A stretch of DNA of 64,000 bases from Micromonospora sp. WMMD1155 (GTDB taxonomy: Bacteria; Actinomycetota; Actinomycetes; Mycobacteriales; Micromonosporaceae). The position numbers were made by a program, and so were the translations under genes. The stretch covers positions 2,640,501-2,704,500 of the forward strand of contig NZ_CP120742.1 in assembly GCF_029581275.1 (NCBI RefSeq). Direction: 5' to 3'. This document shows positions 1 through 64,000 of the stretch, piece by piece. Position 1 is the first letter of the stretch. Each line of letters opens with the position of its first letter. The notes below the pieces were generated by a model. It saw only the letters and a program-made list of their open reading frames with translations. It searched no databases and was not told the DNA's origin.

Positions 1-2
1 CG

Positions 3-2525
<2,523 letters not shown>

Positions 2526-2568
2526 CCACCGCTGGTGGCGCTCGCGCCCCTGACCGCAAGTCGTATCG

Positions 2569-2877
2569 TCACCGCCCACCGACCCGGAACGGGTTCCGGG
2601 CGGGCCCCTGCTCGGCCCAGCACAGACCGCCCCGGAACTCCACCCCTGGAATGCCCTCGCCGAGCCGGCTGATGTCCACCACACCCGCCAACGAGGTCAC
2701 GAGGTCCGACCGAAGTTCCTCGACGGCCGCTTCCCGACCGTCCTCCTCCGCGGACCAGTCGATGTCGGCCGCCCGCAGGTCGGCGATCGCGTGACCGGTG
2801 ACCGCCGCCGGATCGGTGACGAGCACCTCGACCCGACAGTAGATGTGCACGGTGACGGGGGCTGGCTGCTCATCCAT
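2569..2877 (-). CDS. Small conserved-looking protein, function unknown
   Basis: About 102 residues. I chose the ATG at 2877 (MDEQPAPVTVHIYCRVEV) because the residues encoded upstream of it look like random frame. The protein is acidic, has no signal peptide or membrane segment, and ends with WAEQGPARNPFRVGGR. It has alternating beta-like stretches at the N-terminus (VTVHIYCRVEVLV). It follows the gene at 2919-3290 on the same strand by about 40 bases and is probably co-transcribed with it. I do not recognise a family. Confidence 0.6.
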   Translation of the reverse strand: MDEQPAPVTVHIYCRVEVLVTDPAAVTGHAIADLRAADIDWSAEEDGREAAVEELRSDLVTSLAGVVDISRLGEGIPGVEFRGGLCWAEQGPARNPFRVGGR

Positions 2878-2918
2878 CGGTGGAGCATGACAAGTGGCAC
2901 GCACGACGCGACAGGTCA

Positions 2919-3290
2919 TTATCGAAGCGGATCGGGGAGCGGCACTTCACCCCTGATCGCCTTCTCAGCCAGGTCGATCCGCTCACGGTGAAGTCTGCTG
3001 TCGTCCAGCGGATGACCAGGAACGTTGATGCAGCGTTGACCCGACAGGGCACTGCACACTGGACACAGCAGAAAGAACCCGCTCGACGGCACCAGTTCGA
3101 CACCCTGCGCCAGGGCGGACCTACCGATCTTGACGATCGCCTCGTACAGGTCGTCGTCCTGGTGCCGGGTGGCGGCAGCCGCCGCCTCCCGCATCCCATC
3201 CCAGAATTGTTCGACCGAATCCGGTTCGTCCACGTCAATACGCACGGCCGCGGATCCCCGCCCCCGGTCCAGGTAAACGTAGAACCCCAC
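2919..3290 (-). CDS. Unknown protein with C-x2-C and Cys-rich C-terminal half
   Basis: 123 residues from a GTG start. The N-terminal half is a soluble alpha/beta-like region; the C-terminal half holds LLCPVCSALSGQRCINVPGHP, with three Cys and a His that could bind a metal. This resembles small zinc-ribbon-like segments found in other actinobacterial proteins of unknown role. It is the first gene of a likely two-gene minus-strand unit with the gene at 2569-2877 and is divergent from the VOC gene at 3341, leaving a short shared promoter region of 50 bases. Function is not inferred. Confidence 0.65.
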   Translation of the reverse strand: MGFYVYLDRGRGSAAVRIDVDEPDSVEQFWDGMREAAAAATRHQDDDLYEAIVKIGRSALAQGVELVPSSGFFLLCPVCSALSGQRCINVPGHPLDDSRLHRERIDLAEKAIRGEVPLPDPLR

Positions 3291-3328
3291 TCGGTCGATA
3301 GTCGGTGCCGTCGATGCGGAACGGGCCC

Positions 3329-3334
3329 TAGCAT
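3329..3334 (+). promoter_or_regulatory. -10 element of a leaderless promoter
   Basis: TAGCAT fits the actinobacterial -10 pattern TAnnnT and ends six bases before the ATG at 3341. That places transcription start at or next to the start codon, so the mRNA would be leaderless. No Shine-Dalgarno sequence precedes this ATG. Confidence 0.5.
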
Positions 3335-3340
3335 GTCGGC

Positions 3341-4078
3341 ATGGCGACCCGGCTCGTGCAGATCAACATGAAGGCTCAGGACGACTCCGCGCTCGGCGAG
3401 TTCTGGGCGAAGGCGCTGAGCTGGGGAGTTTCCAGCGAGGCACCCGGCGTGACCAACCTCGAACCCGAGGGCTTCGTCTATCCCGACCCCGTCGCCGTCT
3501 GCATCGACCTCGTCGTCTCCCCGGAACCCAAGACGGTGAAGAACCGGGTGCACGTCGACCTCGCCACGACCTCGGCCGACCATCGGCAGCAGGTGGTCGC
3601 CCGGCTGATCGACCTCGGCGCGACACCTGCCGACGTCGGCCAGGGCGACGTTCCTTGGACGGTCCTGGCCGACCCGGAGGGAAACGAGTTCTGCGTGTTG
3701 GAACCCCGACCGGTCTACCGGGACACCGGGCCGATCGCCGCGATCGTCGTCGACTGCGCCGATCCGCGTGCCATGGCCCGATTCTGGGGGCAGGCCACGG
3801 ACTGGACCGTGCACGAGGTCACCGACCGCCAGGCGGTGCTGCGCTCCGCCAAGGGCGTCGGACCATACCTGGAGTTCATCCGGACACCCGACGTGAAGAC
3901 CGTGTGGAACCGCGTCCACCTCGACGTCCGCCCGTACCCCGGAGACGACCTGGAAGCCGAGGCGACCAGACTGAGTGCCCTCGGCGCCACCGTGGTCGAC
4001 CTGGGCGAGGACGACATCCCGTGGAGGGTCCTCGCCGACCCCGAAGGCAACGAGTTCTGCCTGCTCACCCCCGCCTGA
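3341..4078 (+). CDS. Two-domain VOC (glyoxalase-like) protein
   Basis: 245 residues made of two vicinal-oxygen-chelate modules. Each half ends with the same signature, W-x-VLADPEGNEFC (residues about 106-120 and 226-240), the usual end of the glyoxalase-like Pfam family 6 domain. VOC proteins form beta-alpha-beta-beta-beta barrels that often bind a metal and small ligands; some give antibiotic resistance and others are enzymes. The substrate is not evident here. The ATG at 3341 lies just downstream of a TAGCAT -10 element, which argues for that start and for a leaderless transcript. No partner gene is fused or overlapping. Confidence 0.85.
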   Translation: MATRLVQINMKAQDDSALGEFWAKALSWGVSSEAPGVTNLEPEGFVYPDPVAVCIDLVVSPEPKTVKNRVHVDLATTSADHRQQVVARLIDLGATPADVGQGDVPWTVLADPEGNEFCVLEPRPVYRDTGPIAAIVVDCADPRAMARFWGQATDWTVHEVTDRQAVLRSAKGVGPYLEFIRTPDVKTVWNRVHLDVRPYPGDDLEAEATRLSALGATVVDLGEDDIPWRVLADPEGNEFCLLTPA

Positions 4079-4189
4079 CCGACCCCTCGTTCGTACCCCG
4101 GCTCGATCTGCCGTCAACCGCCATCGCCCCTAGCATCGGGCACGGCGACCGACCGCTCGGCGCTGCCGTACCGCCGACGACGACGGGTC

Positions 4190-4195
4190 TAGCAT
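4190..4195 (+). promoter_or_regulatory. -10 element upstream of the hydrolase gene
   Basis: A second TAGCAT, eight bases before the ATG at 4204, with no Shine-Dalgarno sequence between them. It matches the element before the VOC gene. A third copy of the same hexamer at 4131-4136 has no gene behind it. Confidence 0.4.
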
Positions 4196-4203
4196 CCCAG
4201 GTC

Positions 4204-4968
4204 ATGCGTGGGTTCTTCGCGGTTGAGGGTCGAAAGCTGTCCTATCTGGACTTCGGTGGATCGGGCGCCCCGCTCCTGGCTCTGCACGGGCACTACAACG
4301 AGGCGTCGGCGTTCGCACCGCTGGCCGAGGCGTTGGCACCCCGCTGGCGGGTGATCGCGCTCGACCAGCGCGGGCACGGAGCGTCGGACCGTGCCGAGAG
4401 CTATGAGCGTGACGACTACGTATCCGATGTCGCCGCGTTCCACCAGCATGTGGATGTCGGTCCTGCGGCGGTACTGGGCCACTCGCTCGGCGGAGTGAAC
4501 GCCTACCAGTACGCCGGGCGGTACCCCGACCAGGTCACCGCGCTCATCGTCGAGGATGCCGGCGCGGTCCTAGACGTTGATTGGTCGTTCACGACCAGCC
4601 TCCCCCGTCACGCGCCATCCCGCGACGCGCTGACCGCGGCCCTCGGCGCGGCGGCACCCTACCTGGCATGTTCCTTCCGTCAGCGCAACGACGGCTGGGG
4701 CTTCTCATTCGACATCGATGACACGGTGGCGTCCCAGAAGGCACTCAACGGTGACCACTGGCAGGATTGGGTTTCGGTGACCTGCCCGACTCTCCTGATT
4801 CGTGGAACGCGTAGCGATGAACTGGCGGCCGACCACGCTCGCGAAATGGTCGCCCGTCGCGCCGGCCACGCTCGCCTTGCCGAGCTGCCCGCCGGTCACG
4901 TGGTGCATCACGACGCTCAAACACGGCTCGCCGACACTGTTCGCGCCTTCTTGTCCGGATCCGGCTGA
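4204..4968 (+). CDS. Alpha/beta hydrolase
   Basis: 254 residues. The N-terminal strand order and the oxyanion region LLALHGHYNE are followed by LDQRGHGASDR and the nucleophile elbow GHSLGG (Ser about residue 99). A late Asp sits in LLIRGTRSDEL and the catalytic His in PAGHVVHHD, so the Ser-Asp-His triad is complete. Likely a cytoplasmic esterase or hydrolase of small molecules; no substrate can be assigned. I chose the ATG at 4204 because the fold begins right after it (MRGFFAVEGRKLSYLDFGG) and a -10-like TAGCAT precedes it; the frame stays open further upstream only by chance of high GC. Confidence 0.85.
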   Translation: MRGFFAVEGRKLSYLDFGGSGAPLLALHGHYNEASAFAPLAEALAPRWRVIALDQRGHGASDRAESYERDDYVSDVAAFHQHVDVGPAAVLGHSLGGVNAYQYAGRYPDQVTALIVEDAGAVLDVDWSFTTSLPRHAPSRDALTAALGAAAPYLACSFRQRNDGWGFSFDIDDTVASQKALNGDHWQDWVSVTCPTLLIRGTRSDELAADHAREMVARRAGHARLAELPAGHVVHHDAQTRLADTVRAFLSGSG

Positions 4969-5445
4969 GCCAGGGGAGTTCGGTACGGCTTGATCACTGA
5001 TCCGTGCGGCAGACCCTCCGGGCGCACGGAACAGGGGTTGGCGTTCGTGCCGCCGAAGACGCACTGGTCGAGCCTCCACTGCCGCATGGCCGGGCTGGAT
5101 TGGCTGCACCTACCCGACCTGCGGTACGCCTCGGCCACGTTCTGCCGGCGCGGGCTCGCCAGGCTGCCTCGGCCATTGACCGAATTCTCGGCCAGGAGGG
5201 GACGGCATGACCGACTTGGCTGTACAAATGGCTGTACTCAGATCGAGATCAACCGGGGAAAGTGCTGGTGGGCCGGAGGTATCACCATGCGAACCACGTC
5301 GCCACGATCACCGGTGATCCGCTCCCGCTACGCCGCACCGCTCCTGAGCCTGATCGACAGTTCAAGGCCAGACGTCGGACCATCTGACGAGCAGCTCCCC
5401 GGCGAGCTTGTACAATTTATTGTACGTAACGCTGTCAACGCCGGC
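4969..5445. other. Remnant-like stretch left of the IS21 element, no intact gene
   Basis: About 480 bases with several short frames but none with a family I recognise or a convincing start. It contains two pairs of TGTAC repeats (5221-5237 and 5409-5425), each with 12-base spacing. The right end is the insertion point of the IS21 element. It most likely holds decayed coding DNA plus the original control region of the yefM-yoeB pair. Confidence 0.5.
5408..5425 (+). promoter_or_regulatory. YefM-type operator with embedded -10, cut off from yefM by IS21
   Basis: TTGTACAA (a palindrome) is followed after four bases by TTGTAC; TACAAT inside it fits a -10 hexamer. The TGTACA core is the known recognition core of E. 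coli YefM. The site ends 20 bases before the left end of the IS21 element, and yefM starts 33 bases after its right end, so without the element the operator would lie about 50 bases before yefM. Assignment to YefM is an inference. Confidence 0.5.
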
Positions 5446-5502
5446 TGAACTTTGACCCCTCTGTTCCGGCCGAATTTTGACCCCCTCGCTGGTTGTTGAT
5501 GT

Positions 5503-6294
5503 TCAGTCGTTGGTCTTGGTGGCTGCGGGAACGCGGCCGAGGTCGCGGTCTTTAAGCCGGTAGCTGTCGCCCTTCATCGAGATGACCTCGGCGTGGTGGA
5601 CGAGGCGGTCGATCATGGCTGCGGCGACGACGTCGTCGCCGAACACTTCGCCCCAGCGGCCGAAGGGCTTGTTGCTGGTGACGATCAGCGAGGCTCGTTC
5701 GTAGCGGTTGGAGACGAGCTGGAAGAACAGGTTCGCCGCTTCGGCTTCGAAGGGGATGTAGCCGACCTCGTCGACGATCAGCAGCGGGATCCGGCCGAGC
5801 TTCACGAGCTCGTCTTGCAGTCGGCCGGCGTGGTGGGCGTCGGCGAGGCGGGACACCCATTGGGCGGCGGTGGCGAACGCGACCCGGTGTCCGGCCTGGC
5901 AGGCCCGGATCCCCAGGCCGATGGACAGGTGGGTCTTGCCGGTGCCGGGCGGGCCCAGGAAGACGACGTTCTCCTTCGACGCCACGAAGTCGAGGGTGCC
6001 CAGGTGGGCGATCGTCTCCCGCTTCAGAGAGCGTTGGTGCTCGAAGTCGAACTCCTCCAGGCTCTTGCGGGCGGGGAACCTGGCTGCCCGGATACGTCCC
6101 TCGCCGCCGTGGGCTTCGCGGGCGGCGACTTCGCGTTGCAGGCAGGCGGCGAGGAACTCCTCGTGCGTCCATGACTCGGCCCGGGCCCGCTCCGCCAGGC
6201 GTTCGACGGAGGCAGCGAGGGACGGCGCCTTGAGGGCGCGGGTGAGGAACGCGATCTCCGAGGCGACGTTGCGGCTGGTCTTGGCGACCATCAC
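5503..6294 (-). CDS. istB: IstB helper ATPase of the IS21 element
   Basis: 263 residues. IstB is the AAA+ helper that binds DNA and delivers target to the IstA transposase. The Walker A motif GPPGTGKT lies at residues 114-121, followed by a Walker B LLIVDEVGYIPF and a sensor-like SNKPFGRWGE, all in the family order. Length is normal for IS21 IstB (about 250-265). The GTG start overlaps the istA stop by four bases (GTGA), so the two are translationally coupled as usual. Confidence 0.95.
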   Translation of the reverse strand: MMVAKTSRNVASEIAFLTRALKAPSLAASVERLAERARAESWTHEEFLAACLQREVAAREAHGGEGRIRAARFPARKSLEEFDFEHQRSLKRETIAHLGTLDFVASKENVVFLGPPGTGKTHLSIGLGIRACQAGHRVAFATAAQWVSRLADAHHAGRLQDELVKLGRIPLLIVDEVGYIPFEAEAANLFFQLVSNRYERASLIVTSNKPFGRWGEVFGDDVVAAAMIDRLVHHAEVISMKGDSYRLKDRDLGRVPAATKTND

Positions 6295-7520
6295 GCAGCC
6301 ACCTCGACGTCCAGGCCGAACATGCGGTCGTAGTCGCTCAACGGCCGGCGTTCGACCTGGGCGTCGACCGCGGTCGTCGGCTTGTGTTGGGCAGCGACGC
6401 GCAGGTCGGCGGCGGCTTGCCGGTGGGCAGGGTCGGTGATGCTCTGATGGCTTGCCCAGCAGCGGTCATGTCGGGCCACGGGCCGGCCGTCGGAGACCAC
6501 CGTCACGTGGTCGCAGTCGGCGGTGACCTCAACCCGCCTGCCGACCACGGATGGGTGCACCGAGTAGTCGTTGCCGTCCAAGCGGACGTAGTGATCGCGG
6601 GGCAGCCGGGTGGCCTGGCGCCAGCCGACCACCGGCGCGACCGGTGGCAGTGACAGCATCGCGGCCCGGTCGGCGTCCCACCGGTCCAGCGGGCGGCAGC
6701 CCAGCATCCGGTGTTGGCGGTTGTTCGCCCCCACCAGCCAGTCGGTGAGCTGGGTGTTGAAGTCGCCGGGCGAGGCGAAACGGCGTCCGGGCAGGAACGA
6801 GGTTTCCAGATAGCCATTGGCCCGCTCGACCAGGCCCTTGGCCTCCGGGTCCGCCGGTCGGCACTGAATCACCTTGATGCCGAGGGTGCCGCGGAAGGCG
6901 TTCATCGCCTCGGTCAGCTGCGGCCTGCCAGCCCGCCACTGCCCGACGGCGGACTCGTTGTCCCACACCAACGCCTTGGGCACCCGTCCCCAGCCGGAGA
7001 TCAGCGTCCAGTGCCCGACCAGCAAGTCCGGTGACTGCCGGGTCGGGATCATCACCGCTGACAGCCACCGCGAATACCCGGACACCATCACCAGCACCGG
7101 CGGCCGGCCGACCTGCCCGAAGCCCAACGGCACGTCCGCCGGCGGGAACCACAGATCACACTGCGCCAACTCGCCCGGCAGATACTCCGTCCGCTGGGCC
7201 GGGTCCGGGCGGCGGAACAACGGCCGCAACTGCTGCACCCGATCGGCGAACACCGTCTTGCCGCGGGCCCACCCAACCCGCTCCATGATCACCGTCGTCG
7301 GCATGTCCGGGAACTCCGCCAACAACGCCCGGATCTGCGGCTCGACCGCGTCCACGATCGAGCCCTTCGCCGCCCGCTGATAGCGAGGCGGCTCATGACT
7401 GGCCAAGGCCTTACGCACCGTGTTCCGCGAGACCCCCAACCGGCGACAGATGGCCTTGATCGCCATCCGCTCCGCCCGGTGCAACCGACGGATCTCCGCC
7501 CAGTCCTCCACGCTCAGCAC
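6291..7520 (-). CDS. istA: IstA transposase of the IS21 element
   Basis: 409 residues from GTG. The N-terminus has a helix-turn-helix (IKAICRRLGVSRNTVRKAL) that binds the terminal repeats. The catalytic core follows: first Asp in AQCDLWFPP, second Asp in ALVWDNESAVG, and Glu in LVERANGYLET, the D-D-E triad of the IS21 integrase fold. The C-terminal part (KVE-like beta barrel, DHYVRLDGNDYSVHP) is also family-typical. No stop or frameshift is visible. The gene reads leftward and couples to istB. Confidence 0.95.
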   Translation of the reverse strand: MLSVEDWAEIRRLHRAERMAIKAICRRLGVSRNTVRKALASHEPPRYQRAAKGSIVDAVEPQIRALLAEFPDMPTTVIMERVGWARGKTVFADRVQQLRPLFRRPDPAQRTEYLPGELAQCDLWFPPADVPLGFGQVGRPPVLVMVSGYSRWLSAVMIPTRQSPDLLVGHWTLISGWGRVPKALVWDNESAVGQWRAGRPQLTEAMNAFRGTLGIKVIQCRPADPEAKGLVERANGYLETSFLPGRRFASPGDFNTQLTDWLVGANNRQHRMLGCRPLDRWDADRAAMLSLPPVAPVVGWRQATRLPRDHYVRLDGNDYSVHPSVVGRRVEVTADCDHVTVVSDGRPVARHDRCWASHQSITDPAHRQAAADLRVAAQHKPTTAVDAQVERRPLSDYDRMFGLDVEVAA

Positions 7521-7610
7521 CTCCCGATGCTTCCGGAAGGGGTCAAAATTCAGCCGGAACCACGGGGTCAGTTTTCAGGCGGAGCCGACAAACGCTTGGA
7601 AGGCAGCAGC

Positions 7611-7895
7611 ATGCGCACCGTTCCCTACTCAGAAGTCCGGCAGAACCTGGCCAAGATGCTCGACCATGTCGTGGACGACGCCGAGGAAGTGGTGGTCACC
7701 CGTTCCGGCCGGGAGGCCGCGGTCATCATCTCGCTGCGCGAGTACGAGTCGTTGAAGGAGACGGCCTACCTGATGGCCAGCCCCGCCAACGCGCGCCGTC
7801 TGAATGAAGCCGTCGAAGAGCTGCGCAACGGGGGTGGGGAGATGCACGACCTGATCGACCCCGACGCCGGTTCAGGCGAGGCGTCGGCAGCGTGA
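7611..7895 (+). CDS. yefM: YefM/Phd-family antitoxin
   Basis: 94 residues. The N-terminal region RTVPYSEVRQNLAKMLD is the Phd/YefM DNA-binding fold; the Asp/Glu-rich C-terminus would wrap the toxin. It neutralises YoeB and represses its own operon together with it. The ATG at 7611 has GGAAGG eight bases upstream. The stop overlaps the yoeB start by four bases. The IS21 right end lies only 33 bases upstream, so the native promoter and operator have probably been displaced (see the site at 5408). Confidence 0.92.
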   Translation: MRTVPYSEVRQNLAKMLDHVVDDAEEVVVTRSGREAAVIISLREYESLKETAYLMASPANARRLNEAVEELRNGGGEMHDLIDPDAGSGEASAA

Positions 7896-8146
7896 AGGTC
7901 CAGTTCGCCAGCCGAGGCTGGGAAGACTATCTGACCTGGCAACGAGATCGTCAGATGCTCAAACGAGTGAACACCTTGATCGAGGACATCCGACGCAACG
8001 GCCACCAAGGCATCGGCAAACCGGAGCAGCTCCGCGGAAACTGGGCAGGATTCTGGTCGAGACGCATCGACCAGGAACACCGCCTTGCATACCGGATCAT
8101 GGACGACACAGTGCAGATCGCGCAGTGCCGCTACCACTACGAATGA
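7892..8146 (+). CDS. yoeB: YoeB-family mRNA interferase toxin
   Basis: 84 residues, the exact usual size. YoeB cuts mRNA at the ribosomal A site. Residues matching the catalytic set of E. coli YoeB are present: Glu45 in GKPEQL, Arg64 in QEHRLAY and His82 in the C-terminal CRYHYE. The GTG start overlaps the yefM stop as GTGA, so synthesis follows the antitoxin. The toxin looks intact, which implies that yefM is still expressed in spite of the IS21 insertion in front of it. Confidence 0.93.
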   Translation: MKVQFASRGWEDYLTWQRDRQMLKRVNTLIEDIRRNGHQGIGKPEQLRGNWAGFWSRRIDQEHRLAYRIMDDTVQIAQCRYHYE

Positions 8147-8315
8147 GGTAGAGGACCACGCCCTCAGCGGAGGGACACCGCCCTGCGGCGGCTGCGTACC
8201 GTCGTCATGCGACTCGCCGTACGACAGGTGGAAGTGCCCAGAGCGCTGCGCCGATCAGATCCGCAAGCGTTGATCGGAGTGCGGCTGCCGTCGGACGGCT
8301 GTTACGAGCCGCCGA

Positions 8316-8715
8316 TCAGTCGGGCTGGCGCGACCAGGACAGGGGCCATGCCTCCAGGCGAAGGACGATCTGCTGGAGGCTTGCCTCAAAAGCCTCGTCG
8401 CCAAGACCGCGCTTTCGGCGACGGGACCACAGCTCGCTCAGGTCGTCCTCGATCTCCCCTAGCTCCATGAGTCGATCGGCGGATGCAAGAGCGTTCTCAA
8501 TCAGCTCGTCCCGACTGCCGGACCTGATGGTCAGCTTGTCGGCAAATACGGCGAGCGTGCAGCAGCGCCCCGGCAGCGATGCCGCGCCCGGCCGCCTCAA
8601 CGGCGCGCAGGGTTGCCTCCGGGCCTTGGACGATTTCGGTGAACAAGCCAAGTAGCCGTGAGTTGCGCACGAGCGACTCGTCAGCCATCGTCCGCACCTT
8701 CGCTGTGTCGCTCAC
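8316..8715 (-). pseudogene. Frameshifted small gene, function unknown
   Basis: Two overlapping minus-strand frames make one plausible protein: the first runs from the GTG at 8715 (SDTAKVRTMADESLV) to AAGALL near 8560, the second continues as TLAVFADKLTIRSGSRDEL to the stop at 8316. Removing one C near 8558 would join them into about 132 residues rich in helix. The second half is charged (DLSELWSRRRKRG). I do not recognise the family. It could be a true pseudogene next to mobile DNA or a sequencing error. It lies between yoeB and the tRNA-Ala, convergent to yoeB. Confidence 0.5.
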
Positions 8716-8812
8716 GCCGCTGCGACCCTGGCCGGTCTACCGCTGTACTTTGCTGCTGCACCGGCCTCGATCACGGCAAAATACACCGACGGGGCGTTGA
8801 CTTGCGGGAGAG

Positions 8813-8885
8813 TGGAGCCCAGGGGACTCGAACCCCTAACCCCTGCCTTGCAAAGGCAGTGCTCTGCCAGTTGAGCTAGGGCCCC
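8813..8885 (-). tRNA. tRNA-Ala (anticodon TGC)
   Basis: 73 bases fold as a standard cloverleaf. The acceptor stem GGGGCCC/GGGCTCC has the G3-U70 wobble pair that identifies alanine tRNAs; the anticodon stem-loop is CTGCC-TTTGCAA-GGCAG; the T arm contains GTTCGAGTC. The CCA end is not encoded. Its 3' end points left into the accessory zone, the usual orientation for a tRNA used as an integration site. Confidence 0.97.
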
Positions 8886-8919
8886 GTGTGTGGGCGTCGG
8901 ATCGCCCGTAGGCCGAACG

Positions 8920-9048
8920 TCAGCGCAGGTCGGGCGCAGTGGTCGCCTCGTGCCACAGGGCGCGCTCGTCGTTCGAGGCCTTGATCTTGTTGAACACGAC
9001 GGCGGCCACGCCGACGACGCCAGCCAGAATCAGCAGCTTCTTGAACAT
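8920..9048 (-). CDS. DLW-39 family short membrane protein
   Basis: 42 residues, MFKKLLILAGVVGVAAVVF followed by NKIKASNDERALWHEATTAPDLR. One N-terminal hydrophobic helix anchors a short charged tail ending in D-L-R, the hallmark of the small actinobacterial DLW-39 family, which is regularly found beside the gyrA-linked tRNA genes. Function is unknown. The gene lies between tRNA-Ile and tRNA-Ala on the same strand. A GGGGTCGCC stretch precedes the ATG but is a weak ribosome site. Confidence 0.85.
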   Translation of the reverse strand: MFKKLLILAGVVGVAAVVFNKIKASNDERALWHEATTAPDLR

Positions 9049-9092
9049 GCGGGCGACCCCTTGCGCTCGACTGACCGTCGGACGACATGCGG

Positions 9093-9166
9093 TGGGGCTA
9101 GCTGGAATCGAACCAGCGACCTCAGAGTTATCAGCTCTGCGCTCTAACCGACTGAGCTATAGCCCC
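9093..9166 (-). tRNA. tRNA-Ile (anticodon GAT)
   Basis: 74-base cloverleaf. Acceptor stem GGGGCTA pairs with TAGCCCC, the anticodon stem-loop is CAGAG-CTGATAA-CTCTG, and the T arm has GGTTCGATTCC. CCA is not encoded beyond CC-like bases. tRNA-Ile and tRNA-Ala after gyrA is the usual actinobacterial arrangement. Confidence 0.97.
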
Positions 9167-9267
9167 GCGTTGCGACGAGCAAGATTAACCCATCCGCTCA
9201 GCCAGCCCCAAATCGGGGTCCAGCCGGACGAGCCAGGCCGTCGACGCCTGCACAACCTACCTGAGTA

Positions 9268-9318
9268 CGGGACACCGGAGCGACCGCATTGCGCGGTGCC
9301 CCGGTGTCCCGGTCGCTC
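9268..9318 (-). terminator. Competing hairpins at the end of the DUF3566 gene
   Basis: CGGGACACCGG (9268-9278) pairs with CCGGTGTCCCG (9301-9311), and GAGCGACCG (9278-9286) pairs with CGGTCGCTC (9310-9318). The two stems interleave and cannot form together as nested hairpins. Either may end transcription of the gyrB-gyrA-DUF3566 unit. Confidence 0.5.
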
Positions 9319-10234
9319 AGTCCCGCTCGGCGAGGGTCAGCTCGATCCCGCCGACCAGGTCGGCGCAGACGTTGTAGACGAACGCTCCCAGCGTGGCCAG
9401 CGCGGTGAACAACACCACGTTGACCAGGCCGATCAGCGCCGAGCTGAGGATCACGCCCTTGGCGGTGATCTGGAAGCCGCTGGTGCTCTGGCCACCGCCG
9501 GCGTTCACCAGGTCACTCAGGCTCTCGTTGACGCTCTGGAACACACCCATCGCGTCCAACGCCAGGTAGAGCACCGACGTGGCGACCACCACGACGATGA
9601 AGAGCACCACCGAGACGGCGAACGCGAACTTCATCACGGACCACGGGTCGATCCGCTTCAGGTTCAGCCGGGCCCGGCGCGGTCCGCGGGAGGCGGCCGA
9701 GCTGACCGAGGTACGCGCGGCGCGTACCGCGTCACCGACACGCGCCGCCCCGACGGCGGACGCGTTGCCGATGCCCGGCGGCAGTCCACCGCCGCTGGCC
9801 GGGCGGCCGGCGGTGCCGGTACGGGCCGTGTCGGGCTGCGGCGATGTCATGCCCGGTGTGATCCGCGGCTGGGTGCCGGTCGCCCCGGTCGACGCCGCCG
9901 GCCCGGACCGGACGTTGATCGGCTGGGTGGTCGCCGGACGCGCCGAGGAGGACGCCGTCGCCGAACCCGAGGGGGTGGTGGCGGTCGACGACGTCGGCGC
10001 GTCGGCACTGACGGCCTCGGTCTTGTCGGCCGACCCGGCATCTTCAGCGGGCGGCTCCGGCGGGGGTGTCATGCCCGGAGCCCTCGTGAATTTCGGGGCA
10101 GGCGCGTCGGCGGGGACCGTCGCCCGGCCCACGGCCGCGCGGCCGGTCGCTGGTGTGCCGCCCTTGGCGGCCTCCTCGTCGACCGGGTTGGCCGAGGTCC
10201 CCGTGTTCCCCGACTTCGCCTGTGTCTCCGTCAT
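9317..10234 (-). CDS. DUF3566 membrane protein downstream of gyrA
   Basis: 305 residues. Residues 1 to about 185 are a disordered Pro/Ala/Thr/Gly-rich tail; the C-terminal 120 residues form the DUF3566 domain, with a membrane helix MKFAFAVSVVLFIVVVVATS, a loop and a second helix ILSSALIGLVNVVLFTALATLG. This domain is regularly encoded right after gyrA in actinobacteria; its role is not known to me. The start is four bases after the gyrA stop, so it is co-transcribed with gyrase. Topology predicts a long cytoplasmic N-terminus. Confidence 0.9.
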   Translation of the reverse strand: MTETQAKSGNTGTSANPVDEEAAKGGTPATGRAAVGRATVPADAPAPKFTRAPGMTPPPEPPAEDAGSADKTEAVSADAPTSSTATTPSGSATASSSARPATTQPINVRSGPAASTGATGTQPRITPGMTSPQPDTARTGTAGRPASGGGLPPGIGNASAVGAARVGDAVRAARTSVSSAASRGPRRARLNLKRIDPWSVMKFAFAVSVVLFIVVVVATSVLYLALDAMGVFQSVNESLSDLVNAGGGQSTSGFQITAKGVILSSALIGLVNVVLFTALATLGAFVYNVCADLVGGIELTLAERD

Positions 10235-10238
10235 TCAA

Positions 10239-12761
10239 CTAGTCCTGTTCGTCAGGCTCGTCGGCATTGCGAGCAATCGCCACGATAGTCACGCCGTCCG
10301 GGAGGTCCATCAGCTTGACCCCCATTGTGTTCCGGTCACGCGTACGGCGTACAGGCTTCACCGGAGTCCGAATGACACCACCATTGCTGGTGATCGCGAA
10401 CAGCTCGTCGTCCGGATCGATCACCACCGCGCCGACCAGACCACCGCGCCGCTCGGTGATCTTCGCAGTCAACACGCCCTTACCTCCCCGGCCCTGCACC
10501 GGGTATTCCTCGATCGGGGTGCGCTTCGCATATCCCCCGTTCGTGGCCACCAGAACGTCCAAACCTTCTCGGACGACCTCCATGGCGAGCAGGACGTCGT
10601 CGTCCGTGAAGCGCATGCCGATCACGCCCGAGGTGGCCCGGCCCATCGGCCGCAACGCCTCGTCCGACGCGTTGAACCGGATCGCCTGTGCCTTCTTGGA
10701 GACCAGCAGCAGGTCGTTCTCCGGCGCAACCAACGCAGCACCGACCAGCTCGTCCTCATCGCGCAGGTTGATCGCGATGATGCCGCCGGAACGGTTGGAG
10801 TCGAACTCCTCGAGCCGCGTCTTCTTCACCAGGCCGTTCTTCGTGGCCAGTACCAGATAGGGGGCTACCTGGTAGTTCGGGATCTCGATGATCTGCGCTA
10901 TCTGCTCGTCCGGTTGGAAGGCGAGCAGGTTGGCCACGTGTTGGCCCTTGGCTACCCTACTGGCCTCCGGCAACTCGTACGCCTTGGCCCGGTACACCCG
11001 CCCCTTGTTCGTGAAGAACAGGATCCAGTCGTGGGTCGAGCAGACGAAGAAGTGGCTGACGATGTCGTCCTGCCGCAGCGTAGCGCCACTGACGCCCTTG
11101 CCGCCGCGCCGCTGGGAGCGGTAGAGATCGACCTTGGTCCGCTTGGCGTACCCCGTCCGGGTGATCGTCACGACCACGTCCTCGCGGGCGATGAGGTCCT
11201 CCATCGAGACCTCGCCGTCGAACGGGATGATCTGCGTACGCCGATCGTCGCCCCACTTGGTGACGATCTCGCCCAACTCCTCCGAGACGATCCTCCGCTG
11301 CCGCTCGGGCTTGGCGAGGATGTCCTTCAGGTCGGCGATCTCGAGCTCGAGCTTGGCCAGGTCGTCGAGAATCCGCTGCCGCTCCAACGCGGCGAGACGA
11401 CGCAGCTGCATGTCCAGGATCGCGGTCGCCTGGATCTCGTCGATGTCCAGCAGCCGGATCAGGCCCTGCCGCGCGTCCTCCACGGTCGGCGAACGCCGGA
11501 TGAGCGCGATCACCTCGTCCAGGGCGTCCAGCGCCTTGGACAGACCCCGCAGGATGTGCGCCCGCTCCTCGGCCTTGCGGAGCCGGAACGCCGTCCGCCG
11601 GCGGATCACGTCGATCTGGTGCTCGACGTAGTAGCGGATGAACTGGGCCAGGTTGAGCGTGCGCGGCACCCCGTCGACCAGCGCCAGCATGTTGGCGCCG
11701 AACGTCTCCTGGAGCTGGGTGTGCTTGTAGAGGTTGTTCAGCACGACCTTGGCGACCGCGTCGCGCTTGAGCACCAGCACGATCCGCATACCGGTACGCC
11801 CGGAGGACTCGTCGCGGATGTCGGCGATGCCGGCGAGCTTGCCCTCCTTGATCAGCTCGGCGATCCGCTCGGCGAGGTTGTCCGGGTTGACCTGGTAGGG
11901 CAGCTCGCTGACGACCAGGCAGGGCCGACCCCGCTTGTCCTCCTCGACCTCCACCACGGCACGCATCCGGATCGAACCCCGACCCGTGCGGTACGCGTCC
12001 TGGATCGCCGTCGTGCCGACGATCAGGCCGTGGGTCGGGAAGTCCGGGCCCTTGACGATGCCCAGCAGCGCCTCGAGGGTGGTCTCCTCGTCCTCCTCCG
12101 GGTGCTCCAGGCACCACTGCACGGCCGCGCCGATCTCGCGCAGGTTGTGCGGCGGGATCTTGGTGGCCATGCCGACCGCGATGCCCTCGGAGCCGTTCAC
12201 CAGCAGGTTCGGGATCCGCGACGGCAGGATCGTGGGCTCCTTGGCCCGGCCGTCGTAGTTGTCCTGAAGGTCGACGGTGTCCTCGTCGATGTCCCGCAGC
12301 ATCTCCATGGCGAGCGGGTCGAGCTTGCACTCGGTGTAGCGCATGGCGGCAGCCGGGTCGTTACCCGGCGAGCCGAAGTTGCCGTTGCCGTCGACCAGCG
12401 GGTAACGCAGCGACCAGGGCTGCGCCATCCGGACCAGCGCGTCGTAGATCGCCGAGTCGCCGTGCGGGTGGAACTGGCCCATCACGTCGCCGACGACGCG
12501 GGAGCACTTCACGTAGCCGCGGTCCGGGCGGTAGCCGGAGTCGAACATGGCGTAGAGGATCTTGCGGTGGACCGGCTTGAGCCCGTCCCGGACGTCCGGC
12601 AGCGCACGCCCGACGATCACGCTCATCGCGTAGTCGAGGTAGGAGCGCTGCATCTCCACCTCGAGCCCGACCGGTTCGATCCGGTCGTGCGCGACCACCG
12701 CGGCGATGGCCTCGGCGGGGACCTCGGGCTCGTTCGGTGTGGACTCGGGAGAATCGGTCAC
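10239..12761 (-). CDS. gyrA: DNA gyrase subunit A
   Basis: 840 residues from GTG. GyrA cuts and rejoins DNA so that gyrase adds negative supercoils. The catalytic Tyr is residue 142 (AMRYTE). The quinolone region [17 protein letters not shown] carries Ser103 and Asp107, the residues linked with drug sensitivity. The C-terminal beta-pinwheel includes the GyrA box QRRGGKG and a variant QGRGGKG repeat. Length fits actinobacterial GyrA (about 835-860). The gene follows gyrB after a 130-base gap that holds a hairpin and three DnaA-box-like sequences. Confidence 0.98.
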
Positions 12762-12797
12762 TGTATACCCTTATCAGACTCAGTGTCGTTTTCGTGC

Positions 12798-12837
12798 TGT
12801 GGATAACCGCTGTGGATACCGGCCATGCTGTGGATAA
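12798..12837 (-). promoter_or_regulatory. Three DnaA-box sequences between gyrB and gyrA
   Basis: TGTGGATAA at 12798-12806 and 12829-12837 are perfect DnaA boxes (TTATCCACA on the minus strand); TGTGGATAC at 12811-12819 differs at one base. They lie 38 bases or more upstream of the gyrA start and just downstream of the gyrB hairpin. DnaA binding here could control gyrA; that is an inference. Confidence 0.6.
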
Positions 12838-12850
12838 CTCTGTGGACCGG

Positions 12851-12881
12851 CGGATCGACCGGGCAGCGCCCGGTCGATCCG
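12851..12881 (-). terminator. Hairpin after gyrB
   Basis: CGGATCGACCGGGC pairs perfectly with GCCCGGTCGATCCG over 14 base pairs with a three-base loop, 10 bases after the gyrB stop. There is no U-rich run, so it may be a partial terminator or an mRNA-stabilising structure ahead of gyrA. Confidence 0.5.
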
Positions 12882-12891
12882 CAGCGGTCCG

Positions 12892-14835
<1,944 letters not shown>

Positions 14836-15354
14836 CCTCGGCCACTTTCTCGCGTCGACCGCGCCGGTTGGGCGCAGCGGGCGCGGGTTCGGCGGACAGG
14901 ACGCGACGTCGGCGCGCGGACCGGTGCCGGAGACCTCCGGACCACGGGTCGAACGCGCCGGTCGCCGCGGTTGCCCGCGGATCGCGATCGGCTCGACCCG
15001 ACGTGGAGAATGATCCTGGGGCCACCGGCCCCCGTCCTCCGCACCGGGTCTTCGTCTCGCTGTCAATCCTACTGTGCCCGGAGGACAGAACCACCACTCG
15101 GCACCCTCGGAGAGGCGGCTGAGAAGTCCGTAGCCGGAAGAACCCCGTCGCCCGCGACTCCCCCCACACGCCATGCTCGGATCGCACGCGCCGCCGCCGG
15201 ACGGGTTGACCCGCGCCCGGGCGGGTCGGGGGTCGCGGCCCGGGCGTCCGTGCCGTACGTTTGCGGCGCCCCGGAACCCACCCTTGATCTTTATGGGCTG
15301 GAACCGGGACGATCGACCCGATCGACCCGACACGTGCTCTCTAAGAGGTGACAG
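14836..15354. other. Non-coding gap between divergent gyrB and the 15355 gene
   Basis: About 520 bases containing the promoters of both divergent genes. I see no gene, tRNA or DnaA box in it. A short direct repeat GATCGACCC occurs twice near 15312-15330, just before the plus-strand gene. The several long frames across it are GC-driven. Confidence 0.5.
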
Positions 15355-15909
15355 ATGGGGCTGGACAACGTCGCGGTGCACTGGCCGCGGACCGGCCGCT
15401 TCTACGATCCGGTGGCGCCGGCCGAGTTCGTCGACTTCGGCGAGATCGTCGACCTGCCGCGGATCTCCGCGCCGACTGCCGCCCTGGCCGAGCTGATCGC
15501 GAAGACCGGCACCATCCGGGCGACCGCGTACACCGAGTTGGTGGATCTGCTCCTGGGGCTGGAAGGTGTGTTGTACGCCACAGACGCCGCCGCCGAGGAC
15601 GAGGACCCGGTGATCGATCCGGACGGCTGCTCCTGGATCGCCAGCGGGATCGAGAGGTTCGTGGCGGGGCACCGCGCGTACGGCGAGGCGGTCACCTTCG
15701 AGTCGGTCAGCACGGTGCTGCGTTCCCTGCTCGGCGACGGCAGGCTGGCCGAGCAGCAGTTGCGGTGGCTGGAGAGCCGCCTCGACGCGCTGCGCGACGA
15801 GCGCGGCGACCCGCCGCAGTGGAACTTCACCTGCGCCGAGCTGGGTGTGCTGGCGGCGTTCTACCGGCGCTGCGCGGAACGCGGTTTCGCCGTCTACGCC
15901 GACGCCTGA
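15355..15909 (+). CDS. Unknown protein between gyrB and dciA
   Basis: 184 residues, acidic and soluble, starting [27 protein letters not shown] lies seven bases before the ATG, a strong ribosome site. The middle part has [18 protein letters not shown] and [16 protein letters not shown], likely helical; the end is [16 protein letters not shown]. No membrane segment or signal peptide. It is the only plus-strand gene in the gyrA-dnaA block and is convergent with dciA. I do not recognise a family. Confidence 0.8.
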
Positions 15910-16046
15910 CCCGACCCGGTCTCCTGGGCCGCAGCGCCGCCGGTCGGTCGGCTGGCCGCCGCTATCAACCGGGTGAGCACCGCGTGCGGAGCAACGCGAA
16001 CTCAAGCGGGCCGCCCGCGAGGCCGCCCGACGGAGCTGAGATCCCG

Positions 16047-16652
16047 TCAGCCGTAGGTGTCCCGCGGGCCCCGCCCGCGTACCCGGCGCGGCCCCTTCGA
16101 CCACGACGGCGCGGCCGGCCCGTGGATGTGCAGCTTGCGCACCACGTTGTGGCCGACCTCGCTGGCGATCTGCTTGAGCAGCGATCCCGCCAGCAGCCGC
16201 AGTTGGGTGGCCCAGGCCGTCGACCGCGCCTCCACGGTCAGCTCACCGTTCTCCAGCTTGACCGGGCGGCTGTTCTGGGCCACCTCCGCGCCGACGACCC
16301 GCTCCCAGGCGCCGAACACGGTGGCCTCGGCCGCCGGTTGCTGCCAGCCACGCGCCTTCACCAACCGGTTCAGCACCGCACCCAACGGCTGCGGGTCGCG
16401 GGGGTCGGGGCCCGGGCCGGAGTAACCCCGCAACCGCCGCCCCGAGCCGCCGGCAGCGTCGCCGCCCGCACCTCCGGGGGTACGCCGGGCGCGGGCCGCC
16501 GCCTGCCGCTTGGACAACGCCGCGTCGAGTACCGCCCGAGCCAACTCCGGCCCACTCGCGGCCGCCGCCGGCTCACCGCCCGCCGATTCCGCCTTCGGGG
16601 TACGCGCGCTCCGCCCCGCCTCGGGCCGGTCGGCGCCTGACTCATTCGACAC
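16047..16652 (-). CDS. dciA: DciA-family (DUF721) replicative helicase loader
   Basis: 201 residues. DciA proteins load or operate the DnaB helicase in bacteria lacking DnaC. The N-terminal 90 residues are Ala/Gly/Arg-rich; the DUF721 domain runs from about [32 protein letters not shown] through [16 protein letters not shown] to the end. The C-terminal tail is very basic. The GTG at 16652 overlaps the recF 3' end by 11 bases, fixing it as a coupled gene of the dnaN-gnd-recF operon, the standard place for it in actinobacteria. Confidence 0.92.
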
Positions 16653-17775
16653 GGCGTACCGTCCCTTCGCCGACCCGGTAGCGGGTGCCGCGCAGCGCAG
16701 CCGGCACATCGTCGTCCACCGCACAGGTGACCAGCAGTTGACCCGCCCCACCGACCAGCTCCGCCAGCCGCTCCCGGCGGCCGGTGTCCAACTCGGCGAA
16801 GACGTCGTCGAGTACCAGCACCGGCTCGATGCCGTCGGCCCGCAGCAGGTCGTAGCCGGCCAGCCGCAGCGCGAGCGCGAACGACCACGACTCGCCGTGG
16901 CTGGCGTACCCCTTGGCGGGTAGCGGCCCGAGAGTCAACGCCAGCTCGTCGCGGTGCGGGCCGACGAGCGTGGTGCCCCGTTCGATCTCGGCGGAGCGGG
17001 ACGCGGCCAGCCCCGCGGCCAGTGCCTCCGCCAACGCGGCCCGGTCGGTGGTCGGCTCGGTCAGGTCGATCGAGGGCCGGTAGGCGATACCGGCCGCGCC
17101 CCGACCGGCGGCCACCGCGTCGTACGCCTTGGCGACGTGCGGGGTGAGCGCGGCGACCAGCTCCAAGCGGCCGGCGAGCAGCTCCGCGCCGTGCTGGGCC
17201 AGGTGGGTGTCCCAGACGGCGAGGGTGCCGAGGTCGCCGCCCCGCGACCCACCGGTCTTGCGAGCCAGGTACGCGGTGCGCAGCAGGGCGTTGCGCTGCT
17301 TGACCACCCGCTCGTAGTCGGCCCGCACACCCGCGTACCGGGGTTGGCGGCTGACCAGCAGGTCGTCCAGGTAGCGGCGGCGCTCGGCCGGGTCGCCCCG
17401 GACCAGCTCAAGGTCCTCCGGGGCGAAGAGCACGAGGCGCAGGGCGCCCAGCACGTCCCGGGCCCGCCGCGCCGGAGACCGGCCCAGCCGGGCACGGTTG
17501 GCCTTCCCGGGCACGATCTCCAACTCGACCAGGAGTTCCCGCCCGTCGTGCGCCACCGCGCAGCGGATCACCGCAGACGTGGCACCCATCCGCACGAGTG
17601 GCGCGTCGGTGGCGACCCGGTGCGAGTCCAGGGTCGCCACGTAGCCCAACGCCTCGACGAGATTCGTCTTGCCGACGCCGTTGGCGCCGATCAGGACGTT
17701 CGCCCCCGGTTGGAGGTCGACGGCCACCCGCTCGTACGAGCGGAAGTCGACCAGTTCCAACCGTCGGACGTACAC
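16642..17775 (-). CDS. recF: RecF recombination protein
   Basis: 377 residues. RecF is an SMC-like ATPase that guides RecOR to gaps in DNA. Walker A is [10 protein letters not shown] near residue 30, the signature region [22 protein letters not shown] and the Walker [12 protein letters not shown] follow. I chose the GTG at 17775, which gives the family N-terminus [15 protein letters not shown], rather than the start 42 bases upstream that would overlap gnd. It follows gnd after 16 bases. Confidence 0.95.
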
Positions 17776-17791
17776 CGGGTGTGGATTTCGC

Positions 17792-18664
17792 TCAGCGCTT
17801 GTGGACGGCGTGGCCACCGAACTGCTGACGCAGCGCGGAGACAGCCTTCATAGCGGGCGAGTCGTCCTGTCGTGAGGCGAACCGGGCGAACAGCGAAGCG
17901 GTGATCACGTTCAGCGGGACGGCCAGCCGGACCGCCTCGTCGACCGTCCACCGGCCCTCGCCGGTGTCCTCGGTGTAGCCGCTGAGGTCGGCCAGCTCCG
18001 GGTCCTCGTCGAGCGCCCGGTCCAGCAGGTCGAGCAGCCAGGAGCGGACGACGGTGCCCTCCCGCCAGGACTTGATCACGCCCGGCACGTTGGTCACCAG
18101 TTCGGAGGCCGCCATCAGCTCGTAGCCCTCGGCGTAGGCGTGCATCAGGCCGTACTCGATGCCGTTGTGCACCATCTTCGAGTAGTGCCCGGCACCGACC
18201 GGCCCGGCGTGCACGAAGCCGAACTCGCCCTCCGGCTTGAGAGCGTCGAAGATCGGCATCAGCCGGTCGACGTGCTCCTGGGAGCCGCCGACCATCAGCC
18301 CGTAGCCGTTCTGCCGACCCCAGACACCGCCGGAGACGCCGACGTCGAGGTAGCCGATGCCCCGCTCGTTGAGCCGCTCGGCCCGGGGTGCGTCGTCGCT
18401 GAACCGCGAGTTGCCACCGTCGATGATGATGTCGCCCTCGCCGAGCACCGCGGCCAGCTCGTCGATCGTCGCGTCGGTGACTCCGGCGGGCACCATGACC
18501 CAGACCGCGCGCGGCGACTCGAGCTTCTCCGCCAGGCCCGCGAGGGATGCGACGTCGCTGATCTGCGCGTTGTGGTCGAAGCCGACGACTTCGTGACCAG
18601 CGGCGCGCAACCTCTCCCGCATGTTGCCGCCCATACGGCCGAGTCCTACAAGGCCGAGCTGCAT
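17792..18664 (-). CDS. gnd: 6-phosphogluconate dehydrogenase, short decarboxylating type
   Basis: 290 residues. Oxidises 6-phosphogluconate to ribulose 5-phosphate in the pentose phosphate route. N-terminal nucleotide-binding motif [41 protein letters not shown] (substrate loop) and the catalytic Lys in [17 protein letters not shown]. The short form (about 300 residues) is usually NAD-linked, in contrast to the 470-residue NADP enzyme. GGAGGT precedes the ATG by eight bases. Its place between dnaN and recF is characteristic of actinobacteria. Confidence 0.95.
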
Positions 18665-18702
18665 GTGTTTGTACCTCCGTGGATCTGTGTTGCAGGGCGC
18701 GA

Positions 18703-19836
18703 TCAGCGAGAGACGCGGATCGGCATGATGAGGTACCGGTACCCGGGAATGACCTCGCCATCCTCGCCGGCGGGGGAGATCACGGCGGGTTTGAAGGCGT
18801 CGACGAACGACAGGACGGCCGTCTGGGAGCCCAGGTTTGCCAGGCCGTCGATGAGGTACTGCGGGTTGAACCCGATGGTCAGCGCGTCGCCGGTGAAGGT
18901 GGCCTCCATGGCCTCGCTGGCTCGGGCCTCCTCGGAACCGCCGGCCTCGACGACCAGACCGTCGGCGCTGAAACTGAGCAGCACCGGCGTGGTCCGCTCG
19001 GCGACCAGCGCGACCCGCTTGACGACCTCGATCAGGGTGCTGACCGGCACCCGGGCCTCGGCGTTGTGGGCCGCCGGGAAGAGCGACCGAACCGGCGGGT
19101 AGTTGGCGCCGTCGAGCAGACGGCTGGTGGTGCGTCGGGTGCCACCGGCCAGGCCGACCATGCCCTCGCCTGCGGCACCCTGGGCCAGCGCGAGGGTGAC
19201 CTCGCCACCCAGCGGGCCGAGCGCCTTGGCGGTGTCGTTCAGGGTGCGGGCCGGCACCAGGGCGTTGATGCTCACGTCGGGGTCGTCCGGTCGCCACTGG
19301 ATCTCGCGCAGGGCCAACCGGTAGCGGTCGGTGGCGAGCATCGACAGCGTGCTGCCGGAAAGCTCGACGCGAACGCCGGTCATCATCGGAAGGGTCTCGT
19401 CTCGGCCCGCCGCGATGGCCACCTGGGAGACCGCCGTGGCGAACGCGGCGGCGTCCACCGTGCCGGCGCTCTGCGGCATCTCGGGCAGCGCCGGGTAGTC
19501 CTCCACCGGCATGGTGGGAAGGGTGAACCGGGCGCTGCCGCAGACCAGTTCGAGGTGGGCGCCGACCGCGGCGATGTCGACCGGCTTGGCCGGCAACGCC
19601 TTGGTGATCTCGGCGAGCAGGCGGCCGGAGACGAGGGCGGCGCCGTCGGCGTCTCCCTGCACCTCGACGGTCACCTGGCTGGAGACCTCGTAGTCGAACC
19701 CGGAAACCCTCAGGTTGCCGTCGGTGACCCGGAGCATGACCCCGGCGAGCACCGGTACGGACGGCCGGTTGGGCAGGCTCTTCGCGGTCCACGCCACGGC
19801 CTCGGCGAGCGCGTCGCGCTCCACTCGGAACTTCAT
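18703..19836 (-). CDS. dnaN: DNA polymerase III beta sliding clamp
   Basis: 377 residues, the standard length. The dimeric ring tethers the replicative polymerase. It begins MKFRVERDALAEAVAWTAKSLP, shows the three repeated clamp domains, and ends with the C-terminal YRYLIMPIRVSR that lines the protein-binding cleft (P-M-R region). The ATG at 19836 has GGAGG seven bases upstream; the open frame continues into oriC but without family sequence. First gene of the dnaN-gnd-recF-dciA run. Confidence 0.97.
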   Translation of the reverse strand: MKFRVERDALAEAVAWTAKSLPNRPSVPVLAGVMLRVTDGNLRVSGFDYEVSSQVTVEVQGDADGAALVSGRLLAEITKALPAKPVDIAAVGAHLELVCGSARFTLPTMPVEDYPALPEMPQSAGTVDAAAFATAVSQVAIAAGRDETLPMMTGVRVELSGSTLSMLATDRYRLALREIQWRPDDPDVSINALVPARTLNDTAKALGPLGGEVTLALAQGAAGEGMVGLAGGTRRTTSRLLDGANYPPVRSLFPAAHNAEARVPVSTLIEVVKRVALVAERTTPVLLSFSADGLVVEAGGSEEARASEAMEATFTGDALTIGFNPQYLIDGLANLGSQTAVLSFVDAFKPAVISPAGEDGEVIPGYRYLIMPIRVSR

Positions 19837-20611
19837 CAATGCCTCCGCGTCGACGTCAGCGACAACTCTCTCATGCCGACCGCTGCCTACCGTCCCGCCC
19901 GACCGTGCGGGTACCCATCGCACCTTAGGGCGCGGGGGTATCGGCTGTGCGCCCGACCCCATGGATCGTGTCGATGCTGACCGGTTGATCCGGCAGCGTT
20001 CGGCCCGATCCACAGAAAGCCCAACGGTGATGATTGGTTTTTGTTCTCTTAGAAGAGATAACTCATCGTCTTCATCGCACCTGTGCAAACTGTGGAAAAG
20101 CCAGGTCTGCGCAGCTCAGACAGGTTATCCACCGGTGATTTAGCTGTGGAGAACCACTGGTACAACCCGCCTGCGTGTCCACAGCCCGCCCTCGGTGCAC
20201 AGTTGTCCACCGTCATCCACCGGTTGTCCACCGGTAATCCACCGACTTTCTCCCCAAGCCTGTGGACGACGATGAAGATCACCATTGCCGTCATCCCCAG
20301 AACCTTCAACAGGTCGTACACAGGTCGTCGGTCACCGGTGGAAAACGTTTCGGTTGTCCCCAGGCGTCCACAGCCCCGTACACAGGGCTTCTCCACAGCC
20401 TGTGGGTAACCGGCGAGGGACGGACCGTAGTTATCCACCGGCGGTGGACAACGAGTTGTGGACAACGAGTGGAAGTCGAGACGGTCACGGGGTCGATCCT
20501 GTGGTCTACACCATGTCGAGAGTCCAGCCGGAAGCCGAAAAAGTACGCCCGGCCGGAGATCCGGCCGGGCGTGTCCCGGGCTGTGCGCCGTCCCGACGGC
20601 CGGCGTACGCC
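19837..20611. other. oriC: oriC, chromosomal replication origin
   Basis: 775 bases between dnaA and dnaN with no gene. DnaA-box-like 9-mers are dense: TTATCCACC at 20125-20133 and 20431-20439, TTGTCCACC at 20203-20211 and 20224-20232, TCATCCACC at 20213, TAATCCACC at 20235, and inverted forms TGTGGAAAA (20091), TGTGGAGAA (20145), TGTGGACGA (20261), TGTGGACAA (20457) and GGTGGACAA (20443). Boxes occur in both directions. The most AT-rich part is near 20030-20076 on the dnaN side (TTGGTTTTTGTTCTCTTAG), a candidate unwinding site. The dnaA terminator occupies the other edge. Confidence 0.93.
20545..20572 (-). terminator. Terminator of dnaA
   Basis: ACGCCCGGCCGG pairs with CCGGCCGGGCGT around a four-base loop. 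Read on the minus strand it is followed by TACTTTTTCGG, a T-run, so this is a classical intrinsic terminator isolating oriC from dnaA transcription. Confidence 0.85.
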
Positions 20612-22441
20612 TCAGCTGTTCTGCTTGATCCGGTTGGTCAGCTCGGCGATCTGGTTGTAGAGCGAGCGGCGCTCCGCCATCTGCTGCCGGATCTTCCGGT
20701 CGGCGTGCATCACAGTGGTGTGGTCCCGGCCCCCGAATGCCTGCCCGATCCGGGGCAGCGACAGCTCGGTCAACTCCCGACACAGGTACATGGCGACCTG
20801 GCGCGCGTTGACGAGCACGCGGGACCGGGACTGGCCCCGCAGGTCCTCCAGGCTCACCCCGAAGTAGTCGGCCGTCGAGGCCATGATCTGGTCGGCGTTG
20901 ATCTCCGGCCCGGCGCCGTCGGGCATGAAGTCCCGGAGCACCTCCTCGGCCAGGGACAGCTCGACCGTCGACCGGGTCAGGCTGGCGAACGCCGTCACCC
21001 GGATCAGCGCCCCCTCCAGTTCCCGGATCGAGTTCGACACCCGGGAGGCGATGAACTCCAACACGTCCGGCGGGGCGTACATCCGCTCCTGGGCCGCCTT
21101 CTTCTGCAGGATCGCGATGCGGGTCTCCAGGTCCGGCGGCTGGATGTCCGCCAGCAGGCCCCACTCGAACCGGGTTCGCATCCGGTCCTCGAGGGTGGCG
21201 AGCTGGCGCGGCGACCGGTCGGAGGTGATCACGATCTGCTTGTTGGCGTTGTGCAGGGTGTTGAAGGTGTGGAAGAACTCCTCCTGGGTGCGCTCGCGGT
21301 TCTCCAGGAACTGGATGTCGTCGATCAACAGGATGTCGACGTCGCGGTAGCGCCGCTGGAACGCACTGGTTTTGTCGTCCCGCAGGGAGTTGATGAAGTC
21401 GTTGGTGAACTCCTCGGTCGAGACGTACCGGACCGAGCGGGCGTTGCCGAGGGTCGTGGCGTAGTGCCCGATGGCGTGCAGCAGGTGCGTCTTGCCCAGA
21501 CCGGAGTGACCGTAGATGAAGAGCGGGTTGTACGCCTTCGCCGGTGACTCCGCCACCGCGACGCTCGCCGCGTGCGCGAAGCGGTTGGACGATCCGATGA
21601 CGAACGTCTCGAACATGTACTTCGGGTTCAGCCGGTTGCCGCCGGCGTCGGCACCGGGCAACCGGCGCTCGTCACGACCACCCGGGCGGTGGTCCACGCC
21701 GCTGCGGCCCGGGCCGCTGTCCGTGCCGGTGTCCCGGGGCAGCGCGCGGATCACGTGCTGGTCGCGCGGAGACGCCGACTCTTCCCGGTAGCGGGGCTCG
21801 TAGGGCCGGGTGTCCGGGCCCGGCGGGTCCAGCCGGGCGGCCTGTTCGTCATAGCCACGGCGGTCGGGCCCCGGCCGGGGGGTACGCATCGGCTCCGCGA
21901 AGGCGGCGCTGAACAACGCCTCCTGCCCGTCCCTGCTGGCGGGGATCATCCCGGGACGGTGCGCGTCGACGGCCGGTGCGAGCGGTGGACCCGTGGGCGT
22001 CGGTGGAGCGGCCGGCTCCGGCGCGCGCCCCGCGTGGGTCTGCTCGGGGATCATCGGGTCGGCGGACGGCCGAGCGCCCTGGTCGTCACCGAAGGGCTCG
22101 ACGGACGAGCCGTCGACGTCGAACGGCCCGGTCTCCGGGGTGCTGCGGTAGACGGTGCCGGCGGGTCGGCCCGCGGCGTCCTCGGCGACCCGGACGGTGA
22201 CCGCGACCTGGATCGGCCGACCCAGTCGGCGGGTGAGCGCCTCGGTGATCGCCGGTCGGAGCCGGGATTCGATCACGTCGCGGGTGAACGCGTCCGGAAC
22301 GGAGAGCAGAGCAGTGTCCTCGACGATCGCCCGCAGCCGGGTCAACCGGAGGTAGGCACGCTGCTGAGCGGAGATGATCTCGTCGGCCAGCTCGTCGGTC
22401 GCCGCTAACCACACTGCGGCAAGGTCGGTCGTACCGGCCAC
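20612..22441 (-). CDS. dnaA: Chromosomal replication initiator DnaA
   Basis: 609 residues. Domain I at the N-terminus, a long Pro/Arg/Asp-rich linker (about residues 95-275, as in other actinobacteria), the AAA+ domain with Walker [12 protein letters not shown] near residue 313 and Walker [11 protein letters not shown], and the DNA-binding domain IV with [16 protein letters not shown] chose the GTG at 22441 ([18 protein letters not shown]), preceded by GAGGGGG; the open frame 120 bases further upstream lacks family sequence. A perfect DnaA box 124 bases upstream (22565) suggests self-control. Confidence 0.97.
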
Positions 22442-23066
22442 CGTCGTGCCACCCCCTCGCCTCTGCTCCCGGCCGCCGCTGTCTGCCAGCCGGCCGTCCC
22501 GGGCCCGCCGCGTTCGCGGGTGGAACAACACCCACCTGACGGTCGACCGATGGTCGTCCACAAGTTATCCACAGCCTGTGTACCGACCGATTGTGGCCGC
22601 CGCCGGCCGCGGGTGGGACCTGCCCCTGCCTGAACGGGCGCTGAAGCGGGTTCACCGTGCCGAACGATTCACTACCTTGTCCGGTCTTGCCTCTGCGACG
22701 ACCGGAGCTTCCGACGCTCACCGCAATCGGGCACGGTAACAGCGTTGTCCCTGCGCCATCAACCGGCGACGCGGCGGGGGTGTTCTCGGCATCAGCGAAA
22801 ACCACCCTCCGGCCTCGGGCGCGTCCCGTTCTCGTACTGCTCGGGGTGTTTGACGGTCATTGCCCCCCTGCGTAGGCTGGAACGGCTGCTTTCGCGCCCT
22901 CTGCTAGGGTGATGGGTGCTTGCTGTCCACGGTCGCATCCCCGCACCGCCGAGGTCCCGCTCCGCCGGACAGCACCGATCGTGGGCCACCGTCGAGGTGG
23001 CCTGGACCACCACACGACCCCGGCGATTCCGTCGTACGGGGCGCGTACGAAAACGGAGAGCCTGAC
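22442..23066. other. dnaA-rpmH divergent promoter region
   Basis: 625 bases without a gene. It has one perfect DnaA box, TTATCCACA at 22565-22573, on the dnaA side. On the rpmH side TAGGGT at 22905-22910 and TAGGCT at 22873-22878 fit TAnnnT -10 elements. The divergent layout with L34 on the other side is conserved in most bacteria. Confidence 0.7.
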
Positions 23067-23204
23067 GTGAGCAAGCGCACCTACCAGCCGAACAACCGCC
23101 GGCGCGCGAAGACCCACGGCTTCCGGCTGCGCATGCGCACCCGTGCCGGCCGTGCCATCCTCTCGAGCCGTCGCGCCAAGGGTCGCACCACCCTGTCGGC
23201 CTGA
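23067..23204 (+). CDS. rpmH: Ribosomal protein bL34
   Basis: 45 residues, [18 protein letters not shown] and onward, the invariant L34 sequence, very basic. A structural protein of the large subunit. Starts with GTG. First gene of rpmH-rnpA-yidD-yidC-jag-rsmG; rnpA starts 34 bases after its stop. Confidence 0.97.
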
Positions 23205-23238
23205 GCCGACCGGGCCGGTCCAGGGGACGTGGGCAGTC

Positions 23239-23655
23239 GTGCTGGCCGCCGCACAGCGACTGCGGCGCAGCACTGACTTCGCCGCAGCGGTCCGTGGTGG
23301 CCGGCGCGCCGGGCGTGGTGCCGTCGTGGTCCACCTGACCATGCCGGTGAACGCCGACCCCAGCACACCGATCTCGCCGCAGCCGGTGCGGGACGACAAC
23401 GCGGAGCTGATCTCCGTGGCGTCCCGTGCCGGCTTCGTCGTGTCCAAGGCCGTCGGTAACGCGGTGACCCGTAACCGGGTCCGTCGTCGACTGCGTGCGC
23501 TGGTCCGGGAACGGCTGGTCGACCTGCCGCCCGGCAGCACCCTCGTCGTCCGGGCGCTGCCCGCGGCGGCGCAGGCGTCGTACCCCCGGCTCGCCACCGA
23601 CCTGGACGCCGCCCTCGCGGTCGCCCGGTCACCCCGCGAGCGGCGGCACCGATGA
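23239..23655 (+). CDS. rnpA: Ribonuclease P protein component
   Basis: 138 residues. The protein cofactor that helps the RNase P RNA bind pre-tRNA. Starts [19 protein letters not shown] from GTG and contains the RNR signature in [21 protein letters not shown] Pro/Asp insertion (residues about 38-55) is typical of this actinobacterial lineage. Its stop overlaps the yidD ATG by four bases. Confidence 0.96.
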
Positions 23656-23948
23656 GCGGCACCGGGCAGACCAGCCCACGCCCGTCGACAACAGGTGCCA
23701 AGGTGCTGATCGCGCCCATCATCGCGTACCGTCGGTGGATAAGTCCGGCACTGCCGGCCCGCTGTCGGTTCTATCCGTCGTGCAGTGCGTACGCCCAGGA
23801 GGCGGTCGTGCGGCACGGCGCGCTCCGGGGAGCCGTCCTGGCGGTCCGGCGGCTGTTGCGCTGCCACCCCTTTCACCCTGGTGGACATGACCCGGTACCG
23901 GAGCCGGGCGGCCGCCGCCGTGCTGATGTGACTGGAGCCCCGAATTGA
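23652..23948 (+). CDS. yidD: YidD membrane insertion efficiency factor
   Basis: 98 residues. Small membrane-associated protein that aids YidC-dependent insertion. The family core [19 protein letters not shown] with its three Cys and the second [13 protein letters not shown] are intact. Overlaps rnpA (ATGA) and yidC (TTGA), so translation is coupled along the row. Confidence 0.94.
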
Positions 23949-24934
23949 GTCTCGACTGGATCTACTACGCGATTTCGTGGATCCTGCTGACCTGGCACTC
24001 TGCCTGGGACGCCATCGGGGTGCCGGTCGGCGCGGTGATCGGCACCAACTTCGCCTGGATCCTGGCGATCATCTTCCTGGTCGTCACCGTCCGGGTGATC
24101 CTGTTCCCCGTCTTCGTCAAGCAGATCAAGTCGCAGCGGGCGATGCAGGCGCTCCAGCCCAAGGTCAAGGAGCTTCAGGAGAAGCACAAGGGTGACCGGG
24201 AGACGCTCCAGAAAGAAATGATGGAGCTGTACAAGAAGGAGAAGGCCAACCCGCTGATGGGTTGCCTTCCGATGTTCCTTCAGATCCCGGTCTTCCTCGG
24301 CCTCTTCCACGTGCTGCGCCGCCTCGACCCGGACAAGCGGAACCAGACGCTGTACGGCTGGACCGCCGACCAGTTCCAGAGCGCCTCGCAGGCGAAGCTC
24401 TTCACCGCCCCGATCGCTGGAAAGTTCGGCTCCACCGCCGACGAGCTGGCCAGCCTCGGTGCCAACGGCACCACCGTCAAGGTCATCGCCGGTGTCCTGG
24501 TCCTGGTCATGATCGCGACCACCTACCTGACCAGCCGTCAGATGATCCTCAAGACCGGTTGGGCCGAGGACCCGCAGCAGCGGATGATCCAGCGACTGAT
24601 GCTCTACGGCATCCCCGCTTCGCTGCTGATCTCCGGCGCGATCTTCCCGATCGGTGTGATCATCTACTGGGTCACCAACAACCTGTTCACCCTGGGCCAG
24701 CAGCAGTGGGTGCTGCGCAAGTTCCCGCCGCCGGTGACCGCCAAGAAGGCGGTGGCACCCGCCGCCAGCCGCAACCCGGTGCAGCCCGCCAAGACCGGCG
24801 GCCTGTTCGGTCGGGGTAAGACGGCTCCGCCGGCGCCGGTCAAGGCCGCCGCTCCCAAGGTGGCCGGGCCGAAGCCGGGCGCCAAGCCGGTGAACAACCC
24901 GAAGAAGGGTCGCCCCGCCAAGCGGCAGGGCTGA
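23945..24934 (+). CDS. yidC: YidC/Oxa1 membrane protein insertase
   Basis: 329 residues from a TTG start overlapping the yidD stop. Inserts membrane proteins alone or with SecYEG. It has the Gram-positive-type layout: first helix near the N-terminus, a second [20 protein letters not shown], the cytoplasmic coiled-coil region [16 protein letters not shown], the hairpin [20 protein letters not shown], and later helices. No lipobox is visible at the N-terminus. The tail is Lys/Pro/Ala-rich and very basic, likely ribosome-binding. Confidence 0.96.
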
Positions 24935-24941
24935 CCCGCAA

Positions 24942-24971
24942 GGGCCGCCGCCGGTGATCCGACGGCGGCCC
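24942..24971 (+). terminator. Short hairpin between yidC and jag
   Basis: GGGCCGCCG pairs with CGGCGGCCC over nine base pairs with a 12-base loop. There is no T-run. It may only attenuate read-through into jag. Confidence 0.35.
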
Positions 24972-25145
24972 GTTCCACACTGTGCAGCCGCCGGATGGTC
25001 GGCGCCGGTGGGAACCGACCGCGCGCCGCGCGGCCACGGGCGACACTGCCCGTACAGACGTGCCCGCGGGCACCGGCGACCTCCCGCCGGCCCCGGGAAA
25101 CCAGTCGGACCGAGGGTCCGGCCGAGCGAGTACGGAGATGAGACC

Positions 25146-25754
25146 GTGACCGAGACCAGCATCCCCCGCACCGAGCAGCCCTTGGACGAGGAGGAGACCG
25201 CGACGCTCGAGGTGGACGGCGACGACACCGGCACCGAGGACGACGACACCGATGCCCCCGCTACCGGTGCCCGGTCGAAGAAGGCCGTCGGTGAGGGCGA
25301 CCTGTTCCGGCAGAGCGAGATCGCTGCCGACTACGTCGAGGGGCTGCTCGACATCCTCGACTACGACGGCGACATCGACGAGTTGGTCGCCGCCGGCCGC
25401 CCGATGGTCGAGGTGGTCGGTGAGCGTCTGCAGAATCTGGTCGGCCAGCGCGGGGCCACCCTGGAGGCGCTTCAGGAGTTGACCCGCCTCGCCGTCTTCC
25501 GGCAGACCGGCACGCCGAGCCGCCTGCTGCTCGACGTCGGTGGCTACCGGGCCAACCGCCGCAAGGAACTCGCCGCCGTCGCCAAGAACGCCGTCGAGAA
25601 GGTCAAGGAGTACGGCGAGCCGGTCCGCCTCGAGGCGATGTCCGCGTTCGAGCGCAAGTGTGTGCACGACGTGGTCAACGCCATGTCCGGCGTGGCCAGC
25701 GAGTCCGAGGGTGTGGAGCCGAACCGGCGCATCGTCGTACGGCCGGTGGACTGA
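25146..25754 (+). CDS. jag: Jag/KhpB single-strand nucleic acid-binding protein
   Basis: 202 residues. RNA-binding protein of the KH-R3H type, the partner of YidC in gene order across Gram-positives. N-terminal 55 residues are acidic; the KH domain covers [18 protein letters not shown] to [18 protein letters not shown]; the R3H domain has [13 protein letters not shown] and [15 protein letters not shown] at 25146 chosen because the sequence upstream is not family-like. The rsmG start follows four bases after the stop. Confidence 0.93.
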
Positions 25755-25758
25755 CCGG

Positions 25759-26604
25759 GTGACCCACGACGACAGCACGGCTGACGCCGTGTCCGGCCCG
25801 GGCGGTACGCCGTCCGGGCCGTCCCCTGTCCGGCCGGCTACTTCGGACGCCGCCGCGACTGAACCGGGCACTTCCCCCTCGCCGAGCGACGCGGCCCTGC
25901 CACCCGGGTTGGCACCGGCCGCGCTGACCCTCTTCGGTGACCGTCTCGACCTGGCCGCCGCGTACGCCGAACTGCTGGCGACCGACGGGGTCGTCCGTGG
26001 TCTGATCGGTCCCCGAGAGGCACCCCGCATCTGGGATCGCCATCTACTCAACTGCGCCGCGGTCGCCGAGCGGGTTCCGTCCGGCGCGACGGTGCTCGAC
26101 GTCGGCTCCGGCGCCGGTCTGCCCGGGCTGGTGCTGGCCATCGCCCGCCCCGATCTCACTGTCACCCTGATCGAGCCCCTCGCCCGACGTACGTCGTTCT
26201 TGATCGAGGTCGTCGAGCGACTCGGCCTGGCCAAGTCGGTGCGGGTGTTCCGCGGCCGGGCCGACGAAGCGGCGACCGGGTCGAGCGGTCGGGACCCGAT
26301 CAGCGGGGACGTGGTGACCGCACGCGCCGTCGCCCCACTAGACCGGCTGGCGGGTTGGAGTCTCCCCCTGGCCGTTCGGGGTGGCCGTCTGCTGGCGCTC
26401 AAAGGATCGTCCGCCGCCGCGGAGATCGAGGAGCACGCCGAGGTGGTGACGCGCCTCGGCGGCGGCGAGCCGACCGTGCACCTGTGCGGTGTGGACGTGA
26501 TCGATCCCCCCACCACCGTCGTGGAGATCGTGCGGGAGCGGATGATCGGCCCTCGACCGGCGGCCGGTAAGCGCACCCGGGCCGGTCGCTCCCGCCGACG
26601 CTGA
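25759..26604 (+). CDS. rsmG: 16S rRNA m7G527 methyltransferase RsmG
   Basis: 281 residues. Methylates G527 of 16S rRNA using S-adenosylmethionine. The cofactor motif [16 protein letters not shown] and the following [12 protein letters not shown] are intact; [13 protein letters not shown] is the family's N-terminal signature. The first 50 residues are an unstructured Pro/Ser/Thr extension; an internal start is possible but none has a better ribosome site. Very close to jag and probably the last gene of the yidC unit. Confidence 0.94.
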
Positions 26605-26861
26605 CACTTCACGCCATCGGGCTTCCGGCTGGCGGGTTGCCTCGTTGTACCGGTACGGATGGACGAGGAGATGAGAACCCGACGTGGACCGGCCGCGCCC
26701 GTCCGCCGTAGGCTGGCCGCGCGTCGATAGTGTGGAGCGGGCGGTGGACGTCGTGGGTCTCCGACCGCTCCCGAGGGCCGTACAGTTCGCGGGTTGCGAG
26801 CGTGGCACGGCCGAGTTGACCGGGGCGCGGACCGACCATCCGAAGCGGGCAGGGATGACAG

Positions 26862-28181
26862 GTGCATGACGACGGCAGGTACGACGATCCACACGTGACC
26901 GGGGCGAGCAACGATCCCGTTTCACGTGAAACCGACTACCCGAGCTGGTCGCCCGGTGCGACCGACCCATCCACCCGACCTGCCGACGGCGTTGCGCCGG
27001 CAGCGCACGGTGCTGCGGCTGATCAACCAGTCGGGCCGGAAACCGGGGACCCGGCGGGTGTCCGTCGGTCAGCGGAAGGGTCGAGCCGACCCGCGAACGT
27101 CGCCGAGGTGCGGCAGGTGGTGGTTCGCCGGAACACTGCCGCAGCGGTTCGGTTCGAAGCGGCGGTCCCGCAGCAGCCCACCGCAGCGGCCGCTCGGGAT
27201 GCCGCGCCGACGTTCGCTGAAGCACCTGTCGCGTCGACCGAGTCGTTGGCAGCCGTGGCCGCTGACCCCACGTACGTTTCACGTGAAACCCCGACGCGCG
27301 AAGAGGATGACCCACCGTTGGCTATGGAGGCGATGCGGGCCGTGCAGATCCTGAATCCCAGTGGCGAGGTGACCATGCCTCGACCGGACCGGACCCGGGT
27401 CATGTGCGTCGCCAACCAGAAGGGTGGCGTGGGTAAGACCACCACCACCGTCAACCTTGCGGTGGCGCTCGCCCTGCACGGCAACCGGGTGCTCGTGGTC
27501 GACCTCGACCCTCAGGGCAACGCCTCGACCGGGCTCAACGTCCCGCACCACACCGGCATCCCGGACGTCTACGACTGCTTGATCAACAGCGTGCCTCTGG
27601 TGGAGGTGGCGCAGGCGGTCGAGGGCATCCCCAACCTGTGGTGCGTACCCGCCACCATCGACCTGGCCGGTGCGGAGATCGAGCTGGTCTCCGTGGTGGC
27701 CCGCGAGTCGCGTCTGGACCGTGCCATCGCCGCCTACCCCGGCCAGTTCGACTACGTCTTCATCGACTGCCCCCCGTCGCTCGGCCTGCTCACTGTCAAC
27801 GCGCTGGTGGCCGCGCAGGAGGTGCTGATCCCGATCCAGTGCGAGTACTACGCCCTGGAAGGGCTCAACCAGCTGATCAACAACATCAACCTGGTACGCC
27901 AGCACCTCAACCCGAAGCTCGACGTCTCCACGATCCTGCTGACCATGTACGACCGGCGTACCCGGTTGGCCGACGCCGTCGAGCAGGATGTCCGAAACCA
28001 CTTCGGCGACAAGGTCCTCCAGGCGGTCATCCCCCGCAACGTCCGGGTCTCCGAGGCACCGAGCTACGGCCAGTCGGTGATGACCTACGATCCCGGTTCG
28101 CGGGGAGCAACGAGCTACTTCGAGGCCGCCCAGGAGATCGCCGAGCGAGGCGTCAAGGAGCCGGTGGGCCGGAATGCGTAG
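26862..28181 (+). CDS. parA: ParA chromosome partition ATPase
   Basis: 439 residues. Deviant Walker A QKGGVGKTTT lies near residue 185, Walker B VFIDCPPSLG later, and the C-terminal part GLNQLINNINLV is typical. ParA binds nucleoid DNA and moves ParB-parS complexes. The first 175 residues are an unusual Pro/Ala-rich extension encoding VSRET twice (residues 20-24 and 139-143); both codings are exact parS sites. The GTG at 26862 has GGGATGACAG upstream; starts inside the extension are possible. parB begins 27 bases after the stop. Confidence 0.95.
   Translation: MHDDGRYDDPHVTGASNDPVSRETDYPSWSPGATDPSTRPADGVAPAAHGAAADQPVGPETGDPAGVRRSAEGSSRPANVAEVRQVVVRRNTAAAVRFEAAVPQQPTAAAARDAAPTFAEAPVASTESLAAVAADPTYVSRETPTREEDDPPLAMEAMRAVQILNPSGEVTMPRPDRTRVMCVANQKGGVGKTTTTVNLAVALALHGNRVLVVDLDPQGNASTGLNVPHHTGIPDVYDCLINSVPLVEVAQAVEGIPNLWCVPATIDLAGAEIELVSVVARESRLDRAIAAYPGQFDYVFIDCPPSLGLLTVNALVAAQEVLIPIQCEYYALEGLNQLINNINLVRQHLNPKLDVSTILLTMYDRRTRLADAVEQDVRNHFGDKVLQAVIPRNVRVSEAPSYGQSVMTYDPGSRGATSYFEAAQEIAERGVKEPVGRNA
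26919..26932. promoter_or_regulatory. parS: parS site 1
   Basis: GTTTCACGTGAAAC, the 14-base core of the ParB recognition palindrome, inside the parA coding region (codons for VSRET). Confidence 0.92.
27276..27289. promoter_or_regulatory. parS: parS site 2
   Basis: GTTTCACGTGAAAC again within parA, in the same reading phase as site 1, encoding VSRET at residues 139-143. Confidence 0.92.
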
Positions 28182-28208
28182 TGCGGACGAGTCGCTGGGA
28201 GGCGTGGC

Positions 28209-29219
28209 ATGAAGAACCGTCCTCGGGGCGGTCTGGGTAGGGGCCTGGGGGCGCTGATCCCGACCGGGCCGCAGCCGGGTGCCGCCGGCGCCGGGACGGC
28301 TGAACCGGCCACCGAGCACGAGGAGGTGGCTGCCGCAGCCGTCCCCGCGGTGCCCGTCGGGGCGCCGGTCCACGAGCCGGAGCCCACTCTCAGCCCGGTG
28401 CCGGGAGCGCGCTTCGCCGAGATCCCGGTCGACGCGATCCTGCCCAACCCGAAGCAGCCCCGTCAGGTCTTCGACGAGGAGGCCCTGGAGGAACTCAAGA
28501 CCTCGATCCAGGAGGTCGGTTTCCTCCAGCCCATCGTCGTCCGTCAGCTCGACGACGAGAAGTACGAACTCGTCATGGGTGAGCGGCGCTGGCGCGCCGC
28601 CCAGGCGGTGGGGCGGGAGAACATCCCGGCCATCGTCCGGGACACCCGCGACGACGCCATGCTCCGTGACGCGTTGCTCGAGAACATCCACCGGGCCAAT
28701 CTGAACCCGTTGGAAGAGGCCGCCGCCTATCAGCAGTTGCTGGAGGAGTTCGGGGCGACCCACGAGGAGCTGGCCCGCCGGATCGGTCGGAGTCGCCCAC
28801 AGATCTCCAACACGATCCGGCTGTTGAACCTGCCGGCTCAGGTGCAGCGTCGAGTGGCAGCGGGAATTCTGTCGGCCGGCCATGCCCGTGCACTGCTGAG
28901 CCTGGACGAGGCAGAGGCACAGGAACAGTTGGCGCTGCGCATCGTGGCCGAGGGCCTGTCGGTCCGGGCCACCGAGGAGATCGTGGCGCTGACACTCAAC
29001 GACGGGTCGGCCAAGAGCCAAGCGGCGAAGCGTCGACCCAAGGCACACGCGCCGGCGCTGAACGATCTCGCTGACCGGCTCTCCGACCGCTTCGACACCC
29101 GCGTGAAGGTGGACATCGGCCGGAGCAAAGGCAAAATCACGATTGAGTTCGCGACAGTGGACGACCTGGAGCGGATCGTCGGGATCATCGGTGTGCAGCA
29201 GGAGGAGGGCGAGGGCTGA
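28209..29219 (+). CDS. parB: ParB chromosome partition protein
   Basis: 336 residues. ParB is a CTP-dependent clamp that loads at parS and spreads. It starts [18 protein letters not shown], a ParA-stimulating N-terminus; the CTPase region has [11 protein letters not shown] and the GERR-like and [14 protein letters not shown] motifs; the helix-turn-helix is [23 protein letters not shown]; the C-terminal dimer domain ends the protein. Followed by an intrinsic terminator and three more parS sites. Confidence 0.97.
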
Positions 29220-29234
29220 CCCCTCCTCTCGCTG

Positions 29235-29274
29235 ACGGCCGCGCCACCCCATCGGGTGCGCGGCCGTTCTGTTT
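29235..29274 (+). terminator. Terminator of parA-parB
   Basis: ACGGCCGCGCCACCC pairs with GGGTGCGCGGCCGT with one bulge and a four-base loop, then TCTGTTT. It lies 15 bases after the parB stop. Confidence 0.8.
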
Positions 29275-29283
29275 CCATCGCCG

Positions 29284-29297
29284 GTTTCACGTGAAAC
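29284..29297. promoter_or_regulatory. parS: parS site 3, inside a 22-base palindrome
   Basis: GTTTCACGTGAAAC extended on both sides by GCCG/CGGC to a perfect 22-base palindrome (29280-29301), just after the parB terminator. Confidence 0.92.
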
Positions 29298-29550
29298 CGG
29301 CCGCTGTCCGTGCGATCGCGGTGCCGTCGGCTTTGTCGGGCGGCGGCGGGATCCACAGCAGAAGCGGTACCGGTGCTGCTCTGGGGGATGGATGCGACGC
29401 GCGCTCTGCGCGGCGCTTGTGGGCCTCGCGGTGCTTGTGTACCTCGTGAGGGCTGCGGGCCTCGCGAGGGCTGCGGGCTCGGAAGTCGCGTGCGGAGCGT
29501 GCGGGGACGGCGTGCGGGCGGGACAGTCGTGCCGGGCGTGCCGGGCGGGC

Positions 29551-29630
29551 GTGCGGGGGCGGGCGTGCGGGACAGGCGTGCCGGGCAGGCGTGCGGGGGC
29601 GGGCGTGCGGGACAGGCGTGCCGGGCAGGC
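29551..29630. repeat. Two exact copies of a 40-base GC-rich tandem unit
   Basis: 29551-29590 and 29591-29630 are identical and begin GTGCGGGGGCGGGCGTGCGG; partial copies of CGGGCGTGC flank them on both sides. The unit is not a multiple of three and no gene spans it. Confidence 0.8.
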
Positions 29631-29936
29631 GGGCGTGCGGGGTGGCGAGGGTGCGCGGCTGCCAAGGCATGCAGTGTCGGAACCCCCGATGGGAGTGCCT
29701 GCGGGTGGCGCCCTAGCCGCAAGACCGATCCGCGTACTCTCGGCCGTGCTGCAGAGGGCCTACGAGTCGGGCGGGCCGAGGGCGGGCGTGCGGGGTTTTC
29801 GGTCGGGCGGCCTGCAGGCGGACTCCGCGCCACCTCTGCCCGGGAACGGCGGGGAACCGTTGGGTGCTGCCAGTTGCTTTCCGGTGCGTCAGGTGTGGCC
29901 GCTCCGGCTGATTGGCTGCGCTCGTTCGTCGGTACG

Positions 29937-30017
29937 GGTGATCGACTCGAGTTCGCTGAAGTAGGGGTATCCCGACGCCTTCGATACCCCTACTTCCGGG
30001 AAACCGTGTTGATCACC
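29937..30017. repeat. Hairpin repeat with inverted ends, related to the copy at 49801
   Basis: GAAGTAGGGGTATC (29958-29971) and its exact complement (29983-29996) make a 14-base-pair stem with an 11-base loop. GGTGATCGA at the left edge and TTGATCACC at the right edge form near-perfect inverted ends. One side, read on the minus strand (GGGATACCCCTACTTC, then CTCGAGTCGATCA), is clearly similar to 49801-49864. Looks like a small non-autonomous element or REP-type repeat. Confidence 0.6.
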
Positions 30018-30192
30018 TCGGAGTGCCGCAGCACTCTCGTGGCCGGATCGCCCAGGAGCGCCGAAGCGGCTCGCCGTGCGGTCTGGTCGACCGCAGCCAC
30101 CCTTGGCCGTTCTTGAGGCCGCAGCGGGCCACTCAGCGGCGCGCAAGCACACAATGAACCATCCCAAGGACTCACGTGCGTCGGCAGCCTCC

Positions 30193-30206
30193 GTTTCACG
30201 TGAAAC
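30193..30206. promoter_or_regulatory. parS: parS site 4
   Basis: GTTTCACGTGAAAC with flanks C and A (15 of 16 positions of the long consensus). Confidence 0.92.
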
Positions 30207-30595
30207 AGCGCCCCCTGACTGCCAACCCACGCGGACAGAGTGCCGAGACTCCTCGCCCAACAGCATCGGCGGATCTGGCCGATGAGCGCGGCCGGGAACG
30301 CCGACTGCCCGGGCGTACGCGGCGACGCTTCTGGAGCGGCTCGACTCTGTGAAGGGAAGCGGATGTGCGGGACCGGCCCGCCGGTGGGCCCTCCACCTTC
30401 CGGGCTTCCGCCACGACGCGGATGTGCGGCGACCCACTCCCTAGGAAGACCGCGTCATCACCACAGACCCGTCAAGCACCACAGACCTATCTCACGGTGG
30501 TCGCAGTCGAAGCGCACAGTTCTGCGGGACGCCCCGGCCCTATGCGCCCCAGAGAGAGGCCACCAACGTCGGGAAGCTCCCACCGTCCCCAGCCC

Positions 30596-30911
30596 TGTGG
30601 AAAACATGCCGGGCACTGCGTCCGCAGGACCTCTACGTACCTTCCACCGACCGTCCGGACGATGATCGTTGGAGGGGTGCCGCCGGCGTTCGAAAATCTC
30701 CGCCAAGGCAAGGAGTACGCAGCACAGAGCCGTGCGGCGACCACTCGCCGCAGCCCACTTCGACGGTCCGCTGACAACGACCCACGGGCGGAAAAGTTAT
30801 CCACACCGGTTTTCCACAGGCACGCGTTGTTTCACGTGAAACACCGCGTGGGAGCGGGTGTGGGCCTGTGGATGACGGCCTGTATTCGTGATCTCGGCAG
30901 CCTGTGGATAC
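30596..30911. promoter_or_regulatory. Cluster of DnaA-box-like sequences outside oriC
   Basis: Perfect TTATCCACA at 30797-30805; one-mismatch forms TTTTCCACA at 30810-30818 and inverted TGTGGAAAA (30596-30604), TGTGGATGA (30867-30875) and TGTGGATAC (30903-30911). Four of the five fall within 115 bases, around parS site 5. Confidence 0.6.
30828..30843. promoter_or_regulatory. parS: parS site 5, perfect 16-base consensus
   Basis: TGTTTCACGTGAAACA, the complete bacterial parS consensus, 10 bases after a DnaA-box-like TTTTCCACA. Confidence 0.95.
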
Positions 30912-31017
30912 CGCTCGACCGGGAGGTCGGCGGCCCGACGTACCGGGCCTACGGCTGGTCCCGATCCGCTCTGTCGGGACCGGTCGTTCAGGTAGGGACA
31001 CGGGTGCCAGACTCGGT

Positions 31018-31023
31018 TAGGGT
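31018..31023 (+). promoter_or_regulatory. -10 element of the HIT-like gene
   Basis: TAGGGT fits TAnnnT and ends seven bases before the GTG at 31031, as expected for a leaderless mRNA. No ribosome site is present between them. Confidence 0.4.
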
Positions 31024-31030
31024 CAGCGTC

Positions 31031-32149
31031 GTGCACGACACCCCTCCCTCAGTGCCGGACTTCACCCAGTGGCCGTCGTTCCCCTTCGAGGGTGACCTCT
31101 ACGTGAAGCAACTCGATGACCCGGTCCCGGTCGAACCGCCTCGGAAAGGCGAAGGTCTCCGGGAATGCACAGCCTGCAGCGCGCCGGACGACGCCTACAT
31201 CTGGGTGGGAGAGCGGTGGCGGGTTCGTGCCATGGACCGGCCGACCGGGCTGCCCATGGTGCTCATCCTGGAATCGCGAACTCACCTCGACCTGGGCGAC
31301 CTTCCGAACCTTCTGGCTGCCGAGCTGGGTGTGATGACCGTCCGTCTGGAGAGGGCCATCCGGTCCCTCGACGGCGTGGCGCGTGTGCACGTCAACCGAT
31401 GGGGCGACGGCTCAGCCCACCTGCACATGTGGTTCCTCGCCCGACCGTATGGCCGCCTTCAGTTGCGAGGCACCTTCCTGTCCCTGTGGGACTCGATCCT
31501 GCCGCCGATCTCCGAGACCCAGTGGCGGGAGAATCTGGCGCTCGTCGCCGCCTGGCTCGCCGAATTCGGTGGCCGCCCGCTCGCCGAGCCGCCCCGCATC
31601 CAGTGGCAGGCACCGTCCAGCCTGACGGCCCAATCGGCTGCTGCGGATGCCGCTGCTGTCGAGGCCGCTGCGGAAGCGGCTGCCTCGGTCATCGAGGCGG
31701 CGGAGGAGATACCCGAGCCGGCACCGGATCCGGCCGCCGACGTCGTCATGGCGGCCCAGGGCGCCAGCAGCCCAGCCCCCGACGCGGCAGCGCTGGGCGG
31801 GGACACTGAGGCCCGCGCCACCGGGCTCGGCGGGGACACCGAGGCCGACAGGACCGGGCTCGGCGGGGACACCGAGGCTGGCGCAGCCGCACTCCGCATC
31901 GATCAGGCGAGCCGATCCGATGCTCCGGGATCCACCGACAACGCCTCGGAGGGCGCGTCCTCCGACACACCGACGCCGACCACTCCAGCCTTCGGCAGCC
32001 CGACGTCGGGCATCCCGACGCCCCGCACATCAGCACCCGGAATCGCCGGCACGGTGGAAGCGCCAGTCAACGCACGCTCGGTCCTCGACGACCCGGATGA
32101 GACCCCGGATGACGGTGCCACCGACGACGCCATTGAGGGTCGCCGGTAA
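31031..32149 (+). CDS. HIT/GalT-like protein with repetitive C-terminal tail
   Basis: 372 residues from GTG. Residues 1-200 look like a HIT-superfamily fold: ECTACSAPDD (Cys46, Cys49, a possible zinc pair), a conserved LILESRTHLDLGDL, and the active-site-like GDGSAHLHMWFLARP (His130, His132). HIT proteins hydrolyse or transfer nucleotide phosphates; the activity here is unproven. Residues 200-372 are Ala/Pro/Asp/Thr-rich and contain three copies of an 11-residue unit LGGDTEARATG (residues 255-287). It follows parB and the parS zone. A terminator follows and then an IS630 element. Confidence 0.7.
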   Translation: MHDTPPSVPDFTQWPSFPFEGDLYVKQLDDPVPVEPPRKGEGLRECTACSAPDDAYIWVGERWRVRAMDRPTGLPMVLILESRTHLDLGDLPNLLAAELGVMTVRLERAIRSLDGVARVHVNRWGDGSAHLHMWFLARPYGRLQLRGTFLSLWDSILPPISETQWRENLALVAAWLAEFGGRPLAEPPRIQWQAPSSLTAQSAAADAAAVEAAAEAAASVIEAAEEIPEPAPDPAADVVMAAQGASSPAPDAAALGGDTEARATGLGGDTEADRTGLGGDTEAGAAALRIDQASRSDAPGSTDNASEGASSDTPTPTTPAFGSPTSGIPTPRTSAPGIAGTVEAPVNARSVLDDPDETPDDGATDDAIEGRR

Positions 32150-32173
32150 CGGGGTCACCGCCAGGAAGGGGGA

Positions 32174-32201
32174 GCGTGCCCGCCCAGGAAGGCGGGCACG
32201 C
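32174..32201 (+). terminator. Terminator of the HIT-like gene
   Basis: GCGTGCCCGCC pairs with GGCGGGCACGC over 11 base pairs with a six-base loop, 24 bases after the stop. No T-run. Confidence 0.6.
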
Positions 32202-32296
32202 GTGGCCGTGCGACGGCCCAGCGACCTCGACCGACCACAGAGCAGGCGACGGATCCGCGCCTGCACCGCCGAGCAGACCAGGCGGATCCGCGCCTA

Positions 32297-33533
32297 GTGC
32301 TCTGACCACAAACGTTGGCCGGGATGGTCATGCGGCTCGGCTGGCGGGTTGGCCCCAGCGGCGGTGTCGTTCGCTGCGGATGCGGGCGCGGTGGCGGCGT
32401 TGGGCGGCCATGACGTCGGGGTGGCGGGCGTTGGCGTTGCGCCAGCGCAGGTAGGCGTGCAGGCCGCGGGCCAGGACGGTGTGGTTGGGGTGGTCGGAGC
32501 CGGCGATAACGAAGGTGCGCAGCGGCCCGAAGTGCGCCTCGATCGGGTTGGCCCAGGAGGCGTAGGTCGGGGTGAAACACAACTCGACCTTGTTCCGGGC
32601 CGCCCACCGTCGGATCGCGAAGCCCTTATGGGCGGACAGGTTGTCCAAGATGATGTAGATCGGGGCGCCGTCAGGGCGGGCGGCCCGGATCGACTTGAGT
32701 GCGGCGAGGGTGTTCGCCGCCGATTTCTGGGTGCGGACCACACCCCAGAGGGTGTCGTCGCCGATCGAGTAGCAGCCGTGGAACTGCCGCACGCCGTGCA
32801 GCTTGTGGTAGTTCGCCGGGAGCCTGCGTGGGCGGCTTTTCGGCTGCCAGCCGACGCCACCGTGCGGGCGGATCGTCAGCGGCCCGAACTCATCGAACGC
32901 GAACGTGCGGTGCGGGAAGTGCTCAATCACATGCTCGATACGGGCCAGCTTCTGCTCCCGCTGGGGGTCCGTGGACTCCTTCCACGTCTTCGTGCGTTGG
33001 AAGGTGATCTGGTGGCGGCGCAGCACCTGCCGTAGCCGTTCCCGCCCGATGATCACCTTCCGATCGGGGTTGTCAGCGAGGTATTCGGCGAGCTTGCGCA
33101 CGCTCCAGCAGGTGAACGGCCGTCCCAGCTTGGCGGGACGGGTGTTGGCCGTCGCGACGATGAACGCCTCGTCGTCGCTACTGATCCGGCGGGGACGGCC
33201 ACCCGCCCACTGAGGGTCCAGGCTGGCCATCCCCATCTCGTTGAACCGGTGGATCACCTGCCGAACGGAGTCTTCGTCGGCCTGCACGAGCCGGGCAATG
33301 ACCGGCACACTGTTGCCGCCAGCTGAGGCGAGCACGACCATCGCTCGGCGCAGCCGCACGACCGAGCCGGTGCCCCGACGCACCAGACGCTGCAGCCGTT
33401 GACCCTCTTGATCACTTAATCGACGTACCCGAACCGGCTCTGCCACCCCGACAGCCTGACGGCCTCACGCCGGCCCAGCCCTTCACTCAGGCCGGCGTGT
33501 CACCAACACCGCCAACGTTTGTGGTCAGAGCAC
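32297..33533 (-). mobile_element. IS630-family insertion sequence, complete
   Basis: 1237 bases. The 23-base terminal inverted repeats are perfect (outer bases GTGCTCTGACCACAAACG at 32297, complement ending at 33533) and both ends are flanked by TA, the dinucleotide that IS630 elements duplicate. One intact transposase fills the element. Confidence 0.95.
32328..33446 (-). CDS. IS630-family transposase
   Basis: 372 residues in one uninterrupted frame. The N-terminal half has helix-turn-helix DNA-binding segments (RLRRAMVVLASAGGNSVPVIA, DSVRQVIHRFNEMG). The catalytic triad of the Tc1/mariner-IS630 fold is visible: Asp in FAFDEFGPL, Asp in IILDNLSAHKG, and Glu in WANPIEAHFGPL. Because reading frame and ends are intact the element may still move. 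It sits between the HIT-like gene and ddl without breaking either. Confidence 0.95.
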   Translation of the reverse strand: MAEPVRVRRLSDQEGQRLQRLVRRGTGSVVRLRRAMVVLASAGGNSVPVIARLVQADEDSVRQVIHRFNEMGMASLDPQWAGGRPRRISSDDEAFIVATANTRPAKLGRPFTCWSVRKLAEYLADNPDRKVIIGRERLRQVLRRHQITFQRTKTWKESTDPQREQKLARIEHVIEHFPHRTFAFDEFGPLTIRPHGGVGWQPKSRPRRLPANYHKLHGVRQFHGCYSIGDDTLWGVVRTQKSAANTLAALKSIRAARPDGAPIYIILDNLSAHKGFAIRRWAARNKVELCFTPTYASWANPIEAHFGPLRTFVIAGSDHPNHTVLARGLHAYLRWRNANARHPDVMAAQRRHRARIRSERHRRWGQPASRAA

Positions 33534-33543
33534 TAGGCGGCGG

Positions 33544-33657
33544 AACCGATCAGGCGGTGGCGAACCGATCAGGCGGTGGCGAACCGATCAGGCCGTGGCG
33601 AACCGATCAGGCCGTGGCGAACCGATCAGGCCGTGGCGAACCGATCAGGCCGTGGCG
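33544..33657. repeat. Six tandem copies of a 19-base unit overlapping the ddl 3' end
   Basis: Units begin at 33544, 33563, 33582, 33601, 33620 and 33639, each AACCGATCAGGCSGTGGCG; the first two have G and the last four C at the S position. On the minus strand each unit reads CGCCACGGCCTGATCGGTT, that is the last ddl codons (A-T-A) with the stop codon, so the gene's end has been multiplied downstream. The array begins 10 bases after the IS630 end. Confidence 0.9.
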
Positions 33658-34649
33658 AGGCGGGTCGCCGCGCGGCTGACCAGGGTGCCGAGGAGACGGC
33701 CGAAATCGAGCCCCGCCGCCTGCACGGCGAGTGGCAGCAGCGAGGTCTCGGTCATGCCCGGCGAGACGTTGACCTCCAGCACGTGTGGCTGCCCGGCCGC
33801 GTCCACGATCACGTCGACCCGCGAGAGATCCCGCAGTCCGAGTGCGGTGTGCGCGGCGAGAGCCACGTCGGCGACCGTGGCGGAGACCTCCGGGTCGAGC
33901 CGGGCCGGAGCGTGCCAGGTGGTGCGTCCGGCCGTGTAGCGGGCGGCGTAGTCGTACACACCGTTGCGCGGCACGATCTCCACCGGCGGCAGAGCCTGCG
34001 GACCGTCACCGAGGTCGACGACGGAGACCGCCACGTCCATGCCGGGCACGTACCTCTCCACCAGCGCGGTGGAGTCGTACGAGAAGCATCCGACCATCGC
34101 GGCGGGCAGCGCCGCGGCGTCCCGGACCACCGCGCCGCCGAGCCCGGAACCGCCCTGCGCCGGCTTCACCATCAGAGGTAGGCCGAGTCGGTCGACGATC
34201 CGGTCCAGTACGGCGACCGCCCCGAGTTCGGAGAAGCGATCGTGTGGGAGTGCCACCCAGTCCGGGGTGGGGATGCCGGCTTCGCGGAGCACCGCCTTGG
34301 CCGAGGGTTTGTCCCAGGCGAGTCGGGAGGCTCTGGCGTCGCAGCCGACGTACGGGATGTCGCAGAGGTCCAGGACTCCCCGCAGCGAGCCGTCCTCGCC
34401 GGTCGCGCCGTGCAGTGCGATCACCACGGCGTCCGGCGGATCTGCGGCGAGCGCCGGTAGCAGCGCCACGTCGGCGTCCCGCAACTCGGCTTCCAACCCG
34501 ACGGCACGCAGTGCGTCGAGCACCCGACGGCCGGAGCGCAGTGACACGTCCCGCTCGTAGGAGAGCCCGCCCGCGAGCACCACGACGCGCAGGTCGGGCG
34601 GGGCTGCGGAATCAGTCACGAGGAGGCGCTCAGCGGCGGTCGTACCCAT
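33645..34649 (-). CDS. ddl: D-alanine-D-alanine ligase family protein
   Basis: 334 residues, ATP-grasp fold. Joins two D-alanines for the cell-wall pentapeptide, if the specificity is as usual. GGLSYERDVSLRSGRRV matches the N-terminal substrate loop (usually G-x-S-x-E-x-x-VSL), IALHGATGEDGSLRG the HG-x-x-GEDG motif, VKPAQGGSGLGG the ATP loop and LEVNVSPGMTETSLLP the Mg-binding Asn-x-x-PG-x-T end. Start chosen at the ATG at 34649, just after the aminotransferase stop; the GTG at 34619 is an alternative, as neither has a clear ribosome site. A second ddl elsewhere in the genome cannot be excluded. Confidence 0.85.
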   Translation of the reverse strand: MGTTAAERLLVTDSAAPPDLRVVVLAGGLSYERDVSLRSGRRVLDALRAVGLEAELRDADVALLPALAADPPDAVVIALHGATGEDGSLRGVLDLCDIPYVGCDARASRLAWDKPSAKAVLREAGIPTPDWVALPHDRFSELGAVAVLDRIVDRLGLPLMVKPAQGGSGLGGAVVRDAAALPAAMVGCFSYDSTALVERYVPGMDVAVSVVDLGDGPQALPPVEIVPRNGVYDYAARYTAGRTTWHAPARLDPEVSATVADVALAAHTALGLRDLSRVDVIVDAAGQPHVLEVNVSPGMTETSLLPLAVQAAGLDFGRLLGTLVSRAATRLATA

Positions 34650-34656
34650 GCCGGCA

Positions 34657-35970
34657 TCATGCCAAGTCGGGTCCTGGCGCGTCGGAGCCGGCCCGGCCGC
34701 GCCGGCTGGTGGCACCGCCCACGGCGCCGAAGACCCGGCGCATCGCCATCTCCTGCTCCATCACGCCGGACAGCCGACGGACGCCCTCGCGGATCCGCTC
34801 CGGCGGCGGGAAGCTGAAGTTGAGGCGCATCGCGCCGGTGCCGGTGCCGTCGGCGTAGAAGCCGGTGCCGGGCACGTAGGCGACCCGCGCGGCGATCGCT
34901 CGCGGCATCATGGCCTTGGAATCGAGCCCGTCGGGCAGGGTGGCCCACACGAAGAGACCGCCGGTCGGGGTGGTCCAGCTGGTGCCCTCGGGCATCAGGT
35001 CGGTCATCGCGTCGAGCAGGGCGTCCCGGCGTTCCCGGTAGACCTCGCGATAGACCTTGAGCTGCTGCCGCCAGGGCATCGTGCCCAGGTAGGTGGACAC
35101 GGCCGCCTGGGCGTAGCCGCTGGGGCAGAGGATCTGCGCTTCGCTGGCGATGACCAGCTTGTCGCGGACCGCGTGCGGGGCGAGGATCCAACCGACCCGC
35201 AGCCCGGGGGCGAAGGTCTTGGAGAAGGTGCTGAGGTAGAACACACCATCCCGGCGGCGGGCCCGCAGGGGTGCCGGCGCCTCACCCTCGAAACCGAGCT
35301 GACCGTACGGGTCGTCCTCGACGACGAGCAGTCCGGCGCGTTCGCAGATGTCGAGCACCCGTTCCCGGCGCTCCTCGCTGAGCGTCACACCGGTCGGGTT
35401 CTGGTAGGTCGGGATCGTGTAGAGGAACTTCACCCGGCGTCCGGCCCGGGCGAGATCGGCGATGGCGGCTTCCAGCGCCTCGGGGACGAGGCCGTCCGCG
35501 TCCATCGGTACGTGCACGACCTGCGCCTGGGCGGCCTGGAACACGCCCAGCGCACCGACGTACGTCGGCCCTTCGGCGAGCACGACGTCACCCGGGTCGA
35601 GGAAGAGCCGGGCCACCAGGTCGAGCGCCTGCTGCCCGCCCACGGTGACCACCACGTCCTCCGGGGAGGCGCCACACGCGGCGTCGATGCCGGAGAGCGC
35701 CATCACCTCGCAGATCCGCTCGCGCAGCTCGAGTGTGCCCTGGCCGATGCCGTACTGAAGGGTGCTCACCCCGTGCTCGGAGCCGAGCCGACCGAGCATC
35801 TCGCCGACCGCGTCCAGCGGCAGCGCGGCGATGTAGGGAGCACCACCGGCGAGCGAGACGACCTCCGGGCGGCTGGCCACCGCGAACAGTGCTCGGATCT
35901 CCGAGGCGGTCATCCCGCGTACCCGCCGGGCGTACCGGTCGGTGTAGTCGTCGAGCGTCGTGCCGGTCAT
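34657..35970 (-). CDS. PLP-dependent aminotransferase, class I/II
   Basis: 437 residues. The cofactor Lys is in STFSKTFAPGLRVGW, with VGGQQALDLVARLF, IPTYQNPTGVTLSEERR and VEDDPYGQLGFEG as the other fold-type-I landmarks. This resembles the LysN/MocR-core branch (2-aminoadipate or multisubstrate transaminases) without the GntR DNA-binding part. The amino donor is not known. GAGGTGAGGTC precedes the ATG at 35970. Its stop is eight bases from the ddl start, so the two form an operon; a role in supplying D-/L-amino acids to the wall is possible but unproven. Confidence 0.88.
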   Translation of the reverse strand: MTGTTLDDYTDRYARRVRGMTASEIRALFAVASRPEVVSLAGGAPYIAALPLDAVGEMLGRLGSEHGVSTLQYGIGQGTLELRERICEVMALSGIDAACGASPEDVVVTVGGQQALDLVARLFLDPGDVVLAEGPTYVGALGVFQAAQAQVVHVPMDADGLVPEALEAAIADLARAGRRVKFLYTIPTYQNPTGVTLSEERRERVLDICERAGLLVVEDDPYGQLGFEGEAPAPLRARRRDGVFYLSTFSKTFAPGLRVGWILAPHAVRDKLVIASEAQILCPSGYAQAAVSTYLGTMPWRQQLKVYREVYRERRDALLDAMTDLMPEGTSWTTPTGGLFVWATLPDGLDSKAMMPRAIAARVAYVPGTGFYADGTGTGAMRLNFSFPPPERIREGVRRLSGVMEQEMAMRRVFGAVGGATSRRGRAGSDAPGPDLA

Positions 35971-36248
35971 GACCTCACCTCGATCGCTGCTCGGGTGGCT
36001 CCCGCCCCGGGTACCCCACCCGCCGGTGACCATGGCGGCGCGGGGTGCCGATTGTCGATCCTAATCCTTCAGGGCCCGGCTGCCGGGGCGCCGAGACGGA
36101 TCGACCACATGGCGGACCCTCCCTCGGCGTCCCCCGGTGAGGTGGGCATCTGCGCGTCCCCTCCCGGATCGCCGATCGGCGGCGTACGATCGCTCGTCGG
36201 GGGCAGGAAGGCGGCGCTGTCGTTCCATGCCGGTCTCACCACCGAGCC

Positions 36249-36254
36249 TATTGT
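36249..36254 (+). promoter_or_regulatory. -10-like element before the GNAT gene
   Basis: TATTGT fits TAnnnT and lies four bases before an in-frame ATG (36259) and 13 before the ATG at 36268. Confidence 0.3.
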
Positions 36255-36267
36255 GGGGATGCGCCAT

Positions 36268-36933
36268 ATGTCGCGACGTCTGGTCAGCCTGACCCTCGAC
36301 ACGTTGGAAGACCTGCCCAGCCCGTGCCGGCAGTGCGTCTACTGGGAGCTCGACCCGGTCTCCGCCGACCGGGCCTGCGCCGCTGGTGATCCGGGCCTGG
36401 AGAAGGAGGCGTGGGTCTCCCAGACCCTGTTGGAGTGGGGCTCCTGCGGCAAGCTCGCCTACGTCGACGGCATGCCGGCCGGTTTCGTGATGTACGCCCC
36501 GCCCGCCTACGTGCCCCGCTCGATGGCGTTCCCGACGTCACCGGTCTCCGCCGACGCGGCACTGCTGATGACGGCCAACGTGGTCGCCGCGTTCGCCGGT
36601 GGCGGGCTGGGCCGGATGCTGGTGCAGGGCGTCGCCCGGGACCTGACCAAGCGGGGGATCAAGGCCATCGAGGCGTTCGGTGACGCCAAGTTCGGTGACG
36701 CCGACGATCCGTCGGGTGGCTGTGTGGCACCTGTCGACTTCTTCCTGTCGGTGGGGTTCAAGACGGTACGTCCGCACCCGCGTTTCCCCCGGCTGCGTCT
36801 CGAGTTGCGCACCGCGCTGAGCTGGAAGTCCGACGTCGAGTACGCGCTGGAGAAGCTGCTCGGCTCGATGAGTCCGGAGACCCTGCTCCGGCCGGTTCGT
36901 CCCGCCCCGGCGACCCGTTCCACCAACGGCTGA
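36268..36933 (+). CDS. GNAT-family N-acetyltransferase
   Basis: 221 residues. The acetyl-CoA region is AFAGGGLGRMLVQGVARDLTKRG, with a preceding strand VMYAPPAYVPRS and later VGFKTVRPHPRFPRLRLEL. The N-terminus carries a Cys pair, LPSPCRQCVYWELDP, seen in one actinobacterial GNAT group. Substrate unknown. An in-frame ATG nine bases upstream (36259) is an alternative start. Convergent with cwlM, the stops 10 bases apart. Confidence 0.85.
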   Translation: MSRRLVSLTLDTLEDLPSPCRQCVYWELDPVSADRACAAGDPGLEKEAWVSQTLLEWGSCGKLAYVDGMPAGFVMYAPPAYVPRSMAFPTSPVSADAALLMTANVVAAFAGGGLGRMLVQGVARDLTKRGIKAIEAFGDAKFGDADDPSGGCVAPVDFFLSVGFKTVRPHPRFPRLRLELRTALSWKSDVEYALEKLLGSMSPETLLRPVRPAPATRSTNG

Positions 36934-36945
36934 GCCGGGCGACGA

Positions 36946-38109
36946 TCAGTCGACCACCGTGCCGGCGGTCACGACCGCCCGCAGCTCACTGACGTCCAGC
37001 GAGCCGGTCGGGACGTCCCGTTCGATCGGGTAGTACATCCGCTGCACCGCAGCCACGATCGCCTCCACCACCCGGTCCCGGAACCGCGGGTCGACCAGTT
37101 GGGCGCGGTCCGTGGGTGAGGTGAGGTAGCCGACCTCGACCCGGACGGCGGGCATCCGGGTCAGTCGTAGCAGCTCCCAGGTCTTGGCGTGGGTACGGCA
37201 GTCCCGCAGCCCGGTCCGTGCGACGATCTCCCGCTGCACGAGACCGGCCAGGCGTTCACCGGTCGCCGAGGTCACCCCGTTGTCGGTGCCGTAGTGGTAC
37301 GTCGCGACGCCCTCCGCGTCCGGGTTGGCGTGGCCGTCCAGGTGCAGTGAGATGAACACGTCGGCACCGAGTGAGTTGGCCAGCAGAGCCCTCTCGGTGT
37401 CCGGTAGGCAGCTGTCCGGTGCCGGCCCCCTGGTGAGCTGCACCCGCACCCCGGACGCGGCGAGTCGTCCCTCCAGCCGGCTGGCGAGGTCGTGCACCAG
37501 GTCCGCCTCGGTCCAGCGAAGCGACCCGTCGGGCACCACCATCCCGGGGTCGGTGCCCCCGTGCCCGGGGTCGATGACCACCGTCTTGCCGACCAGCGCG
37601 GGCCCGGACTGCCGGATCGCGTCGGACTCGCGGAGCCACTGCGGGCGGCCACCGACCACCTTGCGGCCGATCCGGCGTAGCGCGTTCATCGTGTGTGGGC
37701 CGCAGGCGCCGTCGGGGGTGAGCCCTACCTCGCGCTGGAACTGGGCCACCGCGCGGGCGGTCCGGATGCCGTAGATGGAGTCCGCCCGGCCCACGTCGTA
37801 CCCCATTTCCAGGAGCCGTTCCTGGAGCGATCGGACGTCCTCGCCGGTGAGCGGCTCGGGGACGGCGTGGTAGAGGGTGCGGGCGCCGAGCCGCCACCGG
37901 GCGGCGTCCAGGGCGCGCCAGGTCTCCGCACCGACCCGGCCGTCCACGCTGAGCCCACGGGACTGCTGGAAGGCGCGGACCGCCCGCTCGGTGTCGAGGT
38001 CGAACTCGTCGGCGTGCGTTCCGGCGGCGGCGAGGATGTCGAGGCTGAGAAGGATGGTACGGATCTCCGTGACCGCTGGTCCCCGGTCACCGGGTCGGAT
38101 CGGACGCAC
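36946..38109 (-). CDS. cwlM: CwlM-like N-acetylmuramoyl-L-alanine amidase homologue
   Basis: 387 residues. Two peptidoglycan-binding domains (about residues 8-70 and 87-147) precede an Amidase_3 domain (about 172-370). All zinc ligands expected for the family are present: His183 (DPGHGG), Glu201, His256 (SLHLDGH) and Glu325 (RVEVGYL). There is no signal peptide. Position next to trxA-trxB matches mycobacterial cwlM, whose product is a cytoplasmic regulator of MurA rather than a free hydrolase. I chose the GTG at 38109 because AGAGGGGG lies 10 bases upstream; a GTG 18 bases earlier is in frame. Confidence 0.88.
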   Translation of the reverse strand: MRPIRPGDRGPAVTEIRTILLSLDILAAAGTHADEFDLDTERAVRAFQQSRGLSVDGRVGAETWRALDAARWRLGARTLYHAVPEPLTGEDVRSLQERLLEMGYDVGRADSIYGIRTARAVAQFQREVGLTPDGACGPHTMNALRRIGRKVVGGRPQWLRESDAIRQSGPALVGKTVVIDPGHGGTDPGMVVPDGSLRWTEADLVHDLASRLEGRLAASGVRVQLTRGPAPDSCLPDTERALLANSLGADVFISLHLDGHANPDAEGVATYHYGTDNGVTSATGERLAGLVQREIVARTGLRDCRTHAKTWELLRLTRMPAVRVEVGYLTSPTDRAQLVDPRFRDRVVEAIVAAVQRMYYPIERDVPTGSLDVSELRAVVTAGTVVD

Positions 38110-38214
38110 GCACGACCCCCTCTGCACGACGCTGGCTGGCCGGGCGGCCTCGCTTGAGGCTATGCGCTCCGGGGCGGCGAGGTGGCGGGGCCAGGAAAAA
38201 CAGCCCGGGGAACG

Positions 38215-38251
38215 CCGAACCCCGCACCCGGCGAGCGGGTACGGGGTTCGG
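38215..38251 (-). terminator. Terminator of trxB-trxA
   Basis: CCGAACCCCGCACCCG pairs with CGGGTACGGGGTTCGG with a five-base loop (one C-A mismatch). On the minus strand a GCTGTTTTTCC run follows about 25 bases downstream. Confidence 0.65.
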
Positions 38252-38267
38252 TTGGTGCTCCTGCCGG

Positions 38268-38591
38268 TCAGAGGGCCGACTGGATGAGCCGGACCAGCTC
38301 GCCCTTCGGCTTGGCGCCGGCGATCGACTGCACCGGCTGGCCGTTCTTGAAGACGGTGAGCGTCGGCACCGACATCACCCGGTAGGCCCGTGCGGTCTCC
38401 GGGTTCTCGTCGATGTTGAGCTTGACGATGGTGACCTGGTCACCCATCTCGCCGGCGATCTCCTCGAGCAGCGGCGACACCTTGCGGCAGGGGCCGCACC
38501 ACTCGGCCCAGAAGTCCACCAGAACCGGCTTGTCGGCCTGCAGCACGTCGGCGACGAAGCTCTTGTCCGTTACCGCCTTGGTATTTCCCAC
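38268..38591 (-). CDS. trxA: Thioredoxin
   Basis: 107 residues. Reduces protein disulphides; active site WCGPC at residues 31-35, cis-Pro in SVPTLTVFKNG. Starts with GTG after a strong GGAGGAGGGG. Reduced by TrxB, whose gene ends 31 bases upstream, so the two form an operon. Confidence 0.97.
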   Translation of the reverse strand: MGNTKAVTDKSFVADVLQADKPVLVDFWAEWCGPCRKVSPLLEEIAGEMGDQVTIVKLNIDENPETARAYRVMSVPTLTVFKNGQPVQSIAGAKPKGELVRLIQSAL

Positions 38592-38622
38592 TATGCCCCT
38601 CCTCCGGGATGTGTTCCTTGGT

Positions 38623-39573
38623 TCAGCCGAGCGTCGCGATGAACCGTTCAGCGTCGAGCGCGGCGGCACAACCGGTGCCGGCCGCGGTGATCGCCTGACG
38701 GTAGGTGTGGTCGACCACGTCGCCGGCGGCGAACACGCCGGGCACGTTGGTGCGGGTGCTGGGAGCCTGGACCTTGACGTAACCCTCGTCGTCCAGCTCG
38801 ACCTGGTCGCGGAACAGCTCACTGCGCGGGTCGTGACCGATGGCCACGAAGACGCCGGTCACGTCCATCACCTTGGTCTCGCCGGTGTGCACGTTGCGGA
38901 CCCGTACGCCGGTGACCTTGCCGTCGTCGCCGAGGATCTCCTCGACGGTGCTGTTCCACTCGACCTTGATCTTCTCGTTGCTCAGCGCCCGGTCGGCCAT
39001 GATCTTGCTGGCCCGGAACGAGTCGCGGCGGTGGATGATCGTGACCGAGTCGGCGAAGCGGGTGAGGAAGGTGGCCTCCTCCATCGCCGAGTCACCTCCG
39101 CCGACGACCACGATGTGCTGGTTACGGAAGAAGAAGCCGTCACAGGTGGCGCACGCGGACACGCCGTGACCCAGGTATTCCTGCTCACCGGGCACGCCCA
39201 GCGGACGCCAGGCCGAACCGGTGGAGAGGATGACGGACTTGGCCCGGTAGGCGGTCTCGCCGACCCAGACGGTGCTCACCGCGCCGGAGCCGACGTCGCC
39301 GGTGTCCACCAGCTCGACCCGGGTCACGTCGTCGGTGAGGAACTCGGCACCGAACCGCTCGGCCTGCTTGCGCATGTTGTCCATCAGCTCCGGGCCGAGG
39401 ATGCCGTCGGCGAAGCCGGGAAAGTTTTCCACCTCGGTCGTGGTCATCAGGGCACCACCGGACTGCACGCCCTCAATGATCAGCGGCTTCAGGTTGGCGC
39501 GCGAGGCGTAGACCGCCGCCGTGTAGCCAGCCGGCCCGGAGCCGATGATGATCAGGTTGCGGACCTCGTCCAC
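38623..39573 (-). CDS. trxB: Thioredoxin-disulfide reductase
   Basis: 316 residues from GTG. FAD site [13 protein letters not shown], redox pair Cys141-Ala-Thr-Cys144, NADPH site [13 protein letters not shown] and the C-terminal FAD contact [10 protein letters not shown]. Passes electrons from NADPH to thioredoxin. Ribosome site GGGAG nine bases before the start. In Mycobacterium the same sigM-anti-sigma-trxB-trxA order is found. Confidence 0.97.
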
Positions 39574-39669
39574 TGCCGTCTCCCGAGTTGTGTGTGTTCG
39601 GCTTCGGCGCGAGCACCGATGCCGATCCGAGTCGCCGACGCCTGGGTGGGGCCGGCAGCTGACTTCCAG

Positions 39670-39696
39670 AACGTCATCGTACGAACCGGGGATTCC
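39670..39696 (-). promoter_or_regulatory. Possible ECF sigma promoter of trxB
   Basis: On the minus strand GGGAATC is followed, after 17 bases, by CGTT; ECF promoters of the SigM type use GGAAC- and CGTC/CGTT-like elements at about this spacing. The neighbouring sigM makes this attractive, but the -35 match is incomplete. Confidence 0.3.
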
Positions 39697-39756
39697 CGAG
39701 CCGGGCATCCGGTGGGTCAGGTCACGTGGGCGGCCATCGCGCCATCGACCGTGGAT

Positions 39757-40767
39757 TCACCCTACCCGCGACGAATACCGGCTGTCCGAGCCGGACCCGG
39801 GCACGCCGCACTCCGGACCACTCACCCAGGCCCACCGGGCCCCGGTCGCGTCGGTGAAACGGATGACCAGCGCCGGCTCGCCCTGGAACCGGGCGTAGTC
39901 CAGCAGCTCGACCACCAGCGGGCCGTTGCCGTGCTCCGCCGCCACGCTGGCCAGGCAGGTCGTCAACGCGGCCTCGTCGGTCAGCCGGGTCAGTTGCTCC
40001 GACCCGTCGGGCGAGGGACGGCGGCCGCCCTCGGCGTCCACCTCCGGCGCCGTTCCAGGCGCGGTTCCGGTCGCTCGGCTGGGAGTCGGCGCACGCTGCC
40101 TACCGACGCCCTGGTCGTTGCCGAGGATCTGCGGGGTGTAATCCGTACCGCTGCGCAGTGTCGGCCCGGTGGTGCGGGCCGCGTCGGCCCCCGCGGGGTC
40201 TGCGGGCGCGTTGGCCGGCCGGTCGAGGGCGCTGGTGCCGCTGGTGTCCTGTGAGGCGCTCCTGGAGAGTTGGGTGAGGCCGAGCGCGACAGCTACGACG
40301 GCGACCGCGCCGGCGGCCACCGGTCCGCCGCGGCGGACCCATTCGCGCCACCGCCGACCAGGCCCGGTGGATGCACGACGCCCCGACCTGGCCATCGTGG
40401 GGGTGACCGGGCGGCGGCCGCCCTGGGCCGGTACGACAGCTCGCGTCGCCGGGTCGCCGCCCGTGCCGGCCTCGTGCCCGGTGTGCTCCGGCACCGGGTC
40501 GCCGGATGTCGGCTCTGCGACGGACAGCGCGGCGGAGATGCGGTCGACGATCGCCCGCGGCATCTCCGGTGCCGGCTCGGCCCAGCGGGCCAGGCTCGCG
40601 CTGACCTCAGTCAACGCGGGTGCCAGCTGCGCGTACGCCTCGACCCAGGCCGGGTCCGTGGACACCAGTCGGGCGACTTCCTCCTGCTGCGGGGTGCCGT
40701 CCAACGCCCCGCCGAGGTAGTCAGCGAGGAGGTCGGCGTCGACCTCCCGGAACCCCTCGGTCGTCAC
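39757..40767 (-). CDS. Membrane anti-sigma factor paired with SigM
   Basis: 336 residues from GTG. Residues 1-80 are the cytoplasmic sigma-binding part (LADYLGGALDGTPQQEEVARLV); a single membrane helix GGPVAAGAVAVVAVALGLTQL lies at about 148-168; the outer part is Pro/Ala/Thr-rich, then a folded end TTCLASVAAEHGNGP to WAWVSGPECG with two Cys that might form a disulphide. No HxxxCxxC zinc motif is seen. The start overlaps the sigM stop (GTGA), the classical sigma-anti-sigma pair. Confidence 0.82.
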   Translation of the reverse strand: MTTEGFREVDADLLADYLGGALDGTPQQEEVARLVSTDPAWVEAYAQLAPALTEVSASLARWAEPAPEMPRAIVDRISAALSVAEPTSGDPVPEHTGHEAGTGGDPATRAVVPAQGGRRPVTPTMARSGRRASTGPGRRWREWVRRGGPVAAGAVAVVAVALGLTQLSRSASQDTSGTSALDRPANAPADPAGADAARTTGPTLRSGTDYTPQILGNDQGVGRQRAPTPSRATGTAPGTAPEVDAEGGRRPSPDGSEQLTRLTDEAALTTCLASVAAEHGNGPLVVELLDYARFQGEPALVIRFTDATGARWAWVSGPECGVPGSGSDSRYSSRVG

Positions 40768-41486
40768 GTGTCCTCCTGGTTGGCGTCCCGCCGGAACCGG
40801 CTCGACCTCGATCCGACGCCCTGTGCCGGGCCCGGGTTCCCCGGCGTGACGCCCGGCACGTCTCGGATCGGGCGGGCCGGATCCGCTCGGGGCGGGGGCG
40901 CGGCGGCCACGGTGGGGCGCAGGTGCCCGAGCATCACCGCCAGTCGGGCCCGACCCCGGGCACACCGGCTCTTCACCGTCCCCTCGGCGACGCCGAGGAT
41001 GCGGGCGACCTCGGCGACCGCGTAGCCCTGGACGTCCACCAACACCAGCGCCGCTCGCTGTTCGAGGGGCAGTGCGGCGAGCGCCTCACGGACCACCAGC
41101 GCGGTGTCGTGGTCCGGGGCCGCGGCGGCCGGCTCGGGCCCGCCGACACCTGAGCCGTCCTCGGTACGGTTGCCGTCCGGCAGCGGCACGGTGGGGTGTG
41201 CCTGCCGGCGGCGGATCCGGTCCAGACAGGCGTTCACCACGATGCGGTGCAGCCAGGTCGTGACGGCCGAGTCGCCCCGGAACCGGCCCGCGGCCCGGTG
41301 CGCGGACAGCAGCGCGTCCTGCAGAGCGTCGGCTGCCTCCTCGCGGTCACCGAGGGTTCGCAGGGCGACGGCCCAGAGCCGGTCGCGGTGCCGGCGGAAC
41401 AACTCGGCGAAGGCGTGCGGGTCACCGTCGACATGAGCACGCAGTAGCTCCAGGTCGGTGGCTGTCGCGTGCTCGTCCATCACCAT
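40764..41486 (-). CDS. sigM: ECF RNA polymerase sigma factor SigM
   Basis: 240 residues. Region 2 (DPHAFAELFRRHRDRLWAVALRTLGDREEAADALQDALLSAHR) and region 4 (LPLEQRAALVLVDVQGYAVAEVARILGVAEGTVKSRCARGRARL) are complete. C-terminal 45 residues are Pro/Arg-rich and disordered. Three closely spaced starts (41486, 41480) cannot be separated. Name follows the synteny with mycobacterial sigM; the regulon cannot be read from here. Confidence 0.9.
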   Translation of the reverse strand: MVMDEHATATDLELLRAHVDGDPHAFAELFRRHRDRLWAVALRTLGDREEAADALQDALLSAHRAAGRFRGDSAVTTWLHRIVVNACLDRIRRRQAHPTVPLPDGNRTEDGSGVGGPEPAAAAPDHDTALVVREALAALPLEQRAALVLVDVQGYAVAEVARILGVAEGTVKSRCARGRARLAVMLGHLRPTVAAAPPPRADPARPIRDVPGVTPGNPGPAQGVGSRSSRFRRDANQEDT

Positions 41487-41523
41487 GTCCAGCGGTTGCG
41501 GTGCCCGGACGACAGTGCCGGGT

Positions 41524-43083
41524 TCACGACCCCTGGACCGTGATCTCCTGCACCCCCAGCTTGAAACCACCCTCGGACGGTGGCAGTTCGGTGATCCAGA
41601 ACAGCAGGTACTGGTATTTCTTGTCGGCGTCGAAGCCGTTGAACGCCATGGTGGCGCCGTCGTGGTCCTCGAAGGGTTGCCCGATGAGGTCCGTGTAGTT
41701 GGCGACCAACTGCTTGTCGCCACTCGAGTTCGACGGCGGATTGGTCGTGCCGGACATGAGCTGGGCGGACGCGCCCGGTGCGGAGAGCACGGCCTGCACC
41801 GACTTGACGCTGTGCGGCTCGCCGAGGTCGAGCCAGACCCCCATGCCCTTCTTCAGGTTGCCGAAGTTGGGCCGGCCCTGGTACGTCTCGGTCTCCCAGC
41901 CCTTGTCCTCGTCACCGTCGATGACCTTCTCGGCCCCGCCGACCTCGCTGCGGTCCTTGCTGTCCGGGTCGATGATCCGGACATCCTTCACCACTAGCGG
42001 GCGCACCTGGTTCGCGGCCGGTGTGGCATCGCCGGCCGGTGCGCTGGACGTGGGAGCGGGAGGCTGGTTGGCCTGCGGGTCCTTGTCGCCGTCGTCGCCC
42101 AGGGTGCTGATCCCGATCAGGAGACCGACCAGGGCGACCACCAGCAGACCGGCGATGCCCAGGGCGACCTTGCGACCTCCGGCAGCGGCCAGCGGCGACG
42201 GCTCGTCGCCGGTTTCGGCGGCGAACCGCAGCGGCCCGCTGTTGTCGAGGTAGTGCTCCTCCTCGGCCGGCACGTCGAGTCGGGCCAACTCGGCGGCGAG
42301 CACGTCGGAGGACGGCGGAGCGATCTGCGCGTCGAGCAGATCCATCGTCAGGTCGTCCAGGTAAGCGGGCACGCCCGCACGGACCTGGCGGGGCGCCGCG
42401 AGGGCACCCGTGGCGTCCCGAACGGCGTCCGGGATGGCGGCGCGGCCGTGACCGGCGGTGGCGCCCCGCAGCGGTGCCTCGGCGTGCGGCCAGTAACCGG
42501 TCAGGGCGAAGTAGAGGACGCCGCCCACCGCCCGGATGTCGTTCTCCTGGCTGTCGTCGCCGTCGGTGCGGGCGTCCGCCAGGACGACTCGGCCCTCGTC
42601 ACTGATCATGACGGTGCCGGGGTGCACGTTTCCGTGCACCATGCCGGTGGCGTGCACCGCGGCGAGAGCGCTGGCGACGGCGTTGCCGATCGCGGTGGCC
42701 CGGGCCGGGTCCAGGGGGCCTTCGGCGGTGAGGTCCCGCAGGGACTGCCCGTCGACCCACTCGCGCACCACGTACGCCCGGTCGGCCTCGTCGATCGCGT
42801 CGTAGACGCCGACCAGGTTCGGGTGGATGACCCGGCTGGCCGCGACGGCGGCCTGAAGCATCTCGGTGGCGGAGTCGCCACCCGGGTAGCGCAGCACCAC
42901 CGCGACGGGACGGCGCAGGATGACGTCGACCCCACGCCAGACCAGCCGACCCGCGCTGTCGTTGTTGATGTGCTCAACCAGCTCGTACCGCTCGGCGAGG
43001 ACTTCACCGGCCGTGGGAGCACCGAAGGTCATGACCGGAGGAGCGCTTTCGTCCGCCTCCTGACCCTCGCCGACCTGGGTCAC
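41524..43083 (-). CDS. Membrane pseudokinase with extracellular discoidin-like domain
   Basis: 519 residues. A Ser/Thr-kinase-like domain (about 30-270) lacks the catalytic residues: the ATP-binding Lys position is Val (PVAVVLRY), HRD is HGN (residues 150-152), the following Asn is Thr (HPGTV) and DFG is DAR. One membrane helix at about 305-327 leads to an outer domain of 190 residues with VWLDLGEPHSVKSVQAVLS, resembling discoidin-type ligand-binding folds. In Mycobacterium a pseudokinase is fused to MurJ (MviN); here it is a separate gene next to murJ. I chose the GTG at 43083 (ribosome site GAGGGAGGACGG); ATG at 43133 and 43248 are alternatives. Confidence 0.85.
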   Translation of the reverse strand: MTQVGEGQEADESAPPVMTFGAPTAGEVLAERYELVEHINNDSAGRLVWRGVDVILRRPVAVVLRYPGGDSATEMLQAAVAASRVIHPNLVGVYDAIDEADRAYVVREWVDGQSLRDLTAEGPLDPARATAIGNAVASALAAVHATGMVHGNVHPGTVMISDEGRVVLADARTDGDDSQENDIRAVGGVLYFALTGYWPHAEAPLRGATAGHGRAAIPDAVRDATGALAAPRQVRAGVPAYLDDLTMDLLDAQIAPPSSDVLAAELARLDVPAEEEHYLDNSGPLRFAAETGDEPSPLAAAGGRKVALGIAGLLVVALVGLLIGISTLGDDGDKDPQANQPPAPTSSAPAGDATPAANQVRPLVVKDVRIIDPDSKDRSEVGGAEKVIDGDEDKGWETETYQGRPNFGNLKKGMGVWLDLGEPHSVKSVQAVLSAPGASAQLMSGTTNPPSNSSGDKQLVANYTDLIGQPFEDHDGATMAFNGFDADKKYQYLLFWITELPPSEGGFKLGVQEITVQGS

Positions 43084-43579
43084 CCGTCCTCCCTCGGTGA
43101 TCGTGTCGATCGATGGACCCGCACTGCTGGGCATGTGGCTTCCCGCTCTGCCGTTGAAGGAACCGGCCGACCGGTTTCGACGCGCAGCGTCGGCCCCTGC
43201 CGTACCCGTCGAGAGCGACCTTACCCGGGTTGCCCGTCTCCCCGACATGTCATCTTCCCGCCGCACCTGGCGGGTGCCCGGCAGTCGGAGAACTCGTCCG
43301 GTTACGACCGTTGTCAGCCACGTTGCTGGCACATGTACTAGCTAATCTACGGCTTCACCGCAAGTGACCGACGTCGGGGCTGGGCTGGTGGGACGCTCCC
43401 AACAACCGACGGGTTCCCACCGATCGGCCTGCCACGCTCAGCCGTACGGTTGGTTATCCACAGGCCGATGCGGTGGTTGACCGGCGAATCGCGGAGTTAT
43501 CCACAGGTGCATCCCCAGCCTGGTGATCCGCAGTGACGTTCTGTATGTGTGCCAACTTGTTGTGATCGGTTGCTGGCGA
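43084..43579. other. Gap between murJ and the pseudokinase gene, with two DnaA boxes
   Basis: About 500 bases (or 330 if the pseudokinase starts at 43248). It contains two perfect DnaA boxes (43454-43462, 43497-43505). On the minus strand TAGATT and TAGCTA near 43336-43350 could be -10 elements. No other gene is seen. Confidence 0.5.
43454..43505. promoter_or_regulatory. Pair of perfect DnaA boxes 23 kb from oriC
   Basis: TTATCCACA at 43454-43462 and 43497-43505, both in the same direction, 43 bases apart, each followed by G. They lie downstream of murJ and upstream of the pseudokinase promoter. Confidence 0.7.
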
Positions 43580-45328
43580 TCAGCGACCGAGGCGACGTCG
43601 GACCATGCCGACCACCTCGGTGATCTCACTGATCCGCAGCAGCATGGCCAGACCCAGGTAGGTCCCACCGATCACCGCTCCGCCGATCACCAGTTGGATG
43701 ACGGCCTGGGCCCAGCTCGGCGTTTCGCCACCGGGTAGCAGGTTGATCACGAGCAGGCCGACCAGCGCGGCGCCGAGCGCGGCGACCAGGACCCGGCCCA
43801 GGGTGCGCATGATGTGGCCCAGCCCGATCCGACCGACCCGCGGACGGAGCAGCCAGGCGGAGCCGATCGCCGCCGCCAGATACGAGACAGCGTTACCGAT
43901 CATCATCCCGGCCGCTGCGAAGTGGGCGGCGAACGCGGCGAACAGCACGATCTGCACGCCGATCCGCAGCGCCACGACCGGAATGTTGATCAACGCCGGG
44001 GTGCGGGTGTCCGGCAGGGCGTAGAAGGCGAAGGTGAAGAGCTGGCTGATCGCGAACGGCACCAGAGCGAGCGCGGCCAGCAGCAGCACCAGCGAGGTGT
44101 CGGCGGCGTTCTCGTCGCTGAACGCGCCGTAGCGGAACAGCACCACCGCTAGCGGGGTGGCGAGCACGGCGTAGCAGACGGCGATCGGAGCGAGCACCGC
44201 GGAGACCGTCCGGGTGCCCCGGGACAGGTCGGCGGCCACGTCGGCGTAGCGGCCGTCGGCGGCGGCGGCGCTCATCCGGGGCATCAACGCGGTGATGATC
44301 GAGACGGCGATGATGCCGTGCGCCATCATCAGCAGCAGGAAGACGTTGTTGTAGATCAGGGCGCCGGCGTCCCCGTCGCCCGCCCGGTTGAGCAGGTTGA
44401 ACAGCACGATCAGGCCGACCTGACTGACCGCCACGTAGCAGAACATCCAGCCGCCGAGCCGGCCCAGCTCACGCAGGCCGAGCGCGCGGAAGTCGAAGCG
44501 GAGCTTCCACCGGAAGCCGACCTTGCGCAGCGCCGGCAGCAGGCCGGCGGCCTGGATCGCGACACCGAGCAGGGTGCCACCGCTGATCAGGAGGATCCGG
44601 CCGGTGGTCATCTCGTCCGGCTTCACGATCTCCGCACCGAAGATCGCGATGTAGAGACCGGCGGTGGCGATCACCACGATGTTGTTGAGGATCGGCGCCC
44701 ACATCGGGGCGGCGAAGTGACCCCGGGTGTTGAGTACCGCGCTGATCAACGCGCTGAGGCCGGTGAAGAAGATCATCGGCAACATCAGGTACGACAGGCT
44801 GGTGACCAGCTCCTGGTAGTCCGCTCCGCGGTTGTCGCTGGTGTAGAGCTTGGTAAGCCAGCCCGCCGCCAGCACGGCCAGCAGGGCTGCTCCCGCCAGG
44901 GTCAGCACCGCGAGGGTCAACAGCCGCTGGGCGTACGCCTGGCCGCCGTCGGTGTCGACCTTGCGCCGACGGACCAGCACCGGGATCAGCACGCTGGTGA
45001 GGATTCCGCCGAGCAGGAACTCGTAGACCATTCCCGGCAGGATCTGCGCGGTGGTGTAGGCGTCACCGACCAGCGCCCCACCGAGCGCGGCGGTCAGCAC
45101 CAGCGTCCGCAGGAAGCCCGTACCCCGGCTGACCAGGCTGCCGATCGCCATCACCGCGCTGTTGGCTGCCGCGCTCGCCTCGCCCACCTGCTCCTGCGGC
45201 GGCGCGGTCGACTCCAGGGCCGGCTGGTTCAGCGGCTCGGCGGAGATGAAGGTGGCGCCGTCCCCGGGACGGATGCCAGGGCCGCCGTCGTTCGCGGCGT
45301 TGGCGCTGCGGTAGAGCCCGCCGCTCAT
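43580..45328 (-). CDS. murJ: MurJ (MviN) lipid II flippase
   Basis: 582 residues, about 14 membrane helices. Flips lipid II across the membrane. The MATE-like motif AAANSAVMAIGSLVSRGTGFLRTLVL is near the N-terminus and LLGGILTSVLIPVLVRR follows; Arg residues that line the cavity of the family (SRGTGFLR, NTRGHF) are present. A Pro/Gly-rich cytoplasmic N-tail of about 50 residues precedes the first helix. GGGAGG lies 10 bases before the ATG at 45328. Divergent from pcnA. It lacks the C-terminal pseudokinase fused in mycobacteria. Confidence 0.93.
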   Translation of the reverse strand: MSGGLYRSANAANDGGPGIRPGDGATFISAEPLNQPALESTAPPQEQVGEASAAANSAVMAIGSLVSRGTGFLRTLVLTAALGGALVGDAYTTAQILPGMVYEFLLGGILTSVLIPVLVRRRKVDTDGGQAYAQRLLTLAVLTLAGAALLAVLAAGWLTKLYTSDNRGADYQELVTSLSYLMLPMIFFTGLSALISAVLNTRGHFAAPMWAPILNNIVVIATAGLYIAIFGAEIVKPDEMTTGRILLISGGTLLGVAIQAAGLLPALRKVGFRWKLRFDFRALGLRELGRLGGWMFCYVAVSQVGLIVLFNLLNRAGDGDAGALIYNNVFLLLMMAHGIIAVSIITALMPRMSAAAADGRYADVAADLSRGTRTVSAVLAPIAVCYAVLATPLAVVLFRYGAFSDENAADTSLVLLLAALALVPFAISQLFTFAFYALPDTRTPALINIPVVALRIGVQIVLFAAFAAHFAAAGMMIGNAVSYLAAAIGSAWLLRPRVGRIGLGHIMRTLGRVLVAALGAALVGLLVINLLPGGETPSWAQAVIQLVIGGAVIGGTYLGLAMLLRISEITEVVGMVRRRLGR

Positions 45329-45439
45329 CTCCAGCCTCCCAGGGGTACGTCGGGTCGGACGACGACCCGCACGCCACAGACCATAGTCAACCCCCACCCG
45401 TTACCCGCGCCCGGCGGATCGGATCACACCCCGGCCCGA

Positions 45440-45445
45440 TAAGCT
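45440..45445 (+). promoter_or_regulatory. -10 element of pcnA
   Basis: TAAGCT fits TAnnnT and ends nine bases before the ATG at 45455, suggesting a leaderless or very short leader mRNA. Confidence 0.4.
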
Positions 45446-45454
45446 GGCGATCCC

Positions 45455-46915
45455 ATGTCCGAAGCCTCCGCTCCACACGCCGCCGACCGCCGCGAACTCA
45501 CCGCCGCGCAGCGCAACGCCGTCGCCGAACTGCTCCGAGTCTCCCCGGTCGCCGACGAGTTGGGCCGTCGCTTCGTCCGCGGCGGTCACGAGTTGCACCT
45601 GGTGGGCGGTTCGGTGCGCGACGCGCTGCTCGGCCGACTCGGGGACGACCTCGACTTCTGCACCGACGCGCACCCCGACGAGACGCTGCGCATCCTCAAG
45701 GGGTGGGCCGAGTCGATCTGGGAGACCGGTCGCGAGTTCGGCACCATCGGCGCGCAGCGCGACGGTCTCCGGCTGGAGATCACCACGTTCCGCGCCGAGT
45801 CGTACGACCAGATCAGCCGCAACCCGGTGGTGGTCTACGGCACCAGCCTCGACGAGGACCTGAAGCGGCGGGACTTCACCATCAACGCGATGGCGGTCAG
45901 CCTGCCGGAACACCGGTTCACCGATCCGCACGGCGGGTTGGACGACCTGTCGGCCAAGGTGATCCGTACCCCGAGCACCCCCGGTGAGTCGTTCGGCGAC
46001 GACCCGTTGCGGATGCTGCGGGCCGCCCGGTTCGCCGCCCAGCTGCGTTTCGCCGTGCACCCGGACGTGCACCGGGCGATGACCGAGATGTCGGCGGACC
46101 TGGACCGGATCACCGCCGAGCGGATCCGCGACGAGTTCACCAAGCTGCTCTGCGGCGCCGATCCGATCACCGGTCTGCGGCTGCTCGTCGACACCGGGTT
46201 GGCCGAGCGGTTCCTGCCGGAGCTGACCGGGTTGAAGCTGGAGATCGACGAGCACGCGCAGCACAAGGACGTCTACGAGCACACCCTGACGGTCGTCTCG
46301 AACGCCGTCTCGCACGAGGACGACGGGTGTGACTTCGTCCTGCGGATGGCCGCTCTCCTGCACGACGTGGGCAAGCCGGCGACGAAGGCCGTCGGGTCCG
46401 ACGGCCGGGTCAGCTTCCACCATCACGAGGTGGTCGGCGCGCGGCTGACCAAGGCCCGGATGAAGGCCATGCGGTACCCGAAGGAGATCACCGCGAAGGT
46501 GACCGCGCTGGTCGCGCTGCACCTGCGCTTCTACGGGTACGGGCGGGGCGAGTGGACCGACTCGGCGGTACGCCGCTACGTCGCGGACGCCGGTGACCTG
46601 CTGCCCCGACTGCACAAGCTGACCCGCTCGGACTGCACGACCCGCAACCGGCGCAAAGCCGCGCAGTTGGCCGCGGACTACGACGCGTTGGAGGAGCGGA
46701 TCGCCCGGATCGCGGCCGAGGAGGACCTGGCCCGCGTCCGCCCCGACCTGGACGGCAACGCGATCATGGAGCTGCTCGGCGTACCGCCGGGACCGGTGGT
46801 GGGTCGGGCCTGGAAGCACCTCAAGGAGCTGCGCCTCGAACACGGCCCGCTGGACCGTGACGCCGCCGAGGCCGAGCTGCTGCGCTGGGCCCGAGCCGAG
46901 GGCCTGGTCGACTAG
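45455..46915 (+). CDS. pcnA: CCA tRNA nucleotidyltransferase / poly(A) polymerase family
   Basis: 486 residues. Adds or repairs the CCA end of tRNAs, which matters here since the tRNA genes seen lack an encoded CCA. The head domain has LVGGSVRDALLG and DLDFCTDA (metal Asp pair); RRDFTINAMAV and FGDDPLRMLRAARFAAQL follow; a C-terminal HD domain has HTLTVVSNAV, LLHDVGKPAT and FHHHEVVGA. The HD-containing form is standard in actinobacteria. Leaderless-type promoter upstream. Confidence 0.93.
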   Translation: MSEASAPHAADRRELTAAQRNAVAELLRVSPVADELGRRFVRGGHELHLVGGSVRDALLGRLGDDLDFCTDAHPDETLRILKGWAESIWETGREFGTIGAQRDGLRLEITTFRAESYDQISRNPVVVYGTSLDEDLKRRDFTINAMAVSLPEHRFTDPHGGLDDLSAKVIRTPSTPGESFGDDPLRMLRAARFAAQLRFAVHPDVHRAMTEMSADLDRITAERIRDEFTKLLCGADPITGLRLLVDTGLAERFLPELTGLKLEIDEHAQHKDVYEHTLTVVSNAVSHEDDGCDFVLRMAALLHDVGKPATKAVGSDGRVSFHHHEVVGARLTKARMKAMRYPKEITAKVTALVALHLRFYGYGRGEWTDSAVRRYVADAGDLLPRLHKLTRSDCTTRNRRKAAQLAADYDALEERIARIAAEEDLARVRPDLDGNAIMELLGVPPGPVVGRAWKHLKELRLEHGPLDRDAAEAELLRWARAEGLVD

Positions 46916-46923
46916 CTGGATCT

Positions 46924-46960
46924 GACGGGCGCCGCCCCGCGTCGGGGGGCGGCACCCGTC
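46924..46960. terminator. Shared terminator of pcnA and flotillin
   Basis: GACGGGCGCCGCCCC pairs with GGGGCGGCACCCGTC with one mismatch around a seven-base loop, in the 56-base gap between the convergent genes. Confidence 0.7.
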
Positions 46961-46971
46961 GGCGTACGGCG

Positions 46972-48507
46972 TCAGCGGGTCTCGACGGCGGTCCCGTCCA
47001 CGGCCGGGGTGCCCTTGCCGGTCGAGGTGCCGTTGCCGGTCGGGGTAGACGCCGAGCCGAGCCGGGCCAGCAGACCGGCCAGGTCGATCCCGGTCAGGTC
47101 GCTGCCGAGTTGGAGCCCCTGGGCCACGTTGCCGGCCACCGACTTCGTCAGCGACGAGGCACCGTCGGTGGAGATGACAGTCATCTTGTCGATCGCCCCG
47201 ATCGGCGCGCTGGCTGCCTCCACCACCTGCGGCAGCACCCTGACCAGCAGGTCCAGCACCGCCGCCTCGCCGTACGCGGCGAACGCCTCGGCCTTGCGCG
47301 CCATCGCGTCCGCCTCGGCCTCACCCTTGGCCAGGATGGCCGCCGCCTCGGCCTGACCCTCCCGCTCCACCGCCTCGGCGATGGCGGAACGCCGACGCTG
47401 CTCGGCCTCACCCTCCTTGGCGCCCTCGATCGCGTTAGCCTCGGCGAGCGCGGCACGCCGGGCCCGCTCGCCCTCACCGGTGAGCCGCGCCTGTTCGGCG
47501 GCGGCCTGCGCGGCGGCGATCACCGACTGCCGCTGCGCGTCCGCGTGCAACACCGCCGCGTTGCGCGACGCCTCCGCCTCCTGCTCCACCTTGTACCGGG
47601 CCGCGTCAGCCGGCTTACGCACCTCGGTGTCGAGTTGGCGCTGCTTGAGTTCGGCGTTGCGCTCGGCGACCTTCTGCTGCTCGGAGAGGATCGCCTGGTC
47701 CCGTTCCGCCTGCGCGAGCGGGCCGGCGGCGGCGGACTTCGCCTTCGCCGCGTCGATCTCGGCCTGGATGCCGGCCTGCTTGAGGGCCAGGTTCCGGTTC
47801 GCCTCCGCGATCGCCTCCTCGGCGAGCAGCCGCTCCTGCTCGGCCTGCTGTCGGGCCCGCGCCTCGGCGATCGCCGCGTCCTTGAGCACCCGGGCGGCCT
47901 CCGGTCGACCCAGGTCCTGCAGGTAGGAGCCCTCGGCGAGGATGTCCTGGAGCTGGAACGTGTCCAGCACCAGACCCTGGTTGGTCATCGAGTGCTCGGC
48001 CTCCTCGGCCACGGCGCTGGCGAACGCCGCCCGGTCCCGGATGACCTCCTCGACGGTGAGCCGGCCGACGATCGAGCGCAGCGCGCCGGCGAGCACCTCG
48101 CGGGTGAAGTTGTCGATCTCGTCCTGTTGGTGCAGGAACCGCTGGGCGGCGGCCCGGATCGCGTCCTCGGTTCCGCCGACCTTGACGATCGCCACGCCGT
48201 GCAGATCGGCACGGATGCCCTGCTTGCTCACCGCGCCCCGGATGCCGACGTCGATCCGTCGGCTGGACAGGTCCAGGGACTGGAGCTTCTGCACCACCGG
48301 CAGCACGAACACCGACGCGCCCAGCACGACCTTCTGCCCGGAGGTGTCGGTCGACCGTCCGCCGTCGGCGGTCTGCGTGGTGCGGCCCTTGCGACCGGTG
48401 ACGATGAACGCCTCGTTCGGCCCGGCCACCTTGATTCGGGAGAGCACGAAGAGCACCAGGATCAGCGCGAGGAGGACCGCGCCGCCGATGGCGATTAACA
48501 GGGCCAT
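46972..48507 (-). CDS. floT: Flotillin-like SPFH/band 7 protein
   Basis: 511 residues. An N-terminal membrane helix (ALLIAIGGAVLLALILVLFVLS) is followed by the SPFH domain (about 30-200), a long Ala/Glu/Gln coiled coil (about 205-400, with EA-rich repeats) and a flexible Gly/Thr tail. Flotillins form ring or raft scaffolds at the membrane. Preceded on the strand by an NfeD-like gene 28 bases upstream, its usual partner. Confidence 0.9.
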   Translation of the reverse strand: MALLIAIGGAVLLALILVLFVLSRIKVAGPNEAFIVTGRKGRTTQTADGGRSTDTSGQKVVLGASVFVLPVVQKLQSLDLSSRRIDVGIRGAVSKQGIRADLHGVAIVKVGGTEDAIRAAAQRFLHQQDEIDNFTREVLAGALRSIVGRLTVEEVIRDRAAFASAVAEEAEHSMTNQGLVLDTFQLQDILAEGSYLQDLGRPEAARVLKDAAIAEARARQQAEQERLLAEEAIAEANRNLALKQAGIQAEIDAAKAKSAAAGPLAQAERDQAILSEQQKVAERNAELKQRQLDTEVRKPADAARYKVEQEAEASRNAAVLHADAQRQSVIAAAQAAAEQARLTGEGERARRAALAEANAIEGAKEGEAEQRRRSAIAEAVEREGQAEAAAILAKGEAEADAMARKAEAFAAYGEAAVLDLLVRVLPQVVEAASAPIGAIDKMTVISTDGASSLTKSVAGNVAQGLQLGSDLTGIDLAGLLARLGSASTPTGNGTSTGKGTPAVDGTAVETR

Positions 48508-48535
48508 ATGGAAGTCCCGTCTACGAGGGGGTTGA

Positions 48536-49078
48536 TCAGTAGGTCTCGACGTGCACGCTGGTCTCGCTGAGCGCCTGCACGACGAAGACCTGGGCGCCGA
48601 TCGGTATGGGCTGGTCCGCGCGGGCGCTGAGCTTGACCGGTTGGCCGGCGAGGCGGATCCGGACTTCGCCGTACCCGTCGACCGGCACCGGTGTGACGAC
48701 CAGGCCGAGCGCGCCGACCAGGTCGTCCCGGGTGGGGGTGGGGTCGGTGCGCATGTTGCGCGCCGCCCGGCTCAGCCGGGAGGCCAACCAGCCGGTGGGC
48801 ACGGCCGCGAGCACGCCGCCGACCACCGCGCCGACGACCATTCCCGGGGTACGCGCACCGAGCAGTTCGTTGACGATCGCCGCGCCGAACCCGAATGCTC
48901 CGGCGAAGCCGGCCACCGTCTCGACCGAGATCGGGCCGTCCACGTCGGCGTGCCCGAACTGGAACAGTTCGGTGCCGAGTAGGGCGAGCGCGAGCACCCC
49001 GATGCCCGCCCCACCGATGATCAGAAAGATCAGCGTCCCCGTTGCCACGACCTGCACGGTATCGACTTGGCGCAACAT
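48536..49078 (-). CDS. NfeD-like membrane protein
   Basis: 180 residues. Two membrane regions (LIFLIIGGAGIGVLALALLG and FGFGAAIVNELLG to VVGAVVGGVLAAVPTGWLAS) and a C-terminal OB-fold (about 110-180: LVGALGLVVTPVPVDGYGEVRIRL to VFVVQALSETSVHVE). This short NfeD1b type works with flotillin. Start at ATG 49078 is the best-placed of several; none has a strong ribosome site. Divergent from ogt. Confidence 0.8.
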   Translation of the reverse strand: MLRQVDTVQVVATGTLIFLIIGGAGIGVLALALLGTELFQFGHADVDGPISVETVAGFAGAFGFGAAIVNELLGARTPGMVVGAVVGGVLAAVPTGWLASRLSRAARNMRTDPTPTRDDLVGALGLVVTPVPVDGYGEVRIRLAGQPVKLSARADQPIPIGAQVFVVQALSETSVHVETY

Positions 49079-49238
49079 CCAACGGTCGCGCTCGACGCGG
49101 AGATGATCTTTTCGGGGCCGAGTGAAACGCGCCGATCGGGCCGCGGCGAAGGAGGCGACCCGGGTCGCCGAGGCGTGGCGTTCGACCGACGCTGGTAGCC
49201 GTGCCGGCAACGTCGCCCGGGTCGGGGAGAATGAGCTG

Positions 49239-49718
49239 ATGCGCTGGACAGTGCTCGACTCACCGATCGGCGAGTTCTCCGTCGCCACCGACGGCACGAA
49301 CGTCTGCGGCGCCGCCTTCGGCCGGGTCGAAGCAGCCGTCGACGAGCCCGGCGACGCGTTGTCCCAGCAGGCCGTGACCGAGCTGCGGGCGTACTTCGCC
49401 GGTGAGCTGACCGGCTTCGGCATCCCGGTGTCGATGCCCCGGGGCTCCGACTTCGAGCGGGCCGTGTGGCGGGAGATGACCCGAATCCCCTACGGGGAGA
49501 CGCTGACGTACGGCGAGGTGGCGCGCCTGGTCGGCGATGCCGGGGCGGCGCGGGCGGTGGGCGTGGCCTGCAACCGCAATCCGGTGCCGGTGATCGTGCC
49601 GTGTCACCGGATCGTCGGCGCGGGCGGCAAGCTGGTCGGCTTCGGTGGAGGCCTGCCGCGCAAGATCAAGCTGTTGGAGTTGGAAGCCGCTGTCGCCCTG
49701 CGGCACGCGTGGTCCTAG
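49239..49718 (+). CDS. ogt: Methylated-DNA-protein cysteine methyltransferase
   Basis: 159 residues. Removes alkyl groups from O6-guanine by transfer to its own Cys122, in the motif VIVPCHRIVG. The DNA-binding helix has YGEVARLVGDAGAARAVG and the Asn hinge is in ACNRNPVP. GGGGAGA lies about 15 bases before the ATG at 49239. Single-domain form, no Ada regulatory domain. Confidence 0.95.
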   Translation: MRWTVLDSPIGEFSVATDGTNVCGAAFGRVEAAVDEPGDALSQQAVTELRAYFAGELTGFGIPVSMPRGSDFERAVWREMTRIPYGETLTYGEVARLVGDAGAARAVGVACNRNPVPVIVPCHRIVGAGGKLVGFGGGLPRKIKLLELEAAVALRHAWS

Positions 49719-49992
49719 ACCGCCTGGCCGATGTCCCCGGGTGACCGCCGCCGACGGCGGTCCGACATCGCCAGCGGGCGACCGCCTAGATCCACTCCAG
49801 TTCACCGAAACGGCGGTATCCGCCTGGCCGGGATACCCCGACATCGCCGAACCCGAGTCGATCAAGCCCGTCGGCATCACGAAACCTGACAGACGCCCAC
49901 CCGGCGACCTGCGGCTGTGGCGGTGAGAACGATTCGGCCGACTAGTTGGCGCTGCGGCTGTCGCCGTACCTGGAGATGACGAGCTGACACGC
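49719..49992. other. Gap between convergent ogt and ino1
   Basis: About 275 bases without a gene, holding the second copy of the palindromic repeat (49801-49864) and, at its right edge, the ino1 terminator. Confidence 0.5.
49801..49864. repeat. Palindromic repeat, relative of 29937-30017
   Basis: GGTATCCGCCTGGCCGGGATACC forms an imperfect hairpin, followed by CCGACATCGCCGAACCCGAG and TCGATCA. The minus strand of 29937-30000 shows the same order GGTATC, GGGATACCCC, GCGAAC, GAGTCGATCA. Together they define a dispersed intergenic repeat family. Confidence 0.55.
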
Positions 49993-50028
49993 GGCGAGGG
50001 CCGGGTCCGTTCGGACCCGGCCCTCGCC
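49993..50028 (-). terminator. Terminator of ino1
   Basis: GGCGAGGGCCGGGTCCG pairs perfectly with CGGACCCGGCCCTCGCC (17 base pairs, tiny loop) 22 bases after the ino1 stop. Confidence 0.85.
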
Positions 50029-50050
50029 GGTGCTGGTGGTGTTCAGCGGG

Positions 50051-51130
50051 TCAGCGCGCGACCTCACCGGCGATGAACTCCTCGACGGCCTGGTGGGCGT
50101 CGTGGTCGGCGTACTGCACCGGCGGGGACTTCATGAAGTACGACGACGCCGACAGGATCGGGCCGCCGATCTTCCGGTCCAGCGCGATCTTCGCGGCGCG
50201 GACCGCGTCGATGATGACGCCGGCCGAGTTCGGCGAGTCCCACACCTCGAGCTTGAGCTCGGCGTTCAGCGGGGTGTCACCGAACGAGCGGCCCTCCAGG
50301 CGGATGTACGCCCACTTGCGGTCGTCCAGCCACGGCACGTGGTCCGACGGGCCGATGTGCACGTCGCTCTTGCTCATCTCGTGCGGGATCTGCGAGGTGA
50401 CCGACTGGGTCTTCGAAATCTTCTTCGAGACCAGCCGCTTGCGCTCCAGCATGTTCATGAAGTCCATGTTGCCGCCGAAGTTGAGCTGGTACGTGCGCAG
50501 CAGCTCGACGCCCCGGTCTTCGAAGAGCTTCGCGAGAGCGCGGTGCACGATGGTCGCGCCGACCTGGCTCTTGATGTCGTCGCCGACGATCGGCAGGCCC
50601 GCGTCCTCGAACTTCTTGGCCCACTCGGGGTCGGAGGCGATGAAGACCGGCAGGGCGTTGACGAACGCGCAACCGGCGTCGATCGCAGCCTGCGCGTAGA
50701 ACTTGGCGGCCTGCTCGGAGCCGACCGGGAGGTAGCAGACGACGACGTCGACCTGCGCGTCGCGCAGCGCCTGCGCCACGTCGACGGGGGTGGCGTCGGA
50801 CTCCTCGACGATCTCGCGGTAGTACTGGCCCAGACCGTCGAAGGTCGGGCCGCGCTGCACGCTGACGCCGGTCGGCGGCACGTCACAGAGCTTGATGGTG
50901 TTGTTCTCGCTGGCGACGATCGCCTCCGCGAGGTCCATGCCCACCTTCTTGGCGTCCACGTCGAATGCCGCGACGAACTCCACGGCGTTGACGTGGTAGT
51001 CGCCGAAGGCGACGTGCATGAGACCCGGGACGCGGTCGTTCGGGTCGGCATTCCGGTAGTACTCGACGCCCTGAACCAGGGACGAGGCGCAGTTACCCAC
51101 ACCGACGATGGCGACGCGGACGGAGCCCAT
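50051..51130 (-). CDS. ino1: Inositol-3-phosphate synthase
   Basis: 359 residues. Converts glucose 6-phosphate to inositol 3-phosphate with NAD, the first step towards phosphatidylinositol and mycothiol. NAD site [17 protein letters not shown], catalytic region [30 protein letters not shown] with its Lys residues, and [23 protein letters not shown] lies nine bases before the ATG at 51130. It follows padR after 23 bases, as Rv0046c follows Rv0047c in M. tuberculosis. Confidence 0.96.
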
Positions 51131-51153
51131 AGCGTCTGCCTCCTTCTTTTCTG

Positions 51154-51792
51154 TCACGGCCGCTCATTCCTGGTCTCTCCAGGCGGAGGCGGGCTGTTGT
51201 CTTCTCGTCGGCCGCCGGCTGTCCCGATGTTCGGGACCGTCGGGGCTCGGCCGGAGCGCTCGTTGGCGATGAGCTCCTCCAGCCAGCGGACCTCGCGCTC
51301 ACAGGCATCAAGACCGTGGCGCTGCAGTTCCAGCGTGTAAGCGTCGAGGCGCTCGGCCGCCCGGCCCAGCACGTCGCGAAGCCCTTCGCGACGCTCCTCG
51401 ATCTTGCGGCGGCGACCCTCCAGAATGCGCAGGCGGGTCGCCTGGTCGGTCCGGGCGAAGAACGCGAAGTGCACCCCGAAGCCCGTGTCGTCGTACGTCT
51501 CGGGCCCGGCCTGTGCGATCAGTTGGGCGAAGCGTTCCTTGCCCTCCGCGGTGATTTTGTAGACCACCCGACCTCGTCGGCTGGTCAGCGCGGGAACCTC
51601 CTCGGCAGTGGCGGGTGTCTCGGCAGCTTCGGTGATCCATCCCGCCGCCTGCAGCCTGCGCAGGGTCGGGTAGAGCGAGCCGTAGCTGATCGCCGCCCGG
51701 ATCGCGCCGAGTTTGGCGGTCAACTCCTTGCGCAGCTCGTAGCCGTGCATCGGAGACTCCTGCAGGAGGCCGAGGATGGCGAACTCGAGCAC
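51154..51792 (-). CDS. PadR-family transcriptional regulator
   Basis: 212 residues from GTG. N-terminal winged helix with the PadR signature [21 protein letters not shown] and [19 protein letters not shown]; a helical C-terminal dimer domain follows ([22 protein letters not shown]). It precedes ino1 and likely controls padR-ino1. A 23-base perfect palindrome 45 bases upstream is the natural operator candidate. The last 25 residues are Pro/Arg/Gly-rich. Confidence 0.93.
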
Positions 51793-51836
51793 TGGCCGCC
51801 CTCTCTTTACCCTCCGGCATGAAGTGGTAACCGCCG

Positions 51837-51859
51837 CGATGTATCGGACCGATACATCG
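51837..51859. promoter_or_regulatory. Perfect 23-base palindrome, likely PadR operator
   Basis: CGATGTATCGG-A-CCGATACATCG: two 11-base arms around one base. The ATGT...ACAT outer halves resemble known PadR operators (ATGT-N8-ACAT), with a wider spacer. It lies in the 175-base divergent gap between padR and the DUF5318 gene. Confidence 0.65.
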
Positions 51860-51954
51860 CACGTTAGCGGCTCGCACCGGCCAGGGCAAACCCCCTCTCC
51901 GAGATGTCATCGTCACGGATCGTGAGCGTGGTCGCCTGCTCGGGCCGGACCGCG

Positions 51955-51960
51955 TACCCT
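51955..51960 (+). promoter_or_regulatory. -10 element of the DUF5318 gene
   Basis: TACCCT fits TAnnnT and ends seven bases before the ATG at 51968, with no ribosome site between, so the mRNA is probably leaderless. Confidence 0.45.
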
Positions 51961-51967
51961 TCTCCGC

Positions 51968-52414
51968 ATGCGTACGCAGCGCCAGGTCGTCGACTACTCG
52001 CTCCAGAAGCGAGCAGTGCTGCGTGAGCTTCTGGCGGGCCGGGTCGGCACCTACGACGTCTGCGACGCGTCGCCGTACCTGAAGAACGCCGCCCGCTTCC
52101 ACGGTGAGCCGACCGACCGGCGCTGCCCGATCTGCCGCAGCGAGAACCTGACCCTCGTCCACTACATTTACGGCGACGAGCTCAAGCAGTCCGCCGGACA
52201 GGCCCGGACACTCGCCGAGTTGCCCGTGCTGGCGATGACGCTGCGTGAGTTCCAGGTCTTCGTGGTCGAGGTGTGCCTCGGCTGTGACTGGAACCATCTC
52301 GTCGAGCAGTACCTGCTCGGCCGGGACGGACTGACCGGCGACGGCGACGGCACCGGCGAGCCGGATGTGGCGGCCGAGGTTGCGGGTCGGCGGAGGCGAG
52401 AGGCGCAACGGTGA
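51968..52414 (+). CDS. DUF5318 family protein
   Basis: 148 residues. Four Cys form a zinc-ribbon-like pair of knuckles, RCPICRSE and VCLGCDWN, separated by 55 residues; between them is LVHYIYGDELKQSAGQARTLAELP. N-terminal QVVDYSLQKRAVLRELLAGRV. The family is widespread in actinobacteria directly before the PBP gene ponA; its function is unknown. The C-terminus is Asp/Gly- then Arg-rich. Confidence 0.88.
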   Translation: MRTQRQVVDYSLQKRAVLRELLAGRVGTYDVCDASPYLKNAARFHGEPTDRRCPICRSENLTLVHYIYGDELKQSAGQARTLAELPVLAMTLREFQVFVVEVCLGCDWNHLVEQYLLGRDGLTGDGDGTGEPDVAAEVAGRRRREAQR

Positions 52415-52611
52415 ACGCAGCAGGTTGGACCGGCCCCGGGGCGGTAGACGAAACCCGGGACGGTCGACCGCTCGTTAGTCCGATTGGCCCGATTGATACT
52501 GCAAGTACCACGGTGAACCGGCATCCCCGTGCCGGCGTCCCGGGTGAAGCAACTCACGGCAACCCGGTGGCGGCGCAGCAGCGCCCCACCGCGACCGGCA
52601 GGGTGTGAGGA

Positions 52612-55479
52612 ATGAACTCGTACGGCGATCCCAGTTCTGCGCGCGGACGGGCCCAGTACCCGGGCCCGGACGGTGACCCCGGACCGGGCGCGGCCGACGC
52701 GTACGGCCGATCCGGCGGCGACTCCCGCGCCGGTGGCTGGTCGGCCTCGGAGGGCGGCGCGGCGACCCCGGGCCGTGCCTCGGTGACACCACGCGCAGCC
52801 GGCGGGCGGGCCACCGTCGGCGGATCCGCCTCGGTGCCGCGCGGCACCGCCGCGGCGGCCGGTTCCGCCTCGGTGGGTTCGGCGGCCCCGGGGCGCTCCG
52901 GGCGGGCGTCGGTGCCGGTGTCGCCGGCACCGGGTGCGGCAGCCGGACGTGCCGGCGCGGGCCGGGCCTCGGTGCCCGTGTCCCCGGCGCCCGGTGCACC
53001 GGCGGGTCGGGCCGCGGTCGGTGCCGCCGCCGTCGGTGCGGCCTCGGTCGGCACCGCCTCGGCGGGCCGGGCCAGTGTCGGCTCCGCGTCGGTGGGTGGC
53101 CGTGCCGCCGTCGCACGGGCGAGCGTCTCACCGGTCTCCGGTGGCCCTGGCGGCCCTGGTGGTCCCGGCGGACCCAACGGGCCGGGCCGGGGCGGCCGTG
53201 GCGCGGGTGACTCGGGCGCCGCGGCGCGGGCGAAGAAGCGCAAGCGGATGAACCTGATGATCGCCGCGTTCGCGGCCTTCATCATGCTCGCCGGCATCGG
53301 TGTGGTCGGGTTCACCTACTACTCGACCAACGTGGTCATGCCCGACGAGTTGCCGTTGCCGCTGTCCACCACGGTCTACGCCAAGGACGGCAAGACCCCG
53401 CTGGCCAAGCTGGGCAGCGAGAACCGCACCTTCGTCACCATCAACCAGATCCCACAGCACGTGCAGGACGCGGTGGCGGCAGCCGAGGACCGGAACTTCT
53501 ACCGGCACTCGGGCGTCGACTACAAGGGCATCGTCCGGGCGGGCTGGAACAACATCTCCGGCGGCGACAAGCAGGGTGCGTCGACGATCACCCAGCAGTA
53601 CGCCCGCAACGCGTTCGAGAACCTTCAGGACGACACGTACGGCCGGAAGGTGAAGGAGGCGATCCTCGCCTCCAAGCTCAACGACGCGTACAGCAAGCCG
53701 GAGATCATGCAGCACTACCTCAACGTGATCTACTTCGGGCGCGGTGCCTACGGCATCGAGGCCGCGGCGCAGACCTACTTCGGCAAGTCCGCGAAGGACC
53801 TCAGCGTGGGTGAGGGCGCGGTGCTCGCCGCGGTCATCAAGCAGCCGGTGGCCAGCGACACCCACAAGGGGTTCGACCCGGCGGTCAACCTGCCCGACGC
53901 CAAGGCGCGGTGGGACTACGTGATCGGCGGCATGAAGAAGGAAGGCTGGGTGGACGCGCCCAACCGACCCGCGTCGCCCACCGAGTACCCGAAGGTGCTG
54001 CCGCCGAAGAAGGGCGGCAACGGGTTCGGTGTCGACAGCCCGCGCGGCAACGTCATCAACTACGTCCGGCAGGAGATGGACGCGATGGGCCTCTGCTCCG
54101 ACACCGGAGCGGAGGGCAAGGTGAGCTGCGTCGACGCGCTGCGCGACGGCGGCTACCGGATCACCACCACCATCGACCCGAAGTTGCAGACCGCCGCCGA
54201 GAACATCGCGATGCAGTCGAAGAAGGGCTCCGAGCTCAACGACCAGCCGAAGAACCTGATGGCGGCGATGGTGTCGATCGACCCGAAGAAGGGTCGAGTG
54301 CTCGCCTACTACGGCGGCGACAGCGGTGCCGATTTCGACTACGCCGGCAAGAACACCGACAAGAACGGTGACCTGACCGGTGGCCACCAGCCGGGCTCGT
54401 CGATGAAGGTGTACACCCTGGCCGCCGCGATCGAGGCCGGCATCTCGGTCAAGTCGCACTGGGACCCCACGCCGTACAAGCCCGAGGGCTCCGCGGTCGC
54501 GATCGGCAACGCCGGCCGCACCAACCTCAAGTGTGGCAAGTGGTGCACCCTCGAAGAGTCGACGATCCAGTCGTACAACGTGCCGTTCTACTGGGTCGCC
54601 GACACGATCGGTGCAGGCAAGGTGGTCGACATGGCCCGCAAGGCCGGCGTGACCACCATGTGGGGCGTCGACCCGCCGCAGGCCTTCGACCTGTCGAAGA
54701 AGGGCCCCAACCCGTTCGACAACTACACCGCCTTCGGCAAGTACCCGATCACCGTGTTCGACCACGCCAACGCCATGGCGACGTTCGCCAACGACGGCAA
54801 GTACATCAAGGCCCACTTCGTCCTCAAGGTCGAGCAGCAGGAGAAGGACACCGGTAAGTGGAAGGTGGTCGGCAGCGAGCGCATCAAGCCCGAGCAGCGG
54901 ATCTCCAAGAAGGTCACCGACGAGGTCACCGCCGTCCTGAAGCAGATCCCCGGGGCCGGGTCGAACAACATGTCGCTGGAGAGCGGCCGTCAGGCCGCCG
55001 CCAAGACCGGCACCTGGGAGTACGACAAGGACGACAACTCGCACGCCTGGACGGTGGGCTACACCCCGCAGAACGCCACTGCGGTATGGGTCGGTAGCAA
55101 GGACCCGAAGAAGCCGGAGATCCGGCTCGCCAGCGGCAAGGACATCGGTGGTTCGACGCTCCCCGGCCCGATCTGGGAGAAGTTCATGAACGCCGCCCTC
55201 AAGGGCCAGGAGGAGATCCCCCTGCCCAGCGTCACCGGCGAGGGTGACGTCACGAAGGGCAACGGCAAGGAGCCGGTGGCCCCGCCACCGCCGCCGGGCG
55301 GCCAGCCGGGCGGGCCGCAGTGCGACCCGCTCACCGACCCGTTCTGCCCGCGCGGCGGTCTCCCCGGCGGTAACCCCGGGGGCAACCCCGGCGGGAACCC
55401 AGGTGGTAATCCCGGTGGCCCGGGAGGCGGTGGTGGCGGCGGTGGAGTGCTGCCCGGCCTACCGCCCAACCGAGACTGA
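52612..55479 (+). CDS. ponA: Class A penicillin-binding protein (ponA type)
   Basis: 955 residues. Bifunctional cell-wall synthase. A disordered cytoplasmic tail of about 210 residues (Ala/Gly/Ser/Val repeats such as GRASVPVSPAPGA) precedes one membrane helix (about 215-236). Transglycosylase: AAAEDRNFYRHSGVDYKG (Glu near 291) and GASTITQQYARN. Transpeptidase: Ser596 in GSSMK, SYN at 654-656, KTGT at 798-801. The end is Pro/Gly-rich with GGNPGGNP-type repeats; no PASTA domain. GTGAGGA lies just before the ATG. Confidence 0.96.
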   Translation: MNSYGDPSSARGRAQYPGPDGDPGPGAADAYGRSGGDSRAGGWSASEGGAATPGRASVTPRAAGGRATVGGSASVPRGTAAAAGSASVGSAAPGRSGRASVPVSPAPGAAAGRAGAGRASVPVSPAPGAPAGRAAVGAAAVGAASVGTASAGRASVGSASVGGRAAVARASVSPVSGGPGGPGGPGGPNGPGRGGRGAGDSGAAARAKKRKRMNLMIAAFAAFIMLAGIGVVGFTYYSTNVVMPDELPLPLSTTVYAKDGKTPLAKLGSENRTFVTINQIPQHVQDAVAAAEDRNFYRHSGVDYKGIVRAGWNNISGGDKQGASTITQQYARNAFENLQDDTYGRKVKEAILASKLNDAYSKPEIMQHYLNVIYFGRGAYGIEAAAQTYFGKSAKDLSVGEGAVLAAVIKQPVASDTHKGFDPAVNLPDAKARWDYVIGGMKKEGWVDAPNRPASPTEYPKVLPPKKGGNGFGVDSPRGNVINYVRQEMDAMGLCSDTGAEGKVSCVDALRDGGYRITTTIDPKLQTAAENIAMQSKKGSELNDQPKNLMAAMVSIDPKKGRVLAYYGGDSGADFDYAGKNTDKNGDLTGGHQPGSSMKVYTLAAAIEAGISVKSHWDPTPYKPEGSAVAIGNAGRTNLKCGKWCTLEESTIQSYNVPFYWVADTIGAGKVVDMARKAGVTTMWGVDPPQAFDLSKKGPNPFDNYTAFGKYPITVFDHANAMATFANDGKYIKAHFVLKVEQQEKDTGKWKVVGSERIKPEQRISKKVTDEVTAVLKQIPGAGSNNMSLESGRQAAAKTGTWEYDKDDNSHAWTVGYTPQNATAVWVGSKDPKKPEIRLASGKDIGGSTLPGPIWEKFMNAALKGQEEIPLPSVTGEGDVTKGNGKEPVAPPPPPGGQPGGPQCDPLTDPFCPRGGLPGGNPGGNPGGNPGGNPGGPGGGGGGGGVLPGLPPNRD

Positions 55480-55601
55480 CCCGTACCCTCCGCACACCGC
55501 CGCCGGCCGGACGACACGTCCCGCCGGCGGCGGTGTTCGTACCCGGGATCTCCGCGTCGGGACGGGACGGGCACCCCTTCCGTACGGCAGGATGCCTCTT
55601 C

Positions 55602-57104
55602 ATGAGCACCCAGTCGACGCCCGGCATCGACGACGCCGGTACCACCGACCACCCGTCGCGCTCCGACGGATTCGTCCGCGGCATGTCCAGCGCGATCGGC
55701 GGACCGCTGGGCGACCACGCGACAGCGCTGGACCGCCCGGCGGGCCGGGACCATCGTTTCTGGACCGCCGTCCGGATCGTGCTGGCGCTGGTATGTCTCA
55801 CGCTCGCGCTGCACTGGGTGCAGAAGTCGCCCTGTCAGGACGGCGCCTGGCAGAACAACGTCCAGTACACGCGCTTCTGCTACACCGACGTCCTCGCCCT
55901 CTACTACGCCGAAGGGCTCAACGAGGGCAAGGTGCCCTACCGCGACCACCCCGTCGAGTACCCGGTGCTGACCGGCTACTTCATGGGGGCGCTGGGCCTG
56001 CCGGTGCACGCCATCGGCGACGGCGACCCGAGCATCAACCAGGGCCAGTGGTTCTACAACCTCAACGCGCTGGTGCTGGGCGCGCTCGCGGTGGCCACCG
56101 TGGCGGTGATCCTGGCCCTGCGCCGCCGACGACCCTGGGACGCGGCGATGTTCGCGCTCGCCCCGGCTCTGGTGCTCACCGCCACCGTCAACTGGGATCT
56201 GCTCGCCATCGGATTGGCCGCCTTCGGCCTGCTGGCCTGGGCGCGGAAACGACCGGCCGTGGCCGGTGTGCTGCTCGGGCTCGCCGGCGCGGCGAAACTC
56301 TGGCCGCTGTTCCTGCTCGGGCCGATCCTCGTCCTGGCGTTGCGCGCCGACCGGCTCCGCGCCGCGCTCGTCGCCACCGGTACGGCGATCGCGGCCGTGG
56401 TGCTGGTGAACCTGCCGGCCGCACGCGCCTACCCGGAGAACTGGGACCGGTTCTTCGAACTCAACACCACCCGGCCCATCGACTGGGGCACGCTCTGGTA
56501 CATCGGGCGTTACCTGGACGGCAAGGTCGGCAACGACCCCGGGCAGCTCGGCCCGTTCGAGTGGCTGAACGCCAACATCCCCACCCTCAACACCATCTCG
56601 TACGCGTTGTTCGGGCTGGCCTGCCTCGGTGTGGCAGTGCTGGCGCTGCGCGCGCCGCGCCGACCGCGGCTGGCGCAGCTCGCCTTCCTGGTGGTCGCGG
56701 CGTTCCTCATCTTCAGCAAGGTGTGGTCCCAGCAGTTCGTGCTCTGGCTGCTGCCGCTGGTGGTGCTGGCCCGTCCGAAGTGGGGTGCCTTCCTGGCCTG
56801 GCAGATCGCCGAGGTCTGCTACTTCGTCGCCTTCTACGGTGAACTGCTCGGGGCGGCCACCAGTCGCCCGGTCTTCCCGGAGGGGGTGTTCGTGCTGGCC
56901 TCGACGTTGCGGCTGACCACTGTCGTGGTGCTCTGCGTGCTCGTCGTCCAGGAGATCCTGCACCCCGAACGGGACGCGGTGCGGGCGACCTACCCGGACG
57001 ACCCGGACGGCGGCGTGCTCGACGGCGCGCCGGACGCCCCCTGGCTGGACCGCTGGCGCCTACCTACGAAAAGCGAACCCCCGCGAGAGCCGGCAACCAC
57101 TTGA
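55602..57104 (+). CDS. Glycosyltransferase family 87 membrane protein
   Basis: 500 residues, about ten membrane helices. DHPVEYPVLTGYFMGAL and ATVNWDLLAIGLAAFGLLAW are signatures of the polyprenyl-phosphate-mannose-dependent GT87 family, which mannosylates lipoarabinomannan-type glycolipids at the outer face. The place after ponA equals Rv0051 in M. tuberculosis. I chose the ATG at 55602; the sequence before it is not protein-like. A CAGGAT -10-like element lies eight bases upstream. Substrate not proven. Confidence 0.88.
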   Translation: MSTQSTPGIDDAGTTDHPSRSDGFVRGMSSAIGGPLGDHATALDRPAGRDHRFWTAVRIVLALVCLTLALHWVQKSPCQDGAWQNNVQYTRFCYTDVLALYYAEGLNEGKVPYRDHPVEYPVLTGYFMGALGLPVHAIGDGDPSINQGQWFYNLNALVLGALAVATVAVILALRRRRPWDAAMFALAPALVLTATVNWDLLAIGLAAFGLLAWARKRPAVAGVLLGLAGAAKLWPLFLLGPILVLALRADRLRAALVATGTAIAAVVLVNLPAARAYPENWDRFFELNTTRPIDWGTLWYIGRYLDGKVGNDPGQLGPFEWLNANIPTLNTISYALFGLACLGVAVLALRAPRRPRLAQLAFLVVAAFLIFSKVWSQQFVLWLLPLVVLARPKWGAFLAWQIAEVCYFVAFYGELLGAATSRPVFPEGVFVLASTLRLTTVVVLCVLVVQEILHPERDAVRATYPDDPDGGVLDGAPDAPWLDRWRLPTKSEPPREPATT

Positions 57105-57145
57105 TTTCTTAGGCGCAACGCGGCCCGCACCACGTCAGGTTTCTC

Positions 57146-57177
57146 GGGGAGCCCGCCCGGAGCCGGGTGGGCTCCCC
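57146..57177. terminator. Shared terminator between convergent membrane genes
   Basis: GGGGAGCCCGCCCGG pairs with CCGGGTGGGCTCCCC (one G-T pair), 42 bases after the GT87 stop and 20 bases before the stop of the gene at 57198. Confidence 0.8.
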
Positions 57178-57197
57178 GGAAAACCGCAGTAGAGCTT

Positions 57198-59576
57198 TCA
57201 GAGCCGATACACCACAGCGTCACCGACGTCCTGCCGGCTGATGCCGAGCGATTCCACCGGCGTGTCGATGGTGATCTCCCACGGTGTGCCCGGCACCTGG
57301 CCGCGCAGCAGCACCACAGTGCGGACGCCGAGCGTGCGCAGGTAGTCGACGCTGGTCTGGTCGGGGAACGACTGGCTCACCCGACGAACGTCGTCGAGCT
57401 GACGCGGAGTGAAGCCGCTACCGCCGTTGACCACGTCGGGGAAACCGCTCGTCGACCAGAGCATCACGTGCTGGTCCAGACTCTGGTTACTGGGCAGCAC
57501 CAGCAGCGGCCCCTGCGCCGAACGCATCGCGGCCGGTTGGGTCGGCACCACCGGATGCGGCGTGGTGTTCAGGCCCTCGACTGTCACCAGCAGCAACGGC
57601 AGCAGGGTGGCCATCCGCAGCCACGGACCCGGCCACGACGGGATCCGCTGCGCGGTCAAGTCGCGGACCCGGTCGGTGAGGGCGGTGACCGCGCCGGCCG
57701 CGAGCAGGCCGAGCAACAACGTGGTCCACAACATCAAACGACCCGGGGTACGCAACGCGCTCCAGCCCGGCAGGTGCTCGAACAGCGGCACGTAGGTGAG
57801 GGTGCCGTCGAAGAAACGGGTGCCCATCGCGAAGGCCATGGTCACCAGCACCCCGGCGAGCAGCAGCAGCCGGTGCCGCAGCCGCCAGACCGAGAAGAAC
57901 AGCCCACCCAGGGCGAGCGCGTAGAGCACGAAGCCCGGCAGCAGGGTCATCTCCGGGTGCCACGGCAGGGCGGCGCGAGCGCCCTCGTGCAGACCACCCC
58001 AGATCCGCGACTCGGCCGGCGCCGTCACGAACCCGGACGCCGGTGGCGAGAAGATGCCGATGTCGGCGATGGTCCGCTCGGCGTACGGGTGCAACTCGGT
58101 CACCCGGTAGAACGGGTAGGCCATCAGCAGGCCCACCCCGGCGAAGAACAACCCGCCGAGCACGTCGGCGAGGAACAACCGACGACCGAACGGCACGGCC
58201 TGGCGGGTGCGTAGCCGCCGCACGTAGAAGAGGAGGACCGCGACCAGTACCGCGCCGCCCAGGAAGTACGCGAACGGCAGCCCGATGCCGAAGCCGAGGC
58301 TGAGCTGCCAGGCCGCCACCATCCACCCGGCGTAGACCCAACCGTCGTGTCGGCGCTCCGGCCGGTAGCCGTGCCGCAGGGACCAGCCGTGCCCGCGCGC
58401 CAACATCGCCAGCGCCAGCGGAATCCCGCCGTTGGAGATGACGTGCAGGTGCCCGGCCTGAGCCAGCAGCCACGGCGCGTAGGTGTAGCTGACCCCGGCG
58501 ACGGCGGCACCGATCCGGCCGGCCCCGAGCTGACGAGCCAGCGCGTACGCCCCGAGCGTGGCGAGCGCGTGCGCCAGCACGAACATGATGTTGTAGCGCA
58601 GCAACGCGTCCTCGGGGCCGCTGCCGAACATCCCGGCCGGGGCGTACCCGAGCAGGGTGTCGGAGAACGCGAAGCTCCACAGTTCGGGGAAGAACGTGTT
58701 GGACTGCCACAGACGCGCCGGGTCGGCCAGCAGGATGTGCCCGGACCAGGCCATCTGCCAGGCCTGCAGGCTCGGGTCCCAGTAGTCCTGCGGGAGCGTG
58801 TAGCGGGGATAGCGCAGGGTCGGCCAGGTCATCAGAACGGCCAGCGCCAACGAGCAGAGAGCGGCCAGGGTCCATTCGTGGATCAGGAAGCGGCCGACCG
58901 CTCGGCCTGCCCGGGTGGCGATGGACGGCCGCGGCTCCGGCGCGGAGGCGAACGCCTCCCAACGGTCCGCTACGACCGGCGTGGCCACACCGTCGGTCTT
59001 CACCGGTTCGCCGGTCCTGCCCTTACCCGCCCTACGCCACCATCTCGCCCGCGGCTGCGACGCCTTGGCCTCGGCCGCGTCGTCCTTCGCCGGGCTGTCC
59101 GTGCTGCCCTTGCCGTCCTTGGCCGGGGCGCTGTCCGTGCCGTCCTTGGCCGGGGCGCTGTCCGTGCTGCCCTTGGCCGGGGCGCTGTCCTTGTCGTGCT
59201 CGCTGTCCGTGGCCGGGGTGCCGGATCCGGCGTCCCCGCCCCCCTTGCCGTCCGTGGCCGGGGTGCTGGATTCGGCATCCTCGCTTCCCTTGCCGGCCCT
59301 GGCCGGGACGTCGGCCTTACGGTCCTTGGCCGGGACGTCGGCCTTGCGGTCCTTGGCCGGAATGCCGTTCTTGCCGTTCGTGCTCTCCTTGGCGTCCCTG
59401 GTCGGGGCGGCCGGCGTGCGGTCGGTCTGCGCGGGGCTCGCGGCGGAGCCGGCATCGGAGGAGCGAGCCGGCTGGGCTGGGGTGCCCGACTCGGATGCGG
59501 TAGCGGGTCGGGTCTCGGCGTCCGAGTCGGTGAAGGTGGGCCGGGCGTTCCCGGGCCCGGGCTGTCCGGTCGTCAT
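57198..59576 (-). CDS. Large membrane protein of GT-C/mannosyltransferase-like type
   Basis: 792 residues. Residues 1-215 are a low-complexity charged tail with 9-residue repeats (AKDRKADVP twice; DSAPAKDGT-like units four times). From about 225 on there are about twelve membrane helices with loops resembling the GT-C fold (MTWPTLRYPRYTLPQDYWDPSLQ, SGHILLADPARLWQSNTFFP, SYTYAPWLLAQAGHLHVIS). The soluble end has QTSVDYLRTLGVRTVVLLRG. I cannot name the substrate. The start at 59576 overlaps the stop-to-start of the endonuclease gene (ATGA). Confidence 0.75.
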   Translation of the reverse strand: MTTGQPGPGNARPTFTDSDAETRPATASESGTPAQPARSSDAGSAASPAQTDRTPAAPTRDAKESTNGKNGIPAKDRKADVPAKDRKADVPARAGKGSEDAESSTPATDGKGGGDAGSGTPATDSEHDKDSAPAKGSTDSAPAKDGTDSAPAKDGKGSTDSPAKDDAAEAKASQPRARWWRRAGKGRTGEPVKTDGVATPVVADRWEAFASAPEPRPSIATRAGRAVGRFLIHEWTLAALCSLALAVLMTWPTLRYPRYTLPQDYWDPSLQAWQMAWSGHILLADPARLWQSNTFFPELWSFAFSDTLLGYAPAGMFGSGPEDALLRYNIMFVLAHALATLGAYALARQLGAGRIGAAVAGVSYTYAPWLLAQAGHLHVISNGGIPLALAMLARGHGWSLRHGYRPERRHDGWVYAGWMVAAWQLSLGFGIGLPFAYFLGGAVLVAVLLFYVRRLRTRQAVPFGRRLFLADVLGGLFFAGVGLLMAYPFYRVTELHPYAERTIADIGIFSPPASGFVTAPAESRIWGGLHEGARAALPWHPEMTLLPGFVLYALALGGLFFSVWRLRHRLLLLAGVLVTMAFAMGTRFFDGTLTYVPLFEHLPGWSALRTPGRLMLWTTLLLGLLAAGAVTALTDRVRDLTAQRIPSWPGPWLRMATLLPLLLVTVEGLNTTPHPVVPTQPAAMRSAQGPLLVLPSNQSLDQHVMLWSTSGFPDVVNGGSGFTPRQLDDVRRVSQSFPDQTSVDYLRTLGVRTVVLLRGQVPGTPWEITIDTPVESLGISRQDVGDAVVYRL

Positions 59577-60364
59577 GCTGCCGGGCTCGCCGTCCCGAGC
59601 TGCTGACGGAGGAAATCGATGTCGGCCGCCTGGCCCTCGACACCGCCGGGTGTCTCGACCACCGCCGGTGCCCCGGCCGCCCGGATCACCGCGACGACCA
59701 GCTCCGGATCGATGGTGCCGCCGCCCAGGTTGTCGTGCCGGTCCTGGCCGGAGTTGAACGCGCCCTTGGAGTTGTTGGCGTGCACCAGGTCGATCCTTCC
59801 GGTGATCGCCTTGACCCGGTCGACGAGGCCGAGCAGCTCCTCACCGCCCGCGTACGCGTGGCAGGTGTCCAGGCAGAAGCCGACCTCGTAGTCGCCGACG
59901 GCGTCCCAGAGGCGGGCGAGTGCGTCCAGTCGCCGGGCGCACGCGTTGTCGCCGCCGGCGGTGTTCTCGATCAGAACCGGCACGCCGAAGCCGCCGGATT
60001 CGGCCGCGTACGCGAATGTCTTGCGCCAGTTGTCGAAGCCGACGGCCAGGTCGTCCCCGGCGTTGACGTGCCCACCGTGGACGATCAGGCCCTTGGCGCC
60101 GATGGAGGTGGCCGCCTTGGCATGCCCGAGCAGCAGCTTTCGGCTGGGGATCCGGATCCGGTTGTTGAGGGTGGCGACGTTGATGACGTACGGCGCGTGC
60201 ACGTAGAGGTCGACCTCGGCCGCGCGTAGCCGATCGGCGTCTTCCCGGGGCTTGGGTGCCTTCCATCCCTGGGGGTCGGCGAGGAAGAACTGCACGGTGT
60301 CGGCGGACCGGGCGGCTGCCTCCGCCAGCGGGTCGGTCGAATCGACGTGGGCTCCGATACGCAT
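59573..60364 (-). CDS. nfo: Deoxyribonuclease IV (AP endonuclease)
   Basis: 263 residues. Cuts DNA 5' of abasic sites. The TIM-barrel zinc ligands are spread in the usual motifs: IVHGGH, IENTAGG, GFCLDTCHAYAGG, DLVHANNSKG and ETPGG. Begins MRIGAHVDSTDPLAEAAARSAD. A TAGGCT -10 element ends seven bases before the ATG at 60364, so the mRNA is probably leaderless. Its stop overlaps the start of the membrane protein gene. Confidence 0.95.
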   Translation of the reverse strand: MRIGAHVDSTDPLAEAAARSADTVQFFLADPQGWKAPKPREDADRLRAAEVDLYVHAPYVINVATLNNRIRIPSRKLLLGHAKAATSIGAKGLIVHGGHVNAGDDLAVGFDNWRKTFAYAAESGGFGVPVLIENTAGGDNACARRLDALARLWDAVGDYEVGFCLDTCHAYAGGEELLGLVDRVKAITGRIDLVHANNSKGAFNSGQDRHDNLGGGTIDPELVVAVIRAAGAPAVVETPGGVEGQAADIDFLRQQLGTASPAA

Positions 60365-60371
60365 GCGAGCG

Positions 60372-60377
60372 AGCCTA
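60372..60377 (-). promoter_or_regulatory. -10 element of nfo
   Basis: TAGGCT on the minus strand, seven bases before the nfo ATG. Confidence 0.45.
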
Positions 60378-60398
60378 CGTCGCGACCCTGACCGGCTG

Positions 60399-60683
60399 GT
60401 GACGGCCGGGGCGGTGTCGCGGGCGATCGCGTCACCGGGCGGACCGACGATCGTTGATGGATTCGAACCGGCGATCAGTGTCCGGGCCTCCGGCGGCGTG
60501 AGATCGCCCCGGCTGGTGACCGGAGGATCGGTGGTCGGCAGCGAGGTCACCTCCGCCGCGCGGCCCGGCGTGGCGGAGGAGACCTCCGCATACCGGACGG
60601 GTACCGACAAGAATCTCGGCAATTTGGGCTTTTCCCCCTACAAGGTACGGATGCCGTTGTATCGTCAGGTAACAACACGATAA
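60399..60683 (+). CDS. Doubtful small open reading frame
   Basis: 94 residues from GTG, VTAGAVSRAIASPGGPTIV to the end LGFSPYKVRMPLYRQVTTR. Third-codon GC is high in the first two thirds, as in genes here, but drops at the end and there is no ribosome site or recognised domain. Listed only as a candidate. Confidence 0.2.
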   Translation: MTAGAVSRAIASPGGPTIVDGFEPAISVRASGGVRSPRLVTGGSVVGSEVTSAARPGVAEETSAYRTGTDKNLGNLGFSPYKVRMPLYRQVTTR

Positions 60684-60999
60684 AGCTCCGCGGGGCGTCT
60701 TCGGTCCAACCTCATCGGTGTGGTCGTTCCTCCCCAGGTCCCACCCAAGGAATGCGGACCAGACGCCTCGCGGCCTCGTAGACGGGGGTCCACCACCGAC
60801 CGGTTGACGGTCGGAAGGTGGGCCCCCGTCGGCACGGCAGAGCCAGTGCCCCACCACTCCGGGCATGATCGTCCGGACCGGCTATCCTGGTCAGGTTGTC
60901 CGCGTCCGGTCGGGTTCCCCCGGCGCGTGCGGGCAGCGACGCACGACCTCCTGCCACGGAAGGACCGTGGCCGCATAGCCCACAGGAGGTGAGCACGTC

Positions 61000-61290
61000 T
61001 TGCGTCATTACGAGATCATGGTGATCCTCGATCCCAGCCTCGAGGAACGCACCGTCGCCCCGTCGCTCGACACGTACCTGAACGTGATTCGGACCGCGGG
61101 TGGCTCGGTTGAGAAGACGGACGTGTGGGGCCGCCGGCGCCTCGCGTACGAGATCAACAAAAAGGCCGAGGGCATCTACGCCGTCGTCGACCTGCAGGCC
61201 ACGCCTGCTGCCGTGGCCGAGCTGGACCGTCAGCTCCGGCTCAACGAGTCCGTGCTGCGCACCAAGGTCATCCGGCCGGAGATGCGCTAA
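61000..61290 (+). CDS. rpsF: Ribosomal protein bS6
   Basis: 96 residues from TTG, with AGGAGGTGA 10 bases upstream. [19 protein letters not shown] and [21 protein letters not shown] are the family core. Part of the small subunit, where it pairs with bS18. First gene of rpsF-ssb-rpsR-rplI. Confidence 0.97.
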
Positions 61291-61386
61291 GCATTCAACC
61301 CGGTTCGCCCGGATCAGCCTCCGCGACTCTGTCGTACGGCTCTGCGAGCCTGTACGACGAGACGCTGAGTGCGCGAGGAGATGGTC

Positions 61387-61902
61387 ATGGCAGGAGACAC
61401 CACCATCACGGTCATCGGCAATCTGACCGATGACCCCGAGTTGCGGTTCACCCCCTCCGGGGCTGCGGTCGCCAAGTTCCGAGTCGCTTCGACGCCCCGT
61501 TTCATGGACAAGGCGACGAACGAATGGAAGGACGGCGAGCCGCTGTTCCTCGCATGCACCGTGTGGCGGCAGGCCGCCGAGCACGTCGCCGAGTCGCTGC
61601 AGCGTGGCGCCCGGGTGATCGTGTCGGGCCGGCTGCGTCAGCGGTCGTACGAGACCCGCGAGGGTGAGAAGCGCACCGTCATCGAGCTTGAGGTCGACGA
61701 GATCGGCCCATCGCTGCGCTACGCCACGGCGAAGGTGCAGAAGATGTCCCGCTCCGGCGGCGGTGGCGGCGGCTTCGGCGGCGGTGGCGGTGGCAACCAG
61801 GGTGGCGGCGGAGGCAACTTCGACGACCCCTGGGCTTCGGCTGCTCCCTCTCCCGCGCGTGCTGGATCGGGCGGCAACTTCGACGAGGAGCCTCCGTTCT
61901 AA
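61387..61902 (+). CDS. ssb: Single-stranded DNA-binding protein
   Basis: 171 residues. OB fold at residues 1-110 ([34 protein letters not shown]), a Gly-rich linker (about 118-145) and the acidic tip FDEEPPF that recruits replication proteins. GAGGAGATGG precedes the ATG. In the conserved S6-SSB-S18-L9 row. Confidence 0.97.
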
Positions 61903-61943
61903 TGGCGCCGAGCGCCCGCGATCGCAAACCAGGAGCACGTGCA

Positions 61944-62183
61944 ATGGCCAAGGCTGCGGCACTTCGCAAGCCGAAGAAGAAGGTGAACCCGCTCGACAAG
62001 GACGGGATCACCTACATCGATTACAAGGACACCGCGCTGCTGCGCAAGTTCATCTCCGACCGCGGCAAGATCCGCGCTCGGCGGGTGACCGGCGTGACCT
62101 CGCAGCAGCAGCGGCAGATCGCCCGTGCGGTCAAGAACGCCCGTGAGATGGCGCTCCTGCCGTACACGGCCACCACCCGCTGA
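61944..62183 (+). CDS. rpsR: Ribosomal protein bS18, zinc-free form
   Basis: 79 residues. [26 protein letters not shown] is diagnostic. The N-terminal Cys residues of the zinc-binding form are absent ([16 protein letters not shown]), so this is the C-minus type. AGGAG lies eight bases before the ATG; the frame is open to the ssb stop but that stretch is not family-like. Confidence 0.96.
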
Positions 62184-62197
62184 GAGGAGGCACCGAT

Positions 62198-62644
62198 ATG
62201 AAGATCATCCTGACTCAGGAAGTGTCCGGCCTCGGTGCCCCGGGCGACATCGTCGAGGTCAAGAACGGCTACGGCCGTAACTACCTGCTGCCGCAGGGCT
62301 TCGCGATCGCCTGGACCAAGGGCGCGGAAAAGCAGGTCACGGTCATCAAGCGGGCCCGTTCGGCCCGTGAGATCCGCGACCTCGACCACGCCAACGAGGT
62401 CAAGGCTCAGCTCGAGGGTCTCAAGGTCAACCTGAAGGTCCGCGCCGGCGACGGCGGACGGCTCTTCGGCTCGGTCACCCCGGCCGAGATCGTGGACGCC
62501 GTCAAGGCGGCCAGCGGCCCGGTCCTCGACCGGCGTCGGCTGGAGGTGCCCGGTCACATCAAGTCGACCGGCACCTACCCGGTGAAGATCAAGCTGCACC
62601 CTGAGGTGACCGCGTCGTTCAACCTGAACGTCGTTCAGGGCTGA
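62198..62644 (+). CDS. rplI: Ribosomal protein bL9
   Basis: 148 residues. [37 protein letters not shown] is the N-terminal domain; a long helix and the C-terminal domain ([20 protein letters not shown]) follow. GAGGAGG precedes the ATG, 14 bases after the rpsR stop. Confidence 0.97.
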
Positions 62645-62659
62645 CGTCCGCAACACCAC

Positions 62660-62699
62660 CACGAGGGCCCGCACCGAGCGATCGGTGCGGGCCCTCGTG
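62660..62699 (+). terminator. Terminator of the rpsF-rplI operon
   Basis: An 18-base-pair perfect stem (CACGAGGGCCCGCACCGA and its complement) with a four-base loop, 15 bases after the rplI stop. No T-run. Confidence 0.85.
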
Positions 62700-62767
62700 C
62701 GTACCGTCGTCAACCGACCCGCTCAGGGAGCGGGCAGCCGAGCCGTGCCGCGCCACCCGCTGGGCCG

Positions 62768-64000
62768 TCACCCGATCGGCTGGCCGGTCACCGCGCTGAT
62801 CAGCACCGTGGACAGGCCGCCGCCCACCACTGCGGCGGCGACGGCGATGGTCGCCGAGCGCCACGTCGTGCCCACCCGACGCAGCAGAGCCGCCACCACC
62901 AGACTGCTCACCAACGCCAAACCGAAGCGCGGCGACCCGGCAAGGAGAGACTCCAACGCACGCGAACGGGCCGAGTCGCACCCGCCCCCGCTGATATCGG
63001 TCACACAACCGGCCGGTGCCTGACCGTCCAACGTCAACAGCCACACGAAGATCAGCATCGCGGGCACCAGGTAACAGGCCGCCGTGTACAGCAACGGCCG
63101 GACCGAACCGCCCGGATCCGGGTCCAGCAGGTCGTCCTCAAGACGTCGAGAGAACGCACCGGAGGCCGCCGACTCGACCCGCCGACGCACCGACGCCGCC
63201 CCGACCGGAGGGCGATCCGCCCGACGTCGTGGTGCCCCACCGCTCGGCACCGGCGCGCTGCGTGGTCGCGGGGCCGTGTAGCCCACCACCGGTGACCGGG
63301 GTGCCGACGTCGTCGGATCCATCCAGCGGGGATCGTCATCGGCCAGCCGGGTGCCGGGCCAGAACCCCTCGTCCCGTGCCGGCCAACCCTCAGCGGCCAC
63401 GGACCGGTCGGAACGCGGCGCCAGCGTCTGGTCCCACTGGTCGTCCTCGATCGCGGACCGCTCCCACTGACCGGTGCGGTCGGACCGCTCCCAGCCGCCG
63501 ACGCTCTCCACCGCCGACCACTGCTCACTCAGATCCGTGCCGGCCGCCGAAGGCCACGCGTGCACGCCCGAGGCGTCCCACGGATCCACCGCAGGCGGAT
63601 AGGACGGCTCGGGCTCAGCCGGCCGGTCCGCCCCTCGAGCCCACGGGTCGGCAGGCGGACGGGTCCAGGACTCCTCCGCCGCACGGCGGCTCCGCCGGGT
63701 GGGGCGCTTCACCTCCGGCTCGGGCGCCGGCGGCTCGCTCGGGGTGGACTCCACATCCCCGCCCGACCAGATCACCTGGGGACGGGCGGTGGACGCCCGA
63801 CGAGGGCGGCGTTCCCGGACCGCACCGGAGACCGGCTCGTCCTCCTCGGCGTCGGCGCGACGACGGCCCGCGTACCCCTGCTCCTGCGGGCGGTCGAGGG
63901 TCCACTCCCGAGTGTGGTCCGAGTCGGGCGCGGCACCGATCGCCGCCTGCTCGCGCCAACCCGTCTCGGTGCCCCGCCGCCGGCGGCTGCTCGACGCCTC
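62768..64000 (-). CDS. Membrane protein with long disordered N-terminus, start beyond window
   Basis: The frame is open to the last base of the window without a stop, so the start lies to the right; at least 410 residues. The N-terminal 290 visible residues are Arg/Asp/Trp/Pro-rich and disordered. Then about four membrane helices: LLYTAACYLVPAMLIFVWLL, a pair of Cys in a short outer loop (GCVTDISGGGC), GLALVSSLVVAALLRRVG and IAVAAAVVGGGLSTVLIS. No recognised domain. Convergent with the rpsF operon. Confidence 0.75.
   Translation of the reverse strand, partial: EASSSRRRRGTETGWREQAAIGAAPDSDHTREWTLDRPQEQGYAGRRRADAEEDEPVSGAVRERRPRRASTARPQVIWSGGDVESTPSEPPAPEPEVKRPTRRSRRAAEESWTRPPADPWARGADRPAEPEPSYPPAVDPWDASGVHAWPSAAGTDLSEQWSAVESVGGWERSDRTGQWERSAIEDDQWDQTLAPRSDRSVAAEGWPARDEGFWPGTRLADDDPRWMDPTTSAPRSPVVGYTAPRPRSAPVPSGGAPRRRADRPPVGAASVRRRVESAASGAFSRRLEDDLLDPDPGGSVRPLLYTAACYLVPAMLIFVWLLTLDGQAPAGCVTDISGGGCDSARSRALESLLAGSPRFGLALVSSLVVAALLRRVGTTWRSATIAVAAAVVGGGLSTVLISAVTGQPIG

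Follow-up and report, generated by a model that had tools for sequence, protein, structure and literature searches.

The window, by which we mean the whole 64,000-nucleotide stretch of DNA analyzed, carries a complete toxin-antitoxin operon on the forward strand. Its first gene (7611 to 7895; 94 amino acids) encodes a YefM antitoxin (PF02604, E value of 1.2e-26) and its second (7892 to 8146; 84 amino acids) a YoeB toxin (PF06769, E value of 2.9e-33). An earlier note on this DNA had held both frames to be intact, and both open reading frames are indeed whole. In the Pfam search, a PhdYeFM antitoxin is followed by an overlapping YoeB toxin, the gene order of yefM-yoeB operons. The best solved relative of YefM is E. 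coli YefM (2a6q), and YoeB matches the E. coli YoeB of 2a6q with an E value of 1.2e-27; its residues E45, R64, H82, and Y83 align with E46, R65, H83, and Y84, which we take to be the catalytic residues of the E. coli toxin. Domains, gene order, overlapping frames, and aligned YoeB catalytic residues are shared with yefM-yoeB of E. coli and of S. lividans/S. coelicolor. At an E value of ≤0.001, the 7.34-Mb single-contig genome holds a single YefM match. A ribosome-binding site, GGAAGG (7598 to 7603, forward strand), can be read from the sequence ahead of yefM, and most relatives have GGGAGG at about the same position.

The IS21-family element and the insertion at tRNA-Ala

To the left of the ribosome-binding site lies an IS21-family insertion sequence (IS) of 2158 bp (5433 to 7590, reverse strand) with TGTC/GACA ends, two direct repeats in subterminal position on either side, and the target duplication AACGC on its left (5428 to 5432) and right (7591 to 7595). 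Both of its genes are intact, lie on the reverse strand, and overlap: istB (5503 to 6294) encodes the ATPase (IstB_IS21, PF01695, E value of 2.7e-80), and istA (6291 to 7520) encodes a transposase with an rve/Mu-type C domain, the Mu-transpos_C_2 match (2.1e-28) being above its Pfam cut-off and the rve match (1.8e-07) just below it. Overlapping istA-istB frames, repeated terminal sequences, and 5-bp target duplications are common to this element and the IS21 family, and we found nothing unusual in it. The genome holds six near-full copies, the window copy included, every one of 2158 bp; the 5-bp duplications are exact at five of them, and the sixth lies within a GC-rich simple repeat where the duplication length is unreadable. 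One copy other than that of the window (L006; G000:C1:4195298-4197454) is located inside a long GGGGCGC simple repeat. Only 3 to 4 mismatches separate the window copy from each of the other five; five positions vary among the copies, and two of them, 6287 and 7439, are private to the window. So few differences indicate that the family spread recently, which does not in itself date the window insertion. Taken alone, the IS event is ordinary.

The operon and the IS are contained in a larger insertion at the 3' end of a tRNA-Ala(TGC) gene (8812 to 8885, reverse strand). In three of the eight relatives compared at this tRNA-Ala (G006, G009, and G016), window position 5271 is joined directly to 8812, with a 4-base overlap between the GTGG of the left junction (5268 to 5271) and that of the right junction (8812 to 8815). 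It follows that the 3540 bases from 5272 to 8811 are a GTGG-bounded insertion at the tRNA-Ala 3' end. Four further relatives (G002, G004, G022, and G024) have the tRNA-Ala without the cassette and without a matching left flank, and the last one (G001) carries yefM-yoeB beside the same tRNA-Ala without the upstream end repeat. Copies of 44 to 46 bp of the 3' part of tRNA-Ala (8812 to 8855) occur in G006, G016, and G021, kilobases away from the full gene; with such displaced copies in several relatives, the tRNA-Ala looks, on sequence grounds, like an integration hot spot for islands.

The right part of the insertion is not in its original state. The homology of the window unit to other toxin-antitoxin units ends at 8226, whereas in five relatives with the unit (L028, L055, L064, L025, and L074) the shared sequence runs on for about 90 bp in the stretch shown, and in L062 for about 20 bp. 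Between yoeB and tRNA-Ala, from 8228 to 8306 on the forward strand, there is a remnant of a PIN (VapC-like) toxin gene (VEVPRALRRS.PQALIGV, in the open reading frame 8207 to 8470), whose peptide resembles, by eye, the PIN protein of L162 (PF01850 for the L162 protein) and whose DNA has matches in L038 and L074. The homology stop together with the PIN fragment makes the window insertion a rearranged remnant in which the operon is intact and split by the IS. The GTGG at 8228 was considered as a second cassette boundary and rejected, given the further homology in those five relatives and in L062; this GTGG also lies within the PIN gene remnant. In Micromonospora marina (L052 to L055), four contigs end in the same cassette, a pattern expected for two near-identical copies.

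The putative operator and expression of the split operon

To the left of the IS, at 5408 to 5425 on the forward strand, lies a pair of GTAC palindromes, TTGTACAATTTATTGTAC, a putative YefM-type operator. The earlier note had placed the IS21 element between such an operator and yefM-yoeB, and this arrangement is confirmed (site, 5408 to 5425; IS, 5433 to 7590; genes intact), while its distances need correction: the site ends 7 bp and not 20 bases before the left IS end, yefM starts 20 bp and not 33 bases after the right end, and with the IS removed the site would extend from 40 to 22 bp upstream of the ATG instead of lying about 50 bases from it. The GTAC centers, at 5411.5 and 5423.5, are 12 bp apart, and the pair comprises a perfect palindrome, TTGTACAA, and an imperfect one, TTGTACGT. 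Two GTAC cores 12 bp apart are described in yefM-yoeB/axe-txe of E. coli, Enterococcus, and Streptomyces (PMC7730913, PMC3303803). In particular, many bacteria are described as keeping the TGTACA core of yefM-yoeB and the distance of 12 bp between centers, and in E. coli the -10 box lies under the first palindrome and the start is surrounded by the second (PMC7730913); the Streptomyces site has one GTAC palindrome across the putative -10 and, 12 bp further downstream, an imperfect second one (PMC3303803). The window site has the Streptomyces layout, and its pair of palindromes with 12-bp spacing is shared with the operons of E. coli and S. lividans/S. coelicolor. Its second core is imperfect (TGTACG) and its adjacency to yefM has been lost to the IS; the 2158-bp IS that separates palindromes and genes sets the window apart from these operons.

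Sequences upstream of yefM in relatives connect the site with the gene. The comparison comprised 41 distinct 60-bp sequences, namely, the window, 28 close relatives (at least 86% identity), 9 of a family at 56 to 59%, and 3 remote ones; matches not starting at YefM residue 1 or covering fewer than 70 residues were left out, so that relatives with a broken or partial yefM (e.g., L042, L072, and L074) are uncounted. The presence of the site next to yefM in relatives lacking the IS had been set beforehand as a test. Within 4 mismatches, it stands directly before yefM in 27 of the 28 distinct close sequences, 12 being identical to the window site and 15 differing from it by 1 to 4 changes that spare both GTAC cores; in the 28th (L041), the copy in this position is degenerate and its first core is lost. 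None of these 28 has an IS in the 60 bp upstream of yefM. In 26 of the 27, the site starts at -36 to -40 from the start codon (-50 in L066), a range that includes the IS-free window distance of 40 bp. In all nine members of the 56 to 59% family, GTACA(A/G)TTT(T/C)CTGTAC occupies much the same position, and the site is absent from the 60 bp upstream of the remote YefM relatives L075, L123, and L096. Furthermore, TTGTACAATTTATTGTAC occurs once in the 7.34-Mb genome with up to 3 mismatches allowed (reversed pattern, 0), and TTGTAC-N6-TTGTAC is expected 0.0 times per 64 kb (200 first-order Markov sequences). That the palindromes are the operator of something else and precede yefM by coincidence is very hard to credit when the site is in place in 27 of 28 close relatives, has a counterpart in nine of nine members of the more distant family, and is unique in the genome; nothing was found in favor of such a coincidence. 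Thus, the site belongs to yefM as far as sequence comparison can tell, and its assignment as the operator is well supported.

A second pair of GTAC cores (5222 and 5234, also 12 bp apart; GGCTGTACAAATGGCTGTAC) is present in the left flank at 5221 to 5238. It was rejected as a second operator of the window yefM-yoeB since it also occurs in L117 and L118, both without a cassette at tRNA-Ala.

TANNNT is the actinobacterial -10 consensus, and only two such hexamers occur on the forward strand from 5380 to 7610, both within the operator. One of them, TACAAT (5411 to 5416), is the candidate -10 of the native promoter, and the 56 to 59% family reads TACAGT or TACAAT at its position. By the geometry of E. 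coli, the promoter would lie within the operator, so that the two have probably been cut from the genes jointly, both to the left of the IS; the transcript would start near 5423, and the IS would sit about 10 bases into the leader. The earlier note had taken the IS or its end as the probable source of expression. Outward promoters at IS ends are common, and both frames are intact, as would suit an operon made constitutive and free of self-repression by a promoter at the right end of the element. However, the IS has no TANNNT on its forward strand, the TA dinucleotide nearest to yefM on its upstream side is at 7412, and scanning 5180 to 8320 for sigma-70 promoters returned 0, the scan being weak evidence because it missed the native promoter as well. 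We therefore did not retain an IS-end promoter as the leading view and consider it unlikely, even though the lack of TANNNT in the IS may be compatible with other sigma factors or with long read-through.

The course of events that we consider probable has two steps. The yefM-yoeB operon would have been brought by a small cassette that integrated at the tRNA-Ala 3' end, and an IS21-family element would later have transposed into the 5' leader of yefM, leaving promoter and operator on one side of the IS and the ribosome-binding site on the other. The YefM-YoeB complex could still bind the operator on the left, which would now control a transcript that must first cross 2.16 kb of IS, antisense to istA-istB. 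It follows that yefM-yoeB is probably silent or receives weak expression from read-through; a strong promoter in the IS is probably not what drives it. Since antitoxin and toxin share one operon, such a decoupling would lower both together and need not be lethal. The regulatory consequence is, on the reading of this sequence, probably not the one that the earlier note had guessed: that the genes lost their expression or came to depend on read-through is as probable as that they were freed from repression. This course of events agrees with the uninterrupted relatives, the target duplication, the unique operator, the intact genes, and the tRNA-Ala sites without insertion. Against it count the best -35 of the presumed native promoter, with only 2 of 6 matches, the scan that returned no promoter, the variation of the site among relatives, and the rearrangement of the window unit, whose homology breaks where that of relatives continues.

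It is also conceivable, with somewhat better prospects than a promoter in the IS, that the operon is dead weight, silenced by the insertion and with frames not yet decayed. The closeness of the other five IS copies to the window copy would fit this possibility, as would a cassette already broken at 8226 beside a toxin gene remnant; on the other hand, read-through from the native promoter is possible, and neither gene has decayed.

End repeats, cargo, and tRNA junctions across the genus

The window insertion, regarded above as a small cassette later split by the IS, carries at its left side a cassette end repeat (5268 to 5347, reverse strand), which, read from the tRNA, is ...GTGGTTCGCATGGTGATACCTCCGGCCCAC; at the left end of the insertion, the repeat has the sequence GTGGGCCGGAGGTATCACCATGCGAACC.... 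With up to 3 mismatches, a 28-mer of the end repeat was found in 71 of 151 genomes of the genus, the window's own included (reversed control, 0), and across the order in 35 of 397 genomes and 3 of 85 genera (control, 0). In 12 loci chosen for repeat clusters, the copies are 0.6 to 4.1 kb apart, often about 1 kb, and in one orientation; three opposite-strand matches (L164, L167, and L171) are weak, with 6 to 7 mismatches. The 74 distinct junctions mostly have CCAC ends, the starts opposite them fall into several classes, and in the consensus about 60 bp before CCAC are well conserved across end repeats. In folding, an alignment of 64 end repeats surpasses 99 of 100 column shuffles, and it gives no clear two-sided covariation; attC-like folding was rejected on this weak fold signal.

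The cargo was examined on 118 open reading frames of the array zones, chosen by codon bias and grouped into 56 clusters, of which 20 were profile searched. Seven of the ten representatives of larger clusters belong to toxin-antitoxin families (PhdYeFM, three; ParE, one; PIN, three), the other three being Gp49-like, HTH_3, and SEC-C. Among ten open reading frames from singleton clusters, no toxin-antitoxin family was above the cut-off; six are without a match, and the rest have DUF2786, helicase, sigma factor, and acetyltransferase domains. Judged by sequence, the yefM-yoeB unit is part of a genus-wide set of small, toxin-antitoxin-rich units with a shared end repeat.

The position of the arrays was examined in 52 loci (L161 to L212), the 12 mentioned above and 40 from the list of the genus repeat search. 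A tRNA was called downstream of the repeat in 20 of the 52, one of these calls (L203, 101 nucleotides) being doubtful. All called tRNAs lie downstream of the repeat and on the opposite strand, with 0 upstream and 0 on the same strand; in most of the 40 loci, the fetched stretches cover more sequence on the downstream than on the upstream side, which biases the side but not the strand. The anchors are the 3' ends of tRNA-Ala, -Met, and -Lys. A motif search run without a control found a fragment of a tRNA 3' end downstream in 6 of the 32 loci that lack a full tRNA (L166, L173, L188, L194, L196, and L208), and 26 of the 52 fetched stretches contain neither tRNA nor fragment.

The sequence following the CCAC of the tRNA matches internal cassette starts of other loci at 13 of the 20 junctions, the window being counted among the 20, and two of these matches (L187 and L195; E value of 0.009) are weak. 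Among tRNA-Ala flanks from repeat-free loci used as a control, 5 of 31 match, or 5 of 23 when seven that represent the same locus twice and the window's own are removed. Four of the five matching control flanks, and one of the 13 junctions (L207), have the sequence of L184 as their match, which appears to be the native flank of a tRNA, moved to the distal end of an array. The window's own junction is among the seven without a match to internal cassette starts; by eye only, it resembles the starts of L148 and L150.

Relation to known mobile systems

Integron arrays, CALINs, and superintegrons consist of tandem units in the same orientation, with an end site, a fixed site of addition, and rich toxin-antitoxin cargo, and the core site of integrons is GTTRRRY. 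The units described here resemble them in their tandem arrangement with a single orientation, in the conserved site (about 60 bp) that each has on one side, in toxin-antitoxin cargo, and in addition next to a fixed site. However, that fixed site is a tRNA 3' end, the core is CCAC/GTGG and not GTTRRRY, the end site shows no clear two-sided covariation, and no linked integrase was found. The tRNA-integrating islands of actinomycetes (AICEs) and tycheposons also use tRNA 3' ends, and partial tRNA copies are present near six arrays and in relatives of the window; different from these elements, the units are small and tandem, no integrase was found for them, and they have only 4 bases in common with the tRNA junction.

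Tyrosine recombinases (PF00589) are present in 16 of 16 array genomes, with many matches, mostly distant from the repeats; among the matches listed, only those of G145 and G114 are within 5 kb of a repeat, and the PF00589 matches in the 16 genomes did not single out one integrase linked to the arrays. A crude motif search for an integron integrase in the 52 array loci gave four unconvincing matches. Mobility of the IS200/IS605 type was rejected, as Y1 transposase (PF01797) occurs in 1 of the 16 array genomes. In the literature searched (titles and abstract openings, including few subscription papers), we found no description of tRNA-anchored toxin-antitoxin arrays.

It is possible to hypothesize, tentatively and with somewhat less than even confidence, that the Micromonospora group has an integron-like system not described so far, in which a recombinase would add toxin-antitoxin-rich cassettes in fixed orientation at the 3' (CCA) ends of tRNA-Ala, -Met, and -Lys, the window yefM-yoeB being one such cassette, later split by IS21. 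For this enzyme, the fixed site would be the 3' end of the tRNA, and the cassette site would be the tRNA-end-like repeat (GGTTCG...CCAC).

Through the IS insertion, a natural event, an autoregulated toxin-antitoxin operon has probably been parted from its promoter and operator, and, with the operator and the genes intact and uninterrupted relatives at hand, the need for autoregulation becomes testable. It is the tRNA-anchored cassette setting, rather than the IS event, that deserves follow-up. If toxin-antitoxin cassettes use tRNA 3' ends as fixed sites, the actinomycetes would possess a cassette array system of their own, and the missing recombinase would be a concrete target.
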